64,000 nt of DNA, from contig NZ_JAKVBC010000007.1 in NCBI RefSeq assembly GCF_022447245.1, forward strand, positions 62,001 to 126,000. The letters are read 5' to 3'. Of the stretch, positions 1 through 64,000 are shown in pieces; position 1 is the first letter of the stretch, and the number at the start of each line of letters is the position of its first letter. The notes under the pieces were generated by a model. The model did not search any database, was not told the DNA's origin, and worked only from the letters and a program-made list of their open reading frames with translations. The stretch comes from Kordia sp. GTDB taxonomy: Bacteria > Bacteroidota > Bacteroidia > Flavobacteriales > Flavobacteriaceae. The position numbers and the translations under genes are program-made.

Positions 1-45
1 TAGCCGTTTGAACAATAAAAGTAAACTAAGAACAAAAACAAACTG

Positions 46-1173
46 ATGAAAAAAAACCTAATTGTATTTGGTACACGACCAGAAGCTATTAAAATGGCGC
101 CGCTGGTAAAGGAATTTTTAAAACACCAAGACACTTTTGAAACAAAAGTTTGTATCACGGCACAACACAGAGAAATGTTGGATCAGGTACTTTCATTTTT
201 TGAAATCACTCCAGACTACGATTTGGACCTGATGAAGCCTAATCAAAATTTATATGGATTAACTGCAGATATCATTACGAACTTAAAACCTGTATTGGAA
301 GATTTTCAGCCAGACTATGTGTATGTTCATGGAGATACAACCACAACGATGGCAACAAGTATTGCTGCGTTTTATTCGGGAGCGAAAGTATGTCACGTAG
401 AAGCAGGATTGCGTACGTTTAACAAAAGATCGCCTTTCCCAGAAGAAATCAACAGATGTGTTACGGGAAGCATTTGTGATTATCACTTCTCACCAACAGA
501 AACATCAAAAAACAATCTGCTTAACGAAAATGTGGCAGACGAAAATATATTAATTACAGGAAATACCGTGATTGATGCGTTGCATTTTAGCGCAGATAAA
601 GTAAAATCGGAAGGATTCCAAGATCAAGAAATCGAAGACTTAAAAGGATTGGTTGACAGTTCTAAGCGTTTGATATTGGTTACAGGACATCGTAGAGAAA
701 ATCACGGACAAGGATTTATCAACATCTGTACGGCGTTAAAGCAAATTGCTTTAAATCATCCAGATACACAAATTATTTATCCTGTACACTTAAATCCAAA
801 CGTACAAAAGCCGGTATACGAATTATTAGCAGACATAGATAATGTAAATCTAATAAATCCGTTATCATATCCTGCATTTGTATGGTTAATGGACAAATCG
901 AGCTTAATAATTACTGATAGTGGAGGCGTCCAAGAAGAAGCACCAAGTTTAGGAAAACCTGTATTGGTAATGCGTGACACTACAGAACGCCCAGAAGCTG
1001 TAGACGCAGGAACCGTATTATTGGTAGGAACTAATACCGAAAAAATTATCAGTGAAGCTAACAAATTACTAACAGACGAATCTGCTTATCACAAAATGAG
1101 TAAACTACACAATCCATACGGAGATGGAACAGCGTGTGATAAGATCGTTAAATACATGTCAAAATTACAATAA
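46..1173 (+). CDS. wecB: UDP-N-acetylglucosamine 2-epimerase (non-hydrolysing)
   Basis: This cytoplasmic enzyme interconverts UDP-GlcNAc and UDP-ManNAc. The 375 residues match the usual family length. Visible family motifs are GTRPEAIK (9-16), HGDTTT (95-100), HVEAGLRT (117-124), FPEEINR (131-137) and TDSGGVQEEAP (290-300), which line the UDP-sugar site in this family. The gene starts with ATG. Five bases separate its stop from the next gene, a UDP-ManNAc dehydrogenase, so the pair would make UDP-ManNAcA for the surface glycan. The upstream part of the operon lies outside the window. Confidence 0.96.
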   Translation: MKKNLIVFGTRPEAIKMAPLVKEFLKHQDTFETKVCITAQHREMLDQVLSFFEITPDYDLDLMKPNQNLYGLTADIITNLKPVLEDFQPDYVYVHGDTTTTMATSIAAFYSGAKVCHVEAGLRTFNKRSPFPEEINRCVTGSICDYHFSPTETSKNNLLNENVADENILITGNTVIDALHFSADKVKSEGFQDQEIEDLKGLVDSSKRLILVTGHRRENHGQGFINICTALKQIALNHPDTQIIYPVHLNPNVQKPVYELLADIDNVNLINPLSYPAFVWLMDKSSLIITDSGGVQEEAPSLGKPVLVMRDTTERPEAVDAGTVLLVGTNTEKIISEANKLLTDESAYHKMSKLHNPYGDGTACDKIVKYMSKLQ

Positions 1174-1178
1174 GAATC

Positions 1179-2384
1179 ATGGGAAGTAACAAACCAAGTG
1201 TTGTTATGGTAGGTCTAGGATATATTGGACTTCCTACAGCAGCGTTAATTGCAAGTAAAGAAATAAAAGTAACAGGAGTTGATATTCATCAACATGTTGT
1301 AGATACGATTAATAAAGGAGAAATCCACATTGTAGAACCAGATTTAGACGGTTTGGTACATCACGTAGTAAAAGAAGGATATTTAACAGCAAGTACATCA
1401 CCAGTAGAGGCAGATGTATACCTAATTGCGGTTCCAACACCATTTAAAGGTGATTATGAGCCAGATATCTCGTATGTAGAATCTGCTACAAGAGCATTAT
1501 TACCAACCTTAAAAGAAGGCGCATTAGTTATTATAGAATCTACAAGTCCTGTAGGAACTACTGAAAAAATGCAAGCAGTTATTGAGGCAGAACGCCCAGA
1601 ACTTGCAGGAAAAATTTACATGGCATATTGCCCAGAGCGTGTATTACCAGGAAATGTAATTTACGAATTAGAGCATAATGACAGAGCTATTGGTGGAATC
1701 AATACAGAATCTACCGAAAAAGCAGTTGAATTTTACAGACACTTTGTAAAAGGAACTTTGCATAAAACCAACTCTAAAACAGCAGAAATGTGTAAGTTGG
1801 TTGAAAACTCATCTAGAGACGTTCAAATTGCCTTTGCAAACGAATTATCTATGATTTGTGATGAAGCTGGAATCAATGTATGGGAACTAATCAATTTAGC
1901 TAACAAACATCCCCGTGTAAACATTTTACAACCAGGAACGGGAGTTGGAGGACACTGTATTGCAGTAGATCCTTGGTTTATTGTTTCTGAATTCCCTGAG
2001 CAAGCAAAAATCATTCGTTCAGCTAGAGAAATCAACAATTACAAAACGGAGTGGGCTATTGAAAAAGTAAAAAGCACTGCGTTACAATTTAAGATAGACA
2101 ACGGTAGAGATGCTAAAATTGCTTGTATGGGATTGGCATTTAAACCAAATATTGACGATTTACGCGAATCTCCAGCATTGCAAGTAGTAGATACTTTAGT
2201 AAATGACGGTTTCAACGTATTGGCAGTAGAGCCAAATATCAAGTCGCACAACAAATATGAAATTTACGATAGGGAAGATGCTGTAGAACAAGCAGATATT
2301 ATTGTATATTTGGTTGCACATAGAGAATTTGCGAATTCTGAAAGAGTAAAAATAACTCTTGACTTTTGTGGAATTTATAAATAA
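1179..2384 (+). CDS. wecC: UDP-N-acetyl-D-mannosamine dehydrogenase
   Basis: This enzyme oxidises UDP-ManNAc to UDP-ManNAcA with two NAD+. The nucleotide-binding loop GLGYIGLPTA is at residues 12-21. The catalytic cysteine is Cys260 in GGHCIAVDPW, which is the WecC form of the motif; UDP-glucose dehydrogenases usually have GGSCFPKD. The length of 401 residues is normal, and the C-terminal domain (about 300-400) carries the AFKPNIDDLRESP motif. It lies directly behind wecB. The final residues (FCGIYK) differ slightly from the usual DFCG(V/I)xK ending but do not suggest truncation. Confidence 0.95.
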   Translation: MGSNKPSVVMVGLGYIGLPTAALIASKEIKVTGVDIHQHVVDTINKGEIHIVEPDLDGLVHHVVKEGYLTASTSPVEADVYLIAVPTPFKGDYEPDISYVESATRALLPTLKEGALVIIESTSPVGTTEKMQAVIEAERPELAGKIYMAYCPERVLPGNVIYELEHNDRAIGGINTESTEKAVEFYRHFVKGTLHKTNSKTAEMCKLVENSSRDVQIAFANELSMICDEAGINVWELINLANKHPRVNILQPGTGVGGHCIAVDPWFIVSEFPEQAKIIRSAREINNYKTEWAIEKVKSTALQFKIDNGRDAKIACMGLAFKPNIDDLRESPALQVVDTLVNDGFNVLAVEPNIKSHNKYEIYDREDAVEQADIIVYLVAHREFANSERVKITLDFCGIYK

Positions 2385-2400
2385 AACATAAAAAGTAATT

Positions 2401-2973
2401 ATGAAAAAAGTATTAGTAGTAGCCTTGGGTCTTTTTCTGATTGCATGCGGATCAGAGGAAAAAAAGAAAACTGGAGAAGAGCCTAAGCAACAAGAAACTA
2501 AAAAACCAGAAGAAAAAAAGCCAACCGAAAAAGAATTGGCAATTATGGCGCTTCCGGAAATATCAAAGCTTTCTGCAGAGCCATTAATCATTCATGAAGA
2601 TATACATGAATTCTCTGACGATATCCAGTTTGAAGAAGTTGGTGTTGTAAAAGGAAGTACTGATGGAACACATAGTTTTCTTTTTTATGTTGGAGACAAT
2701 ACAGACTTACAAGCATTATCTCAGTACACTTTAGCAGTAATGTTATATCCTGAAAACCCTAAAGAACTGGCTAAAAAAGACCAGAAAAAAGGATTTATGG
2801 TAAAAAGTACCAAGTGTAAAGTGATGAGAGAAGGAAAGTATCCTGTAGTGATGTTTGCGGATTATCCAGCTAATGTTACCAAAGTAAAAGAAGTAAAAGC
2901 ATATTTATATACAAAAGATGGAATCTTAAATCCTAAAAAGCAAAAGTTGCTGATTAAAAACTTTTCTTTATAA
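2401..2973 (+). CDS. Predicted lipoprotein, function unknown
   Basis: The 190-residue protein begins with a lipoprotein signal peptide ending in LIAC, with the lipidated Cys at residue 16. A highly charged Lys/Glu/Pro linker follows to about residue 45, then a compact domain of roughly 140 residues that I do not recognise. It starts 16 bases after wecC and is followed by a stem-loop, so it may end the first transcription unit of the glycan cluster. Its role is unknown; placement suggests an envelope protein co-expressed with wecBC. Chance co-location is equally possible. Confidence 0.75.
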   Translation: MKKVLVVALGLFLIACGSEEKKKTGEEPKQQETKKPEEKKPTEKELAIMALPEISKLSAEPLIIHEDIHEFSDDIQFEEVGVVKGSTDGTHSFLFYVGDNTDLQALSQYTLAVMLYPENPKELAKKDQKKGFMVKSTKCKVMREGKYPVVMFADYPANVTKVKEVKAYLYTKDGILNPKKQKLLIKNFSL

Positions 2974-2991
2974 TTCAAAATAGTACATACT

Positions 2992-3027
2992 AAAGGTCTT
3001 TTTGGAATAAAATCCAAAGAGACCTTT
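2992..3027 (+). terminator. Stem-loop after the wecBC-lipoprotein unit
   Basis: A 15-bp inverted repeat (arms 2992-3006 and 3013-3027, one mismatch that can be G-U) encloses a six-base loop. It lies in the 87-base gap between the lipoprotein gene and the first polymerase-like gene. The bases after it are not a clear T-run, so it could be a terminator, an attenuator or an RNA-processing element. Confidence 0.5.
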
Positions 3028-3060
3028 GTAGCATAAATTCATATCTCAGATTTAAAAAGG

Positions 3061-4245
3061 ATGCAAAAAGTATTAAGTAATCTTATATCTAACAAAAGCT
3101 TAGCTATTTTTACTGCGCTCCTTTTTTTCTTTAATTTCTTGTCCAAACTTTTAAAAGAAATCTTTTCTGTTAGGATATCATTGTATCCGAGTACCGTTTT
3201 AAAATTATCAGCAGTAGGACTCCTTTTTATTTACTTTATAATGTATTTAAGAAACAAAAAGTTTGCTAGGTATATTTACGCTATTATCATCATATTTGGG
3301 ATTGATCTTTTGATAAAAATAGTTCAAGAAGTTCCTAGTCATGTTCTTTTTAATAGATCGTATTTCTTTTTTAAAGGAATATTTTTTTTCTTGTTAATTG
3401 TAGGGCTTAGAGATTTTGAGAAAAAAGATCTTGAAAAGCCTATCAATGTACTATTTTTTATAGGTAAACTTAATTTAGCACTAATTTTAGTAGGCGCATT
3501 GTTTGATATCAATCTTTTTAAATCATATCCACACACAGATCGTTTCGGTTTTAATGGAATTATGGCAGAACCTGGCATAAGTACCTATTTCTACATGCTA
3601 TTGGCAATATTGTCGTATCTCAGGTATCGATATCTTGATTACAGTTATTGGACTACAATATTTATGCTAGTTGCCATTGTATTTTTAGGAACAAAGTCGG
3701 GTTACTTGTTTATCGGAATATTAGTCCTAATTCAAATTTTATATCTCTTAAAAAAACGAGCATATCAAATTTCTTTCATTGCAGTAATCCTTATATCTGG
3801 ATTTGTATTAAAAGATAAACTCATACAATTAGCAATCAATTCCTTTAACTTTGGAACCTACTTGTATGAAAAACATGGATTATTAACATTTATCACTTCA
3901 AAGAGAGATTTACTACTGCAAGATACAATTGCGTATATTAATGAAAACTGGTCTGCTGTGCAATACATCACTGGTGGAATGGACTTTAGAATACATCGTG
4001 TAGAATTTGAATTCATAGATATCTTTCTCTTTTTTGGAATTATAGGTGTCTGTTTGTATTTATTGCTATTAAAGAAAACATTCTTAGCCAACAAGCCAAA
4101 AGCACTCTATGTAATATTATTTTTAGTATTTTTATTTGTATGTTCGCTTGGTGGAAACTTATTTTTTTCCACTACAAACTCCTTTTGTTTTGTAGTTGTC
4201 TTTTTATACGCGAGTAAAAGTTTATCAACAGCTAATAAATTATAG
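3061..4245 (+). CDS. Polytopic membrane protein, Wzy/O-antigen polymerase-like
   Basis: The 394-residue protein is almost entirely hydrophobic, with about ten to eleven predicted membrane segments and one larger polar loop near residues 265-325, the layout of Wzy polymerases and O-antigen ligases. A short motif with Glu and Gly (MAEPGIS, about residues 169-175) precedes a helix, as in other EPS polymerase-like proteins. No enzymatic motif is diagnostic by eye, because this class diverges very fast. It lies ten bases before a second protein of the same type, so one may act as polymerase and the other as ligase; which is which cannot be told from sequence. Confidence 0.7.
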   Translation: MQKVLSNLISNKSLAIFTALLFFFNFLSKLLKEIFSVRISLYPSTVLKLSAVGLLFIYFIMYLRNKKFARYIYAIIIIFGIDLLIKIVQEVPSHVLFNRSYFFFKGIFFFLLIVGLRDFEKKDLEKPINVLFFIGKLNLALILVGALFDINLFKSYPHTDRFGFNGIMAEPGISTYFYMLLAILSYLRYRYLDYSYWTTIFMLVAIVFLGTKSGYLFIGILVLIQILYLLKKRAYQISFIAVILISGFVLKDKLIQLAINSFNFGTYLYEKHGLLTFITSKRDLLLQDTIAYINENWSAVQYITGGMDFRIHRVEFEFIDIFLFFGIIGVCLYLLLLKKTFLANKPKALYVILFLVFLFVCSLGGNLFFSTTNSFCFVVVFLYASKSLSTANKL

Positions 4246-4254
4246 TTTTACATC

Positions 4255-5508
4255 ATGAAAGCTACGATTCAAAACTATTTTAGAGAGAAAAAAACGGTAA
4301 ATGACTACATTGTATTATTACTTGTAGCCTTTGCATTTATTTTAAATGTGAGCGAAAAAATTTCTACGCTATTACTAGTAGCACTTTTTGCACTCAGTTT
4401 ATTCAATGTCAAGCAACTCAATCTCAAAAAGTTAAAACCATTGAGTGCACTCTTGGTATTGTTCAGCATCTACATATTTACGCACTTTTTGGTAGATGAA
4501 GTTATTTCCATAAAAACGATTGAAAAACGTTTCTCATTAGTCGCAATTCCTATTATATTTTCTATTGTTCATATTGATACAAAAACCTTCTATACTATTT
4601 GTAAATTCTTTGTATTTGGTGTTGCTTTGGGTTGTCTTCTAAACTTTATAGAACCTTTTATCAATGATTTTAACTGGAGTACTTTTGAATTTATTGAAAT
4701 AGAAAACAAAAAGAAAATAGTCTTCAAAGGAAGCAACTATTGGATGAATCACTTCTATTCCATTCACTTTCCAAACTTTTTAGATCGTTCGTATTTTGGA
4801 GTGTATCTTTGTTTAGCCATAGCGTTGGTATGGTATGTATTGCGTTGGAAAATGCTTCACAAGTTGTTGCTGATTTTATTTTTTGTTATCAACATCTTTT
4901 TATCCAACAGTTTAATAGGAGTTTTAGGTTTAGGAATCATTCTGTTCTTTGCCATTTTAGCAACCAAAAAATCATACCTCTTATTGCTTTTTCCGCTTTT
5001 CTTTGTTGTAGCGATGTTGATTTCATCAAGATTTTCAGAATATGTATTCCAAACATGGAAGTATATCAATGAACCTGAGTCCATACCCAAAGATTTCTTG
5101 CGATTCCGTTGGGAAATGTGGAAAGGATCCTATCAACTAGTTTGCGAACAACCATTATGGGGTTATGGAAAAGAAGGTTTTGATATTGCTTTTAATGCAA
5201 GAATGCACGAAAACGTAGGTTGGAGTTATGATATACTAGACAATGTAGGATTCAATTCGCACAATCAATACTTACAAGTATTTGGAGAAGCAGGAATCTT
5301 TGGCTTTTTAGCATATATTGCGGTATTAATAACCTATATTGTTACAGTAATACGCCAACAGTGTAAGTACAAATATTTAAAATATTCATTCATCGCATTA
5401 ATATTTATTTTTTCCGTGTCAGAAACGGTATTAAATAGATATGTAGGAATCTCATTTTTCACCTTCTTTTATTGTTTTTTCTTAGTAAAATCAAGTGAAG
5501 AAGCCTAA
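4255..5508 (+). CDS. O-antigen ligase/polymerase family membrane protein
   Basis: The 417-residue protein has about ten to twelve membrane helices and a periplasmic loop near residues 260-350. That loop contains the motif GYGKEGFD followed by HNQYLQVFGEAGIFG. The H-N-x-(Y/F)-L signature followed by a Gly-rich helix is characteristic of the Wzy_C/WaaL family, in which this loop binds the polyprenyl-linked glycan. It is closely spaced after the preceding polymerase-like gene. Of the three polymerase-like proteins in the cluster, this has the clearest WaaL/Wzy_C signature. Confidence 0.82.
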   Translation: MKATIQNYFREKKTVNDYIVLLLVAFAFILNVSEKISTLLLVALFALSLFNVKQLNLKKLKPLSALLVLFSIYIFTHFLVDEVISIKTIEKRFSLVAIPIIFSIVHIDTKTFYTICKFFVFGVALGCLLNFIEPFINDFNWSTFEFIEIENKKKIVFKGSNYWMNHFYSIHFPNFLDRSYFGVYLCLAIALVWYVLRWKMLHKLLLILFFVINIFLSNSLIGVLGLGIILFFAILATKKSYLLLLFPLFFVVAMLISSRFSEYVFQTWKYINEPESIPKDFLRFRWEMWKGSYQLVCEQPLWGYGKEGFDIAFNARMHENVGWSYDILDNVGFNSHNQYLQVFGEAGIFGFLAYIAVLITYIVTVIRQQCKYKYLKYSFIALIFIFSVSETVLNRYVGISFFTFFYCFFLVKSSEEA

Positions 5509-5541
5509 AATTACTACATTTGCTAAAAATTTTTTAAAGTC

Positions 5542-6093
5542 GTGAAAAACAACGCCATTTTCAAAATAATGATCCTCTTAGTCAAGAACATGGATATTTT
5601 TCAAGTTCGTGGTTTAAGAAGTATACGATGGTTTTTTTACAGAAAATATTATGCTGCTCCAAAACTCTATGTAGACAGTGGTGTAGATATCTCTTCTGCA
5701 CACACAAACAGCAATGCTAGTTTTGAAGGTGTAGGGAAAATAAACCTTGGAAAAGGAGTATATATTGATTATTCTGGAGGCGTTAAAATAGGGCACGCAG
5801 TTGCCATTTCATCAGGTGCTAAAATATTTACACACAATCACGATGTAAATGGTAAATTTAAAGATTGGCAAAAAAACGGAATTACCTACTCAAGCTTAGA
5901 AATAGAAGATTATGTATGGGTCGGTTCAGATGCGCTTATTATGCCGTCTGTAAAGCGTTTAGGAGAAGGTTGTATCATAGGATCGGGAGCCATTGTTACA
6001 AAAGATACAGAACCTTATGGAATCTATGTTGGAAATCCAGCAAAAAAGATTGCTATGAGAAATGTGGAGGAACTCAATGAACAGAATTCTTAA
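5542..6093 (+). CDS. Hexapeptide-repeat acyltransferase (LbH family)
   Basis: This 183-residue protein would O- or N-acetylate a sugar from acetyl-CoA. Imperfect [LIV]-G-x4 hexapeptide turns run from about residue 50 to 165. The maltose/galactoside acetyltransferase-like ending VGNPAKKI (about 161-168) is present, and HNHDV (about 97-101) supplies a likely catalytic His. The start is GTG at 5542, since no suitable ATG keeps the N-terminal helix. The 3' end overlaps the flippase gene by 17 bases, implying translational coupling. The acceptor sugar is unknown. Confidence 0.83.
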   Translation: MKNNAIFKIMILLVKNMDIFQVRGLRSIRWFFYRKYYAAPKLYVDSGVDISSAHTNSNASFEGVGKINLGKGVYIDYSGGVKIGHAVAISSGAKIFTHNHDVNGKFKDWQKNGITYSSLEIEDYVWVGSDALIMPSVKRLGEGCIIGSGAIVTKDTEPYGIYVGNPAKKIAMRNVEELNEQNS

Positions 6094-7276
6094 AATTTTA
6101 CCGTCACTTGCGGTCTATGGTTTAGGTTTAGCAAGCTTTTTTTTCTTAGATATTTATATCTCTACGGCTGATTTTAGCGAAGAGTTTGTTAGTCAGTGGG
6201 CATTTTATAAATCGAGCCTCTTTATTTTAGGTGGATTTTGTATTCTTGGTTTTGACCAAGTAATGATTCGTGAACCGCGATTGCATTTCTACATCAAGAA
6301 AAAGTTTTTTATACAATCACTCCTTATCAGTATCATCGGAACTACCATTGTCTGGATTTTCTATCCCATAGAACAAATATGGCTCTTTTTCATTGCGCTT
6401 AATTTGTTTTCAATAGTAGTTTTCTTGTCAGGAATTTATCGAGCCAATCAAAAATACACCATTGCACAACTAGCTACTAATGGTTGGAAAGTAGTACTAA
6501 TTATCATTTTCTTTTTGATGACCGTAAAGAACATGCTACATTTCTTAGTGGCAAGTCTACTCATCATTTGTTTAATGTTAATTGCGCTTTACATCAAATT
6601 GTACGGTAAAACAAAACCAAAAGAAGAAGTTTTAAAATACCAAGATTATAGAAAAACAGGAATTGCTTTCTTTTTGCACAATATGACGCTAACAAGCGCA
6701 GTGTATGGTGAGCAATTTATCATCAACCTTTACGGGAACGATGCAATTTCTACAGAATTATTTACCTACTTCGCCATATTTAGTCCTATTATCATTAGTG
6801 CCAATGGTTTTATAGGATTTTTTATTGGTCCCAAACTAAGAGCCAAAAAAACAGTTACACGAAAAGATTACAATGCACTACAATCCAAACTGATCATTTT
6901 TGCCGTGGCTATGGCTGCAATTTCTTTTGTAGTAGGTATATTATTATTAGATCGATTCAAAAAAGTTTCTTTCAGTGAAATTAACTTATGGCTTGCAGTT
7001 GCTGTTTTAGCAACCTGTATGATTAGAACCATATATACAACATCATCACTATACTTAGGAATTTTTGCCAGTAATAAGCATTTATACAAAACTGCAGCAT
7101 TAAACTGGGGCGCTTTAATAGCGTATATAATTTTAATATTAATAGTACTAATTACAGGTATGGATACAGGTGTCTTAGTCGTAGGAATTGCTTGCTTAAC
7201 AGCGTTACACTGGACTATTCGTTTGATCATTTCACATACCTATGCCATTAAGTTTTTTAACAATGAAAAACATTAA
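6077..7276 (+). CDS. Polysaccharide flippase-like membrane protein (Wzx type)
   Basis: About 400 residues contain some eleven to twelve membrane helices, arranged as in MATE/Wzx lipid-linked oligosaccharide flippases. I chose the ATG at 6077 (MNRILKILPS) over an in-frame ATG at 6062, because it begins at the first hydrophobic helix and has a purine-rich GGAGGA stretch just upstream. The gene overlaps the acyltransferase before it and the glycosyltransferase after it (14 bases). It would carry undecaprenyl-linked repeat units to the periplasm for a polymerase encoded nearby. The assignment rests on topology and context more than on specific motifs. Confidence 0.72.
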   Translation: MNRILKILPSLAVYGLGLASFFFLDIYISTADFSEEFVSQWAFYKSSLFILGGFCILGFDQVMIREPRLHFYIKKKFFIQSLLISIIGTTIVWIFYPIEQIWLFFIALNLFSIVVFLSGIYRANQKYTIAQLATNGWKVVLIIIFFLMTVKNMLHFLVASLLIICLMLIALYIKLYGKTKPKEEVLKYQDYRKTGIAFFLHNMTLTSAVYGEQFIINLYGNDAISTELFTYFAIFSPIIISANGFIGFFIGPKLRAKKTVTRKDYNALQSKLIIFAVAMAAISFVVGILLLDRFKKVSFSEINLWLAVAVLATCMIRTIYTTSSLYLGIFASNKHLYKTAALNWGALIAYIILILIVLITGMDTGVLVVGIACLTALHWTIRLIISHTYAIKFFNNEKH

Positions 7277-8387
7277 GATAGTTGCACCACTTTCTTCATT
7301 ATCAGAACGAACTCGTTTGTATAAACTCACGTTGTTTTTACATGATGGGTTGGGATATAAAGATATAACTCATGTGGGTTGGGAACGCATTCCAGGTGAA
7401 CGTGAAGAAAAGCGCTTTGACTTTAACATACATAAAAAAATCATCCTCAATGGCGGTGGCTACGGATCGGGAAAAGTAAAATGGCTCTACTTTATGTGGA
7501 TGATTAAAACCTTTTTCTATTGTTTTAAATTTGGTAAAAAAGATATTGTATGGGCACTGGGCTTTGAAAGTGCTTTTCCTGTAATGCTTGTTTCGAAAAT
7601 AAAAGGGTTTAAAGTAGTTTTTGACGACGCAGATCGTTTCTCTATGATTTATAAATTTCCGTCAATAATTGATAAAATATTGAAATTCTTAGAGAAGAAA
7701 ACGTCGCGGAATGTAGCGTATCATGTAGTACCTGGTGACGCTCGATACCAATTTAAATCTAAGAAATTTTATGTACTAAAAAACACACCAAGTGAAAGTC
7801 AAATAGAAAAAGCCAAACAAATCAGTGAGAATTTAGAAAAACCTGCTAGCTTTGTCATAAATATTAATGGTTGGCTTGGATCTGGTCGTGGAATGAAACA
7901 AGCATTAACACTGGTAAATCGACTGGAAAATGAAGATTTAAAAATTCTATTAATAGGAAAACTAGATTGTGAAGCTGCAGAAAAACTAGCAGAACATAAA
8001 AATGTAATTTACAAAGGTAAATTATCAAACGCAGAAACACTAGCAAATTACTTCTTGTCAGACCTAGTATTTACATACTATGATCCAAAATTAGAGATCA
8101 ACCAATATGCCGAATCAAACAAATGGGGTGATGCTATTAAAACGAACATAGGAATCATTGTCAATGAGGAAGTAAAATCGGCAAAATTTATAAAAGAAAA
8201 CAACCTAGGAATTATAGTTCCATATAATGATACAGAAGCATTAATAAACGAAATACAAGCTTTGTTGGCAGACGATGCTAAACTGGCAACCCTGAAATCA
8301 AATTCAGAGCAATATTCGTATATTATGCCATATTACGAAGATCAATTAAAAGAACTTTTTAAAAAAATAAACAATGAAGCCAGGTAA
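7263..8387 (+). CDS. Glycosyltransferase, GT-B fold
   Basis: About 374 residues begin at the ATG at 7263 (MKNIKIVAPL). An in-frame ATG lies 21 bases earlier but would add only seven residues that do not fit the fold start. The N-terminal half resembles a GT4-type acceptor domain. The C-terminal half has the alternating strands and helices of a nucleotide-sugar domain, including a segment AESNKWGDAIKTN that resembles the conserved E-containing sugar-binding loop. It overlaps the flippase gene by 14 bases and the next acyltransferase by 14 bases. Donor and linkage cannot be assigned. Confidence 0.75.
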   Translation: MKNIKIVAPLSSLSERTRLYKLTLFLHDGLGYKDITHVGWERIPGEREEKRFDFNIHKKIILNGGGYGSGKVKWLYFMWMIKTFFYCFKFGKKDIVWALGFESAFPVMLVSKIKGFKVVFDDADRFSMIYKFPSIIDKILKFLEKKTSRNVAYHVVPGDARYQFKSKKFYVLKNTPSESQIEKAKQISENLEKPASFVININGWLGSGRGMKQALTLVNRLENEDLKILLIGKLDCEAAEKLAEHKNVIYKGKLSNAETLANYFLSDLVFTYYDPKLEINQYAESNKWGDAIKTNIGIIVNEEVKSAKFIKENNLGIIVPYNDTEALINEIQALLADDAKLATLKSNSEQYSYIMPYYEDQLKELFKKINNEAR

Positions 8388-8901
8388 ATTAGAAAAAATA
8401 TACGTCTTCATTTTGGTGAAGATGGTTTCCAATTTTAGCCCAAGAAGAGCTACGAATATTCAGTATAAGTACTTCAAAAAATGGGGAATGAAATTTAATG
8501 ACAAACCAAACTATATTTCTTCTAAAATTTGGTTTGACGGAACGGATTATAGTCTTATTTCAATTGGGAAAGAAGTAACCATGTCAAGTTATACTCGTGT
8601 ATTAACGCACGATTGGTCACCACATACCATTGCAAAAGCTTTTGATATTCCTCAAGAAAAACCATTGGGTATTTTAAAAGGAGTAGAAATTGGTGATTTT
8701 TCATTTGTTGGAACAGGAACCATTTTAATGCCTGGTTCTAAAATTGGAAAAGGTTGCATCATTGGAGCAGGAACAGTAGTAAGAGGAACCATTCCAGATT
8801 TTAGTATTTACATTGGTAGTCCAGGAAAAATTGTTGGGGACTCACGAAAATATTTGAAATCAAAATTTCCAGAGGTAGACGTGCCTGGATTTAACGAGTA
8901 A
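8374..8901 (+). CDS. Hexapeptide-repeat acyltransferase
   Basis: This 175-residue protein has hexapeptide turns from about residue 55 to 155 and a tail with IGSPGKIVG, the usual end of the left-handed beta helix. LTHDWSPH (about 74-81) carries candidate catalytic histidines. Its length and layout match WbbJ/LacA-like O-acetyltransferases. The start overlaps the upstream glycosyltransferase by 14 bases, consistent with an operon. It is the second O-acetyltransferase-type gene in the cluster, so the glycan probably carries acyl groups. The substrate is unknown. Confidence 0.83.
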   Translation: MKPGKLEKIYVFILVKMVSNFSPRRATNIQYKYFKKWGMKFNDKPNYISSKIWFDGTDYSLISIGKEVTMSSYTRVLTHDWSPHTIAKAFDIPQEKPLGILKGVEIGDFSFVGTGTILMPGSKIGKGCIIGAGTVVRGTIPDFSIYIGSPGKIVGDSRKYLKSKFPEVDVPGFNE

Positions 8902-8909
8902 ACAACAAC

Positions 8910-10259
8910 ATGGTTCTATTTTTAACGATATTATTAGTATTAGTACTAGGCTTTACAGCTTATTTTATTATCCAGCGAGGAATTGGAGCTATCTATTCCA
9001 ATCCGCTTGTGTTGGGTATTCTTTTCTTTGCTGTAATTCACCTTCTGTTGCCTTTAATGCAAATAAATGCTGATTATTTTAGATATCAGAACGAGTACAA
9101 CATTATCACCATATTAATCTCCATCATACTTGTTGTTGTTGGACAATTTGTATACATGGTCTTTTTTTCCAGATTCAAATTGGATTACTATCAAGTCTTC
9201 AAAGATGTAAAGGGAAGAAACAGAGAACTAAGCAGAATACTCAACATAAATATACTTGTGTTTTTAGTAGGTGCTTATTTCTCGTATAAAAATTTATCAG
9301 TTATTCTTTCTGTAGGAGTCTCAGAATACTTAAGAGATCGTATTAGCTATGGGCAAGGAAAAGGTATACAAATGCTATTTGCGCACTGGTCATATTTATC
9401 AGTATTCATCTTTATCTTTTGTTATTTTCTTGCCACTAGAAGAAAACTCAAACGCAAAGCACTTTTCTTTACGATTATCTCTATTGCAATCAGTGCGACA
9501 TATTACATTTTAAATAGTAACAGAAACTCAATATTTACGATGTTACTTATTATTGGCGGTGCATGGCTAATTAATAATAAAATGTTAAATAATAAGCTAA
9601 ATAGGAAACAAGCCAAAATAATTGGAGGAATTTTTCTTGCACTCATCTTTGCATTTACGCTATTCTTCAATATTGGAAAAGAACGATATGCCATATATGC
9701 ATCCAGACATAAAGAATTTAAATACTCATCTGTAAAATCATTAAATGGAGCTTTTGGGAATCACGAAAACATTCTGTGGCTTTTGGAAAATGATTACGAA
9801 AAATTATGGGGACAAACTTATGTGGCAGGATTTACAAATTTTGTACCTAGAAGTGTATGGCCATCAAAACCATTAGGTGCTGGGCCAAAACTGAAAAACT
9901 TTATAGACCCTGGAAGTTATGTTGTGGGAGGAAAAAAGAATTCATCACTTACCACAGGTTTCTTTACGGAATTACAAATGAATTATGGTGTTCTGGGAAT
10001 GATATTCTTTCCCATAGCTATTGCAGTTGTTCTGGGCTTTATATTACAAAAATTAAATAGATCGAGATATATTATTGTGAGAATGGCATCCTTTTTTATT
10101 GCCATTATGTTCTCATCCTTATTTTATTATGCGGAATTTCTTGGGTTTTTCTCACGATTTATCATATCACTTGTTCCATTCTTTATCATTTACTTTTTTA
10201 TAAGTGTACGATTCAAATTAAAAAAATCTAATACTAAATTAAATACAATTTCTCCATGA
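8910..10259 (+). CDS. Oligosaccharide repeat-unit polymerase (Wzy-like)
   Basis: This 449-residue polytopic protein has about eleven to twelve membrane helices. Its long periplasmic loop (about residues 255-355) contains Arg-rich turns and the motif FVPRSVWPSKP (about 311-321). R-x-x-W-P-x-K-P in a loop before the last helices is typical of the O-antigen/EpsG-like polymerases annotated as oligosaccharide repeat-unit polymerase. It is the third polymerase-like gene in the cluster and the one best matched to the adjacent flippase. Its stop overlaps the start of the next gene by four bases (ATGA). Confidence 0.82.
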   Translation: MVLFLTILLVLVLGFTAYFIIQRGIGAIYSNPLVLGILFFAVIHLLLPLMQINADYFRYQNEYNIITILISIILVVVGQFVYMVFFSRFKLDYYQVFKDVKGRNRELSRILNINILVFLVGAYFSYKNLSVILSVGVSEYLRDRISYGQGKGIQMLFAHWSYLSVFIFIFCYFLATRRKLKRKALFFTIISIAISATYYILNSNRNSIFTMLLIIGGAWLINNKMLNNKLNRKQAKIIGGIFLALIFAFTLFFNIGKERYAIYASRHKEFKYSSVKSLNGAFGNHENILWLLENDYEKLWGQTYVAGFTNFVPRSVWPSKPLGAGPKLKNFIDPGSYVVGGKKNSSLTTGFFTELQMNYGVLGMIFFPIAIAVVLGFILQKLNRSRYIIVRMASFFIAIMFSSLFYYAEFLGFFSRFIISLVPFFIIYFFISVRFKLKKSNTKLNTISP

Positions 10260-12370
10260 AACAAATCTTACAGTCTTTCAAAACTGGAGTAACTGAGTTA
10301 GCAGAATTGCCTTCTCCTCGTGTAAAATCAGGACAAGTACTCATACAAACCACAAGAAGTTTAGTTTCCCTAGGAACTGAACGAATGTTAGTTGAATTTG
10401 GAAAGGCTTCATTAATCCAAAAAGCAAGACAACAACCAGACAAAGTAAAGATGGTGTTGGACAAGATAAAGACAGAAGGGTTAATGCCTACGTTAGAAGC
10501 TGTTTTTAATAAACTTGAGCAGCCATTACCGCTTGGATATTGTAATGTGGGAAAAGTAATTGCTGTTGGAAAAGGTGTAACTGATTTTAAAGTTGGTGAC
10601 CGAGTAGCTTCTAATGGACAACATGCAGAATTTGTTTCTGTACCACAAAATCTTGTAGCGCATATCCCAGATAATATTTCTGATGAAGAAGCCGCATTTA
10701 CGGTGATTGGTTCTATTGGATTACAAGGAATTCGTTTGATCAACCCAACAATGGGGGAAACAATCGTTGTAGTTGGTTTAGGATTAATAGGATTGCTTAC
10801 AGCAGAAATGTTAGTGGCAAATGGTTGTACAGTTATTGGATACGATTTAGATGATAAAAAAGTAGAAATCGCCAAGCAAAAAGGAATCATTGCATTCAAT
10901 CCACTAAAAGGAAATAATCCAGTTAAATTTGTACTAGATCATACCAACAATATTGGTGCAGATGGTGTATTGATTACAGCTTCAGCTAAAACAAATGAAA
11001 TCATTTCCCAAGCTGCTCAAATGAGTAGAAAGCGTGGTAGAATTACATTAGTTGGTGTTATTGGATTAAATATCTCTAGAGCAGAATTCTATGAAAAAGA
11101 ATTAAGCTTCCAAGTATCTTGCTCATACGGACCAGGACGTTATGATGATGATTACGAATTCAAAGGAATCGATTATCCATTACCATTTGTACGTTGGACA
11201 GAAAAACGAAATTTTGAAACTGTTTTACAACTGATCGCTACAGGAAAATTAGAAGTAAAAAGCTTAATTTCTGAAATAGTTCCGTTAAACGATTTTGAAA
11301 AAATATACGGTGACATTGGAAACTCTAAATCCATTGCATCTATCATCAAATACAGCGAAGATTCAAAACTAGAAAATACCATTGTAGTCAATAAAAAAGA
11401 ACTGAAACCAGCCAAAGGAGTTATAGGATTGGTTGGAGCAGGAAACTTTACAAAAATGACCTTATTGCCTGCACTAAAAGGTTCTGACGCCCAAATAAAG
11501 CATATTGTATCTTCTGGTGGTGTAAATGGAACGGCTTTAGCTAAAAAACATAATATTACGCAAAGCACTACAGATTATGACTTAGTGTTAGATGACAAAG
11601 AAGTAGATTTAGTAATGATCACTACACGTCACAATTTGCATGCAGATATGGTAACAAAGGCTTTGGACAAAGGAAAACATGTCTTTGTTGAAAAACCTTT
11701 AGCGTTAAATCATGAAGAATTGGAAGCTATTGAAAAAAGCTACCAAAATAGCAATGGAACGTTAATGATTGGTTTTAATCGTCGTTTCTCTCCACATACT
11801 CAAAAAATAAAATCCTTAGTTGGTGATGCACCAATGAACGTTATTGCAACCATGAATGCAGGAGCTATTCCTCCAGAAGTTTGGGTGCACGACATGGCAA
11901 TTGGTGGAGGAAGAATCATCGGAGAAGCATGTCACTACTTAGATTTAATCGTTTTCTTAACAGGAAGCAAAATCAAAGCGGTTTGTATGAATGCATTAGG
12001 TGAAAATCCAGCAGAAAACACAGACAATGCCTCTATCTTAGTCAAACTTGTAAACGGTTCTACGGGAGTTATAAATTACTTTGCAAATGGTTCAAAATCG
12101 TATGCAAAAGAGCGTTTAGAAGTGTTCTCACAGGAGAAAACTCTTATCATGAACAATTTCATAAAAACGTCAGGATATGGAACAAAAGGCTTCTCTAAAC
12201 TTAAAACAAAGTTAGATAAAGGACACAAAGCTCAATTTGGTGCTATTGTAAACAAAATAAAAGATGGAGACATTGCTTTAATTCCGTATGATGAATTAAT
12301 CAATGTAACGAAAGCAAGTTTCGCAGCAATACAGAGTTTAAAAGAAGGAAAGTGGATTGAAATTGAATAA
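10256..12370 (+). CDS. Two-domain oxidoreductase: MDR dehydrogenase fused to Gfo/Idh/MocA
   Basis: The 704-residue protein joins two NAD(P)-binding enzymes. Residues 1-350 resemble medium-chain dehydrogenases, with the nucleotide loop VVGLGLIGLL (about 172-181). I do not see the GHE motif or the Cys ligands of catalytic zinc, so this half is probably zinc-independent. Residues 390-704 are a Gfo/Idh/MocA oxidoreductase, with GLVGAGNFTK at the start and EKP (in FVEKPLAL) as the catalytic lysine motif. Such fusions recur in Gram-negative polysaccharide loci beside heparinase-like genes, as here. The sugar substrate is not established. Confidence 0.88.
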   Translation: MKQILQSFKTGVTELAELPSPRVKSGQVLIQTTRSLVSLGTERMLVEFGKASLIQKARQQPDKVKMVLDKIKTEGLMPTLEAVFNKLEQPLPLGYCNVGKVIAVGKGVTDFKVGDRVASNGQHAEFVSVPQNLVAHIPDNISDEEAAFTVIGSIGLQGIRLINPTMGETIVVVGLGLIGLLTAEMLVANGCTVIGYDLDDKKVEIAKQKGIIAFNPLKGNNPVKFVLDHTNNIGADGVLITASAKTNEIISQAAQMSRKRGRITLVGVIGLNISRAEFYEKELSFQVSCSYGPGRYDDDYEFKGIDYPLPFVRWTEKRNFETVLQLIATGKLEVKSLISEIVPLNDFEKIYGDIGNSKSIASIIKYSEDSKLENTIVVNKKELKPAKGVIGLVGAGNFTKMTLLPALKGSDAQIKHIVSSGGVNGTALAKKHNITQSTTDYDLVLDDKEVDLVMITTRHNLHADMVTKALDKGKHVFVEKPLALNHEELEAIEKSYQNSNGTLMIGFNRRFSPHTQKIKSLVGDAPMNVIATMNAGAIPPEVWVHDMAIGGGRIIGEACHYLDLIVFLTGSKIKAVCMNALGENPAENTDNASILVKLVNGSTGVINYFANGSKSYAKERLEVFSQEKTLIMNNFIKTSGYGTKGFSKLKTKLDKGHKAQFGAIVNKIKDGDIALIPYDELINVTKASFAAIQSLKEGKWIEIE

Positions 12371-12401
12371 TCCAAGAGTAACAGCATAACATACTACCAT
12401 T

Positions 12402-14279
12402 ATGGTTCAAAAAATAAAAAGGATAGCTAATCTTATCTCAAACATGGGTTTGCGCTATCTTTTTTTTAGAATCTTTTATACGATTAAATCGAAACTTGGT
12501 TGGCAGAAAAAAGTATTTCCCACAAATCCAAAGCAGGAAAAATATATTGCTTTAGAAGACTGGAAAAATAACTTGCCACCTTTTTTCTTTTACGGAAAAA
12601 ACATTCCAAATTTACCAAAACAAAAGGAAGAAGCTCTTTTAGAAACCTATGAAGAAATTCAAAAAGGAATCTTTACATTCTTCAACAAAACAAAAATAAA
12701 GCTAGGAAAAGAATACAATTGGTTGGTCAATCCATCAACAGGATACCGTTACAACATCAAGAAACATTGGTCTGAAATTGAAGATCTTTCCAAAGAAGCT
12801 GGCGATATCAAATATGTATGGGAAAAAGCACGCTTCTCTTACATATACGATCTCATTCGTTATGACTATCATTTCGAAGAAGATCAATCAGAATTTATAT
12901 TCTCTGAAATCGAAGACTTCATTGAAAAAAATCCAATCAATCAAGGTCCAAACTACAAATGCAGCCAAGAGGCAAGTTTGCGTATCATGAACTGGATGTT
13001 TGCTTTGTACTATTACAAAGATTCACCAAACTTAACAGAAGCGTTATTTCAAAAAATAATGCACAACATCTACTGGAAGCTACATCACATATATCACAAC
13101 ATTAATTTCTCTCGAATCACAGTACGTAACAATCATGCGATTACGGAAACCCTAATGTTATACCTTTCGGCAAAACTATTTCCGTTTATGCCAAACGTAG
13201 ACAAGTGGAGCAAAAAAGGAAAAAAATGGTTTGAGCAAGAAATTGCCTATCAAATCTATGAAGATGGTACATTTTTGCAATTCTCTATGAACTATCACAG
13301 AGTAGTCATTCAATTATTTACTTGGGGAATTCAATTGGCAAAACTCAACAATGAAAAATTCAGTCAAGTAGTATATAATCGTGCTAAAAAATCACTTGAC
13401 TTTCTAGATGTATGTACCGATACTGTTACTGTAAAACTTCCAAACTATGGTCCTAATGATGGAGCATTATTCTTCAAACTTACGGATGATGATTATCGAT
13501 TATACAGATCACAATTAGATGATTTGCGTGCCGTTCTACATGGACACACATACTTTGAGTCCAACAGTGTACTTTGGTATGGAATTCAGCCTAAAAAACA
13601 ACCGAAAGAAGCATTGCCAGAAATTAGTACGTATGAAAAAAGCGGCTATTACATTTCGCAAGATGGAAATACAAAAACATTTATTCGTTGTGGCGCATAC
13701 AAAGACAGACCTTTTCAATCAGATAACTTACATATAGATATTTGGGTTGATGGAATTAATTATCTAAGAGATACAGGTTCTTACAAATACAATGCAGCTC
13801 TGGACGACGTCAACTATTTCAATGGTGCAGAAGGTCATAATACGGTGAGTATCGACAAAGCAGATCAAATGCTAAAAGGTGGACGATTTATATGGTTTTA
13901 TTGGGTAAATAAAGCCAAAGCTATTCTCAAAAAAGAAAACGATACCTACAAATTTGAAGGAACAATTGAAGCCTTCAAACAACTTGGAAACAACATACAA
14001 CACACACGAAAAGTAAACAAACCGAAAGGTGAAAATACTTGGCAAGTTACTGATGTTATTCAAAACAAAGGAGATCGAAAAATATATCAATATTGGCACT
14101 TGCATCCAGATCATGTAGACGCTATTGAAATTATCACAACCGACGAAAACAATAACCCAATAGAACCGTTAACAGAAGAAAAATGGTTTTCTGGGTATTA
14201 CGGTGTAAAAGAAAAGTCAATAAGGCTTACATTTGCAAGCGAAAAGAATGTGTTTAACACTACAATACGTATCAAATAA
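12402..14279 (+). CDS. Heparinase II/III-like protein (polysaccharide lyase fold)
   Basis: This 625-residue protein has an alpha-toroid-like N-terminal half (about 90-400), with NNHAITETLML and YHRVVIQLF matching heparinase II/III catalytic helices (Asn, His, Tyr). Its C-terminal half (about 405-620) is rich in beta strands and begins near SGYYISQDG; HNTVSIDK also fits the family. The N-terminus has no evident signal peptide although family lyases act on polymers outside the cytoplasm. It sits between the fused oxidoreductase and a GT4 gene, as in many EPS clusters. It may trim or turn over a uronate-containing glycan. Confidence 0.87.
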   Translation: MVQKIKRIANLISNMGLRYLFFRIFYTIKSKLGWQKKVFPTNPKQEKYIALEDWKNNLPPFFFYGKNIPNLPKQKEEALLETYEEIQKGIFTFFNKTKIKLGKEYNWLVNPSTGYRYNIKKHWSEIEDLSKEAGDIKYVWEKARFSYIYDLIRYDYHFEEDQSEFIFSEIEDFIEKNPINQGPNYKCSQEASLRIMNWMFALYYYKDSPNLTEALFQKIMHNIYWKLHHIYHNINFSRITVRNNHAITETLMLYLSAKLFPFMPNVDKWSKKGKKWFEQEIAYQIYEDGTFLQFSMNYHRVVIQLFTWGIQLAKLNNEKFSQVVYNRAKKSLDFLDVCTDTVTVKLPNYGPNDGALFFKLTDDDYRLYRSQLDDLRAVLHGHTYFESNSVLWYGIQPKKQPKEALPEISTYEKSGYYISQDGNTKTFIRCGAYKDRPFQSDNLHIDIWVDGINYLRDTGSYKYNAALDDVNYFNGAEGHNTVSIDKADQMLKGGRFIWFYWVNKAKAILKKENDTYKFEGTIEAFKQLGNNIQHTRKVNKPKGENTWQVTDVIQNKGDRKIYQYWHLHPDHVDAIEIITTDENNNPIEPLTEEKWFSGYYGVKEKSIRLTFASEKNVFNTTIRIK

Positions 14280-14282
14280 CAG

Positions 14283-15524
14283 ATGAGAATATTACTAATT
14301 CATCAGTATTTCTTAGAAAAAGGAGATGGCGGCGGATCGCGTTTCAATGAAATGACGCAAGTATGGGCAAAACAAGGACACGATATTACGGTTCTTGCAG
14401 GAATGGTACATTATGCCACTGGGAAAAAAGCAGAGCGTTACAAAGGAAAATTTACGTTCAAAGACGAGCAATTTTATGAAAAAGTAGATGTAGTACGTTG
14501 TCATGTATCCGAAAGTTACAATGTGAGCTTTTTAGGTAGATTATGGGCGTATTTCTCATTTGTATTTTCTAGTATTTATGCAGGATTGTTTAAAACAAAA
14601 GGAAAATATGATGTCATTGTTGTGACGTCACCACCATTATTTGTGGGAATTACAGCATACATTCTTTCCAAACTAAAACGCACACCATTTGTCTTTGAAA
14701 TTAGAGACTTATGGCCAGAATCTGCTATTGATACAGGCGTGTTAAAAAGCGGAATCATGATAAAATTTGCCTATTGGTTTGAAAAATTCATCTACAAAAG
14801 AGCAAAACTTATCAATGTACTAACACCTGCATTTAGAGACAAACTCATTCAAAACAAAAATGTACCAGCAGAAAAAGTAATCTTTATTCCAAATGCTGCC
14901 GATTTTACCCTAGCTGAAAAAGTACAAGAAGATTTTGAAGCTGCTGCTTTTAAAGAAGAATTAGGTTTAAAAGATAAATTTGTAATTACCTATGTAGGTG
15001 CGCATGGAGTTGCCAATCATTTAATTCAATTGGTAGAAGCTGCCGAAAAACTCACAGATACAAACATTGTATTTCAACTTATCGGTGCAGGAATGCGCAA
15101 AGAATCTTTGATAGAAGAAGCCAAAAAACGAAATCTATCCAATGTAATATTCAGAGATCCTGTATCCAAACAAGAAGTATTCAAATACATACTTGCTTCA
15201 AATGCTGGTGCTTCTGTGCTCAAAAAAGTAGATACATTTAAAACCATCTATTCAAACAAAACGTTTGATTATATGTCGTGCAAGCGTCCAATTTTACTAG
15301 CAATTGATGGTGTATCGCGTCAATTGGTCAATGAAGCCAAATGTGGTGTATATGTGGAGCCAGAAAACATAGATGACATTGTAAGAGGAACCAAAGAATT
15401 AGCGAGCAAAAGTGCAGCCGAAATTCAACAAATGGGAGAAGACGGATATGCACATGCAAAAACACATTTTGACAGAGAACTTCTGGCAAAAACGTATGTA
15501 GAAAAAATCAACACAATTCTATAA
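14283..15524 (+). CDS. Glycosyltransferase family 4 (WbuB-like)
   Basis: The 413 residues form a GT-B enzyme. The N-terminus has the glycine-rich acceptor loop GGGSRFNEMT (about 18-27), and EIRDLWPES (about 139-147) is typical of WbuB/WcaI-like amino-sugar transferases. The C-terminal nucleotide-sugar domain has strands at YVGAHG, FQLIGAG and YSNKTFDYMSC, the last being the equivalent of the usual EX7E region. It begins three bases after the heparinase-like gene and ends four bases before a priming sugar transferase, so all three are probably co-transcribed. WbuB relatives often transfer FucNAc-type sugars; the donor here is unproven. Confidence 0.88.
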   Translation: MRILLIHQYFLEKGDGGGSRFNEMTQVWAKQGHDITVLAGMVHYATGKKAERYKGKFTFKDEQFYEKVDVVRCHVSESYNVSFLGRLWAYFSFVFSSIYAGLFKTKGKYDVIVVTSPPLFVGITAYILSKLKRTPFVFEIRDLWPESAIDTGVLKSGIMIKFAYWFEKFIYKRAKLINVLTPAFRDKLIQNKNVPAEKVIFIPNAADFTLAEKVQEDFEAAAFKEELGLKDKFVITYVGAHGVANHLIQLVEAAEKLTDTNIVFQLIGAGMRKESLIEEAKKRNLSNVIFRDPVSKQEVFKYILASNAGASVLKKVDTFKTIYSNKTFDYMSCKRPILLAIDGVSRQLVNEAKCGVYVEPENIDDIVRGTKELASKSAAEIQQMGEDGYAHAKTHFDRELLAKTYVEKINTIL

Positions 15525-15528
15525 AATC

Positions 15529-16113
15529 ATGTATAGAGGCTTCATAAAAAGATTTTTCGATTTTCTAGTATCAGCAATAATTTGTCTACTGCTAGTACCG
15601 GTATTTATCATTGTATACATTGCTGTAAAACTAGACTCCAAAGGAAGCTTTTTCTTCTTTCAAGAACGATTAGGAAAAAATGGAAAAACCTTTAAAGTGT
15701 TCAAAATAAGAACTATGACTGATAAGCCTAGAGAAACGACACAAGAAATTCTTAGAGGAAATGCAGAAGTTACCAAAGTTGGAGCCGTTTTACGCCGATT
15801 AAAAATAGACGAATTGCCACAAATCATAAACATTCTATAAGGAGACATGTCATTTGTGGGACCAAGACCATGTATGCCAGCGTTACAAGATGAATTCAAT
15901 GAGGATGGTAGAGAACGAATAAAAATAAGTCCAGGACTCACAGGACTTGCGCAAACCAATGGAAACATATACCTGACTTGGCCAGAACGTTGGAAATACG
16001 ATCGATACTATGTAGAAAATGTAAACTTTCTACTTGATGTAAAAATCCTATTCAAAACAGTACTCATTGTTTTTATGGGAGAAGAAAAATTCTTAAAAAA
16101 ACCAGATGCATAA
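15529..16113 (+). pseudogene. Priming sugar transferase split by an in-frame TAA
   Basis: Read through, the frame encodes a phosphoglycosyl transferase of about 194 residues (PglC/WcaJ catalytic domain) with the N-terminal re-entrant membrane helix, KIRTM, and the ending of a bacterial sugar transferase. A TAA at 15838-15840 interrupts it exactly where relatives read NILKGDMSFVGPRP, so a single A-to-T change from AAA (Lys) explains it. Downstream codons stay in frame and intact (MSFVGPRPCMPAL from 15847). The 103-residue N-terminal piece lacks the GPRP motif and should be inactive. The clean remainder suggests a recent mutation, a sequencing error, or readthrough. Confidence 0.85.
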
Positions 16114-17059
16114 CATACTCGTCATAGGAGCTGTACAAACAACTGCAGTCACGATTGAAAAATTAGTGGAGTATCAATTCAATATTGTTGGTGTGCTAGG
16201 ACATGAACCTAAAAATGCAGCGCGTGTTTCGGGTTTATCAGATCTACGATCCATTGCAGCAAAACATAACTTAGATTTCAGACCTTTCAAAGGAATCAAC
16301 CATGAAACGCATGTAAAATGGGCAACTGATAAAAAGCCAGACATTATTTTTGCGGTTGGATTTTCTCAATTACTACACGATGTTTGGTTGCAAATGCCAG
16401 CATTAGGTTGTATCGGTTTTCACCCTACCAAACTTCCAAAAGGAAGAGGAAGAGCGCCAATTGCTTGGGTTACCTTAGAAAAAGAAATGGGATCAGCGAG
16501 TTTTTTCTTAATGGGAAAAGGAGCTGATGACGGACCTATATTTTCACAATCGCTCTTTGAAGTAGAAGAAAATGATGATGCAGGAAGTGTAGAAGAAAAA
16601 ATAAGAATTCACATTCACAAAGCTCTAGATAGTTGGTTGCCAGAATTAAAAAAAGGACATTGGAACCCTGAACCACAAGATCATTCTTTGGCAAGTTGGT
16701 ACGGAAAAAGAGGTCCAGAAGATGGCTGGATTAACTGGAATAATACCGCAAACTATCTCGACAGACTTGTCAAAGCGAGTAGTAAACCACATCCTGGAGC
16801 ATATACATATTTTAAAGATACCAAAATAATCATTTGGAAATCAGAACTAGAAAATAATATCAACATCAAAGGTGTTGTGGGGCGTGTACTCTTAACGGAC
16901 GATGAAAAAGGACATTTAATACAATGTGGTGAAGGTTTGCTTTGGATACAACAAATTGAACTAGAACCAGAAACGGAACTCAAAGTAGGAGACAAGTTAG
17001 GATACAACATAGAAGACGAAATATACAAGATCAAAAAAAGGTTGAAAAATGAAGAATAA
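16106..17059 (+). CDS. Formyltransferase-like protein with altered active site
   Basis: The 317 residues resemble methionyl-tRNA/UDP-sugar formyltransferases, with an N-terminal Rossmann-like catalytic domain (1-190) and a smaller C-terminal domain (about 200-310). The hallmark N-x-H triad region reads GFHPTKLPKGRGRAPI: His106 and Asp141 (in DDG) are kept, but the catalytic Asn is Gly104. It overlaps the split priming transferase by 8 bases and the PIG-L gene by 11. In context it more likely acts on a sugar amine than on Met-tRNA. The lost Asn leaves the reaction uncertain; a hydrolase or divergent formyltransferase is possible. Confidence 0.8.
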   Translation: MHNILVIGAVQTTAVTIEKLVEYQFNIVGVLGHEPKNAARVSGLSDLRSIAAKHNLDFRPFKGINHETHVKWATDKKPDIIFAVGFSQLLHDVWLQMPALGCIGFHPTKLPKGRGRAPIAWVTLEKEMGSASFFLMGKGADDGPIFSQSLFEVEENDDAGSVEEKIRIHIHKALDSWLPELKKGHWNPEPQDHSLASWYGKRGPEDGWINWNNTANYLDRLVKASSKPHPGAYTYFKDTKIIIWKSELENNINIKGVVGRVLLTDDEKGHLIQCGEGLLWIQQIELEPETELKVGDKLGYNIEDEIYKIKKRLKNEE

Positions 17060-17726
17060 AATCATAGTTGTAGCACCACACGCCGATGACGAAATCATAG
17101 GTTGCGGCGGAACTATAGCCAAAGCAGTCAGTCAAGGGGATGAAGTGTATATTATCATTGCTACTAATGCCAATGTAGGTGCGCCAGAACTGTTCAACGA
17201 AGAAGCCATTGCAAAAGTTCGAGGAGAAGCCATAAAAGCACACGAATATTTGGGTGTTACAAAAACATTTTTCTTAGACTTTCCTGCGCCAGCATTAAAT
17301 GCCTTTCCAGAATATAAAGTTTCTGTAGCGCTTTCTAAAATATTCAATGAAGTACAACCAAATATACTGTACTTACCACATCCTGGTGACTTACATCAAG
17401 ATCACAAAGCAGTTTATCGTGCAAGCTTAGTAGCTGCCAGACCACAAGGAAACTACACTGTAGAAGAAATATACTGTTACGAAACATTGTCGGAAACTGA
17501 ATGGGCGCCATATCAGGAGAAAGCCTTCATTCCAAATGTATTCAATGATGTCTCAGATTTCTTTGAACAAAAAATAGAAGCGATGCGTTTCTTCGAGTCA
17601 CAAATCAAAGAATTTCCACATACGCGATCTACCGAAACATTTGAGGCGTTGGCCAAATTTAGAGGCGCAACTGTTGGTGTAAAAAGAGCAGAAAGCTTTA
17701 TTGCGGAAAGAATCATCAAAAAATAG
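17049..17726 (+). CDS. PIG-L/LmbE-family deacetylase
   Basis: This 225-residue zinc-dependent enzyme would remove an acetyl group from an N-acetylated sugar. The metal-binding motif is APHADDE at residues 9-15 (PHxDDE signature). A second His comes from HPGDLHQDHK (about 116-125), which also gives the HxxH-type ligand. Length fits the single-domain family. It overlaps the preceding formyltransferase-like gene by 11 bases, so the pair is probably translated together. A deacetylase followed by an N-acyl or formyl transfer would exchange the N-substituent of a sugar; that is inference from the pairing. Confidence 0.88.
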   Translation: MKNKIIVVAPHADDEIIGCGGTIAKAVSQGDEVYIIIATNANVGAPELFNEEAIAKVRGEAIKAHEYLGVTKTFFLDFPAPALNAFPEYKVSVALSKIFNEVQPNILYLPHPGDLHQDHKAVYRASLVAARPQGNYTVEEIYCYETLSETEWAPYQEKAFIPNVFNDVSDFFEQKIEAMRFFESQIKEFPHTRSTETFEALAKFRGATVGVKRAESFIAERIIKK

Positions 17727-17746
17727 AAATCACGAAAAGTAATGTA

Positions 17747-18304
17747 ATGGTTGGAAAACGTATTTTTGATATCATCCTTTCTTTTACATTACTGACAATA
17801 TCGTTATTGCCAATGTTTTTACTTTGGATAATAACAACGATAGCACTTAAGTCAAATGGTTTATTTTTGCAAACAAGAATAGGTCAACACGGCAAGCCTT
17901 TTACAATGTACAAATATAAAACCTTATTTGTCAATCAGGAAAAGACTTCAAAATGGGGAGCATTTCTGCGAAAAACAAAAATTGACGAATTCCCACAATT
18001 GGTTAACATACTAATAGGAAATATGAGTTTTGTGGGACCACGTCCAGATTTGCCTGGCTACTATGATGTCCTTGAAGGCGAAAACAGAAAAATACTAAAG
18101 CTAAAACCCGGAATTACATCGGAAGCAGCTTTAAAATATGTAAATGAAGAACAATTATTAGCTTCAAAGGAAAATCCAAAGCAATACAACGATGAGATAA
18201 TTTTCCCAGATAAAATTAAAATGAATCTCAACTACTATCACACTAGAAGTTTTTTAGTAGATTTGAAAATACTATTGAAAACAGTACAAAAATTAGTTTG
18301 GTAA
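17747..18304 (+). CDS. Priming sugar-phosphate transferase (PglC-like)
   Basis: The 185-residue monotopic phosphoglycosyl transferase would move a sugar-1-phosphate from UDP-sugar to undecaprenyl phosphate. The protein has one N-terminal hydrophobic segment (residues 9-33), TRIGQHGKPFTMYKYKT, KIDEFPQLVNIL (the catalytic Asp-Glu region) and MSFVGPRPDLPGY, all intact. It is the short PglC form without the large N-terminal domain. It starts 21 bases after the PIG-L gene and precedes PglD-, PglE- and PglF-like genes, suggesting a bacillosamine-type primer. Confidence 0.92.
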   Translation: MVGKRIFDIILSFTLLTISLLPMFLLWIITTIALKSNGLFLQTRIGQHGKPFTMYKYKTLFVNQEKTSKWGAFLRKTKIDEFPQLVNILIGNMSFVGPRPDLPGYYDVLEGENRKILKLKPGITSEAALKYVNEEQLLASKENPKQYNDEIIFPDKIKMNLNYYHTRSFLVDLKILLKTVQKLVW

Positions 18305-18343
18305 GCTAAAAACCAACAAATCAATAGGATAAAACAATAAGGA

Positions 18344-18955
18344 ATGAATAACATTTGTCTTTTTGGAGCAAGCGGACATGGTAAAGTGGTAAAAGATGTC
18401 GCAACAAGTACAAATATAGTAGTTGAAGCGTTCATTGATGATAATCCAAAAAGCGAATTTCTTCATGAAATTCCAGTCGTGACGTCTGCCGAAATGACAA
18501 AATATGCTGATCACAAATTTCTCATCAGTATTGGAAATAATAAGATTCGGAAAACCATCAGTCAAAAAATAGAAAATGCCTTTGCAACGCTCATTCACAA
18601 AACGGCAATCATTTCACCCTCTGCAACCATTGATGAAGGTACGGTCGTCATGAATGGCACCAATATCAATGCCGATGCTACCATTGGAAAACATGTCATT
18701 ATTAACACAGCAGCAGTGGTAGAGCACGATTGTAAAATAGGCGACTTTGTACATATTTCACCAAACGCTACCGTTACTGGAAATGTAAGTATTGGAGAAG
18801 GTTCACATATTGGTGCAGGCGCCGTAATCATTCCGAACATAAAAATTGGAAAATGGGCAACTATTGGTGCAGGCTCAGTAATCATAAAGGATGTTCAAGA
18901 CTATGCAGTTGTAGTTGGAAATCCAGGAATAATAAAAAAGTACAATAACGAATAA
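18344..18955 (+). CDS. NeuD/PglD-family sugar O/N-acetyltransferase
   Basis: This 203-residue acetyltransferase has an N-terminal UDP-sugar-binding Rossmann-like part (CLFGASGHGKVV, residues 5-16) and a left-handed beta helix from about residue 90 to 195. The expected catalytic His lies in VVEHDCKIGD (about 125-134), as in PglD of Campylobacter. The C-terminal turn is VVGNPGIIKK. It lies two bases before an aminotransferase gene. In the PglD pathway this enzyme acetylates the new 4-amino group of the UDP-sugar, and the gene order here fits that role. Confidence 0.9.
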   Translation: MNNICLFGASGHGKVVKDVATSTNIVVEAFIDDNPKSEFLHEIPVVTSAEMTKYADHKFLISIGNNKIRKTISQKIENAFATLIHKTAIISPSATIDEGTVVMNGTNINADATIGKHVIINTAAVVEHDCKIGDFVHISPNATVTGNVSIGEGSHIGAGAVIIPNIKIGKWATIGAGSVIIKDVQDYAVVVGNPGIIKKYNNE

Positions 18956-18957
18956 CT

Positions 18958-20091
18958 ATGAACTCAAGAATTTGGCTTTCATCTCCGCACATGGGCGGAA
19001 ACGAATTAAAATATATTCACGAAGCATTTGATACCAACTGGATTGCGCCTTTAGGACCAAATGTAACAGGATTTGAAGGTGATTTAAAGCAATTTCTCAA
19101 CACAGAAAAAGAAGTTGGTGCACTCGCTTCTGGAACTGCTGCCATTCACTTAGGATTAATCTTAGCAGGTGTTACTGCTGGCGATGAAGTTATTTGTCAG
19201 AGCATGACTTTTTCCGCTTCCGCGAATCCAATTCTGTATCAAGGAGCAACACCCGTATTTATTGACAGTGAACCAGAAACATGGAACATGTGTCCCATTC
19301 ATTTAGAAGCTGCAATTAAAGATAGAATCGCCAAAGGAAAAAAGCCTAAAGCAATCATTCCTGTGCATTTATACGGAATGCCAGCAAAAATCGACGAAAT
19401 AGTTGCTATTGCAAACAAATACGAAATCGTAATCATTGAAGATGCTGCAGAATCATTAGGTTCCACCTACAAAGGAAAAAACTGTGGAACTTTTGGGGAA
19501 TACGCTGCCTTATCATTCAATGGAAACAAAATCATCACAACTTCTGGTGGTGGTGCTATTGTATGTAATGATGAAGAGGTAAAAAAGATAGCGATCTTTT
19601 TAGCGACACAAGCTAGAGATGATGCGCCACATTATCAACATTCTGAAATTGGATACAATTACCGAATGAGTAATATTGTTGCAGGAATTGGTAGAGGTCA
19701 AATGGAAGTATTAGAAAAACATATTGGACTTCGTAGACATATGAATGCTTTCTACAAAGAAATTTTCAAAGATGTAGAAGCTATTACAGTTTTTGAAGAA
19801 CCAAATGAAGACTATTTCTCAAACCATTGGTTAAGTTGTATTACAGTTGATGAAAGCAAAGCCAATTTTACACGTGAAGATTTACGTTTGGCATTATGGG
19901 AAGATAATATAGAATCCAGACCACTCTGGAAACCAATGCATTTACAGCCAATCTTCGAAAAGTACCCGTATTACGGAGACAATGTTAGTGAAAATTTGTT
20001 CAATACAGGCTTGTGTTTACCATCAGGATCAAACCTAACAACACAAGAAAAAGAACGTATTGCACAACTTATAGCCGCTTTTCTAGCATAG
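18958..20091 (+). CDS. DegT/DnrJ/EryC1/StrS aminotransferase (PglE-like)
   Basis: This 377-residue PLP enzyme would transfer an amino group to a UDP-4-keto-6-deoxy sugar. The Schiff-base lysine is Lys191 in SFNGNKIITT, and the upstream EDAAESLGS motif (about 160-168) binds PLP. The N-terminus (MNSRIWLSSPHMGGNE) is the form seen in PglE-type 4-aminotransferases. Length is typical. It sits between PglD- and PglF-like genes, so the three together would build a UDP-2,4-diamino-2,4,6-trideoxyhexose. Other DegT enzymes act on related sugars, so the exact product is inferred. Confidence 0.92.
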   Translation: MNSRIWLSSPHMGGNELKYIHEAFDTNWIAPLGPNVTGFEGDLKQFLNTEKEVGALASGTAAIHLGLILAGVTAGDEVICQSMTFSASANPILYQGATPVFIDSEPETWNMCPIHLEAAIKDRIAKGKKPKAIIPVHLYGMPAKIDEIVAIANKYEIVIIEDAAESLGSTYKGKNCGTFGEYAALSFNGNKIITTSGGGAIVCNDEEVKKIAIFLATQARDDAPHYQHSEIGYNYRMSNIVAGIGRGQMEVLEKHIGLRRHMNAFYKEIFKDVEAITVFEEPNEDYFSNHWLSCITVDESKANFTREDLRLALWEDNIESRPLWKPMHLQPIFEKYPYYGDNVSENLFNTGLCLPSGSNLTTQEKERIAQLIAAFLA

Positions 20092-20148
20092 AAACAAATA
20101 AATTAAGTAATTTGTATCGATAAATAAAGAATCTGTTTTTTTGAGAAG

Positions 20149-22182
20149 ATGAAGGTATTGAATTCAAGAAACATAAAAGAGGCAATAAAGCAAGTCCTTA
20201 AATCAAGTAAAAAACGTATTGATTTTAAGAATATAGGATATTTGCCTAGGTGGCTTATTTTATGTTTTGATATGTTTATATGTTGTGTGGCTGTAATTTT
20301 GACAAGTGTCATTATTAACAATATCAACATAAGTGACTTAAGCTTATCTTCAGGACCAATCTTTGGATTTTCTGCAGGTGATGGATTGATCTTAATTACC
20401 AACTTACTCTTCTTTATTTTCTTTAGAACCTATGCTGGACTTATTAGGCATTCAACATTCATTGATGCTATTAAATTTTTCTTAGCATCATTAGCAACCT
20501 TAATCACATTATTAGTTGTAAACTATTCGCACTTAATATTTAGAGGAAACAATTTATTCTTAATTCCGAAATTGTTTATCTACTTTGCGATGTCGTTTTC
20601 ATCATTACTGCTTTTCAGAGTTTTAGTAAAGCAAGTATTTGAAGCTTATTTTGATTATGCTGCCAAAGATGATCAAATCACAGTAATGATTTACGGAATT
20701 GATTCTAACGCAATTGCCATTTCAAACGCACTCAAAGTTGAACGTCCTGTACGTTACAAGTTGATTGGTTTTGTTGACAAAAAAGGAAAAAATCAAAGTA
20801 AAGAAATTCTAGGATTACCCATCATTCATCTCAAAAGAAAACTAGCAGTCATCTTGCGAGCACATGGAGCCAATGCTATCATACTAGCGGATAAATCCAT
20901 TACACAAGAAGAACGTATCAGAATTGTAGATGAATGTTTAGAACATAACATCAAAGTATTCAGAGCGCCAATTGTTTCCGATATGGAAGACAAAGAAAAT
21001 GTAAACTTGGCGCAACAAATTCAAAACGTCCAAATTGAAGACTTACTCGAAAGAGAACCAATTGTTTTAAATAACAAATTAATTGCAAAAGAATTATACA
21101 ATCGTAGAATTTTAGTCACTGGAGGCGCAGGTTCTATTGGTAGTGAAATTGCAAGACAAGTTGCCAACTACAATCCAGAAAAACTAATCATTGTAGATCA
21201 GGCAGAAACACCGTTGTATCAAATACAAATGGAAATCAAAGCTAATTTTCCAGAATTGAACTTTGAAGCAGTCATCGCAGATGTTCGTGATAAAGAAAAA
21301 TTGGAAAATATTTTTGATCTCTATAAACCACAAGTAGTATATCATGCGGCAGCCTACAAACATGTACCATTAATGGAGGACAATCCGTCACAAGCCATTT
21401 TTGTCAACGTGATGGGAACCAAAAATGTGGCAGATACCGCCTTAAAATTTAAAACAGACAAATTTGTACTCGTTTCAACAGACAAAGCTGTAAACCCTAG
21501 TAATGTAATGGGAGCTTCAAAGCGTATTGCTGAAATTTATGTGCAAACCTTACAAGAAGCCTTTAAAAATGATAACCGTTATGTAACAAACTATGTAACG
21601 ACACGTTTTGGAAATGTATTAGGATCTAATGGTTCCGTAGTACCATTGTTCAAACGTCAAATTGCAGAAGGCGGACCGTTAACAATTACACATCCAGATA
21701 TCATCCGATACTTTATGACCATTCCAGAAGCTTGTCAACTAGTACTAGAAGCTGGTGCCATGGGGAATGGAGGAGAAATCTACATATTTGATATGGGAGA
21801 AGCCGTAAAAATCATTGATTTGGCGAAGAAAATTATCAAATTGGCAGGTTTTGTACCAAACAAAGACATTGATATCAAAATTATTGGATTGCGTCCAGGT
21901 GAAAAACTTTACGAAGAATTATTAAATGACAAATCAACGACATTGCCAACGTACAATGAAAAAATTATGATTGCACGTGCAGAAATGTATGATTATGAAG
22001 AAATAAACAGCAATATAGCTGAATTGATTGCTTCTGCTTCACTATTTGATAAAGTAGAAGTCGTAAAACGAATGAAAGCATTGGTTCCTGAATATAAAAG
22101 TATGAATTCTTCGTATGAAGAATTAGACAAAAAAGGAAAAGATACTACAGTCAAAAAATTGCTTGGTAAAAAAGTGTCATAA
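20149..22182 (+). CDS. UDP-GlcNAc 4,6-dehydratase, membrane form (PglF/WbpM/CapD-like)
   Basis: The 677-residue inner-membrane protein has about four N-terminal helices (up to residue 175), a CoA-binding-like Rossmann domain (about 175-310), then an SDR catalytic domain. The NAD loop is TGGAGSIGSE (about 325-334). The catalytic region reads VSTDKAVNPSNVMGASKR, with Met where most SDRs have Tyr, a recognised feature of the Ser-Met-Lys enzymes WbpM and PglF. The reaction gives UDP-2-acetamido-2,6-dideoxy-4-hexulose, the substrate for the aminotransferase upstream. Length is normal for the full-size family. Confidence 0.93.
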   Translation: MKVLNSRNIKEAIKQVLKSSKKRIDFKNIGYLPRWLILCFDMFICCVAVILTSVIINNINISDLSLSSGPIFGFSAGDGLILITNLLFFIFFRTYAGLIRHSTFIDAIKFFLASLATLITLLVVNYSHLIFRGNNLFLIPKLFIYFAMSFSSLLLFRVLVKQVFEAYFDYAAKDDQITVMIYGIDSNAIAISNALKVERPVRYKLIGFVDKKGKNQSKEILGLPIIHLKRKLAVILRAHGANAIILADKSITQEERIRIVDECLEHNIKVFRAPIVSDMEDKENVNLAQQIQNVQIEDLLEREPIVLNNKLIAKELYNRRILVTGGAGSIGSEIARQVANYNPEKLIIVDQAETPLYQIQMEIKANFPELNFEAVIADVRDKEKLENIFDLYKPQVVYHAAAYKHVPLMEDNPSQAIFVNVMGTKNVADTALKFKTDKFVLVSTDKAVNPSNVMGASKRIAEIYVQTLQEAFKNDNRYVTNYVTTRFGNVLGSNGSVVPLFKRQIAEGGPLTITHPDIIRYFMTIPEACQLVLEAGAMGNGGEIYIFDMGEAVKIIDLAKKIIKLAGFVPNKDIDIKIIGLRPGEKLYEELLNDKSTTLPTYNEKIMIARAEMYDYEEINSNIAELIASASLFDKVEVVKRMKALVPEYKSMNSSYEELDKKGKDTTVKKLLGKKVS

Positions 22183-22219
22183 ACCAATTATAAATAAGAA
22201 AAGCGCTAAAAATAAATAG

Positions 22220-23530
22220 ATGAAAATAACTGTTGTAGGAACAGGATATGTGGGACTAGTCACAGGAACGTGTCTGGCTGAAACAGGAAATGATGTACTT
22301 TGTGTTGATATTGACAAAAACAAAGTAGAACGAATGCAAAACGGAGAGGTTCCTATTTATGAGCCTCATTTAGATATACTTTTTGAAAGAAACATAAACG
22401 CAGGTCGTTTAAAATTTACCACTTCACTTGAAGAAGGACTCACACATGGACAAATTATATTCTTAGCATTGCCAACACCAGAAGATGAAGATGGTTCTGC
22501 TGATTTATCATATGTATTAGGGGTAGCCGAAAATATTGGTAAACTCATGACTGATTATAAAGTCATTGTAGATAAAAGTACCGTACCAGTTGGAACTGCA
22601 GAGAAAGTAACTGCTGTAGTTGCTCAAAATGCTACCGTTGACTTTGATGTAGTATCAAATCCAGAATTTTTACGTGAAGGATTTGCTGTAGATGATTTCA
22701 TGAAACCAGAGCGTATTGTTATTGGTTCAAGCTCAGAGAAAGCTACCAAATTAATGGAGCGTTTATACAAACCATTTGTTCGTTCAGGGAATCCAATACT
22801 CATCATGGATGAAAAATCTGCGGAGTTAACAAAATATGCTTCTAATTCGTTTTTAGCGGCTAAAATTACCTTCATGAACGAGATTGCCAACTTCTGTGAA
22901 AAAGTAGGTGCAGACGTAGACAAAGTACGTATCGGAATGGGAACGGATTCGCGTATTGGAAAACGTTTCTTATTTCCAGGAATTGGATATGGAGGATCGT
23001 GTTTTCCAAAAGATGTAAAAGCTTTGCACAAATCAGGAAAAGACAATGCGTACAATTTCCAAATATTAGATGCGGTAATCAACGTAAATAACAAGCAAAA
23101 AACAGCGTTAATTCCAAAAGTAGGCAGTCACCTATGTGAGGATTTATCTCGAAAAACGATTGCTTTGTGGGGATTGGCATTTAAACCAGAAACAGACGAT
23201 ATTCGCGAAGCTCCATCTTTATACATTATTGACGAATTATTAGCTAGAGGAGCAAAACTAAAAGCGTTTGATCCTGAAGCCATGGATAATGTCAAAAGAA
23301 AATTAGGTGACAAACTAGAGTATGCAGATAGCATGTATGGTGCTATTGAAAACACGGATGCGTTAATCATCTGTACGGAATGGAGTATATTCAGAACACC
23401 AAATTTCCAAAAACTAAGAGATAACCTAAACCAACCGATCATTTTTGACGGTAGAAATTTATACGACGTAGCGGAAATGGAAAGAGAAGGATTTACTTAT
23501 TTTTCTATTGGACGTAAAGAAGTTTTATAA
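22220..23530 (+). CDS. ugd: UDP-glucose 6-dehydrogenase
   Basis: This cytoplasmic enzyme oxidises UDP-glucose to UDP-glucuronate. The N-terminal loop is [10 protein letters not shown] (residues 7-16), and the catalytic Cys261 lies in [11 protein letters not shown]. The [13 protein letters not shown] motif marks the third domain, and the length of 436 residues is typical. It is the second nucleotide-sugar dehydrogenase in the cluster, the first being WecC. The next gene would use its product, so the two form a UDP-xylose branch. Confidence 0.96.
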
Positions 23531-23550
23531 TATCAAAATCAACCAATACT

Positions 23551-24537
23551 ATGCAACGAATTCTAATCACCGGAGCCGCGGGATTTTTAGGTTCACACTT
23601 ATGTGATCGCTTTATTAATGAGGGCTATCACGTTATTGGAATGGACAATCTCATTACAGGAGACATTCGTAACATAGAACATTTATTTCACCTGAAAGAA
23701 TTTCAGTTTTACCATCACGATGTAACAAAATTTGTGCATGTACCTGGTAAACTTGATTATATTTTGCATTTTGCTTCACCAGCAAGTCCAATAGACTATC
23801 TTAAAATTCCGATTCAAACCTTAAAAGTAGGTTCGTTAGGAACCCACAATTTATTAGGATTGGCAAAAGAGAAAAAAGCACGTATTCTCATTGCGTCAAC
23901 TTCCGAAGTGTATGGCGATCCTTTAGTGCATCCGCAACACGAAGAATACTATGGGAATGTAAATACGATTGGGCCTCGTGGTGTATATGACGAAGCTAAG
24001 CGTTTCCAAGAATCCATTACTATGGCATACCATCGTTTTCACGGATTGGAAACACGTATTGTTCGTATTTTTAATACCTACGGACCAAGAATGCGGCTAA
24101 ATGATGGACGTGTAATTCCAGCATTTATTGGACAAGCATTGCGCGGAGAAGATTTAACAGTTTTTGGTGATGGAACTCAAACACGTTCGTTCTGTTACAT
24201 TACCGATCAAGTAGAAGGAATTTTTAGGTTGTTAATGAGTGATTATGTTGAGCCAATTAATATTGGAAATCCGCACGAAATCACCATTGGAGAGTTTGCC
24301 GAAGAAATCATAAAACTTACAGGAACAACACAAAAGGTAATTTACAAAGAATTGCCTGTGGACGATCCGCTACAGCGAAAACCAGACATTCGCAAAGCAA
24401 AAGAAATTCTAGGTTGGGAACCAAAAGTAGATCGTAGCGAAGGAATGCGACGTACCTACGAATACTTTAAATCACTGCCAGAAAGCGAATTGTTCAAAAA
24501 AGAACACAAAGATTTTTCAACCTATACAAGAATGTAG
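23551..24537 (+). CDS. UDP-glucuronate decarboxylase (UDP-xylose synthase)
   Basis: This extended SDR enzyme, 328 residues, converts UDP-glucuronate to UDP-xylose. It shows [10 protein letters not shown] (residues 7-16) for NAD and the catalytic pair Tyr146/Lys150 in GVYDEAKR, typical of UXS enzymes. [10 protein letters not shown] and RSFCYITD also match the family. It lies 20 bases after ugd and three bases before a WcaJ-type priming enzyme. A 4-keto pentose product, as in ArnA, is less likely because the sequence resembles UXS more than ArnA. Confidence 0.94.
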
Positions 24538-24540
24538 CCG

Positions 24541-25947
24541 ATGCATGTAAAAGGAAGATATTCATGGCTACTGCGACCATTTTTTATATTGTTTGACTTG
24601 TGCGTCATAAATATTCTTGTCTTCTTCTTTTTTAGCTTCAACGAGCAAGATTTATACTTTTTTGAATCGAGTTTTTGGAATAATAAACACTTATTATTTA
24701 TCATTTACACGATCATTTTCTGGCCGTTGTCTGCTTTCTTTTTAAAATTCTATAATGTATATCGATTTACGTCGGTGCCACATATTTTATCTTTACTAAT
24801 CAAACAATTATTGGCGTATACGCTCATTATGTATGCGTTTATCGGAATTTTTAGAAGTATCAATGTACAAGCATTTGTAACATTTGAATACTTAATGCTG
24901 AGTTTCGGAATTATTGGTTTGGGTAAAATAATTGGGTATTATGGATTAAAAAAATATCGCTCGGTATTGGATGGAAACATTCGTAGAGTTATCATCATTG
25001 GTTTTAGTGCTGGTGCGCAAGAATTAGAACGTTTATTTAGAAACAACAAAGATTTAGGATACAAACTCTTAGGTGTTTTTAGTGATAAAAAAAGCGATAG
25101 TATTAACGGAACTATTGAAGATAGCTTTGAGTATATAGAAAAAGAAAAAGGAATCGACGAAATTTACTGTGCCATTGATGAGGTTTCTGAAAAACATGTA
25201 AATGATTATGTAAAGTATGCAAGCTTAAACATGATCAACATTAAGTTTATTCCAAACACAAAAAAGTTGTTCACGAAACGATTAAAAACAGATTATTATA
25301 ACTATTTGCCTGTATTATCGTTACAAGAAGTTTCACTCAACAACAATATCAACCGATTTATCAAACGTGCATTTGACATTGTATTTTCATTGATCATTAT
25401 TATTTGTGTGCTTTCGTGGCTCATTCCACTCATGGCAATCTTGATAAAGTTAGAGTCTAAAGGTCCAGTTTTTTATAAGCACATTCGTAACGGGCTTAAT
25501 TACAAGGAGTTCACCTGTTATAAATTCCGATCGCTGGCACATAACAATGATAACAAATACGAACACGTAACCGAACAAGATTCGCGTGTAACTAAGGTAG
25601 GACGTTTTATCAGAAAGACGAGTATAGACGAGTTACCTCAGTTTTTAAATGTGCTCAAAGGCGACATGTCTGTTATAGGTCCAAGACCACACATGATTCC
25701 GTACACGAAAGAATATGCTAAAAAAATAGACAAATACAACTTTGTATTCCGCCACAGTGTAAAACCTGGAATTTCTGGATTAGCGCAAGTAAAAGGATAT
25801 CGAGGAGAAATAAAAAATGATGAAGATATTATCAATCGTATTAAATACGATATTTTTTATATAGAAAACTGGTCGTTGATCTTAGATATAAAAATTATCT
25901 TTGAAACCATTGCCAACATCTTCAAAGGAGAAAAAAAGGCATACTAA
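24541..25947 (+). CDS. Undecaprenyl-phosphate glucose phosphotransferase (WcaJ-like)
   Basis: This 468-residue polyprenyl glycosylphosphotransferase starts a glycan on undecaprenyl phosphate. It has four to five N-terminal membrane helices (to about residue 145), a CoA-binding-like domain (about 148-250), a re-entrant helix near 283-300 and a full catalytic domain. The last contains KFRSLAHNND, KTSIDELPQFLNVLKGDMS and VIGPRPHM. The intact NVLKGDMS here shows what the split homologue at 15.5-16.1 kb has lost. It lies two bases before the last glycosyltransferase of the cluster. WcaJ relatives use UDP-glucose or UDP-galactose; the donor is not proven. Confidence 0.92.
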   Translation: MHVKGRYSWLLRPFFILFDLCVINILVFFFFSFNEQDLYFFESSFWNNKHLLFIIYTIIFWPLSAFFLKFYNVYRFTSVPHILSLLIKQLLAYTLIMYAFIGIFRSINVQAFVTFEYLMLSFGIIGLGKIIGYYGLKKYRSVLDGNIRRVIIIGFSAGAQELERLFRNNKDLGYKLLGVFSDKKSDSINGTIEDSFEYIEKEKGIDEIYCAIDEVSEKHVNDYVKYASLNMINIKFIPNTKKLFTKRLKTDYYNYLPVLSLQEVSLNNNINRFIKRAFDIVFSLIIIICVLSWLIPLMAILIKLESKGPVFYKHIRNGLNYKEFTCYKFRSLAHNNDNKYEHVTEQDSRVTKVGRFIRKTSIDELPQFLNVLKGDMSVIGPRPHMIPYTKEYAKKIDKYNFVFRHSVKPGISGLAQVKGYRGEIKNDEDIINRIKYDIFYIENWSLILDIKIIFETIANIFKGEKKAY

Positions 25948-25949
25948 TC

Positions 25950-26720
25950 ATGCGAAAACCTTTAGTTTCTGTTATTACGCCAACTTACAATGCCGAAGCC
26001 TTTATTTCGGAAACCATTGATTCTGTTCGAGCCCAAAACTATGCAAATTGGGAAATGATCCTAGTAGATGATGCATCTTCAGATACAACTGTGGAAGTGC
26101 TGAATACGTATGCAGCATTAGACAATCGTATCAAAGTACACACATTAAAAACCAACTCCGGAGCTGCTATCGCACGAAATACTGCCATAAAAAACGCTTC
26201 TGGAAGTTATATCGCATTTTTGGACGCAGATGATTTGTGGAAGCCAGAAAAGCTCACAAAACAAATCGCTTTCATGCAAGAAAAAGACATTGCTGTTAGT
26301 TTTTCTAGCTACGAACTCATGGATGAGCAAGGAAATTCGCTTGGCAAAATGATCAAAGCCTTGCCAAAAGTAGATTTCTCTAAAATGGTTAAAAGTAACT
26401 ATGTCGGAAACCTTACAGGAATATACGATGCGGAGAAATTAGGCAAAGTATATATGCCAAACATTCGCAAACGTCAAGATTGGGCATTATGGCTTACGTT
26501 GATCAAAAAAGTAGGTTTTGCATATAGCTTAGAAGAGCCATTAGCCAGATATCGAATACGAGAAAATTCAATTTCGTCCAATAAACTAAATTTATTAAAA
26601 TACAATTATACTATTTACAGAAAGGCGCTTAAATTTGGGGCTTTCAAATCGATTCTATATTTAATTCGATTTTTAATAGAACATTTCTTTATAAAACCAC
26701 AACAAACAACACAACTATGA
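25950..26720 (+). CDS. Glycosyltransferase family 2
   Basis: This 256-residue GT-A enzyme has the N-terminal motif VSVITPTYNAEAF (about 6-18), a DDAS (about 43-46) and the metal-binding DADD (about 93-96). WALWLTLIKK near residue 185 carries the acceptor-side region typical of teichuronic/EPS side-chain GT2 enzymes. It is the final glycan gene of the cluster. Its TGA stop overlaps the ATG of purD in ATGA (26717-26720), so purD is probably translated by coupling or reinitiation. The sugar donor is unknown. Confidence 0.92.
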   Translation: MRKPLVSVITPTYNAEAFISETIDSVRAQNYANWEMILVDDASSDTTVEVLNTYAALDNRIKVHTLKTNSGAAIARNTAIKNASGSYIAFLDADDLWKPEKLTKQIAFMQEKDIAVSFSSYELMDEQGNSLGKMIKALPKVDFSKMVKSNYVGNLTGIYDAEKLGKVYMPNIRKRQDWALWLTLIKKVGFAYSLEEPLARYRIRENSISSNKLNLLKYNYTIYRKALKFGAFKSILYLIRFLIEHFFIKPQQTTQL

Positions 26721-27988
26721 ACATTCTTGTTTTAGGATCAGGAGGAAGAGAACACACATTTACATGGAAACTTGCACAAAGTCCACGCGTTACTAAATTA
26801 TTTGTAGCACCAGGAAATGCGGGAACGGCTGCTATTGCAGAAAATGTAGCGATGAACGTGAATGATTTTGATGCGATTGGAAAATTTTCAATCGAAAACA
26901 ACATTGATATGGTTGTAGTAGGACCAGAAGATCCATTAGTGCGTGGAATTCACGATTACTTTTTAAATGACGAGGCATTGAAAGGAATTCACGTAATTGG
27001 TCCACAAAAAGAAGCAGCCGAATTAGAAGGAAGTAAAGAATTTGCTAAAAAATTCATGATGCGTCACAACATTCCAACGGCGGCTTATGAAAGTTTTACA
27101 AAAGATACCGTAGAAGCTGGTTGCGAATTTTTAACAACACTAAAACCACCGTATGTTTTAAAAGCAGATGGTTTAGCAGCAGGAAAAGGAGTTTTAATCA
27201 TTAATGATTTACAAGAAGCTCAAGATTCATTACGTGAAATGTTGGTAGATGCTAAATTTGGCGATGCAAGTACCAAAGTAGTAATTGAAGAATTCTTAGA
27301 TGGAATTGAGTTAAGTTGTTTTGTCATTACGGATGGGAAAAACTATGTTACCTTACCTACGGCAAAAGATTACAAGCGTATTGGCGAAGGTGATACAGGA
27401 TTAAATACAGGAGGAATGGGTGCAGTATCACCAGTTCCGTTTGCAGATGCAGAATTCATGGAAAAAATTGAAACACGCATCATAAAACCAACTGTAGCAG
27501 GTTTTCAAAAAGATAACTTACCATACAAAGGCTTTGTCTTTATTGGTTTAATTAAAGTTGGAAACGATCCGTTTGTGATAGAATACAATGTGCGAATGGG
27601 CGATCCGGAAACGGAAGTCGTTATTCCACGTTTGGAAAATGATTTGGTTGATGTATTAGAAGCTGTAGGAACACAATCGTTAGATATCATTGATTTACAA
27701 ATTAAGGAAGAGGCAGCAACAACGATTATGGTTGTATCTGGTGGATATCCAGAAGCTTATGAAAAAGGAAAAGAAATTACAGGAGTAGAAAGCATTGAAG
27801 ATTCTATCGTATTTCACGCAGGAACCAAAATAGAAGGAGAAAAAGTAGTTACAAATGGCGGAAGAGTAATTGCTATAACGTCGTATGCAGCTACTTATAA
27901 AGAGGCTATAAAAAAATCTTATCAAAACATACACAAGTTACATTTTGATAAGATGTATTATAGAAAAGATATAGGCTTTGACTTATAG
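26717..27988 (+). CDS. purD: Phosphoribosylamine--glycine ligase
   Basis: This ATP-grasp enzyme makes glycinamide ribonucleotide, step two of purine synthesis. The start MNILVLGSGGREHTF, PGNAGTA, GPEDPLV and LKADGLAAGKGV are strongly conserved PurD motifs, and YNVRMGDPE (about 290-298) carries metal ligands. The length of 423 residues is normal. It is a housekeeping gene that follows the glycan cluster with a four-base overlap. Its 3' end overlaps the convergent DUF6341 gene by six bases, and I see no terminator stem there. Confidence 0.97.
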   Translation: MNILVLGSGGREHTFTWKLAQSPRVTKLFVAPGNAGTAAIAENVAMNVNDFDAIGKFSIENNIDMVVVGPEDPLVRGIHDYFLNDEALKGIHVIGPQKEAAELEGSKEFAKKFMMRHNIPTAAYESFTKDTVEAGCEFLTTLKPPYVLKADGLAAGKGVLIINDLQEAQDSLREMLVDAKFGDASTKVVIEEFLDGIELSCFVITDGKNYVTLPTAKDYKRIGEGDTGLNTGGMGAVSPVPFADAEFMEKIETRIIKPTVAGFQKDNLPYKGFVFIGLIKVGNDPFVIEYNVRMGDPETEVVIPRLENDLVDVLEAVGTQSLDIIDLQIKEEAATTIMVVSGGYPEAYEKGKEITGVESIEDSIVFHAGTKIEGEKVVTNGGRVIAITSYAATYKEAIKKSYQNIHKLHFDKMYYRKDIGFDL

Positions 27989-28210
27989 ATAAGAATGGGC
28001 CGTAGAATCTTTGTTTTCTTCGTTATTAGCGTCGAATTTCTTTAACTGCATTACCCAATAATAAATTGCAGCAGCACATATTAACATAAAAATCCAGTTA
28101 ATACCATTGGCTAATGTCCAATTACTTAATTCCATTTCACGCATTGCGTTAAAAGGGATAAATAATATTTCCTCAAATAGGTAAGCTATTCCTTCAAAAA
28201 AACTTTTCAT
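27983..28210 (-). CDS. Small membrane protein, DUF6341 family
   Basis: The 75-residue protein has a conserved amphipathic N-terminus (SFFEGIAYLFEEILFIPFNAMR), a single membrane helix (GINWIFMLICAAAIYYWVM, about residues 35-54) and a polar tail. I recognise it as the flavobacterial DUF6341 family, which is usually placed beside purD and a DUF6427 gene, as here. It is convergent with purD, overlapping by six bases, and divergent from DUF6427 across a 46-base gap. No function is known; the length matches the family. Confidence 0.82.
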   Translation of the reverse strand: MKSFFEGIAYLFEEILFIPFNAMREMELSNWTLANGINWIFMLICAAAIYYWVMQLKKFDANNEENKDSTAHSYL

Positions 28211-28256
28211 CGATAAATCGTATTATATTTACACTACAAAAATATAAAAACCTAAA

Positions 28257-29180
28257 ATGATAACAAGCGTTTTTGGGAAATCAAAACCAATAAATTTTAT
28301 TCTATGCATAGGAATTCTTCTTGTGTACTTTGTAATGCACTTATTTTCAGGTGATAAGATGCTTGTTTCTGAATTGTTGTCATTGGAAGTCCCAGTGCTA
28401 TTATTGCTGTTATTTTCTTTATTTGTGATGAATTTCATTGTAAAAAAGAACGATTTAACTCAGCAAAACGATTTTGCGCTATTAATTGCAACAATTTTTA
28501 TAGGTTTATTTCCTTCAATTTTTGAAAATATAAAGATTGTATGCATTTACTTATTGCTACTATTTGCATTTAGGCGCATTATTACTTTAGGGTCTTTACG
28601 AAGTGTAAAACAAAAAATATTTGACGCATCTTTATTTGTAAGTACAGCTGTATTATTTGATTCGTGGATTGTAGTATACTTTATCCTTATATATGTTGGA
28701 ATTTTAGCCTATGTGTCCAACGATTATAAAAATTGGTTGGTTCCTATCGTTGGTTCAACAGTTGTTTTTAGTCTATATATAGTATACCTATATCTTACAC
28801 AACAAGACATTTTTACAAACCCATTATTTCAGTTTGATTTAAAAATCGACTATTCCATCAAAAATTACAGAAGAATTGCACTACATTTAGTAATAACATT
28901 GCTTTTTAGCATAAATTTTGTAATATTTTTTTTAAAATACAAAACGTATTCTTCTCAAAAAAAAATATCATTTTTACTTAGTAAAATGCTGTTTTTTATA
29001 GGTATTACCTATGTGTTATTTGCTAAAAATATCACTCATAATACTGAACTTTTACTGTTATTTCCATTGGCTATATTTATGGCAAATCTGCTAGAAAATA
29101 TTGAAAACAAAAGGATCAGCGATATATTACTGCTTTTACTAATGATTGTTAGTTTTCTCTTCAACATTTATCCAAAATAA
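28257..29180 (+). CDS. Multi-pass membrane protein, DUF6427 family
   Basis: The 307-residue protein has about nine to ten hydrophobic segments and no catalytic motif I can name. The start MITSVFGKSKPINFIL is the usual beginning of the DUF6427 family, which in flavobacteria follows DUF6341. The gene stands alone on the + strand after a short divergent gap. A downstream stretch of 240 bases without coding precedes the large secreted protein. The family has no assigned function. Confidence 0.8.
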   Translation: MITSVFGKSKPINFILCIGILLVYFVMHLFSGDKMLVSELLSLEVPVLLLLLFSLFVMNFIVKKNDLTQQNDFALLIATIFIGLFPSIFENIKIVCIYLLLLFAFRRIITLGSLRSVKQKIFDASLFVSTAVLFDSWIVVYFILIYVGILAYVSNDYKNWLVPIVGSTVVFSLYIVYLYLTQQDIFTNPLFQFDLKIDYSIKNYRRIALHLVITLLFSINFVIFFLKYKTYSSQKKISFLLSKMLFFIGITYVLFAKNITHNTELLLLFPLAIFMANLLENIENKRISDILLLLLMIVSFLFNIYPK

Positions 29181-29317
29181 ATAAATAAACCGTAATATTG
29201 GTAAAGTAATTACCTACAAAAAAGTAGTTTAAAACTTACAAAAAATGCTTTTTCCCGATTTTAATGACGTTTTATCTAAAAGAAAACCGGTTATCAGCAT
29301 TTTAGAATTATTCCAAA

Positions 29318-29325
29318 TATTTTTG
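29318..29325 (+). promoter_or_regulatory. Possible -7 promoter element for the large secreted protein
   Basis: TATTTTTG fits the Bacteroidota -7 consensus TAnnTTTG and lies about 95 bases before the ATG of the SdrD-like gene, in the 240-base gap. I see no good TTG about 19 bases upstream, so the assignment is weak. The rest of the gap shows no coding or repeat structure. Confidence 0.3.
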
Positions 29326-29420
29326 TGTTCGAGAATTAAGCCGCTCACTCCAAACTTATTTTAAACTAAAATCTATTTGTGTACTCTGGTACATATAATA
29401 GTTAACTAAACAGCAAATCA

Positions 29421-32400
29421 ATGAAGACTAAAATTACTCTTTTGGTCCTAACTGCCTTATTAGGACTAACGAACGTTTTCGCTAATTCGATGCCTACCAG
29501 CGAAAATGTTGTCGAGAATGAAATGATGACCACAGCAGATGGTAATCTTATCATCATTTCCACAGGAAAAAGAATTTACTCGCTCGACATGAACACGTAC
29601 CACGCTACGTTGTTGGCAACATCACCTTATGTAAACGAAATTAACTCTATCGCTAGTGACAACACTACGGGATGGCTTTTTTACGTTTCTAACCACATTT
29701 CTAGATATAACTGGACAATTTATGGTTACAATGTGTATTCAAATACACACAAAAACTTTGGATCAGTAAGACACTTTTTTACAAGTACTGGCCACGCGCA
29801 TTCTTCTAGAGGTCTAGCTTCTGGTGGAGCAACTTTTTATAATGGGAAGTTATATTTCGCAATGGAATATCCTGTACGTTGCTACTACTACAGAGATGGA
29901 AGAAGAGTTAGTAATAACTCTAATCCTAAAGATGAGTTAGATGATAATCCAAGAGGAGCAGGAACAGGCTCAACAGGATTAGATACTTCAGCTCTTGCTA
30001 GGAGAGATAGTAGAGGAATAACTACTAGAACTTATGCGGCTACTGAAACTGATAACGGAGGAAGAGAAGGAAATGGAGAATCTCCAGAAGACTTTGTTGT
30101 TATCGAAGCAGAGGAAGCAAACCAAGCTAATGATAATGTAAACGATTACATTGCTGAGGAAGAATTACCAGATGCAGAGACTGAAGCTCAAAATCCGGAT
30201 GAAGAATTACAGCAAAGAGCAAGCAGAACTTCATACCAAGCACAAACTTACTCTTACAATTACTACCACAGCTCGTACAATAACAAAATGTATTTATTAG
30301 AAATCTCTTTCAATGGATTATCTGATATTTCTGGACAAACAACTTCTGTTGCTCATGGAACACCTGTATATGATAACTGGTGGTATTCTAGCTTCCTTTA
30401 CAAAGGAGAACTTGGAGATATCGTAGTTGGAGATAACGGTCAAATGTACGCTGCTACTTCTTACCAAGTACAAGCATATAACTTCAATAGCAACAGATAC
30501 GACTGGGCTAACAATGAAGATGTATATGCACAGATGGCAAAAGATAAGAACAGTCACCTTCAATTATTGAAGAACAAGAGAACATACACTACGTATTACT
30601 ACTACGGTTGTCCTTATAATGTTTATCAAACAAAAAGTTACGTACAAAAGTATACAGCACCATCTAGTTTAAGAACCTATAACAACATTCAATTAGGTTC
30701 ATTAATTGAGATTTCTGGTTTAGAGCCACAAGATGTTGGTCAAATTACGGATGCATCTGACTACATTAACTTAACTCCACCTGTATCATATAAAATTAAA
30801 GGTTTCGTATTTGATGATAATAATGAAAACGGAAACTTTAACGGAGGTCAAGGAGAAACAAAAACTTCTGGTATTACAGTAACATTATACGCTGATAACA
30901 ATAATGATAATGTATTAGACTCAGGAGATACAGTAATTGATTCTCAAGTTACAGGTTCAAACGGATCTTACACATTTAACAATGTTGAAGTAGCTGAGAC
31001 ATTAGTAGTTGTAAGTGTCCCTAACAATACAAATACAACAACATATACATCAACAACTCCAGAAACTGTAGCAGTAACAGGTTCTACGAATGATGTAACA
31101 GTGAAGTTTGGAATTAATGAAGCATTAATCCCAGTAAACTACGATGTTTTCGGAACTGTATATGATGACGATAACGCAGATGCTATCTTTGATAACGGAG
31201 AAGCTGGATTGGAAAATGTTACTCTAACATTATATAACGACACAAATGCTGACGGTGTATTAGATGCTAACGATACAGTAATTGCTACAACTACTTCTGG
31301 TGCAGATGGTTCATATAGCTTCGTACATGTATGTGTTCAAAACACAATTGTAGCAGTAACAGTACCAACAAATACTGGAGACTTTACTTATACATTAACA
31401 ACTGCAGGAACACAAGCTATTGATGCAATCAATACAGATGTAACAGGAGTTGACTTTGGAGTTAACAAAGAGCAAGTTATCAACTATGTAATCTCAGGAA
31501 ATGTATATGATGATAACGACGAAAGTGGAGCACAAGACGCTGGAGAAGACAACTTAGAGTCTATCACAGTAACTTTATATAACGATAGCAATGCAAACGG
31601 AGCTGTTGATGCTGGAGAATCAGTAATCGCAACAGCAACAACTGCAGCAGACGGGAAATATAGCTTTGCAGGAGTGACAGTGCAAAATACAGTAGTAGCT
31701 GTAACAGTACCAGGAAACACTGCAGAATTCACATACACATTGACAACAGCAGGAGAAGTAAACACTAGCTCAACAAATGTTAATGTTGAAAACGTAAACT
31801 TCGGAATTAACGAAGTACAAGTTATCGATTACAATATCTCAGGAACTGTATATGATGACGATAATGCTAACGGAGTAAATGATACAGAAGCAGGACTAGA
31901 TGCAATCACTGTTAAATTATACTCTGACAACGATGAAAGTGGAACATTAACTGCTGGTGACGGACTTTTAGAAATTGGAACTACTGCAGCAGATGGAACA
32001 TATAGCTTTACTAACGTAACTACTCAGTTCACACTAGTAGGAGTTGAAGTACCTGCAAACACTGCAGAGTTTACATACACAGCTACAACAGCAGTGAAGT
32101 TAGCAGTAAGCTCTACAATCAATGATGTAACTGATCAAGACTTTGGAATCAATAAAGTTCAAATTATTGACTACAACATTACAGGAAATGTATTTGATGA
32201 TGACAACGCAAACAGTGCTATTGATGCTGGTGAGCGTGCATTAGAAAATGTTACTCTAACATTATACGCTGACAATGATGGAAACGGAAGAGTTGGAGCT
32301 GCTGATACAGTAATCTCAACTACAACTTCTGCTAACGACGGAACATATAGCTTCTCAAATGTAACAGTAGAAAGAACAGTAGTTGCAGTAACTGTACCTT

Positions 32401-34583
32401 CTAATTCAACTGCACTTGTACATGCATTAACAACATCTTCTTCTGTGAACACTAGTTCTACAATAGCTGATGTGAATGATGTTGATTTTGGAATTAACAG
32501 AGAAGAAGTTATCAATTACAATATCTCAGGAACTGTATTTGATGATAATAATGAAAACAGCGCTATAGATGCTGGAGAAGGTTCTGTAGAAAATGTTACA
32601 ATTGAATTATATGCTGATAATGATGGAAACGGTAGATTAGGTGGAGCTGATACAGTTATTACTACAACTACTTCTGCTAACGACGGAACATATAGCTTCT
32701 CTAACGTATCAGTGAGAAATACATTAGTAGTAGTAACAGTACCAACAAATACTGCAACAGTTACATATACATTAACAACTTCTAGAACGTTAGCAATTAG
32801 CGAAACAATTAATGATGTTAACAACCAAGACTTTGGTATTAACAGTGCTGTTGTTGTAAACTACAACATCTTCGGAACTGTATACGATGATGATAATGAA
32901 AATGCAATTCTTGATGCAAGTGAAACAGGAAGATTAGAAAACATTACATTAACATTATACATTGATGATGATGCTGACGGAAGATTAGGTAATGGTGATA
33001 CAGTTCTTGAAACAACAACAACTGCAGCAGATGGAACATATTCATTCCTTAACGTTACTGAACAAAATACAGTAGTTGCTGTAACAATTCCACAAAACAC
33101 TGCTGATTATATTTATACATTAACTACTGATGCAAGATTAGATATTAGCTCAGTTGACACGGATGTAACTGATCAAGACTTTGGAATTAATAAAGTAGCT
33201 ACTTCGTGCACAGTTTCAGGAAACGTATTCAATGATGAAAACGGAGACGGAACTAATGCATCAACTGAAGCAGGATTAAGAGGTGTAACAGTTAACTTAT
33301 ACGAAGATGTAAACGGAAACGGAAGAATTGATAGAGGTGAGCCACTTATCTCAACAACAGCTTCTGACAGAAGTGGAAACTACCAATTCACAGGAATTAC
33401 TGCAACAAACGTAATTGTTCAATTAGTAGTACCATCGAATACGGCAGATTTCACATACACTTCTACTACACCAGTAAATGTAGTATTAACTGGAGGAGTT
33501 TCAACAACTGTTGACTTTGGTATCCAGAGAACAATAGTAATTTTATACAACATTTCAGGAGTTGTTTGGGATGATCAAAACTCTGACCAAGTTAAAGATG
33601 CAAATGAGCCAAGATTAGTTGGAATTGGAGTAACTCTTTTCGAAGATGTGAACGCTGATGGTGCTCTAGATGCTGGTGATAGATCATTAAGTACAATCAC
33701 TACTTCTGCAACTGGAGGATACCAATTCTCTAACGTAAACCTAAGAAATGTGTTAGTAGTACCAACGTTACCAGCTGATGGAACGTTTACTACACCAACT
33801 AACAGAGCAATCTCTAGTATCAATACGGATGCTGTTGATATTGACTTTGGTATTAGAATTGCAAATACATTGTACCAAGTAACAGGAGTTGTATTCAACG
33901 ATCAAAACGAAAATGGTATTGCTGATCCAGGAGAAGAGTCTCTAGATGGTTTACCAGTTGAAATCTATTCTGATACTGATGGAGATGGAAACTTTGATCC
34001 TAACTTAGATGCATTAGTAGCATTTACACAAACATCAAACGGAGGATTCGGATTCTTGGATCCTAACTACCTTGTAGATGATATTCCTCCAGGAGAAGTA
34101 TTCATCGTAGTAGTACTTCCAGAAGATACAATTTTTGAAACTTACAGAAATACATACGATCCAGATTCAGGAACAGCAAGTCCTGACGGAATCTACAGGA
34201 CAGTAATGGTTTCTGACTTATTTAACATTGACTTCGGAGTTAAGTATGAAAATACAAACTCTACATCAAGAATTAATAATGAAAGTATTCTAGTTCTTAA
34301 TTCAGATACAATTAGTGAAGCTCCACAAGATGTGTCAGAAAGATTAAGATTATATCCAAACCCAACGGTTAGAGAAATCGCAATCAATGCTGAAGAATTC
34401 TCAGGAAATGTAAGTGTTGAAATTTACAATGATAGAGGATACAGAGTAATGTCTACATTAGTAAGTCAATTCGGAGGAGAGTATAAAATAGGAGTTGAAA
34501 GATTAGCACCTGGAATGTACTACGCTAAATTCGAATCAGAATCAGGACAGATAACTGCTAGCAAGAAATTTATTAAAAAATAA
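29421..34583 (+). CDS. Large secreted repeat protein with T9SS sorting domain (SdrD-B-like)
   Basis: The 1720 residues begin with a signal peptide (1-21). A domain with recurrent Tyr/Trp strands (about 40-450) is interrupted at about 170-280 by an acidic, low-complexity stretch. About ten repeats of roughly 105-115 residues then run from residue 457 to about 1600. Each opens with a pattern like YNISGTVYDDDNANG and contains acidic loops, as in calcium-binding SdrD B-like domains. The last 80 residues (LRLYPNPTV through KKFIKK) are a type IX sorting domain, so export and cell-surface attachment are predicted. A surface adhesin is likely; the ligand is unknown. Confidence 0.92.
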   Translation: MKTKITLLVLTALLGLTNVFANSMPTSENVVENEMMTTADGNLIIISTGKRIYSLDMNTYHATLLATSPYVNEINSIASDNTTGWLFYVSNHISRYNWTIYGYNVYSNTHKNFGSVRHFFTSTGHAHSSRGLASGGATFYNGKLYFAMEYPVRCYYYRDGRRVSNNSNPKDELDDNPRGAGTGSTGLDTSALARRDSRGITTRTYAATETDNGGREGNGESPEDFVVIEAEEANQANDNVNDYIAEEELPDAETEAQNPDEELQQRASRTSYQAQTYSYNYYHSSYNNKMYLLEISFNGLSDISGQTTSVAHGTPVYDNWWYSSFLYKGELGDIVVGDNGQMYAATSYQVQAYNFNSNRYDWANNEDVYAQMAKDKNSHLQLLKNKRTYTTYYYYGCPYNVYQTKSYVQKYTAPSSLRTYNNIQLGSLIEISGLEPQDVGQITDASDYINLTPPVSYKIKGFVFDDNNENGNFNGGQGETKTSGITVTLYADNNNDNVLDSGDTVIDSQVTGSNGSYTFNNVEVAETLVVVSVPNNTNTTTYTSTTPETVAVTGSTNDVTVKFGINEALIPVNYDVFGTVYDDDNADAIFDNGEAGLENVTLTLYNDTNADGVLDANDTVIATTTSGADGSYSFVHVCVQNTIVAVTVPTNTGDFTYTLTTAGTQAIDAINTDVTGVDFGVNKEQVINYVISGNVYDDNDESGAQDAGEDNLESITVTLYNDSNANGAVDAGESVIATATTAADGKYSFAGVTVQNTVVAVTVPGNTAEFTYTLTTAGEVNTSSTNVNVENVNFGINEVQVIDYNISGTVYDDDNANGVNDTEAGLDAITVKLYSDNDESGTLTAGDGLLEIGTTAADGTYSFTNVTTQFTLVGVEVPANTAEFTYTATTAVKLAVSSTINDVTDQDFGINKVQIIDYNITGNVFDDDNANSAIDAGERALENVTLTLYADNDGNGRVGAADTVISTTTSANDGTYSFSNVTVERTVVAVTVPSNSTALVHALTTSSSVNTSSTIADVNDVDFGINREEVINYNISGTVFDDNNENSAIDAGEGSVENVTIELYADNDGNGRLGGADTVITTTTSANDGTYSFSNVSVRNTLVVVTVPTNTATVTYTLTTSRTLAISETINDVNNQDFGINSAVVVNYNIFGTVYDDDNENAILDASETGRLENITLTLYIDDDADGRLGNGDTVLETTTTAADGTYSFLNVTEQNTVVAVTIPQNTADYIYTLTTDARLDISSVDTDVTDQDFGINKVATSCTVSGNVFNDENGDGTNASTEAGLRGVTVNLYEDVNGNGRIDRGEPLISTTASDRSGNYQFTGITATNVIVQLVVPSNTADFTYTSTTPVNVVLTGGVSTTVDFGIQRTIVILYNISGVVWDDQNSDQVKDANEPRLVGIGVTLFEDVNADGALDAGDRSLSTITTSATGGYQFSNVNLRNVLVVPTLPADGTFTTPTNRAISSINTDAVDIDFGIRIANTLYQVTGVVFNDQNENGIADPGEESLDGLPVEIYSDTDGDGNFDPNLDALVAFTQTSNGGFGFLDPNYLVDDIPPGEVFIVVVLPEDTIFETYRNTYDPDSGTASPDGIYRTVMVSDLFNIDFGVKYENTNSTSRINNESILVLNSDTISEAPQDVSERLRLYPNPTVREIAINAEEFSGNVSVEIYNDRGYRVMSTLVSQFGGEYKIGVERLAPGMYYAKFESESGQITASKKFIKK
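30789..34250 (+). repeat. Ten tandem SdrD-B-like coding repeats
   Basis: Ten units, each near 320-345 bases, encode the stalk of the large secreted protein. Unit starts are recognisable by G-x-V-(Y/F/W)-D-D/N-x-N and ends by V-x-F-G-I/V. Units differ at many positions, so they are old duplicates, not a recent expansion. The last two or three units (from about 33.5 kb) are the most divergent. Confidence 0.85.
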
Positions 34584-34612
34584 TTAATAGGAAGTTATCT
34601 TATAACCTCAAG

Positions 34613-34639
34613 AAAAGCCGCTGAAAAGCGGCTTTTTTT
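34613..34639 (+). terminator. Rho-independent terminator of the large secreted protein
   Basis: A ten-bp stem (arms 34613-34622 and 34627-34636) with a GAAA loop is followed directly by a run of T. It is GC-rich in an AT-rich context, about 30 bases after the stop codon at 34583, and separates this gene from the DUF4254 gene. Confidence 0.92.
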
Positions 34640-34668
34640 ATTTCCTACATGAAACCCAAATATTAGCG

Positions 34669-34676
34669 TATATTTG
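34669..34676 (+). promoter_or_regulatory. -7 promoter element for the DUF4254 gene
   Basis: TATATTTG is a perfect match to TAnnTTTG. It lies 18 bases before the ATG at 34695, after the upstream terminator. It decides the start: an upstream in-frame start at 34674 would lie inside this element, so the later ATG is preferred. A -33 TTG is not obvious. Confidence 0.6.
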
Positions 34677-34694
34677 CATCAAAATAATAGAATT

Positions 34695-35300
34695 ATGTTT
34701 AGTGATCTAGCAAATAAAATATTTCAAGATAGTATTGAAAAATATCATGTTATTGATGATGTAGACCAGTCATTTGAAAATCCATATCCAAAAGATAAAG
34801 TAGAACACTTACTTTATAGAAAAAATTGGATAGATACAGTACAATGGCATTATGAAGACATTATTAGAGATCCAAACATTGATCCTGTAGCAGCGCTAAA
34901 ATTGAAAAGACTCATTGATGCGTCTAATCAAGATAGAACAGATACCGTAGAATATATTGATAGCTATTTTTTACAAAAATACAGCGATGTTCAGGCTAAA
35001 GATTCAGCTACAATCAACTCTGAAAGTCCAGCTTGGGCTATTGATCGTTTGTCTATTTTAGCATTAAAAATATACCACATGCAAGAAGAAGTTGATCGTA
35101 AAGATGCTTCTGAAGTACACAAAGCTAAGTGTCAGAATAAATTAAATGTATTGTTAGAACAACGTGTAGACTTATCTTCTGCAATAGATCAATTGATTGC
35201 TGATATTGAAAGTGGAGAAAAGTACATGAAAGTTTATAAGCAAATGAAAATGTACAATGACGATGATCTAAATCCAGTATTGTACAACAAAAACAAATAA
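34695..35300 (+). CDS. DUF4254 domain protein
   Basis: About 201 residues start at the ATG at 34695 (MFSDLANKIF). The strongly conserved block RKNWIDTVQWHYEDIIRD and the helical remainder identify DUF4254, a Bacteroidota family with no catalytic motif known to me. The protein is soluble, without signal peptide. It is followed after 28 bases by a heptosyltransferase-like GT9 gene, a pairing common in the family's neighbourhoods. A role near lipopolysaccharide core assembly is inference from the pairing. Confidence 0.88.
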   Translation: MFSDLANKIFQDSIEKYHVIDDVDQSFENPYPKDKVEHLLYRKNWIDTVQWHYEDIIRDPNIDPVAALKLKRLIDASNQDRTDTVEYIDSYFLQKYSDVQAKDSATINSESPAWAIDRLSILALKIYHMQEEVDRKDASEVHKAKCQNKLNVLLEQRVDLSSAIDQLIADIESGEKYMKVYKQMKMYNDDDLNPVLYNKNK

Positions 35301-35328
35301 CAGAAGTCTCACATAGGTATACCAAGCT

Positions 35329-36369
35329 ATGGAACAAGCTTCCAAACACATTTTAGTCATACGTCTCTCTGCCATGGGAGACGTTGCTATGACTGTACCA
35401 GTTATAAAAGCAATGGTACGTACCTATCCAAATATAAAAATCACGGTAGTCTCTCGTGCTTTTTTTAAACCCATCTTTAAAGACATTGATAATGTATCTT
35501 TTTACACAGCAGATGTAAAAGGAAAACACAAAGGTGTTCGCGGATTATATAAGTTATACAAAGAACTCAAAACGCTGAATATTGATCTTGTAGCCGATCT
35601 TCACAATGTATTGAGATCAAAAATTCTAGGCGCGTATTTTAAACTTGGAGGTTACAAAATCTGTAAAATAGATAAAGGTAGAGCCGACAAAAAATCTTTG
35701 ACAAAAACAAAGGATAAAATCTTCCGGCAACTCAAAACGACACATGAGCGTTATGCGGATGTTTTTAGTCAATTAGGATACAAAACAAATCCTTCCAAAG
35801 AAGATGTATTATCGCAGCTAAAAATCACCAAAAAGGTTGCTTTATTCATAGGTAAAACAACAAAAAAACTAGTTGGGATAGCACCTTTTGCTGCTTTTGA
35901 TGGAAAAACATATCCTGCTACGCAAATGGAAGCTGTAATTTCCAAACTAAGTGAAGCAAAAAAGTACAAAGTTGTTTTATTTGGCGGGCCAGCAGATAAA
36001 GAACAATTGGTAGCTTGGGAAAATAATTACGACAATGTTGTCAATGGTGCAGGCTTATTTTCTTTTGAAGAAGAATTAAACCTAATTTCTAATCTAGATG
36101 TAATGCTTTCTATGGACTCAGGAAATGCGCATTTAGCAGCAATGTTTGGAAAAAAAGTGGTCACAATTTGGGGAGTTACACATCCGTATGCAGGATTTTA
36201 CCCATTTGGACAACCTCAAGAAAATGCCTTACTAGCAGACAGAGAGCAGTATCCGCTATTGCCAACATCCATCTACGGAAACAAATATCCAGAAGGATAT
36301 GAAAATGTCATGCAAACCATTACACCAGAAGCAGTTTTTGAGAAAATTGTAGCAGTGATAGAAAAATAA
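35329..36369 (+). CDS. Glycosyltransferase family 9 (heptosyltransferase-like)
   Basis: The 346-residue enzyme begins HILVIRLSAMGDVAMTVPV (about residues 7-25), the acceptor-side motif of GT9 enzymes such as WaaC, WaaF and WaaQ. The C-terminal domain has LFGGPADKEQL and the sugar-binding segment MLSMDSGNAHLAAMFGKKVV (about 263-282), with the conserved D-S-G-x-x-H. It would extend the lipopolysaccharide core. It follows DUF4254 closely and precedes a DUF2750 gene by 16 bases, so the three are likely one operon. Confidence 0.92.
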   Translation: MEQASKHILVIRLSAMGDVAMTVPVIKAMVRTYPNIKITVVSRAFFKPIFKDIDNVSFYTADVKGKHKGVRGLYKLYKELKTLNIDLVADLHNVLRSKILGAYFKLGGYKICKIDKGRADKKSLTKTKDKIFRQLKTTHERYADVFSQLGYKTNPSKEDVLSQLKITKKVALFIGKTTKKLVGIAPFAAFDGKTYPATQMEAVISKLSEAKKYKVVLFGGPADKEQLVAWENNYDNVVNGAGLFSFEEELNLISNLDVMLSMDSGNAHLAAMFGKKVVTIWGVTHPYAGFYPFGQPQENALLADREQYPLLPTSIYGNKYPEGYENVMQTITPEAVFEKIVAVIEK

Positions 36370-36385
36370 TTTATTCAGTAGAAGT

Positions 36386-36841
36386 ATGTTTCAAGATTCA
36401 GCATTAATAAAGCAACGACATACGAAATTTATCTCAACAGTCTGTACAACAGAAATTGTGTCTGCGCTCAAAAATAGGAAAGGTTTTGCAACTACAAGTT
36501 CCAATCATTATGATGATGTAGATGGAAACCCAGTGGAAATGATCTGTTTTTGGGCTGAAAAAGCGCGTGTAAAATCATGCATAAAAGGAGAATGGAAATC
36601 GTATAAAACTCAACAAATTCAATTGACAGATTTTCTTGAAAATTGGTGTTTAGGAATGGAAAATGATGGACTTTTGATAGGAACTGAGTTCGATCAAAAT
36701 ATGTTTGGATATGAAGCAGAACCTACAGAGCTTATATTCGAAATCATCCAAGGGCTAAAAAAATTAGAAAAAGAACTATCTCTCAAAAAGTTCAAAGGAA
36801 TCTTCGATTTAGAGCAACAAGTAAAGGATATTTTATCTTGA
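36386..36841 (+). CDS. DUF2750 domain protein
   Basis: The 151-residue soluble protein matches the DUF2750 layout. An early helix (FISTVCTTEIV) is followed by strands around FCFWAEKARVKSC, then LTDFLENWCLGMENDGLLIG, equivalent to the family's conserved segment with two aromatic residues before a Gly-rich turn. The C-terminal 30 residues form a helix. It is probably in the same operon as DUF4254 and GT9, 16 bases after the latter. No activity is known. Confidence 0.8.
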   Translation: MFQDSALIKQRHTKFISTVCTTEIVSALKNRKGFATTSSNHYDDVDGNPVEMICFWAEKARVKSCIKGEWKSYKTQQIQLTDFLENWCLGMENDGLLIGTEFDQNMFGYEAEPTELIFEIIQGLKKLEKELSLKKFKGIFDLEQQVKDILS

Positions 36842-36916
36842 AAAGTGTAGGTGTTGCGATAAAGTAATCTCATATTTTAACTAAGACCTTGTGCCTAAGA
36901 CTGAACACCTATCATA

Positions 36917-37957
36917 TCAAATATCATCATAATCAATCTTAATCGTAGCTGTTGTTGGATGTGCCTGACATGTTAAAATCATACCATCTTCAATTTCGCT
37001 ATCGGTTAAAATCTGATTTTTCTCCATTACAGCTTTTCCATCTACAATTCTAGCAATACAACTGCTGCAAATTCCACCTTGACAAGAATATGGAGCATCA
37101 ATCTTTTGCTTTAAAGCGGCATCTAAAATAGTTTCGCTAGCGTCCATTTCAAAGGTAAAATCTTCATCATCAACCGTAATAGAAATCGTTGACTTTCCAG
37201 AAACTTCTTCAGCTGCTGCATTAGTTTCAGAAGAAGAAGTAAACAATTCAAAATAAATAGCTTCTTTTGAAATATCATTATTTTGTAGTGTTTCAGAAAC
37301 AGTCTGAATCATGGCTTCTGGTCCGCAAATATAATAATGCTTAAAATCTGCATCTTTCATCTGATTCTTTATCACATAATTCACAGCAGTACTGTCAATA
37401 CGTCCTGCTAATGCATCTTCTGCACGTGCTTGACTATAGGCAAACTTCAAATAAAAGTTTGGATACTGATTTGCTAATGCGATCAATTCGTCATGAAAAA
37501 TAGTTTCTTCTGGAGATTTATTTCCATACAACAAAGCCACCGTATTTCCGTAGTCCAAAGCTGTTTTCAAAATACTCATCATTGGAGTAATTCCACTTCC
37601 AGCAGCAAAAAGCGCAATAGCTCCAGTGTGCGTAGAAGGTGTATACACAAAATTCCCTTCTGGAGAATGTATATCTAATACAGTTCCTTCGGTCAAAGTT
37701 CTATTCGCATAGGTTGAAAATTTTCCTCCTGCTACTTCTTTTATAGCTACGCGAAGTTTATTCTCCTTTGGTGCGGCACATAACGAATACGCTCTGCGAA
37801 CTTCTTCACCATTAATAGTGGTTTTTAAGGTAACATATTGTCCTGCTTTAAAAGAATAAGAAGGTTGCAATGCTTCTGGAACATGAAACTCAACACTCAC
37901 AGCGCTTGGAGTTTCTCTAACAATATGACGTACTTCTAACTGACGAAAATCTGACAT
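36917..37957 (-). CDS. PaaE-type ferredoxin/flavin reductase
   Basis: This 346-residue electron-transfer protein has an FAD domain with RAYSLCAAP (about 54-62), an NAD domain with LFAAGSGITPMMSIL and YICGPEAM, and a C-terminal plant-type [2Fe-2S] domain. The cluster ligands are Cys292, Cys297, Cys300 and Cys330 (C-x4-C-x2-C-x29-C). The architecture matches PaaE of the phenylacetyl-CoA epoxidase, but no other paa gene is nearby. It may serve another oxygenase or desaturase. It is convergent with the DUF2750 gene. Confidence 0.9.
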   Translation of the reverse strand: MSDFRQLEVRHIVRETPSAVSVEFHVPEALQPSYSFKAGQYVTLKTTINGEEVRRAYSLCAAPKENKLRVAIKEVAGGKFSTYANRTLTEGTVLDIHSPEGNFVYTPSTHTGAIALFAAGSGITPMMSILKTALDYGNTVALLYGNKSPEETIFHDELIALANQYPNFYLKFAYSQARAEDALAGRIDSTAVNYVIKNQMKDADFKHYYICGPEAMIQTVSETLQNNDISKEAIYFELFTSSSETNAAAEEVSGKSTISITVDDEDFTFEMDASETILDAALKQKIDAPYSCQGGICSSCIARIVDGKAVMEKNQILTDSEIEDGMILTCQAHPTTATIKIDYDDI

Positions 37958-38004
37958 TTTGGGATTTTTTAAATAAAAATGATCGCTTTGCGCGAATTAT
38001 TGTG

Positions 38005-38012
38005 CAAAAATA
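38005..38012 (-). promoter_or_regulatory. Possible -7 element for the ferredoxin reductase gene
   Basis: On the minus strand this reads TATTTTTG, a full match to TAnnTTTG, about 48 bases before the start codon. No TTG is at the expected -33 distance. The rest of the divergent 338-base gap to 38295 is AT-rich, and I see nothing else distinct in it. Confidence 0.4.
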
Positions 38013-38295
38013 AACAATACCCAAAGGCTTTTAAAGCGATTTACTAATAAATTACAACTAAAAAAAATGAGTGCCACCGAAATACAGACTATATTAAAGT
38101 GCAAAAAGAAGTTAAAAATTATAGATAGGTAAATAGAAAGCAAGTATGAAAAATATTCATGAGTTCCAGATAAAACCTAACTTAAAGATTGCTAAGTAAG
38201 CATATTTATAAAAGGGAAATCCATAAAAAAGAACTTATCTATGTAACAAATTTAAAAAACCGATACTAACCATGACAACTAATTAACTCACTACA

Positions 38296-39771
38296 ATGAT
38301 TAAAAAATTCATAAGCTTACAATGGAAAGAATTTATTCGTTCTTCCTCTTTCCAAAAAGGAGTCGCCATTAAAGTATTGCTGTTCATAGCTGCCGCCTAT
38401 ATTGGAGGTATGGCAATATTTGCAGGTATGGGATTATTCTTTGGAATCCAAAAACTGATCCCCGGAATCGACCCAATGCACGTAGTAAATAGTTTTATCA
38501 TTTTTTGGTTTTTTGCCGATTTAATGCTGCGCTATTTCATGCAACAAATGCCAGTAATGAATATTAAGCCACTCATGATCATTCCTATCAAACAGAAAAC
38601 AATCATTCACTTTTTGTTAGGAAAAACGGTGCTTTCATTCTTCAACCTATTGCCTTTATTGGTATTCATACCATACTGTGTAACACTATTGACACAAGGA
38701 TATCCACCGTTAAATGTAATATTTTGGTTGCTTTCTATTGTCGTTATCACATTAGCACTGAACTTCTTAAATATTTTAGTAAACAAAAGCAATACGGTAT
38801 TTTATATTGTAGCAACGGCACTTGTTACCTCAGCAAGTATGCAATATTTTGGTGTCTACAATGTGTCAATACCTTCGGGAATTGTGTTTGGCGAATTGTA
38901 TGCAAATCCATACTATATTGCAATACCAATAGTCATACTAGCAATTTTATACTACTTAAACTTTAAGTATCTAAATAGTCGTTTCTACTTAGACAGTGCT
39001 ATTTCTAAAAAAGTAAAAGAAGTCAACACATCAGATCTTTCTTGGTTAAACCGTTTTGGATCACTCGCTACATTCTTAAAAAACGATGTGCGTATGATTT
39101 GGCGAAACAAACGACCACGACAAGTACTATTCATGTCAGGATTATTCTTGTTTTACGGAGTACTATTCTTTACGCAAAAAACCTATGAAGATATGCCAGG
39201 ATTCTTAGCTTTTGCGTCTATCTTCATTACAGCGGGATTCCTGTTCTCTTTCGGGCAATTGGTACCGTCTTGGGATAGCGAACATTACAAAATGATGATG
39301 AGTCAAAACATTCCATACCGTAAATACTTAGAATCTAAATGGTACTTAATGGTGATTGCTGTAGTGATTTCTTTTGTCTTAAGTACACCTTACATATACT
39401 TTGGTTGGGATAAATATGCTATGATTGCGGCAGGAGCATCGTTCAATATCGGAATCAACTCGTTTGTAACGCTATTCGGAGGAGCTTTAAATAGAGTTCC
39501 TATAAAACTCAACGAAAAAGCAAAAGCATTTAGTAACACGCAAGGATTCAATCCTACGCAATTGTTGATTGCATTGCCAAAATTACTATTACCAGTACTA
39601 CTTTTTTATGTGCCTTACTATTTTACAGATTACAATTTAAATGCAGGAATCATCACACTAGCACTAAGTGGTGTAGTTGGATTGGTATTTAGAAACTATT
39701 TCTTGACGCAAATAGAAAAAGTATATCAAAAAGGGAAATATAAAACCGTGGCAGCATTCGACGAAAAATAA
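38296..39771 (+). CDS. DUF5687 membrane protein, ABC permease-like
   Basis: The 491-residue protein begins MIKKFISLQWKEFIRSSSFQ, the conserved start of DUF5687, and has about eleven to twelve membrane helices in two groups, around residues 25-225 and 275-475. Between them is a cytoplasmic loop (about 226-272). The next gene, 21 bases on, is an ABC ATPase, so this is most likely the permease of an ABC transporter. The transported molecule is unknown; ABC-2-type permeases are the nearest idea. Confidence 0.87.
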   Translation: MIKKFISLQWKEFIRSSSFQKGVAIKVLLFIAAAYIGGMAIFAGMGLFFGIQKLIPGIDPMHVVNSFIIFWFFADLMLRYFMQQMPVMNIKPLMIIPIKQKTIIHFLLGKTVLSFFNLLPLLVFIPYCVTLLTQGYPPLNVIFWLLSIVVITLALNFLNILVNKSNTVFYIVATALVTSASMQYFGVYNVSIPSGIVFGELYANPYYIAIPIVILAILYYLNFKYLNSRFYLDSAISKKVKEVNTSDLSWLNRFGSLATFLKNDVRMIWRNKRPRQVLFMSGLFLFYGVLFFTQKTYEDMPGFLAFASIFITAGFLFSFGQLVPSWDSEHYKMMMSQNIPYRKYLESKWYLMVIAVVISFVLSTPYIYFGWDKYAMIAAGASFNIGINSFVTLFGGALNRVPIKLNEKAKAFSNTQGFNPTQLLIALPKLLLPVLLFYVPYYFTDYNLNAGIITLALSGVVGLVFRNYFLTQIEKVYQKGKYKTVAAFDEK

Positions 39772-39792
39772 TAACACACAAAAAGCATTAAA

Positions 39793-40515
39793 ATGATCAA
39801 AGTACGAGATATATCAAAAACATACGGACAAAATACAGTTCTTAAAATAGGTAGTTTAGACATTCCAAAAGGACAAAGTTTTGGTTTGGTAGGGAATAAT
39901 GGAGCAGGAAAAACAACACTTTTTAGTTTGTTGTTAGACCTAATTCAACCAACAACCGGATACATTAGTAGTAAAGGAATCAAAGTTCATGAAAGTGAAG
40001 ATTGGAAACCATTTACATCTTCATTTATTGACGAAAGTTTCTTAATTGGGTACCTAACTCCAGAAGAATATTTTTACTTCATTGGAGATTTGCGTGGACA
40101 AAACAAAGCAGATGTAGACGCTTTACTAGCCCAGTTTGAAGATTTCTTTCACGGAGAAGTTCTCAACCAGAAAAAATACTTGCGTGACCTTAGTAAAGGA
40201 AACCAGAAAAAAGCAGGAATTGTAGCCTCCTTTATTGGAAATCCTGAAATCATCATCTTAGATGAACCTTTTGCAAACTTAGATCCAACTACGCAAATCC
40301 GACTCAAAGGAATCATCAAAAAGCTCTCGGAAGACAATCAAGTAACTGTACTAGTATCGAGCCACGATTTAATGCATGTTACCGAAGTTTCTGATCGAAT
40401 TGTAGTGCTCAACAAAGGTGAAGTTGTCAAAGATATTGAAACCTCTGAAGCTACCTTAAAAGAATTAGAAACCTTCTTTGCGGGATCAGATATAACAACA
40501 TTTGAAGAAGAATAG
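39793..40515 (+). CDS. ABC transporter ATP-binding protein
   Basis: The 240-residue ATPase shows Walker A GNNGAGKTT (34-42), signature LSKGNQKK, Walker B IIILDEPFANLDP and the H-loop SSHD. It lacks any extra domain. It is adjacent to the DUF5687 gene with a 21-base gap, and the pair would form a two-subunit exporter. A hairpin terminator follows at 40541. Confidence 0.95.
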   Translation: MIKVRDISKTYGQNTVLKIGSLDIPKGQSFGLVGNNGAGKTTLFSLLLDLIQPTTGYISSKGIKVHESEDWKPFTSSFIDESFLIGYLTPEEYFYFIGDLRGQNKADVDALLAQFEDFFHGEVLNQKKYLRDLSKGNQKKAGIVASFIGNPEIIILDEPFANLDPTTQIRLKGIIKKLSEDNQVTVLVSSHDLMHVTEVSDRIVVLNKGEVVKDIETSEATLKELETFFAGSDITTFEEE

Positions 40516-40540
40516 CTTAAGCATTCTTTTAACAAGAAAA

Positions 40541-40590
40541 CTAAAACCCATATTTTTGAGGAAATTCAAAATCTGGGTTTTAGTCTTTTT
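40541..40590 (+). terminator. Rho-independent terminator after the ABC pair
   Basis: A perfect ten-bp stem (arms 40541-40550 and 40574-40583) with an A/T-rich interior is followed by TCTTTTT. It lies 25 bases after the ATPase stop. Confidence 0.85.
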
Positions 40591-40599
40591 AATATGTTG

Positions 40600-40619
40600 T
40601 GATCTTTTATAAAAGATCA
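40600..40619. promoter_or_regulatory. 20-base perfect palindrome upstream of the LytTR regulator
   Basis: A 20-base sequence that reads the same on both strands lies about 140 bases before the start of the propeller-LytTR gene, just after the ABC terminator. It could be an operator for a dimeric regulator, or part of a longer terminator structure. Confidence 0.45.
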
Positions 40620-40758
40620 GCATGAATTCTTAATTTTTAGTGGCCTTACTAATAAATTAGTTGTCATGCAAAGTGCTTAAACAATAACTAAATTCTCATA
40701 ATAGCGAGTATTATTTTGTTATTGCTTTAATCATAAAAACTATAAAATTTACGATTAA

Positions 40759-43359
40759 ATGAACGTAACAAAATTGTATTGGATACTAATTTTATTTAGT
40801 AATATAGCATTGGCTCAAGACTACATTTATAAAAAGTTTGGTTGTATTGATGGTTTGCCAAGTTTGCAAGTATACGATTTGTATCAGGATGATAACGGAA
40901 TCATTTGGTTTGCTACCGATAGAGGTTTAGCGAACTATAATGGATATGAAATCAAAAAATATGGTGTAGAAGATGGTATTTTAAACAATGTAATTTTAGA
41001 TTTTTATGTTCAAAAAGATGGAACAGTATATGGGGCAACCATAGACAATGAGTTATTTTCTTTTAGGAATGATACAAGTGGATTTAAGCCTTATCCATAC
41101 AATGCGGTAATTCAAAAAGAACTGAATTCGGATAAGTATCATATTAAAAGCCTTCAGTTTGATGAAGATGGGAATTTGTATTTAGGAAGTGAGGCAATAC
41201 TAGGAAAACTCATCATCTCAAAAAATGGAAATGTGATAAAAAAACCTTACCTAAAAAAAGATGCTTCAGTCCATTTTACAATTGAGCAATTTGCTCATGA
41301 TGCTATAGGGTTTCATTATGATACGATTAATAATACACGAAAAAATAACACGCTGACTTATAAAACCTCTGGTGCTATTTTTAATCTTGCAACTCCACTA
41401 AAAGATAAAAAACACATCGTATTTACAAATGAAAACAGTGTTTTTGTGGTTGATAAGCAAGGAAATATACTGACCAAAATAGAAAATGAATACAATCCGA
41501 TTGGTATAAGAGCATTAAAAGGAGATCATTTTTTTGTTGGTTATCATTTTGGAGGTGGAATTATATATGATAGTAAAGGAGAAATAAAAAAGCAATTCTT
41601 ACAAGGGAAGTCAATAAGTGATTGTTTGATAGATAATGAAGGAGGATATTGGTTTTCTACACTATATTCAGGAGTGTATTATATAAAAGAACCTCAAATA
41701 AAACAAATAAATGCTTTAGTCGATACGTCTATTACCTCTATCACAAAATCAAATACTGATGAGCTCTATATTGGATGTGATAATGGAGATGTGTTAAAAA
41801 TTAACCCTGATAACAAAACATCTTTTGAATATAATGCTTCTCTCGAATATAAGTCGCCTAGACATATTCAAGCATTTGTAGAATATGATACTAAAGACAG
41901 TATTTTATATGTAAATGCGGGAGAAACATTTTATAAGAAAGATACTAGAGGAAAAAAAATCTTTTCTTCTAGTTCTGGCCATATATTAAAACTATCGGAA
42001 CCTATTGCTCAGAAAATCTTAAAAGCGACTAACGTTTCCGTTGTTGAAGTTGATACAAAGAACAACAGTACTTATGAAATAAATACATTTTTTAGGGTTG
42101 AGGATGCTTGTTTAACAGAAACTACCATGTATGTAGGAGGTCATACAGGAGCATATATCATAAAAGGCAAAAAAAAATCATCAATGGTATCATTAAATTC
42201 GGTGTTTAAAAACAGAATTGATGACATTGATGTAAATCTAAAACGAAATGAAGTTTATTTCGGAACTTTGGGAGCTGGTGTAATCATCTATAATGAAAAA
42301 ACAAAACAAGTAGAAACAATTGGCAAGGCAGAAGGCTTGTTTAGTAATATCATTAATGAATTGTATGTGGAAAATGAAAGTGAACTTTGGGTATGTACAA
42401 ATTCTGGCTTGAATAAAATTAAATTTACAGAAGACGGAACTTACGAAATTACAGGAATAAAAAGCTCAAAAGGACTCTTAAATGGTGGTATTAGTGATGT
42501 AGAAGTGATAAATGATACAGTCTGGGTTGCTTCAAAAAATGGACTGGTCTACATGCCTAAATCTCTTTTTAGTCAGCCCAAAAAGTTGAATTCATATTTC
42601 TTAAGAATCAAACATATCAGCATAAATGATAGTATAGCTTCTTTAGAACAATTAACAAATCTTTCCCATACGGAAAATAGGCTGACATTTGAGGTGGAAG
42701 GCGTATCGTTTAAACATGCAAATGAACTTATGTATGTACACACTTTAGATGGATTAGACGGTAAATGGTATTACGGAACTAATAGAACTATAACGTATTC
42801 CTCTTTGCCACCAGGAAAATATACTTTTAAATTAATCGCTTTAACTTCCGAAAAAGATAAAAAGCTTGATATCATAGAAGTTCCTGTATTTATTTATGCA
42901 CCTATATGGCAAAGAATATGGTTTATGTTTTTATCAGTACTCTCTTTCATTATCTTAATTTATCTGTTTTTTAAATACAGAATTCTATCCTACAACAGAT
43001 ATATCATTAGCGAATTATTACGATTGATGGTAAAAAAGATAAGAGGCAAGGAAAAATACTTCACCTTTAAAGAAACTGGAAAAGAAATTCGCATCAAAAC
43101 AAATACCATTCTATTTGTAAAATCTTCAGGGAATTATATAGAACTTGTTACGGATACAAAAAACTACATCATTCGCACGCAAATAGGATTATTTATAGAA
43201 AGTACTCCAGATCCGTTAGAATATATTAGAATTCATCGTTCATATGTTGTTCGTATAGATAAAGTAACTGCAAAAAACAATAAAGAGGTTTTTATCAATA
43301 ATGAAAAACTTCCTGTGAGTGGATCTTACGTTGAGGAGTTAAATAAATTGATTTTTTAG
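40759..43359 (+). CDS. Two-component-like sensor: beta-propeller plus LytTR DNA-binding domain
   Basis: The 866-residue protein has a signal peptide (1-19, ending LAQ), a two-component regulator propeller (about 20-620) built of repeats such as GIIWFATDRGL and ELWVCTNSGLNKI, a Y_Y_Y-like beta domain (about 640-705), one membrane helix (about 718-738) and a C-terminal LytTR domain (about 765-866). No histidine kinase or response receiver is present, so the external propeller and DNA-binding domain are one chain. It would read a periplasmic signal and bind promoter DNA from the membrane. The target is unknown. Confidence 0.9.
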   Translation: MNVTKLYWILILFSNIALAQDYIYKKFGCIDGLPSLQVYDLYQDDNGIIWFATDRGLANYNGYEIKKYGVEDGILNNVILDFYVQKDGTVYGATIDNELFSFRNDTSGFKPYPYNAVIQKELNSDKYHIKSLQFDEDGNLYLGSEAILGKLIISKNGNVIKKPYLKKDASVHFTIEQFAHDAIGFHYDTINNTRKNNTLTYKTSGAIFNLATPLKDKKHIVFTNENSVFVVDKQGNILTKIENEYNPIGIRALKGDHFFVGYHFGGGIIYDSKGEIKKQFLQGKSISDCLIDNEGGYWFSTLYSGVYYIKEPQIKQINALVDTSITSITKSNTDELYIGCDNGDVLKINPDNKTSFEYNASLEYKSPRHIQAFVEYDTKDSILYVNAGETFYKKDTRGKKIFSSSSGHILKLSEPIAQKILKATNVSVVEVDTKNNSTYEINTFFRVEDACLTETTMYVGGHTGAYIIKGKKKSSMVSLNSVFKNRIDDIDVNLKRNEVYFGTLGAGVIIYNEKTKQVETIGKAEGLFSNIINELYVENESELWVCTNSGLNKIKFTEDGTYEITGIKSSKGLLNGGISDVEVINDTVWVASKNGLVYMPKSLFSQPKKLNSYFLRIKHISINDSIASLEQLTNLSHTENRLTFEVEGVSFKHANELMYVHTLDGLDGKWYYGTNRTITYSSLPPGKYTFKLIALTSEKDKKLDIIEVPVFIYAPIWQRIWFMFLSVLSFIILIYLFFKYRILSYNRYIISELLRLMVKKIRGKEKYFTFKETGKEIRIKTNTILFVKSSGNYIELVTDTKNYIIRTQIGLFIESTPDPLEYIRIHRSYVVRIDKVTAKNNKEVFINNEKLPVSGSYVEELNKLIF

Positions 43360-43476
43360 CAAAAAAACCATCACAAAAAACCATGAATTCACACCAGGGT
43401 ATTTTTAAACGGTCACTTTTTTATGTCAAATCAAAACTAAACGACTGAATATTAGTAGTTTGGTTTGGCTTCTGTA

Positions 43477-43484
43477 TACATTTG
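43477..43484 (+). promoter_or_regulatory. -7 promoter element for the second T9SS cargo gene
   Basis: TACATTTG matches TAnnTTTG and lies 59 bases before the ATG at 43543. A TTTG sits at 43459-43462, but the spacing of 14 is shorter than usual. Confidence 0.45.
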
Positions 43485-43542
43485 AAATGTCAAAATTAAA
43501 ATTTCAAATAATCATCATCAGAAAAAATTATTGAATAATACT

Positions 43543-45048
43543 ATGAGTAAAAGAATACTGCATTTCATGCTAATATTGCCTGTATTGGGCATGGCGCAAT
43601 GGTCGCAATTAGGAAGTGATATAGATGGCGAAAATGCCGGAGATAAATTTGGAGCATCAGTTAGCTTAAATGCTGACGGAACAATTATGGCTGTAGGTGC
43701 CTCTAGTAATAGTGATACAGCAAATGGATCAGGAGAAGTTAAAGTTTTTCAATATAACGGAGCTGGTTGGAGTCAATTAGGAAATGATATTAATGGTGAA
43801 ATCGCAGGTGATCAAGCAGGTTTTTCTATTGATTTGAATGGAGACGGATCTATGTTAGTAGTTGGTTACCCTACTAATGATGATAACGGAAATAATGCTG
43901 GATTAGTCCGTGTATTCAAATTTGATAACGGAAACTGGACACTTATGAATACTATATTTGGAGATTCACAAAGCGACTTATTCGGATATGATGTTGCTAT
44001 TAGTCACAATGGTAATATTTTAGTTGTTGGTGCTCCAAAAGCAGGAGCTTTAGGAATTAGTGAAGGAGAAGGTCGTATAAAAATTTATGAAAATATAAAC
44101 GATTCTTGGGTATTAAGAAGAGAAATAGACGGTGTTGAAGAACAAGAATATTTTGGAAGTGCCTTAAGTATTAATTATGATGGCTCAATTATAGCAGCTG
44201 GTGCATTGCAATGGCCTAGCTTGGTCACAAGTAGAGGAACTGTAAGAACATACCGAAGACTTCACAGTACCAGCACTTTTTGGCAGACATTACCAACGAT
44301 CGAAGGAGATAACTCTGGGGATGAATTCGGTTGTTCCCTTAGTTTAAACTACGATGGTACAATGTTGGCGATTGGAGCAAAAGGATATGAGAGCAACGGT
44401 AGTGGAGTAGGGCAAGTCAAAATTTATAATCGTCCTACAAGTTCAAGTCCGACAGGTTGGGCACAAATAGGAGACGATATTTTTGGAAGTGCTTCTGGTG
44501 ATAACTTAGGAAGTGCTGTCAGCCTGAATGGAGATGGTACTATTTTGGCTGTTGGAGCCAGTGGTGCTAATTCAATCAGAGGAAAAACACAAATGTTTGA
44601 GAATATTAATAATACTTGGACACAAATAGGTTCGGATATTATTGGAGAAAACATTCAAGATTTTTCTACACTTCGAGGTGCTGTCGACCTAAGTAACAAT
44701 GGTTTTTTACTAGCTGTTGGTGCTCCAAATAATGATGGAAATGGTAATAATTCAGGACACGTAAGAGTTTACGAAAATCCTACACTAAGCAATGATGAAA
44801 TATTTTTAAACAATCAAATCTCCATATTTCCAAATCCCGCAAGAGATTATATAAATATTGAACTTGGTATTTTTTATCCTGTGATGGAGGTGAAAATACA
44901 TACACTTTCAGGAATACAAGTTTTTCATTCTGTATACAAAGAGGCTGATTTTATGTCTATAAGCACAAAAATGTTACATAGTGGATTGTATTTATTGCAT
45001 TTAGAAACGAAAGGCAAAAAGATAGTGAAGAAAATAGCGATCAAATAG
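43543..45048 (+). CDS. Secreted beta-propeller-like protein with T9SS sorting domain
   Basis: About 501 residues start at the ATG at 43543, which gives a clean signal peptide (MSKRILHFMLILPVLGMAQ). A TTG 12 bases upstream is possible but less likely. At least seven repeats of about 55-60 residues carry SLNxDGTxxAVGA and G-x-V-(K/R)-(V/I)-(F/Y), as in FG-GAP-like propellers. The last 80 residues (ISIFPNPARDYINIE through KKIAIK) form a T9SS type A sorting domain. Export across the outer membrane and surface retention are predicted. It lies 183 bases after the LytTR regulator. Confidence 0.9.
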   Translation: MSKRILHFMLILPVLGMAQWSQLGSDIDGENAGDKFGASVSLNADGTIMAVGASSNSDTANGSGEVKVFQYNGAGWSQLGNDINGEIAGDQAGFSIDLNGDGSMLVVGYPTNDDNGNNAGLVRVFKFDNGNWTLMNTIFGDSQSDLFGYDVAISHNGNILVVGAPKAGALGISEGEGRIKIYENINDSWVLRREIDGVEEQEYFGSALSINYDGSIIAAGALQWPSLVTSRGTVRTYRRLHSTSTFWQTLPTIEGDNSGDEFGCSLSLNYDGTMLAIGAKGYESNGSGVGQVKIYNRPTSSSPTGWAQIGDDIFGSASGDNLGSAVSLNGDGTILAVGASGANSIRGKTQMFENINNTWTQIGSDIIGENIQDFSTLRGAVDLSNNGFLLAVGAPNNDGNGNNSGHVRVYENPTLSNDEIFLNNQISIFPNPARDYINIELGIFYPVMEVKIHTLSGIQVFHSVYKEADFMSISTKMLHSGLYLLHLETKGKKIVKKIAIK

Positions 45049-45067
45049 GAAAATAAATCTATTTGTT

Positions 45068-45120
45068 TAAATGTAAAAGCTTCTTTTTTAGCTACTTTAA
45101 AAAAGAAGCTTTTACATTTA
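45068..45120. terminator. Bidirectional terminator between convergent genes
   Basis: A perfect 23-bp inverted repeat (arms 45068-45090 and 45098-45120) with a seven-base loop lies between a + strand T9SS gene and a - strand lipoprotein gene. Each arm ends with a short A/T run near the loop, so either transcript could stop there. Confidence 0.9.
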
Positions 45121-45155
45121 CATGTTTTATGAAAACCTGTTTAAAATACAAGTTT

Positions 45156-45638
45156 TTAAAAAGGGATAGGTAAAGGAATTTCAATTGGCCCAATAGCACA
45201 AATAATACTATAACCAAGAACCCAACCAAGCTCACCATCACATTCTAAAATATAGGCTACAGCACAAATGGTGCAAAGTGGGTTATACGGATTCACTCCA
45301 CAAGTAATTATACGAACACCTTTTAAGTCACAATCTTCATAATCCTCTGGAACACCACTTGTAATTGTGCAATCTTCGTCAATAATAGCTAAACCATCAA
45401 CAAAAGTAACACATCCATAGCGAACAGGATCTCCTTTTGCAATCGTATTCACTTGCATTTGAACATACCTTTCAGGGTTGCCTTTAAATTTTGTGGGAAT
45501 TGGGTTAAAAACTCCAACTGTAGCTGAGCGTTTAAGTTCAATAGATTCATTCTCAAATGCTTCTGCATCGACAGTATCTGTCTGACAGGCCAAAACTACA
45601 AATAGTAATAGCGCAAAAATGTAACTAAGTTTTTTCAT
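45156..45638 (-). CDS. Cysteine-rich lipoprotein, function unknown
   Basis: The 160-residue protein has a lipoprotein signal ending VLAC, with Cys18 lipidated. The mature part holds several more cysteines, including CVTFVDGLAIIDEDC, VNPYNPLCTICAV and ILEC, so disulfides or metal binding are plausible outside the cytoplasm. The end is hydrophobic with IGPIEIPLPIPF. I recognise no family. It stands alone, convergent with the T9SS protein across the bidirectional terminator. Confidence 0.72.
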   Translation of the reverse strand: MKKLSYIFALLLFVVLACQTDTVDAEAFENESIELKRSATVGVFNPIPTKFKGNPERYVQMQVNTIAKGDPVRYGCVTFVDGLAIIDEDCTITSGVPEDYEDCDLKGVRIITCGVNPYNPLCTICAVAYILECDGELGWVLGYSIICAIGPIEIPLPIPF

Positions 45639-45952
45639 GATTTTCTGGTTTTTTTTAGTTGATGTTCTAAGTTAAAAAACCACAAAATCAATTAGTTACG
45701 GTAATGGCATACATTTTAAAAGTGAAAATCTAGCGTAGCGGTATAGTTTTCCCTTAAAGGAGATGTTAGAATAATATAATTTTGATTTTAAAAACAAACC
45801 CTACTATTTTTCCTTTAAAGATTCTCATATATAGATATTCTTAGTCGTTTGTAGTAATATCTATGTGTCAAAAAGCCCAAAAAACACGAGTTTATGACAG
45901 ATTTTACCAAATTTTTCAAAAAGAAATGTATTTTTACCTTTCCGTATACTAA
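45639..45952. other. Divergent 314-base gap, no gene seen
   Basis: The gap separates the cysteine-rich lipoprotein (- strand) from the SprE-like gene (+ strand). It is AT-rich with no repeat or hairpin that I trust. A TACCTTTC at 45935-45942 is one base off the -7 consensus and lies about 55 bases before the chosen SprE start. Confidence 0.5.
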
Positions 45953-45994
45953 ATGCATCAAATTTTAGTTTTAGAAATACTAAATAGATCCACC

Positions 45995-48523
45995 TTGAAA
46001 AAAACAATATATACATCGGTAATAGTAACAGTATTAGGGATTTTACTCTTTAGCTGTTCTACCAAAAAAGATACATTCATTAACAGAAATTTCCATTCTG
46101 TCACTACAAAATACAATGTATTATTCAACGGAAAAGTTGCCTTTGAAGAAGGAAGAGAAGCTTTAATGAATGCTTATATTGACAACTATTGGGAAATTCT
46201 TCCTCTAGAACGTATGGAAATATTAGACGATTTAACGCTTCCAGGTCAAGGCGGAAAAAATCCAAACTTCAAAAAAGCAGAAGAAAAAGCTGTAAAAGCA
46301 ATTCAGAAGCATTCCATGGATATCAGTGGTCGTCAGCGAAATCCGCAAATGGACGAAGCATACTTACTTCTAGGAAAAGCTCGTTATTTTGATCAGCGAT
46401 TTATTCCTGCTTTAGAAGCATTTAATTATACAATTGGAGAATATCCCGATAGTGATAAAATCAACCAAACAAAAATTTGGCGTGAAAAAACACATCTTCG
46501 TTTAGAAAATGAAGAATTTGCGATTGCTAATTTGAAAAGACTTATAAAGTTTGAAAAATTAGAAGATCAAGAATATGCAGATGCTAATGCAGTATTAGGA
46601 CAGGCATATATCAATCTTAAACATAAAGACAGTGCTGTACAAGTTTTAAAACGTGCAGCTTCTTCTACTAAAATTCGTGAAGAACAAGGTCGTTACAATT
46701 ACATTATTGGACAATTATTTAACGAATTAGGTCACAAAGACAGCGCTAATATTGCTTTTGATAAAGTAATTGCGTTGAATAGAAAATCGCCTCGTGTGTA
46801 CATGATCAATGCTAAAATTCAACAAATAAGGAACACAGATTTAGATACAATCAACAAAGAAGAATTTTTGGAAATGTTGACTGATTTAGCTGAAGATCGT
46901 GAAAACAGACCATTTTTAGATAAAATTTACCGACAATTAGCTGAATATCATTTAGCGGAAGACTCTTTAGAATTGGCGGAAGAGTATTTCAACAAATCTA
47001 TCCGTAAAGTAAGAACAGACAGGTTTTTAAAAGCATTAGATTATGAAAATATTGCAGCCTTACGTTTCGATGATGCCAACTTCAAAGATGCAGGGAAATA
47101 CTACGATAGTACTTTGTTGAATCTAGAAAAAAACACACGCAAATTCAGAAGAATTGAAAAGAAAAGAGCCAATTTAGAGGATGTAATTGCCTATGAAGAT
47201 GTTGCCAAAGTAAATGACAGTATTTTACAATTGGTAAATTTCTCAGAAGAAGAGCGTACGGCGTATTTTCAAGATTATATTGACAAATTAAAAAAGGCGG
47301 AAGAAGAAAAGAAAAAATTAGAAGAGCAAAAACAGAGCTTTGCTGATAACGAATTTGCTTCAAGCAGAAATAATAAAGGTCCAAGAGGCGGCAATGATGA
47401 ATTCTACTTTTACAATCAAACAACGGTTGCCTATGGTAAAAACGAATTCCGTAAACGTTGGGGCAATCGTGCTTTAGAAGACAATTGGCGTTTGTTTGAA
47501 AAAAATGTGGTTGTAAAAACAAGCGCAGAAGCTGGTGTAGCTGAAGGAACAGGTGATAAAGGAAAAGAAGATGCGTATTCAGTAGCTTTTTACACAGCTA
47601 AAATTCCAACAGACGAAAAAGTAATTGACAGTATTGGGAAAGAACGCAACTTTGCGTATTACCAATTGGGATTAATCTACAAGGAAAAATTCAAAGAATA
47701 CGAATTGGCTGCTAGTCGATTGGAGCAATTATTACAGAACAATCCAGAAGAAAAATTAATTCTTCCATCAAAGTACAATCTGCACAAAATTTATGCATTA
47801 CTAGAGCAACCAAGTAAAGCCGAACAATGGAAAAATGATATTTTAAACAATCACGGCGACAGTCGTTATGCGCAAATATTACGCAATCCGCAAGATGTCA
47901 TTGCTTCCGACGAAAATAGCCCTGAAAGTTTATATGCTAAAACCTATAAAAGGTTTGCAACACAGGACTTTGAAGCAGCTTTAAATGACACTGAAAAATA
48001 CATTCGACAATTTACTGGAGAAGAAATCGTGCCTAAATTTGAAATGCTCAAAGCCATCATCATTGGTCGATTAGACGGTTTCAATGCGTACAAAGATGCA
48101 CTCAATTACGTTGCGCTTAACTACCCCAATGATGATGAAGGAAAACGAGCTCAGCAAATCATCAATACTTCTTTGCCAAAAATAGCCAACAAAGCGGTGA
48201 TGAAAGATGATGAGTCTACGAGTTTCAAAATTATTTATGCATTTCAGAAAAATGAAACCGAAGCAATGGATGAACTCGAAAAAACCATCAATAAAATGAT
48301 GGAAGACAAAGGGTATAATTCGCTTTCTATTTCTAGAGATGTATATGACAGAAGTCAAAAATTTGTAGTAATTCATGGTTTCAAAACGAAGTTAGCCGCA
48401 GTAACTGTAGAAGATTTATTGGAAACAGGACTGCCATACAAAGTTGAAAAGCCAAACATTATCATGTCTGCTAAAAATTATCAAACAGTACAAATTCACA
48501 AAAACATAGACCAAATCAAATAG
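45995..48523 (+). CDS. sprE: SprE/PorW-like gliding and T9SS lipoprotein, TPR-rich
   Basis: This protein of about 842 residues would be an outer-membrane lipoprotein needed for gliding and type IX secretion in relatives (SprE of Flavobacterium, PorW of Porphyromonas). I prefer the TTG at 45995, since it gives the lipoprotein signal LKKTIYTSV...LLFSC; an ATG at 45953 adds 14 residues with no signal character. The block NRNFHSVTTKYNVLFNG after the Cys is the family signature. TPR helices fill about 100-440 and 560-760, with a charged coiled stretch near 420-445. It agrees with the two T9SS cargo genes upstream. Confidence 0.88.
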   Translation: MKKTIYTSVIVTVLGILLFSCSTKKDTFINRNFHSVTTKYNVLFNGKVAFEEGREALMNAYIDNYWEILPLERMEILDDLTLPGQGGKNPNFKKAEEKAVKAIQKHSMDISGRQRNPQMDEAYLLLGKARYFDQRFIPALEAFNYTIGEYPDSDKINQTKIWREKTHLRLENEEFAIANLKRLIKFEKLEDQEYADANAVLGQAYINLKHKDSAVQVLKRAASSTKIREEQGRYNYIIGQLFNELGHKDSANIAFDKVIALNRKSPRVYMINAKIQQIRNTDLDTINKEEFLEMLTDLAEDRENRPFLDKIYRQLAEYHLAEDSLELAEEYFNKSIRKVRTDRFLKALDYENIAALRFDDANFKDAGKYYDSTLLNLEKNTRKFRRIEKKRANLEDVIAYEDVAKVNDSILQLVNFSEEERTAYFQDYIDKLKKAEEEKKKLEEQKQSFADNEFASSRNNKGPRGGNDEFYFYNQTTVAYGKNEFRKRWGNRALEDNWRLFEKNVVVKTSAEAGVAEGTGDKGKEDAYSVAFYTAKIPTDEKVIDSIGKERNFAYYQLGLIYKEKFKEYELAASRLEQLLQNNPEEKLILPSKYNLHKIYALLEQPSKAEQWKNDILNNHGDSRYAQILRNPQDVIASDENSPESLYAKTYKRFATQDFEAALNDTEKYIRQFTGEEIVPKFEMLKAIIIGRLDGFNAYKDALNYVALNYPNDDEGKRAQQIINTSLPKIANKAVMKDDESTSFKIIYAFQKNETEAMDELEKTINKMMEDKGYNSLSISRDVYDRSQKFVVIHGFKTKLAAVTVEDLLETGLPYKVEKPNIIMSAKNYQTVQIHKNIDQIK

Positions 48524-48570
48524 CCCAAACAATATAAAATAACATATAATCCCTCAAATTAACCAAAGCC

Positions 48571-48981
48571 ATGTTTTCAGAATCAAAAAAAGGCCGCAAC
48601 GGCGAAACCACACGCGGACAGTCAAATCGAATAGGAAAATCAACAAGCATCAAAGGTGAAGTCGTCTCAAAATCTGATTTTAGAATTGATGGAAAATTAG
48701 ATGGTAGTGTAGAAACTACAGGGAAAATTGTAATTGGTCAAAGCGGTATAATTACAGGGAAAGTAACTTGTGCCAATGCAGACATTCAAGGAAAATTTAA
48801 AGGAGATTTAGTAGTTACAAATCTACTTACCTTAAAAAGCTCTGCTATTATTGAAGGTGACGTAACGGTGAGCAAGCTATCAATTGAGCCAGGCGCAACG
48901 TTTAATGCTACCTGTACAATGAAAACAGGAATCAAAGAACTCAAAGCAAGTGACGAAAAAAAAGCCGACAAAACCGCTTAA
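48571..48981 (+). CDS. Bactofilin family cytoskeletal protein
   Basis: The 136-residue protein has a central beta-helix domain (about 25-120) of short repeats such as IDGKLDGSVETTGKIVIG and GKFKGDLVVTN, with disordered, Lys-rich ends. This matches bactofilins, which form nucleotide-free filaments under the membrane. It starts 47 bases after the SprE-like gene and its 3' end overlaps the atpZ start by 32 bases. The Lys-rich C-terminus contains no membrane anchor. Confidence 0.9.
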   Translation: MFSESKKGRNGETTRGQSNRIGKSTSIKGEVVSKSDFRIDGKLDGSVETTGKIVIGQSGIITGKVTCANADIQGKFKGDLVVTNLLTLKSSAIIEGDVTVSKLSIEPGATFNATCTMKTGIKELKASDEKKADKTA

Positions 48982-49174
48982 AAGCTATGTGAGGTTCACA
49001 GGAATAGCATTTCAAATGGCCGTTGTCATTGGTCTCGGTGTGTATTTAGGAATGTGGCTTGATGAAAAATATCCTAACAAACACAAACTTTTTACCGTTG
49101 TATGTTCGCTAGTATTCGTAAGTTTGTCTATATGGCAAGTCATACGACAGCTCAAAAAATTCAATAAAGATTAA
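48950..49174 (+). CDS. AtpZ/AtpI-family ATP synthase accessory protein
   Basis: The 74-residue protein has two membrane helices (about 19-34 and 46-63) around the loop GMWLDEKYPNKH, the AtpZ signature in which the charged residues may bind Mg or Ca. The start is GTG at 48950, inside the bactofilin gene in another frame, giving 32 bases of overlap. It heads the ATP synthase cluster and probably aids assembly of the F0 c-ring. Confidence 0.87.
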   Translation: MTKKKPTKPLKSYVRFTGIAFQMAVVIGLGVYLGMWLDEKYPNKHKLFTVVCSLVFVSLSIWQVIRQLKKFNKD

Positions 49175-49178
49175 AAGG

Positions 49179-49565
49179 GTGAAACAAAACGTACTCAAAT
49201 TCCTTACGCACTTTTCCATTTTTGCGATATTGCTTTTCGCGATTCATCAATTGTTAAACACATTTGCATTTGTAGATACAAAATTTTACTACAATCCGTG
49301 GAGCATTCATCTTTTTCTATTCCTCATAACCTTAGTACTATACATAGGAGTAGCGTATATAAAAACCATTTTCAAAGACAAAGCCGCCTTGGTATTTTTG
49401 GGAGGAAGTTTTTTAAAAATGCTTGCAGGAATTTTATTTTTATTGCCATATTTTAACAACAAAGACTACTTTAATATTGAAAATGTACTTGCATTTTTCA
49501 TTCCATATTTCTGCTATCTTGCCTTTGAAGCATACTATGTTTTAAAGCTAATCAACGAAAAATAA
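49179..49565 (+). CDS. Small membrane protein of the atp cluster, DUF6168-like
   Basis: The 128-residue protein has four hydrophobic segments (about 10-28, 42-64, 71-90, 100-123) and starts with GTG, four bases after atpZ. Placement between atpZ and atpB and the composition match the family called DUF6168 in flavobacteria. I see no catalytic motif. It may substitute for AtpI in F0 assembly; this is inference from position. Confidence 0.75.
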   Translation: MKQNVLKFLTHFSIFAILLFAIHQLLNTFAFVDTKFYYNPWSIHLFLFLITLVLYIGVAYIKTIFKDKAALVFLGGSFLKMLAGILFLLPYFNNKDYFNIENVLAFFIPYFCYLAFEAYYVLKLINEK

Positions 49566-49629
49566 AGGGCTTCCAAAGACTGCTCAAAAAAAACTTTTCA
49601 GGGAATCAAAAAAAAAATAGTTATTAACG

Positions 49630-49658
49630 TTGTATTGTTAATTAAAAACTTACCTTTG
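49630..49658 (+). promoter_or_regulatory. Promoter of atpB and downstream atp genes
   Basis: TTG at 49630-49632, a spacer of 18 bases and TACCTTTG at 49651-49658 form a full Bacteroidota-type promoter (TTG, 17-23, TAnnTTTG). It lies 45 bases before the atpB ATG, in the gap after the DUF6168-like gene. Confidence 0.8.
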
Positions 49659-49702
49659 CACCGAAATTTAGGAACCATATATTTATATATAATACAATAA
49701 AT

Positions 49703-50770
49703 ATGATAGCTAAAAAATCTATCAAGAATCTAATTCTAGCAGTGCTTTTTGCATTACCTCTATTCGCAACAGCAGGTGGAAACACAAAAGAGGGAGAAGA
49801 AAAAGAATTTAATGTAGTAGAAATGATCATGCATCATATTGCTGATTCACACGAATGGCATTTATGGGGAGAAGGTGAAAACTCAGTTTCCATTCCACTA
49901 CCAGTAATATTATATACAGACAATGGTCTTGTAACTTTTATGTCAAGTGAATTCCATCATGATGATACAGGTCATCACATCGTGACTAAAAATGGAATGA
50001 ACTTCGTTAGAAATCACGGAAAAATTTACCAATTAAATCCAGGTGAAACTTCTGTGAAAACAGATGCAGAACATCACATCACAAATGGTGTTAAGCCACT
50101 AGACTTTTCTATCACTAAGAATGTAGCTTCTATGTTCTTGTCTATCATCATCATTTTATTAGTATTCACAAGAATTGCGAGATCATACAAAAAATCAAAA
50201 GTTCCAACAGGATTTACTGGACTAATGGAGCCATTAATTCTTTTTGTAAGAGACGATATCGCAAAGTCACTAATCAACGAGAAAAAGTACATGAAATATG
50301 TACCATACTTACTAACGTTGTTCTTCTTTATTTGGATAAACAACTTATTAGGATTAGTGCCAACTGGAGCAAACCTTACTGGAAACATCGCAACAACAAT
50401 GGTGTTAGCAGTATTAACATTATTAATTGTTAACTTTAGTGGTAACGCACATTACTGGAAGCACATCTTTTGGATGCCAGGAGTACCAACACCAATGAAG
50501 TTAATTTTAGCACCAATTGAATTTGTTGGAATCTTTACAAAGCCGTTCGCATTAATGATTCGTTTATTTGCAAACATTACTGCAGGACACATTATCATCT
50601 TAAGTTTAGTATCATTAATATTCATTTTCCAATGGGCAGGAACACCATCTATGCTATTGGCAATCTTTATTATGATATTAGAATTTGTAGTAGCCTTTGT
50701 ACAAGCATACATATTTACGTTCCTAACAGCATTATTCATCGGAATGGCTGTTGAAGAAGCACATCACTAG
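49703..50770 (+). CDS. atpB: ATP synthase F0 subunit a
   Basis: This 355-residue membrane protein forms the proton half-channels. The C-terminal part carries the essential Arg in LMIRLFANITAGHII (about residues 290-304), with PIEFVGIFTKPFA before it. The N-terminus has a cleavable signal-like segment (residues 1-24) and a His-rich extension of about 100 residues, as is usual in Bacteroidota and longer than the E. coli protein. It follows a clear promoter and precedes atpE by 52 bases. Confidence 0.96.
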   Translation: MIAKKSIKNLILAVLFALPLFATAGGNTKEGEEKEFNVVEMIMHHIADSHEWHLWGEGENSVSIPLPVILYTDNGLVTFMSSEFHHDDTGHHIVTKNGMNFVRNHGKIYQLNPGETSVKTDAEHHITNGVKPLDFSITKNVASMFLSIIIILLVFTRIARSYKKSKVPTGFTGLMEPLILFVRDDIAKSLINEKKYMKYVPYLLTLFFFIWINNLLGLVPTGANLTGNIATTMVLAVLTLLIVNFSGNAHYWKHIFWMPGVPTPMKLILAPIEFVGIFTKPFALMIRLFANITAGHIIILSLVSLIFIFQWAGTPSMLLAIFIMILEFVVAFVQAYIFTFLTALFIGMAVEEAHH

Positions 50771-50804
50771 AAAGAATAAAAGAAACAAAAACATAAAGAA
50801 TTAA

Positions 50805-51035
<231 letters not shown>

Positions 51036-51044
51036 TTAAAACAC

Positions 51045-51081
51045 ATAACTCTTGTAGTACGGTTGGTACTACGAGAGTTAT
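51045..51081 (+). promoter_or_regulatory. Intercistronic hairpin between atpE and atpF
   Basis: A 16-bp inverted repeat (arms 51045-51060 and 51066-51081, one G-U) surrounds a five-base loop. It begins nine bases after the atpE stop. There is no T-run after it, so it is more likely an RNA-stabilising, processing or attenuating element than a full terminator. Confidence 0.7.
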
Positions 51082-51122
51082 TACCATTAAAATTTAAAAA
51101 AAAGATAAATTAACACAGTACT

Positions 51123-51617
51123 ATGGATTTAATTACACCTGCAATTGGATTGGTATTTTGGGTAGCAGTTGCCTTTATAGCATTAGTCATAATTCTAAGA
51201 ACTGCAGCATGGAAACCAATTTTAGGAGCTGTAAAAGATAGAGAAGACTCTATCAAAAACGCTTTAGAAGCAGCAGAGAATGCAAGAAAAGAAATGCAAA
51301 ACTTGCACGCTGATAACGAAAAGTTATTAAAAGAAGCTCGTGCTGAAAGAGAAGCTATGTTGAAAGAAGCACGTGAGATCAAAGAAAAAATGATCGCTGA
51401 TGCAAAAGGAGAAGCACAAGAGCAAGCAAACAAAATGATTGCTCAGGCGCAAGAAAGCATTAGAAGTGAAAAACAATCTGCTTTAGCTGAATTGAAAAAT
51501 CAAGTAGCGAACATTTCTGTAGAAATTGCAGAGAAAGTAGTACGTGAAGAATTAGCAGACAAAGACAAGCAATTATCATTAGTTGATAAAATGCTTGGTG
51601 ACGTTACATTAAACTAA
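51123..51617 (+). CDS. atpF: ATP synthase F0 subunit b
   Basis: The 164 residues consist of one N-terminal membrane helix (about 6-25) and a long charged, Ala-rich coiled coil (from about 40), typical of the peripheral stalk. AAWKPILGAVKDRE (27-40) is the conserved junction. Only one b-type gene is present, so the stalk would be a homodimer. It follows the atpE-atpF hairpin and precedes atpH by 10 bases. Confidence 0.95.
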   Translation: MDLITPAIGLVFWVAVAFIALVIILRTAAWKPILGAVKDREDSIKNALEAAENARKEMQNLHADNEKLLKEARAEREAMLKEAREIKEKMIADAKGEAQEQANKMIAQAQESIRSEKQSALAELKNQVANISVEIAEKVVREELADKDKQLSLVDKMLGDVTLN

Positions 51618-51627
51618 TCAAAACACA

Positions 51628-52164
51628 ATGGCAGGATCTAGAGCAGCAATACGTTATGCAAAAGCTATCTTAGCGTTAGCACAAGAGCAAAATGCAGGAG
51701 AAGCTGTAGCGAAAGACATGAATGGCATCGTAAAAACTGTAGCAAACAGTAAAGACTTACGATTAATGCTAAACAGTCCTATTGTAAAGTCTGAAACGAA
51801 AAAAGCAGCTTTGCAAGAAATCTTTACAGGAATGCATTCAGTATCTGAAGGAGTAATAGATATGTTAGTGTCTAACAAGCGAATTGACTTATTAGATAAC
51901 ATAGCTGTTCAATATTGTAACTTATTTGATCAGTTACAAGGAAAACAAGTTGCCGTAGTAACGACAGCTATTCCTTTAACAGATGACTTAAGAAGCAAAG
52001 TACTAGCTAAGGTGAAAGATCTTACGAATAACGAAGTAACAATAGAAAACAAAATCGACGAAAGTATTATCGGTGGATTCATTCTACGTGTAGGTGACTT
52101 GCAATACAACGCAAGCATCGCAAACCAATTGAATACATTAAAACGAACTTTCTCTCAAAATTAA
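51628..52164 (+). CDS. atpH: ATP synthase F1 subunit delta
   Basis: The 178-residue protein links F1 to the b-subunit stalk. The helical N-terminal domain starts with SRAAIRYAKAILALA. The C-terminal part has VEIENKIDESIIGGFILRVGD-like strands (about 140-160), the conserved delta/OSCP ending. The length is typical. It lies between atpF and atpA with short gaps. Confidence 0.94.
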   Translation: MAGSRAAIRYAKAILALAQEQNAGEAVAKDMNGIVKTVANSKDLRLMLNSPIVKSETKKAALQEIFTGMHSVSEGVIDMLVSNKRIDLLDNIAVQYCNLFDQLQGKQVAVVTTAIPLTDDLRSKVLAKVKDLTNNEVTIENKIDESIIGGFILRVGDLQYNASIANQLNTLKRTFSQN

Positions 52165-52176
52165 ATACTAAATAAA

Positions 52177-53754
52177 ATGGCAGAAGTTAAAGCTGCTGAG
52201 GTATCAGCAATATTAAAAAAACAACTTTCAGGATTTGAAGCTACAGCTTCTCTTGATGAAGTTGGAACTGTACTACAAGTAGGTGATGGTATCGCTCGTG
52301 TTTACGGATTAGCTAACGCTCAATACGGAGAATTAGTAGAATTCGAAACAGGAATGGAAGGTATCGTATTGAACCTTGAAGAAGACAATGTTGGTGTGGT
52401 ATTATTAGGGCCTTCTAAAGAAATTAAAGAAGGAGCTACTGTAAAGCGTACACAGCGTATTGCTTCTATTAAGGTAGGAGAAGAAATGGTAGGACGTGTA
52501 GTTGATACGTTAGGAAATCCAATTGATGGAAAAGGACCAATCGGAGGCGATTTATATGAAATGCCTTTAGAGCGTAAAGCACCTGGAGTAATCTTCCGTC
52601 AGCCAGTAGATGAGCCAATGCAAACAGGTATCAAATCAATTGATGCAATGATTCCTGTAGGTAGAGGACAACGTGAGTTGGTAATTGGTGACCGTCAAAC
52701 TGGTAAAACAACTGTTTGTATCGATACAATTTTGAATCAAAAGGAATTTTACGATGCAGGTGAGCCAGTTTTCTGTGTATATGTTGCTGTTGGACAAAAA
52801 GCGTCAACTGTAGCAGGTATTGCTAAAACATTAGAAGAAAAAGGAGCATTAGCGTATACAGTAATTGTAGCAGCTAACGCATCAGATCCTGCACCAATGC
52901 AGGTATATGCACCATTCGCTGGAGCAGCAATCGGAGAATATTTCCGTGATACAGGTCGTCCTGCATTAATCGTGTATGATGATTTATCAAAACAAGCGGT
53001 TGCATACCGTGAGGTATCGTTATTATTACGTCGTCCACCAGGACGTGAGGCGTATCCAGGAGACGTTTTCTACCTTCACTCAAGATTATTAGAACGTGCT
53101 GCAAAAGTGATTGCAGATGATGATATCGCAAAAAATATGAATGATTTACCAGAATCATTAAAGCCAATCGTAAAAGGAGGTGGATCGTTAACAGCGCTAC
53201 CAATCATTGAAACACAAGCGGGAGACGTTTCTGCATATATTCCAACAAACGTAATTTCGATTACAGATGGACAGATTTTCTTAGAATCTGACTTATTTAA
53301 CTCTGGTGTTCGTCCAGCGATTAACGTAGGTATCTCGGTATCTCGTGTAGGAGGTTCGGCTCAGATTAAATCAATGAAAAAAGTATCTGGTACATTAAAA
53401 CTTGATCAAGCACAGTTCCGTGAATTAGAAGCATTCGCGAAATTTGGATCTGACTTAGATGCAGCAACTTTAAACGTAATTGAAAAAGGTAGACGTAACG
53501 TAGAAATCTTAAAGCAAGCACAAAACGATCCATACACAGTAGAAGATCAGGTTGCTATTATCTACGCTGGTTCTAAGAACCTATTAAAAGACGTTCCTGT
53601 AGAAAAAGTAAAAGAATTCGAAAGAGATTACATTGAGTTCTTAAACGCAAAACACAGAGGTGTTTTAGATACCTTAAAAGCAGGGAAATTAACAGACGAA
53701 GTTACAGATACGTTAACAACGGTTTGTAAAGAATTGTCTGCGAAATATAACTAA
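52177..53754 (+). CDS. atpA: ATP synthase F1 subunit alpha
   Basis: The 525-residue nucleotide-binding subunit has the P-loop GDRQTGKTT (about 171-179), [27 protein letters not shown] and SRVGGSAQ, all as expected. The first 25 residues bind the stalk. The stop is at 53752-53754, and the cassette of a four-helix-bundle gene starts immediately afterwards. Confidence 0.97.
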
Positions 53755-53758
53755 TTCT

Positions 53759-54155
53759 GAATTAAGAATTCTAAGTTCAGAATTAGGTAATGGCTTACAA
53801 GGAAAGAAACAATGTCGTTGTTGATAAAAGCTTTTATTTTGGTTGCGACATTGTTAATTTCTGTAAAGAATTAAAACAAAATCACAACTTTGAAATTGCG
53901 AGTCAATTAATAAGAGGTGGCACAAGTATAGGTGCAAACATCAGGGAATCATAACGTGGTGTTAGTACCAAAGACTTTAAAAATAAATTAAGTATTGCGC
54001 TAAAAGAAGCAGATGAAACGCTTTATTGGTTAGATATCATAGAGGAAACTACAATGCAGGTTCCAAATGATCTAAAAGCCAAATGTGAAGAACTAATCAA
54101 GCTTTTAGTTACAATAATTAAAAATTCATAATTAAGAATTCTGAATTCATAATTA
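53759..54155 (+). mobile_element. Four-helix-bundle cassette bounded by direct repeats
   Basis: A unit of about 397 bases sits between atpA and atpG. Its ends are 27-base direct repeats (53759-53785 and 54129-54155; 23 of 27 positions equal, with an exact 13-base core at 53760-53772 and 54130-54142). Each repeat is itself partly palindromic. The unit contains only a four-helix-bundle gene of the 23S rRNA intervening-sequence type. Insertion as a unit is inferred from these boundaries and from the usual uninterrupted atpA-atpG order. Confidence 0.6.
53790..54131 (+). pseudogene. Four-helix-bundle protein (23S rRNA IVS type), interrupted by TAA
   Basis: Read through, 113 codons give MAYKERNNVV...FEIASQLIRGGTSIGANIRES, a stop, then RGVSTKDFKNKLSIALKEAD and a last helix. 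This is the S23/IVP four-helix-bundle family found in 23S rRNA intervening sequences and elsewhere. The TAA at 53952-53954 stands where relatives have Gln (RESQRG), so one C-to-T change from CAA explains it, and the frame is otherwise intact. The 54-residue front piece holds only about half the bundle. The family is small and basic, without an assigned enzymatic role. Confidence 0.88.
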
Positions 54156-54161
54156 CAAAAG

Positions 54162-55022
54162 ATGGCAAACTTAAAAGAAATACGTAATAGAATTGGTTCT
54201 GTAAAATCAACAATGCAGATTACGAGTGCTATGAAAATGGTATCGGCAGCAAAGTTGAAAAAAGCACAAGACGCGATCACTGCGATGCGTCCGTATGCTA
54301 ATAAATTGACAGAATTACTACAAAGTTTAAGCGCAACATTAGATGCAGATAGCGGAAGTAAATTTGCAGAACAACGCGAAGTAAGCAAAGTATTATTAGT
54401 AGCTATTACATCTAACAGAGGATTGTGTGGAGCGTTTAACTCTAACATCATCAAACAATCAAACAACCTTATCAACAATGTATATGCTGGAAAACAGGTA
54501 GATGTATTGACGATCGGGAAAAAAGGAAACGATATTTTATCAAAAACAAATACGATTGTTGAAAATCGTAGTGATGTTTTTGATGCGTTAACGTTTGATA
54601 ATGTAGCAGCAATTGCTGACAAGCTGATGGAATTGTTTGAAGCAGGATCGTATGACAAAATCGAACTTGTATACAACAAATTCAAAAATGCAGCGACACA
54701 AATCGTAATGACAGAGCAATTCTTACCAATTGTACCTGCGGAATCTGATGCAAATGTTCAACTAGATTATATTTTTGAGCCATCAAAAGAAGAAATTGTT
54801 GAAGGATTGATTCCAAAGTCATTAAAGACACAATTATTCAAAGCAATCAGAGACTCTTTTGCAAGTGAGCACGGAGCGCGTATGACGGCGATGCACAAAG
54901 CAACGGACAACGCCGCAGAGTTAAGAGACTCATTAACGTTGACATACAACAAAGCACGTCAGGCTGCTATTACAAACGAAATCTTAGAAATCGTTGGTGG
55001 AGCAGAAGCTTTAAATAACTAA
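54162..55022 (+). CDS. atpG: ATP synthase F1 subunit gamma
   Basis: The 286-residue central shaft has the conserved N-terminal coiled coil (NLKEIRNRIGSVKSTMQIT, about 3-21, then AMKMVSAAKLKKAQ), the SNRGLCGAFN motif (about 87-96) and the C-terminal coil ending in NKARQAAITNEILEIVGGAEA. It is intact despite the inserted cassette just upstream. Genes for beta and epsilon are not in the window, as is usual for the phylum. A terminator follows at 55072. Confidence 0.96.
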   Translation: MANLKEIRNRIGSVKSTMQITSAMKMVSAAKLKKAQDAITAMRPYANKLTELLQSLSATLDADSGSKFAEQREVSKVLLVAITSNRGLCGAFNSNIIKQSNNLINNVYAGKQVDVLTIGKKGNDILSKTNTIVENRSDVFDALTFDNVAAIADKLMELFEAGSYDKIELVYNKFKNAATQIVMTEQFLPIVPAESDANVQLDYIFEPSKEEIVEGLIPKSLKTQLFKAIRDSFASEHGARMTAMHKATDNAAELRDSLTLTYNKARQAAITNEILEIVGGAEALNN

Positions 55023-55824
55023 AATAATATGTACACTGAGCGAAGTCGAAGTGTACTGAACGTAGAATATAAAAAACCTCATGTAAACATGAGGTTTTTC
55101 ATTTTTATATCATTTGATTCGTTATTACGAGGAAGCATGACGAAGTAATCTGTCAAACTAGTATTTGAAACGTCTTTGCGAACGCAGTGAAGCAATCTGC
55201 CTAAATCATACATAAAGCAGTATACGAAATAAACAGGCTGCCACGTCATACTTCCTCGCAGTGACGTATCAAAAAGTTTTCCAACCGTCAGATCGAGTGG
55301 TAAATCAAAGATTCGTTGTATCGAGATCAGCTCAGAACTTCAAAGTTTTCTCGATACAATTCGCTTAGGCAAATCACTCAAAGTGACGCTTAGATTTCAC
55401 AGAAAAACAAATCCACAAAAAACGAATTAACAAAAAGCAAGAGTAAGCAATCTAATAGCGTATCGCTCTAACATCTAACAGTGTAAGCGTGTCTAAAAAA
55501 AGTGTTCACACTCAGCGAAGTCAAAATAAAAAAATCGCGGGAATCCACAACTTCAAATATCAAATTCATTTATAAATAGACTGCCACGTCATACTTCCTC
55601 GCAGTGACGAATAAACAAACCCCCAAAAAACAATAAAAACACGCAATAGGAAATAATTTAACAGCGAAGCGCTCTAAGAGATTTCCGCCTAAGCGGAAAT
55701 AAATCTAATAGTATAAGCGTGTCTAAAAGCACAGCGTTCTAAAAAAATATTCACACTGAGCGAAGTCGAAGTGTAACATTTTCAAAAAACTGTATCTAAA
55801 GGGAAAATCAAAAAAACAAACAGT
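55023..55824. repeat. Non-coding stretch made of several dispersed repeats
   Basis: About 800 bases carry no gene. A 21-base repeat that can fold on itself occurs exactly at 55034-55054 and 55754-55774, with a partial copy at 55508-55521. A 29-base repeat occurs exactly at 55238-55266 and 55581-55609; a 15-base part recurs inverted at 55128-55142 with one mismatch. An inverted repeat spans 55316-55326 and 55349-55359. A 20-base unit at 55368-55387 recurs inverted at 58030-58049 (19 of 20). The elements resemble short REP/MITE-like sequences of flavobacterial intergenic DNA. Confidence 0.8.
55072..55104 (+). terminator. Rho-independent terminator after atpG
   Basis: A 12-13-bp stem (arms 55072-55084 and 55087-55099) with a tight loop ends in TTTTT, and CATTTTTAT follows. 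It lies about 50 bases after the atpG stop and probably ends the operon. Confidence 0.88.
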
Positions 55825-56670
55825 ATGCAAACCTTTAGAAAAATACTCATTGTACTAACCATTTTAATAAGTTACACAGTACAATCACAAGAAACCGCAT
55901 TCCAAGTAAAAGTTACAGGAAAAGGAGATCCTGTTTTACTCTTTCCAGGATTTAGTTGTACAGACGATGTTTGGGAAGACACCGTAAAAGAACTTTCCAA
56001 AACCCACGAATGTCATATATTCACTTTTGCAGGATTTGGAGATGTACCTGCGATTGAATCTCCTTGGTTAGAAACCATTAAAAATGATGTTTCAACATAC
56101 GTAACTCGTAAAAAACTGCACAAACCTACAATTATCGGGCATAGCATGGGCGGAACGTTAGCGTTGTGGTTGGCTTCAGAAAACCCAAACACCTACAAGC
56201 AATTAATCATCGTAGACGGATTGGCAAGTATTGGAGCTTTAATGATCCCTAATTTCTCAAGTGACAAAGTAAGTTACGACAATCCGTTTGCCAAGCAGCA
56301 ATTAAAAATGGATACTACTGCTTTCAACAAAATGGCAACACAAATGGCAGCAGGAATGACTTTGAATAAGGAAAAACAACCGCAAATCGTTGCGTGGATG
56401 GAGCAAGCGGATAGAAAAACCTATGTGTATGGATATATTGATTTAATGAAATTGGACTTGCGTGAAAATATTCAAAACATACAAATTCCTGTAACCATCA
56501 TGGCGGCAGTTAGTTTTTATCCAAAACCACAAGTAGAAAAATTATACACAGAACAATATCAAAAATTGACTAACAAAAATATTTTATATGTTGAAAACTC
56601 AGCACACTTTATTATGTTTGACCAAGCAGATTGGTTTTTAAAAGAAGTTTTGAAAGTAGTTAAGGGTTAA
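55825..56670 (+). CDS. Secreted alpha/beta hydrolase
   Basis: The 281-residue protein has a signal peptide (1-22, ending VQSQ) and an alpha/beta-hydrolase fold. The nucleophile Ser lies in GHSMGGT (about 110-116), the oxyanion strand is LLFPGFSCTDDVW (about 39-51), and NSAHFIMFDQ near the C-terminus gives the catalytic His. An ester or lactone substrate is likely but not identified. It stands alone after the repeat region and has no obvious promoter in the repeats. Confidence 0.88.
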   Translation: MQTFRKILIVLTILISYTVQSQETAFQVKVTGKGDPVLLFPGFSCTDDVWEDTVKELSKTHECHIFTFAGFGDVPAIESPWLETIKNDVSTYVTRKKLHKPTIIGHSMGGTLALWLASENPNTYKQLIIVDGLASIGALMIPNFSSDKVSYDNPFAKQQLKMDTTAFNKMATQMAAGMTLNKEKQPQIVAWMEQADRKTYVYGYIDLMKLDLRENIQNIQIPVTIMAAVSFYPKPQVEKLYTEQYQKLTNKNILYVENSAHFIMFDQADWFLKEVLKVVKG

Positions 56671-56795
56671 AAAGTGTAGAGTCATGAGTTATGAAAATTA
56701 ACGAATAAACAAATAGCAAATACACAAAAAAGAAGTTTAAAAAGCTTATTTGTTTAGCAGTTTATGTTTTGATTTAAAAACAGAACAGCATATTC

Positions 56796-56851
56796 AAAAC
56801 CCAAAACCCAAAACCCAAAACCTAAAACCCAAAACCTAAAACCCAAAACCT
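56796..56851 (+). repeat. Eight tandem heptamers AAAACCY before the sigma factor
   Basis: Eight head-to-tail seven-base units, five AAAACCC and three AAAACCT, occupy 56796-56851 and end eight bases before the sigma factor start. Copy number could vary by slippage. A similar but degenerate A/C-rich tract occurs at about 60284-60315 before dut. Confidence 0.9.
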
Positions 56852-56858
56852 AGAAAAA

Positions 56859-57347
56859 TTGTCACAACAATTTACAAACATATACAAAGATCACTATGAC
56901 AAAGTCTACAGGCTGTGTCTCGGATACGTCAATGGAGATGAAACAGTAGCGAAAGACTTGGCACAAGAAGTTTTCATAAAAGTCTGGGAACATTTGGATC
57001 AATTCAAACAAAAATCCAGCATAGGAACTTGGATCTACCGAATCACAGTCAATACGTGCTTACTATTCATCCGAAAAAACAAAAAAAGAAGCTATAATTT
57101 GCCCGAAACACAAGAAGATGATCACAATGTAGAAGAAGAAGAAAAAGTGCATCAAAATCGTTTAAAACAAATGTATGCGTGTATTCAACAACTCAAAGAA
57201 ACGGAACGAATCGTCATCTTATTAGTCTTAGAAGGCTTACCACAAAAAGAAATCTCGGAAATCACTGGGCATTCACACCAAAACATTCGCGTAATGGTAC
57301 ACAGAATCAAAGAAAAACTCACAAAATGCGTCTCTCATGGAATTTAA
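56859..57347 (+). CDS. ECF-type RNA polymerase sigma factor
   Basis: This 162-residue sigma-70 family protein has region 2 (YDKVYRLCLGYV and DLAQEVFIKVWEHLDQF, about 13-57) and region 4 with helix-turn-helix EISEITGHSHQNIRVMVHRIK (about 133-153). Regions 1 and 3 are absent, as in ECF factors. The start is TTG at 56859, just after the heptamer tract; I see no better ATG. The stop overlaps the next gene by 11 bases, and that membrane protein is the likely partner. Target genes are not apparent. Confidence 0.9.
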   Translation: MSQQFTNIYKDHYDKVYRLCLGYVNGDETVAKDLAQEVFIKVWEHLDQFKQKSSIGTWIYRITVNTCLLFIRKNKKRSYNLPETQEDDHNVEEEEKVHQNRLKQMYACIQQLKETERIVILLVLEGLPQKEISEITGHSHQNIRVMVHRIKEKLTKCVSHGI

Positions 57348-57891
57348 AGATATACAAAACACATGGCAACAACAATCAGGTCAAGAAACCACACTTCCTG
57401 ATTTTGAACCTGTCAAACAAAAACTGCAAAAATTACGTAAAGGACAACGAATCACACAACTTATTTTAGGAATTACAGGAATTGTACTCATTGTATTTTT
57501 CTTCTACATTTCAGCCTATAAATACAATGGAACTTTACTAGGAATGTCATTACTTATTGGAGTCATTGTAACACGTGTTTGGATTGAAGTCAGGAGTAGA
57601 CAAAAATTACGAAACATCAATATATTACTTTCGCTAGAAGACTTCAAAGCGCAACTCATTTCGTATTACGAAAAAAGAAAAACACTAGCTTTTCGAATTA
57701 TACCGATATTACTTATCATATATAACATTGGCGTTTTCATAATGATGTATTATTTTTATAAATACCTATCCAGAGGATTTTTCTATTATGTAGTCATCTC
57801 GTATGGAGTTTCGTTTATAATTCTATTCTATTTCATCCGAAAACAAGTATTGGAAGAACTGTTTATCTTAAAAACATTACAGGAAGACTAA
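57337..57891 (+). CDS. Membrane protein, likely partner of the ECF sigma factor
   Basis: The 184-residue protein has a cytoplasmic N-terminal part of about 40 residues (MEFKDIQNTWQQQSG), then four hydrophobic segments (about 44-64, 67-85, 122-140 and 144-165) and a charged tail. Position and an 11-base overlap with the sigma gene suggest an anti-sigma role. The W-x-x-Q start resembles other small regulators placed after sigma genes in the phylum, but no zinc motif is visible. Confidence 0.7.
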   Translation: MEFKDIQNTWQQQSGQETTLPDFEPVKQKLQKLRKGQRITQLILGITGIVLIVFFFYISAYKYNGTLLGMSLLIGVIVTRVWIEVRSRQKLRNINILLSLEDFKAQLISYYEKRKTLAFRIIPILLIIYNIGVFIMMYYFYKYLSRGFFYYVVISYGVSFIILFYFIRKQVLEELFILKTLQED

Positions 57892-58171
57892 AAGTGAAGT
57901 AAATCAGTAGTAAAGTATGAATGTTGAAATTTATTTGGTTAACTTGGAAGTATTCTTGTTAGAATAATAAATGATACATGTTGAATTTTAAATTAGTATC
58001 AAAGAAAAAACAATAATAGGAGCGTAAATGTCACTTCGAGTGATTTGCCATAGAAAGTTGTATTTGGAATATAGTTAATAAAACCATGGAGAAGTATTTT
58101 GTAAAAACGAACAAACAAGTTGACGAATCGAGAAAGGACAAATCCACAAAAAGCAATTTAACACACAACAA

Positions 58172-58678
58172 ATGCACAAATACATATTGCCCATATTAGT
58201 ACTAATTTGTTTCACAAGCTGCTCATCACAACAAACAACTGTGAAACTTCAAGAAAAAACACCATTTACTATAACATCAGCTTTCTCCCAAGGATGGACT
58301 GGTGGGCACGAAGGTAGTGGAAGTGGACTCAATGTACACATGACCATTAAAAATCTCAACAAAAAACAAATCACGTTGAAAGATTTTTATTTCAGAGGAA
58401 AAAAAACAGCGATAGAAGATAATTCCAATAACAACAATGACTTATATATTGCACGTTTTCTTACACTAGCAAAAAAAGAAGTCATTTTACATAATGACCA
58501 CAAAAAAGAAGCAGGAAACGAACCGCCAGAATTACAACCTAAATTTCCGGGTGAATTATTAAATAATGAAGGAATTATTAGCTATGAAGAAGAAGGAAAA
58601 TTAAAATACTACAAGCTAAAAAATATCCTCTACAGATTCCCTATATCCTATCCAAGTGCACCACCAAATAAGCAATAA
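58172..58678 (+). CDS. Predicted lipoprotein, function unknown
   Basis: The 168-residue protein has a lipoprotein signal ending FTSC (Cys17) and a mature domain rich in beta strands. Residues 30-80 contain FSQGWTGGHEGSGSGLNVHM, a glycine-rich stretch, and the tail is Pro-rich. I recognise no family. It stands alone between two gaps; the 280-base upstream gap holds an inverted copy (58030-58049) of a repeat from the 55 kb region. Confidence 0.68.
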   Translation: MHKYILPILVLICFTSCSSQQTTVKLQEKTPFTITSAFSQGWTGGHEGSGSGLNVHMTIKNLNKKQITLKDFYFRGKKTAIEDNSNNNNDLYIARFLTLAKKEVILHNDHKKEAGNEPPELQPKFPGELLNNEGIISYEEEGKLKYYKLKNILYRFPISYPSAPPNKQ

Positions 58679-58720
58679 ATAGTATATATATTCAAGTCAT
58701 CATGATCGTGTAAAAATCAT

Positions 58721-58752
58721 TTTGGCAAAGCCCGCAGAAATCAATACTTTTG
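58721..58752 (+). promoter_or_regulatory. Promoter of the flippase-like gene
   Basis: TTTG at 58721-58724, a 20-base spacer and TACTTTTG at 58745-58752 match the Bacteroidota promoter closely. The start codon TTG is 21 bases downstream. It is the best-formed promoter I found in the window. Confidence 0.85.
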
Positions 58753-58772
58753 AAAGGTAAACAAAACATTCC

Positions 58773-60236
58773 TTGAGCGCATTAAAAAAGTTCTTCAAAG
58801 ACACCATTATCTATGGAATTGCAGCAATACTTCCACGTGCTGTCAATATTGGTTTAGTAAGATTACATACTGATGCTTTTGGTTCTGAGCGCTATGCCGT
58901 CAATACAGAATACTATGTATATGCAGCTTATTTAAATGCATTACTTACATACGGAATGGAAACCGCGTTTTTTCGTTTCTTCAGTAAAGAACAAGAAAAA
59001 GGGAAAATTATTTCCACATCGTTTATCAGTTTACTCTTTACAACCTTAGTTTTTTTAGCATTAGGATTGAGCTTTGCGCCAGAAATCACCAGTTTTTTTG
59101 GCTTTGAAAAGGTAATGTATGTCAAAATTTTGGTATGGACAGTATTTTTAGATACCATTGTAGTCATACCATTTGCTTACTTGCGTGTAACAAACAGACC
59201 CATTCGTTTTGCTGGAATCAAAATTGTAAACATTGTATTTTTGGCAATATTAAATATACTCTTCTTATGGGCAATTCCTAATGGAATTCTTTCGGAAGGA
59301 ATTGTGCCAGAGGCATTGAATTTTTATGTAGATGGAGAACCGCAAGTAATTTATATTTTCTTGGCAAATGTATTTGCAAGTCTATTGACACTACTATTGC
59401 TATTACCGAATATTCTCAAAATCAAATGGACGTATGATTATAGTATTCTCAAACGATTGTTAATCTACGGATTGCCAATTATGGTTGGTAGTTTGGCATT
59501 TGTAACCAATGAAAATATTGACAAACTCTTTTTAGGAGAAATTATTGGCGATACCGAAATGGGAAAATACTCTGGTTGTTATAAACTAGGAGTATTTATG
59601 ACGCTATACATTATGGCGTTTCGTTTAGGAGCAGAACCTTTCTTCTTCAATCATGCAAAAGAAAAAAATGCCAAAAACAACTATGCTACCATTCTCAAAT
59701 GGTTTACCATATTTGGAGCTATATTTATGTTGATTGTTGTGGCATATATTGACATTTTTGCCAATATATTAATTAGTAAAAAAGAATACTTAGATGCCTT
59801 AGCAATTGTACCAATCATTCTGTTAGCAAACCTGTGTTTAGGAATCTATAACAATCTATCTATTTGGTACAAACTAACTGATAAAACCAAGTACGGAATG
59901 TACATTTCTATCTTTGGTGCCATTGTCACTATTGGATTTAATTTGATAATGATTCCGATCATTGGATTCATGGCATCAGCTTGGGCAACTTTAGTAGCCT
60001 ACGGAAGTATGATGATCATTTCGTATGTGCTTGGACAAAAGCATTATGCTGTTCCTTACAATGTTCCGCAAATAGGAGTGTATGTAGTATTGGCGGTAAC
60101 GCTTTCGGCAGTTTCATTCTACACTAGCTTTCGAGGAAATTATATCATCGCAACTGCGTTAGTTTTAGTATTTTTGGCAATAGTTTATGTATTAGAACGA
60201 AAAGAATTAAAACGCTTATTGCGGAAAGGTTCTTAA
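58773..60236 (+). CDS. Polysaccharide/oligosaccharide flippase-like membrane protein
   Basis: The 487-residue protein has about fourteen membrane helices in the MATE/Wzx arrangement, with N-terminal DTIIYGIAAILPRAVNIG (about 10-27) and RLGAEPFFFNHAK (about 286-298) typical of MOP-family exporters. The start is TTG, as the promoter at 58721-58752 lies just before it. It precedes dut and a nucleotidyltransferase, a conserved flavobacterial order. The lipid-linked cargo is not known; peptidoglycan or wall glycan precursors are possible. Confidence 0.88.
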   Translation: MSALKKFFKDTIIYGIAAILPRAVNIGLVRLHTDAFGSERYAVNTEYYVYAAYLNALLTYGMETAFFRFFSKEQEKGKIISTSFISLLFTTLVFLALGLSFAPEITSFFGFEKVMYVKILVWTVFLDTIVVIPFAYLRVTNRPIRFAGIKIVNIVFLAILNILFLWAIPNGILSEGIVPEALNFYVDGEPQVIYIFLANVFASLLTLLLLLPNILKIKWTYDYSILKRLLIYGLPIMVGSLAFVTNENIDKLFLGEIIGDTEMGKYSGCYKLGVFMTLYIMAFRLGAEPFFFNHAKEKNAKNNYATILKWFTIFGAIFMLIVVAYIDIFANILISKKEYLDALAIVPIILLANLCLGIYNNLSIWYKLTDKTKYGMYISIFGAIVTIGFNLIMIPIIGFMASAWATLVAYGSMMIISYVLGQKHYAVPYNVPQIGVYVVLAVTLSAVSFYTSFRGNYIIATALVLVFLAIVYVLERKELKRLLRKGS

Positions 60237-60326
60237 AAACTAAAATTGTCAAAAAACAGATGAACTAAGTAACAAAAAAGACAAAAACCCAATACCAAAA
60301 ACCTAAGACCCCAAAAGCATCAAACA

Positions 60327-60761
60327 ATGACCATAAAAATCATCAACAAATCCCAACACGCATTACCACATTATGAAACTTTGGCTTCTGCCGGAATGGA
60401 TTTACGTGCAAACCTAACGGAAGCAATCACACTTGAACCAATGGACAGAGCCATCATAAAAACGGGATTGTTCATAGAATTACCAGTCGGATACGAAGCA
60501 CAAGTGCGTCCTAGAAGTGGTTTAGCAGCAAAAAAAGGAATCACGGTACTCAATGCGCCAGGAACTGTTGATGCAGACTATAGAGGAGAAATCGGAGTAA
60601 TCTTAGTCAATTTATCCAAAGAAACATTTGTCGTAGAAAATGGAGAGCGCATCGCACAATTAGTCATTGCAAAACACGAACGTGCTGAATGGCAAGAAGT
60701 CACCGAACTTTCAGAAACTGATAGAGGCGCTGGCGGATTTGGAAGCACAGGAACAAAGTAG
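60327..60761 (+). CDS. dut: dUTP diphosphatase
   Basis: This trimeric enzyme (144 residues) hydrolyses dUTP to dUMP. All five conserved motifs are visible: GMDLRA (24-29), [11 protein letters not shown] (about 61-71), [15 protein letters not shown] (about 78-92), GERIAQLVI (about 104-112) and [10 protein letters not shown] (about 133-142). The length is typical for the trimeric class. An A/C-rich tract just upstream resembles the heptamer repeat near 56.8 kb. Confidence 0.97.
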
Positions 60762-60908
60762 TTTTAAATGCCAAATATTGATTTTTCTATTTACAAATAA
60801 ACGAATACAAAAAACAAACAGCACATAACTCACAACTGAGCAAAGCGATATAAAAACAATAATAAAAAGCTAGTGGCTCCAAGCCAAAAGCAAACTAAAC
60901 AATAAGAG

Positions 60909-61925
60909 ATGAAAATAATAGTACCTATGGCAGGAAGAGGTTCACGCCTTCGTCCACATACACTTACGGTTCCAAAACCATTAATTCCCATTGCAGGAAA
61001 ACCAATTGTGCACCGATTAGTTTCTGATATCGCTAAAGTATTAGGCGAACCAATTGATGAAGTAGCATTTGTATTAGGTGATCCAGCATTTTTTGGAGAA
61101 GATGTAGTAGAAAGTTTAACGGAATTAGCCGAAAGTTTAGGGGCAAAAGCAAGTATCTATCGCCAAGATCAGCCATTAGGAACTGGTCATGCTATTATGT
61201 GTGCAAAAGATTCACTATCTGGTCCTGCGGTAATCGCTTATGCAGATACTTTAATTAGAGCGGATTTCAATCTTGATAAAGATGCCGATGCAGCCATTTG
61301 GGTAAAACAAGTAGAGCGACCAGAAGCCTATGGTGTTGTAAAATTAAACGAAAACAGGGAAATCATAGAATTGGTGGAAAAACCTGCCGAATTCGTTTCT
61401 GACTTAGCAGTAATCGGAATCTACTATTTCAAAGATGTTGCAGTACTAAAAGACGAATTACAATATGTATTAGACAATAATATCATTCACGGAGGCGAAT
61501 ACCAAATTAACGATGGTATCAAAGGAATGATGGCAAAAGGTCGCCGTTTTGTTACAGGAAAAGTAGACGAATGGATGGACTGTGGAAACAAAAATGTAAC
61601 CATTGAAACCAATGGAAAAATGCTAGGATTTTTACAGGCAGATGGTGAAAAATTAGTAGCAGACTCAGCACAAGTAATCAACTCAGAAATCATTCCTCCT
61701 TGCTACATCGGTGAAAATGTTGTGATTAAAAATGCTACGGTTGGACCAAATGTTTCTGTAGGTAATAATACACAATTAGAAAATGTTAGTCTTAAAAATA
61801 GTTTAATTCAAACCAATTCTACCGTAAAAAATGCTAATTTAGATGAAGCAATGATTGGTAACCATGCAAAATATGATGGAAGTTTTACCAAAATTAGTAT
61901 TGGTGACTACTCAACATTGGAATAA
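60909..61925 (+). CDS. Sugar-phosphate nucleotidyltransferase
   Basis: The 338-residue enzyme has the nucleotide-binding start MAGRGSRLRPHTLTVPKPLIP (about 7-27) and EKPAEF (about 159-164), so it forms an NDP-sugar from sugar-1-phosphate. The last 80 residues are a left-handed beta helix (NATVGPNVSVGNN), as in GlmU-like or mannose-1-phosphate guanylyltransferase-like enzymes. The sugar is uncertain. It follows dut by 147 bases and is followed by a TPR gene. Confidence 0.9.
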   Translation: MKIIVPMAGRGSRLRPHTLTVPKPLIPIAGKPIVHRLVSDIAKVLGEPIDEVAFVLGDPAFFGEDVVESLTELAESLGAKASIYRQDQPLGTGHAIMCAKDSLSGPAVIAYADTLIRADFNLDKDADAAIWVKQVERPEAYGVVKLNENREIIELVEKPAEFVSDLAVIGIYYFKDVAVLKDELQYVLDNNIIHGGEYQINDGIKGMMAKGRRFVTGKVDEWMDCGNKNVTIETNGKMLGFLQADGEKLVADSAQVINSEIIPPCYIGENVVIKNATVGPNVSVGNNTQLENVSLKNSLIQTNSTVKNANLDEAMIGNHAKYDGSFTKISIGDYSTLE

Positions 61926-61953
61926 TAATTGAGAATACTAAAAAAATAATCAC

Positions 61954-62883
61954 GTGAAAAAATACATGTACATACTTCTGCTCTCAGGAATAATAACTTT
62001 TATTCCTGAGCATGTACATGCGCAAGAAGAAGAAAGTGCTGAGATTTCATTAGAAGAAAACATAGACGAATTTCAAGAACATTTCTTCGAAGCACTGAAA
62101 CAACGTGGAATTGAAAATTTTGATCGGGCTGTAGACGAATTGCTCAAATGCCAAAAAATAGACAACAGTGCTACAATTTCTTTTGAGTTAGGAAAAAATT
62201 ATTTCTCACTCAAAGAATATGAAAAAGCCAAAGAAGCGTTTCAAACAGCAGTCAACAAAAAACCACAAAATCAGTGGTACCTTACCGGATTGTTCAATGT
62301 AAAAGTAAAAATGGGCGAACGAGAAGAAGCGCTAGACATTGGAAAAAAAGTAGTACGCCTCAATCCTCAATTTGGAGAAGAAATTGCCAAAGTGTATGTG
62401 GGAATGGGCGAGTACAAAAAAGCGCTCAAAGAACTTCAAAAACTTCAAAAAACGGGAGGATTATCTTTTACAGCTGCCAATATGAAAGCGATGTTAGATC
62501 AAAATTTCAGCAAAAAGAAGAAACAAAATGGTAAAGTAGCTAAGGTTATTAATCAAACACCAAAGCCAAGAGTACGAGGCGATGGCAAAATATTAGATCA
62601 AGTTAAAGATGCTTTAAAAACCGAATCGTACGAAGCTGCAAACCGCTTGGCAAAAATTGGTTTAAATGACTTTCCTTCACAACCAAAACTATATTTATAC
62701 AATGCAAAGGCATTAAATGCGTTAAAACAATATAAGAAAGCGATAGAAATGCTTGAAATTGGACTGGATTATATTATTGATGATGCGCCACTTGAAAAAG
62801 AATTCTATCAAACCTTTGTAGCTGCGTATAAAAAAATGGGCAACTCCAAAAAGGAAAAATTTTACCAAAAAAAAATACAATAA
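61954..62883 (+). CDS. TPR-repeat envelope protein
   Basis: The 309-residue protein begins with a signal peptide (1-23, VHAQ) and a short acidic stretch (about 24-38), then has about five to six TPR helix pairs from residue 40 to 300. These include SFELGKNYFSLKEYEKAKE and LYLYNAKALNALKQYKKAI. It starts with GTG. A TPR protein between the nucleotidyltransferase and DUF4292 is a conserved order in flavobacteria. It probably scaffolds an envelope complex, but no partner is established. Confidence 0.85.
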   Translation: MKKYMYILLLSGIITFIPEHVHAQEEESAEISLEENIDEFQEHFFEALKQRGIENFDRAVDELLKCQKIDNSATISFELGKNYFSLKEYEKAKEAFQTAVNKKPQNQWYLTGLFNVKVKMGEREEALDIGKKVVRLNPQFGEEIAKVYVGMGEYKKALKELQKLQKTGGLSFTAANMKAMLDQNFSKKKKQNGKVAKVINQTPKPRVRGDGKILDQVKDALKTESYEAANRLAKIGLNDFPSQPKLYLYNAKALNALKQYKKAIEMLEIGLDYIIDDAPLEKEFYQTFVAAYKKMGNSKKEKFYQKKIQ

Positions 62884-62910
62884 GCGTTTTCGCGAAATAA
62901 AATAAAATAC

Positions 62911-63681
62911 TTGAAAAATAGAATTCACATCTTTATCACTAGTATGGTATTACTTTTTTTAGTAGGCTGTAAATCTGCACAAACAGTTGTTTCTTCGGGT
63001 GAAGTCGCCAATCTGTCTACCAAAAATATTATCAAAAACCATTACCGAAATGCTTTAAATTTCAAAACCATTCGTGGGAAGCTTAAGGTAAATTTTGATG
63101 ATGGAAACATGAAAGATAACTTTACGCTTAGTCTGCGCATGGAAAAAGATAAAGCCATTTGGATAAGCGCAAAACTATCCTTTGTCAAAATATATATGAC
63201 ACCAACTGAAGTAAAGTTCTATAGTAAATTGGATAATACTTATTTTGTAGGTGATTTTAAGCTCATTAGCAGATTTATAGGGACAGAATTAGATTTTGAA
63301 AAAGTACAAAACTTATTAATTGGCGATGCGTTATTCAATCTAAAAAATGAAAAATTTGATTCGGAAGTTATCGATAATACCTATGCCTTAATTCCAAAAA
63401 AAGATTTTGAACTCTTTAAGCGATTATTTTTCTTAGATGCCTTCCATTTCAAAGTAAAAAAACAACAACTCGCACAAACTGCCGAACAACGTTTGTTGAC
63501 CATTGCATATCCAACATACCAAGAAATAACTGGGCAAATATTTCCAAAAAATGTAGAAATAACAGCAAAAGAAATCAATAAAACGACAACCATTCAAGTA
63601 GAATACCGTAAAGTTACGTTTAACGAAAAGGTTCGTTTTCCTTTTAAAATTCCTAACGGATATACTGAAATCAAAATCTAG
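62911..63681 (+). CDS. DUF4292 lipoprotein
   Basis: About 256 residues start with TTG and a lipoprotein signal ending LVGC (Cys at about residue 20). The beta-rich body has IRGKLKVNFDDG (about 50-61), AIWISAKLSFVKIYMTPTEVKFYSK and a family ending. DUF4292 proteins resemble the outer-membrane lipoprotein carriers LolA/LolB in fold, by what is known of the family. The stop overlaps the start of the next gene by one base. Confidence 0.88.
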   Translation: MKNRIHIFITSMVLLFLVGCKSAQTVVSSGEVANLSTKNIIKNHYRNALNFKTIRGKLKVNFDDGNMKDNFTLSLRMEKDKAIWISAKLSFVKIYMTPTEVKFYSKLDNTYFVGDFKLISRFIGTELDFEKVQNLLIGDALFNLKNEKFDSEVIDNTYALIPKKDFELFKRLFFLDAFHFKVKKQQLAQTAEQRLLTIAYPTYQEITGQIFPKNVEITAKEINKTTTIQVEYRKVTFNEKVRFPFKIPNGYTEIKI

Positions 63682-64000
63682 TGAAGTCAATATTCAATAA
63701 ACATATCATTCAAAAAATTACGGTTGTCTTGCTCTTATTGGTAAGTACGGCGAGCATGGCGCAAGACAAAAAGAAAGAATTGGAAGCCAAGCGTCAACGT
63801 TTGCAAAAAGAAATACAACTCATCAATAAATTGATTCGTAAAAACACATCCAAAACAAAATTTATTGTTGAGGATGTGCAAAGCTTAAATCATAAAATTC
63901 GTGTAAAGCGAGATTTAATCAAAGTGATGAATCGTCAAACAAATCTATTGACGAGTCAAATTAACAACAACATCAAAAAAATAGCACAATTACGAGACGA
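63681..64000 (+). CDS. Murein hydrolase activator EnvC/M23-family protein, partial
   Basis: This gene is cut by the window end. From the GTG at 63681, 106 codons are visible: an N-terminal signal (about 1-29, VLLLLVSTASMAQ) and the start of a charged coiled coil with Lys/Arg/Gln/Asn-rich heptads. This is how EnvC-like M23 proteins begin, with the peptidase domain lying beyond the window. It is translationally linked to DUF4292 by a one-base overlap. Confidence 0.78.
   Translation, partial: MKSIFNKHIIQKITVVLLLLVSTASMAQDKKKELEAKRQRLQKEIQLINKLIRKNTSKTKFIVEDVQSLNHKIRVKRDLIKVMNRQTNLLTSQINNNIKKIAQLRD

Follow-up and report, generated by a model that had tools for sequence, protein, structure and literature searches.

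A four-helix-bundle gene cassette between atpA and atpG of Kordia: a candidate intervening-sequence-type element in mRNA

The closest described counterparts of the DNA considered here are the intervening sequences (IVSs) of bacterial rRNA: passages of PMC4990558 describe units of 428-444 nt in Coxiella and Leptospira, with complementary ends and an S23p ORF, which are excised by RNase III. Short intergenic repeats are also relevant. Parts of PMC4679880 report the heptamer TAACTGA in intergenic DNA of Beggiatoaceae, cyanobacteria and five Bacteroidetes, and parts of PMC4692102 report the heptamers GGGAATC and GGGGA(T/C)T in Xanthomonas and Nostoc, those of Xanthomonas often forming convergent inverted pairs (70 in Xcc, 75 in Xac); the main texts of these two papers contain no mention of FHB or IVS terms. 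The four-helix-bundle (FHB) family PF05635 is said in a passage of PMC10053308 to resemble Avd, and in the portions of PMC5524665 and PMC8700078 that name them FHB genes appear only in gene lists. We found no description of FHB elements in operons in the open-licence literature; an account elsewhere is possible.

As a class, elements like the cassette between atpA and atpG of a Kordia genome (G000) share with 23S rRNA IVSs their protein family, a similar size and complementary ends around an ORF; as with IVSs, RNA continuity seems dispensable where they sit, and the ORF is decaying in some lineages. Unlike rRNA IVSs, the elements described below lie between operon genes or inside protein genes, in several copies per genome. 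Their arms consist of 7- or 8-nt units that are locus-specific and appear to evolve in concert. Because the cassette is outside an rRNA gene, and because we only infer its excision, it does not belong to the rRNA IVS class as defined, but it is built like a member. With the intergenic heptamer repeats it has in common tandem 7-nt units in mainly intergenic DNA; the heptamer papers describe one motif per organism, whereas each locus considered here has a motif of its own, and an FHB gene lies between the arms. On balance, we think it probable that the cassette is an IVS-type element residing in mRNA instead of rRNA, and it looks like one case of a widespread kind of insertion element, undescribed as far as the literature could be searched.

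The cassette and its surroundings

In the window, by which we mean the whole 64,000-nt stretch that was analysed, the cassette and its host genes are arranged as follows.

52177..53754, + strand: atpA, upstream host gene, ORF of 525 aa
53752/3-53785, + strand: 5' arm, a near-palindrome of 7-nt units (TTCTGAA TTAAGAA TTCTAAG TTCAGAA TTA), overlapping the atpA stop codon
53790..54131, + strand: four-helix-bundle (FHB) gene, PF05635, broken; 113 codons, ATG at 53790, stop at 54129-54131
54123..54155, + strand: 3' arm of 7-nt units (AATTCAT AATTAAG AATTCTG AATTCAT AATTA), covering the C-terminal codons and stop of the FHB gene
54162..55022, + strand: atpG, downstream host gene, ORF of 286 aa, ATG at 54162

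The original prediction read the middle of this arrangement as a gene of the 23S rRNA IVS type between atpA and atpG, and the gene does match PF05635 and does lie between the atpA stop codon (TAA, 53752-53754), where the 5' arm starts, and the atpG start codon. It was also right that the gene is dead through one stop and that the operon around it is intact: a single in-frame TAA at 53952-53954 breaks a frame of 113 codons that is uninterrupted in the orthologues of the sister species G001 and G002 at the same junction, and the atp ORFs on either side are both open. Orthologues of atpG are present in 11 of 11 genus genomes. The direct repeats of 27 bases, 23 of them equal, that had been taken as its borders are reproduced at some offsets; the full arms, of 33 nt each, are identical at 28 of 33 positions as direct repeats. 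Each arm is a near-palindrome (the repeats had been called partly palindromic), and the two arms are therefore complementary to each other as well, at 27 of 33 positions. What had gone unremarked is that the arms are arrays of 7-nt units, complementary across the two sides, and that they differ at other loci. In the predicted minimum-energy fold of the window copy the 5' arm closes on itself. Rfam gave no match on the cassette, and two sub-threshold matches at 55021-55131.

Several further repeats were noted in the window. A 19-nt repeat, ACTGAGCGAAGTCGAAGTG, occurs at 55035-55053 and 55755-55773, in intergenic DNA 3' of atpG, with a related stretch at 55509. At 56796-56851 (+ strand), between ORFs at 55825-56670 and 56859-57347, a possibly related array of eight tandem AAAACCC/AAAACCT 7-mers stands without an FHB gene. 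A crude hairpin scan of the window, which missed the cassette's own arms, returned two hairpins, one at 45068-45120 (an inverted repeat of 23 bp with a 7-nt loop and zero mismatches scored) and one at 51045-51081.

Junctions with and without the gene

FHB genes are common in these bacteria. A PF05635 search finds seven in this genome (nine matches, two genes being split; loci L105-L111) and 82 FHB places in the genus, spread over all 11 genomes, each a different species (86 raw matches merged), so that the gene is far from being always found at one place. In a sample of the phylum 116 of 148 genomes carry FHB, compared with 0 of 14 control genomes. The elements, comprising 5' arm, FHB gene and 3' arm, measure about 0.40-0.52 kb, and the other genus copies are, like the cassette, flanked by protein-coding ORFs rather than lying inside rRNA genes. 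A scan of viral contigs with one FHB query, which detects close relatives only, returned no relative. At five loci (L238, L243, L252, L257 and L262) FHB genes with complementary arms lie on contigs of metagenome bins assigned to other phyla, possibly through misbinning.

Orientation is strict. Throughout the genus the upstream neighbour is co-directional with FHB (82/82), as is the downstream neighbour in 81 of 82 cases by a crude ORF call; the sole exception, L059, is a call error, a co-directional gene lying 201 nt further on. Among 110 further loci, made up of the 30 best-scoring from the phylum sample and 80 named ones, some from isolated strains, co-directional neighbours make up 99 of the 107 called upstream and 98 of the 106 called downstream. 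The genus places fall under 23 junction labels, none of which is occupied in all 11 genomes. The gene names in these labels (sufA-sufB, ffh-folD, scoA-scoB etc.) are presumptive ones, read from protein ends, and polX and panB are nicknames.

At atpA-atpG itself the FHB proteins form one clade (support 97/96), and the arms are of an AATTCAT type in G000, G001 and G002 and of an AACTCAT type in G003, G005, G007 and G008. The same junction holds FHB in two other genera, G363 and G332 (frame broken), one resembling each arm type; given this split, arm type at atpA-atpG tracks FHB lineage. In the remaining four species of the genus the junction is 115-122 nt long and has complementary arms but no FHB. 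Beyond the genus we fetched 29 atpA-atpG junctions from the 59 other genera of the family that have atpG. Two of the 29 contain FHB (404 and 432 nt), and at the remaining 27 the gap ranges from 12 to 173 nt; gaps of 12, 24 and 27 nt among them supply the (near-)empty site in relatives that had been suggested as a check. Some of these 27 junctions have arms-only hairpins, four scoring at least 13 and two weaker, all of the same polarity. With FHB at many operon junctions and sites free of it in relatives, the earlier idea of a self-contained unit related to the 23S rRNA IVS stands.

Other junctions vary in comparable ways. At sufA-sufB, G010 has a gap of 30 nt, G000 and G009 retain remnants of FHB, and the FHB of G007 is divergent; the FHB clade of this junction is weakly supported (86/54). 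At ffh-folD, where some relatives carry an FHB element, G004 has several dozen tandem CCAACAG 7-mers (L127), and 7-mer arrays without FHB are found there in both G004 and G001. Since arms-only hairpins and unmatched 7-mer arrays both occur at these junctions, arms may not depend on FHB.

At three loci, in three genomes of different families (L148, L164 and L173), the element lies inside a protein-coding gene whose frame is open throughout, so that the same DNA is read in two frames, one for FHB and one for the host protein; at the other 189 of the 192 loci no other frame is open across the element. L148 and L164 seem to have homologous hosts. Judging by motifs, the in-gene hosts may be DNA methylases. 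Homologues of the L148 host that lack the element are 85 and 87% identical to it over 121 downstream residues and have a short variable linker at the point in question; the comparison of occupied with empty gene thus swaps a variable linker, and no target-site duplication is readable from it.

Could FHB nevertheless be an ordinary operon gene, vertically inherited, with arms that are no more than intercistronic hairpins tuning the translation or decay of the neighbours? Most junction groups do form one FHB clade (ffh-folD, with support 98/92, as well as atpA-atpG), and in a second genus of the same family, g2, the element is kept at one junction in 27 of 29 readable loci and encodes a protein with a dN/dS of about 0.1. 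(Thirty g2 loci were fetched from 118 genomes with a match; L202 and L204 lack the element, and the sequence of L203 stops 105 nt short of the gene.) The same-polarity arms-only hairpins at atpA-atpG, ten loci in all including six in other genera, two of these six weak, are also what such a model would expect. It accounts poorly for patchy presence across 23 junction labels none of which is filled in every genome, for near-empty sites, for copies inside coding genes and for host operons that, by our reading of gene ends, have no common function. We consider a resident gene of this kind unlikely, and prefer an IVS-type element in mRNA.

Arms that pair and change together

To score a pair of arms, we aligned the 5' flank locally with the reverse-complemented 3' flank. 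In the genus an element's own arm pair averages 16.1, compared with 8.3 for pairs assembled from other junctions, and own arms exceed at least 95% of mismatched pairs in 70 of 82 loci and at least 99% in 52. The 110 further loci behave similarly (averages of 15.5 for own and 8.7 for mismatched pairs, the latter unscreened for shared junctions; at least 95% in 74 loci, at least 99% in 46). The 95% test is failed by 12 of the 82 genus loci and 36 of the 110 others. The flanks match themselves best at lags of 7, 14 and 21 nt, and a lesser maximum is seen at 8. Of the 138 arms in the phylum set, 96 have 7 as their best period and 31 have 8, a peak that shuffled arms lack. The arms are also polar relative to transcription: 58 of 65 genus pairs have an excess of G over C 5' of the gene and of C over G 3' of it, and the same G-rich 5' and C-rich 3' sides recur in 61 of 68 phylum-set pairs, one tie omitted (polarity and period counts leave out arms scoring below 13, which keeps 65 of 82 genus loci and 69 of 110 others). 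Taken over the class as a whole, pairing of the arms, as predicted from sequence, is well supported. Their sequence differs from locus to locus, with no terminal sequence common to loci, and the expectation that the same 27-base ends would recur at other copies accordingly fails: every locus has its own arms.

One might suspect that such arrays are a by-product, with 7-mers arising and decaying by replication slippage and palindrome correction, devoid of function, and FHB merely persisting nearby. Heptamers are over-represented among bacterial repeats according to parts of PMC4692102, and arrays without FHB do exist, at ffh-folD in G004 and G001 and at 56796-56851 in the window. We nonetheless regard this as very improbable, given that flanks score at least 13 at 76% of the 82 FHB genes but only at 8% of 188 control genes from the same loci (one control reaches 24.5), and given the covariation between orthologous copies to which we now turn.

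Orthologous g2 elements offer a view of how arms change. Two sets of 26 copies were used: one, for duplex energies and dN/dS, consists of open frames (G165 out, G230 in), and the other, for a helix alignment, of gaps of 450-560 nt (G230 out, G165 in). Duplexes formed by a copy's own arms have a computed energy of -36.3 kcal/mol, compared with -27.8 kcal/mol for arms of different species (26 copies; permutation p 5e-5). In a 38-bp helix written from one member, L176, 78.8% of cells are paired (71.5% in shuffles), 94 cells are double-changed (55.6+-5.1 in shuffles) and covariation is 0.204 (0.112+-0.010 in shuffles, and at most 0.095 in slid versions); for each of these measures 0 of 500 shuffles were as high, a significance that the shuffles overstate because the alignment rows are related. 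Two other measures of the same helix show no excess over shuffles, namely pairs changed on both sides (17, shuffles 17.1) and pair types (32, shuffles 35.4), and an RNAalifold consensus on the arm blocks contains 8 arm pairs only.

One position of the 8-nt g2 unit, picked after viewing the pair table and scored four times per arm (five cells being unscorable), has a single state at all scorable copies in both arms in 22 of 26 rows. Twelve rows have one state, ten the other and four are mixed, with a concordance of 0.97 compared with 0.65 when shuffled. Each state may belong to a clade of its own. But one switch between clades would by itself imply that every unit in both arms had undergone the same change; to judge from these alignments, unit change in g2 arms looks concerted.

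Movement, the FHB protein and a proposed mechanism

In the genus FHB tree the fadA-acdh junction requires three label changes, a point that also stands against a resident operon gene, and hcdh-thiolase requires two. The tree has few columns and some long branches, and a single arrival with later departures could also account for it. Elements at different junctions share arms in 3 of 4 pairs when FHB identity is 80-90%, in 4 of 9 at 70-80%, in 8% of 162 at 60-70% (the background being set at 5%) and, at 50-60%, rise above the arm background in 4% of 2545 pairs; several pairs have defects (L217 runs into a contig edge, and L232 and L234 share a junction), so that the test is only suggestive. It points to a unit that takes its arms along when it moves, the arms afterwards diverging faster than the protein. 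At L189 (G230), before a MINLFNTH gene, the tail and 3' arm of a second element, which resembles another lineage, come after a full one, a sign of replacement by recombination. Mobility of the FHB element is thus indicated, and the earlier claim of a mobile element holds in part: the FHB tree and the sharing of arms at different junctions speak for it, but between near-identical strains no fresh insertion with clean borders was seen.

How would such a unit move? It may be tempting to think of a DNA transposon relic, or of a MITE- or REP-like unit whose arms serve as terminal inverted repeats for a transposase acting in trans. Like MITEs and REPs it has short inverted-repeat units and gene-less versions, and FHB-bearing and arms-only forms recall autonomous and non-autonomous ones; moreover, some close FHB genes at different junctions do have common arms. 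Unlike MITEs and REPs, it has no constant terminal sequence and left no target duplication that we could read, and its orientation in the genus is always that of the transcript, a strictness that a DNA transposon would not be expected to show. Y1 transposase was found in 6 of the 11 carrier genomes and not in the other five, with G009 and G010 having neither Y1 nor the reverse transcriptase domain RVT_1. The transposon reading strikes us as improbable. RVT_1 was found in 5 of 11 carriers and is absent from G000 and from the one-contig G006. These two families, the ones that were searched, were each found in only part of the 11 carriers, and we reject both as obligatory helpers.

As to the protein, the g2 FHB product matches two solved structures, 2gsc (XCC0516; E 7e-22) and 2rld (E 2e-8), which are sequence homologues of FHB and structures of uncharacterised proteins; TIGR02436 matches part of the G002 orthologue and one g2 homologue. 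Median dN/dS in g2 is 0.12 (304 usable of 325 pairs), and 0.087 for the 59 closer pairs. This is purifying selection, which argues that the FHB product is used in g2. The protein is also a distant homologue of the Avd protein of diversity-generating retroelements, and one could propose on that ground a related retroelement in which FHB acts as Avd for a reverse transcriptase. The Avd model NF033474 matches one g2 protein weakly (E 7e-5; 23.1 bits, cut-off 80) and a second g2 protein not at all, to which may be added the remark on PF05635 and Avd cited above. But unlike Avd systems, 6 of 11 carriers have no reverse transcriptase that we could find, and G006 appears to be a complete carrier genome without one. 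This last reading can hardly be credited.

In G000 at least 5 of 7 FHB copies are broken, compared with 6 of 75 in ten relatives (Fisher p 3e-4); in G006, for instance, 7 of 8 are open. G000 is a draft of 82 contigs, and its ffh-folD copy, counted as open, has a shifted C-terminus. It is as if something on which FHB copies depend had been lost here. With so many broken copies, this genome is ill suited to observing the element in action.

For the IVS-type element in mRNA that we favour, we propose the following mechanism. A unit of about 0.4-0.5 kb would occupy a place that is transcribed and tolerates insertion, usually between operon genes and in rare cases within a protein gene. After transcription both arms would pair into a stem, with the FHB frame enclosed in its loop. 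By analogy with rRNA IVSs, a double-strand RNase such as RNase III might then cut the unit out or at least separate the cistrons, and an insertion would cost the operon little because of this excision or separation. The FHB protein, whose solved Xanthomonas homologue is a pentamer, would bind the element RNA and serve the element. Slippage within one arm, combined with template correction from the other, could change the unit sequence and keep the pairing; arms would differ between loci and lineages and still match each other because near-identical unit arrays slip and are corrected.

A bolder version of this proposal, which we put forward tentatively and hold to be somewhat less likely than not, is that of a selfish element class spread across most of one phylum and hidden in transcripts, each a 0.4-0.5 kb unit with a small protein gene inside a long RNA stem of 7- or 8-nt units that rewrite themselves in concert and so leave loci with no terminal sequence in common, of which class rRNA IVSs would be the rRNA-dwelling branch and heptamer repeats possibly remnants. 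It would offer a possible source for unexplained 7-nt intergenic repeats in other bacteria. More immediately, ordinary operons hold IVS-like units whose genes are open and under selection, and relatives have near-empty sites; this brings excision, the function of the protein and movement within reach of experiment. It is unusual for both arms of a putative stem to change in concert, with pairing kept and sequence replaced unit by unit. And small FHB genes in essential operons, including the dual-frame copies inside genes, may be insertions rather than members of the operon.
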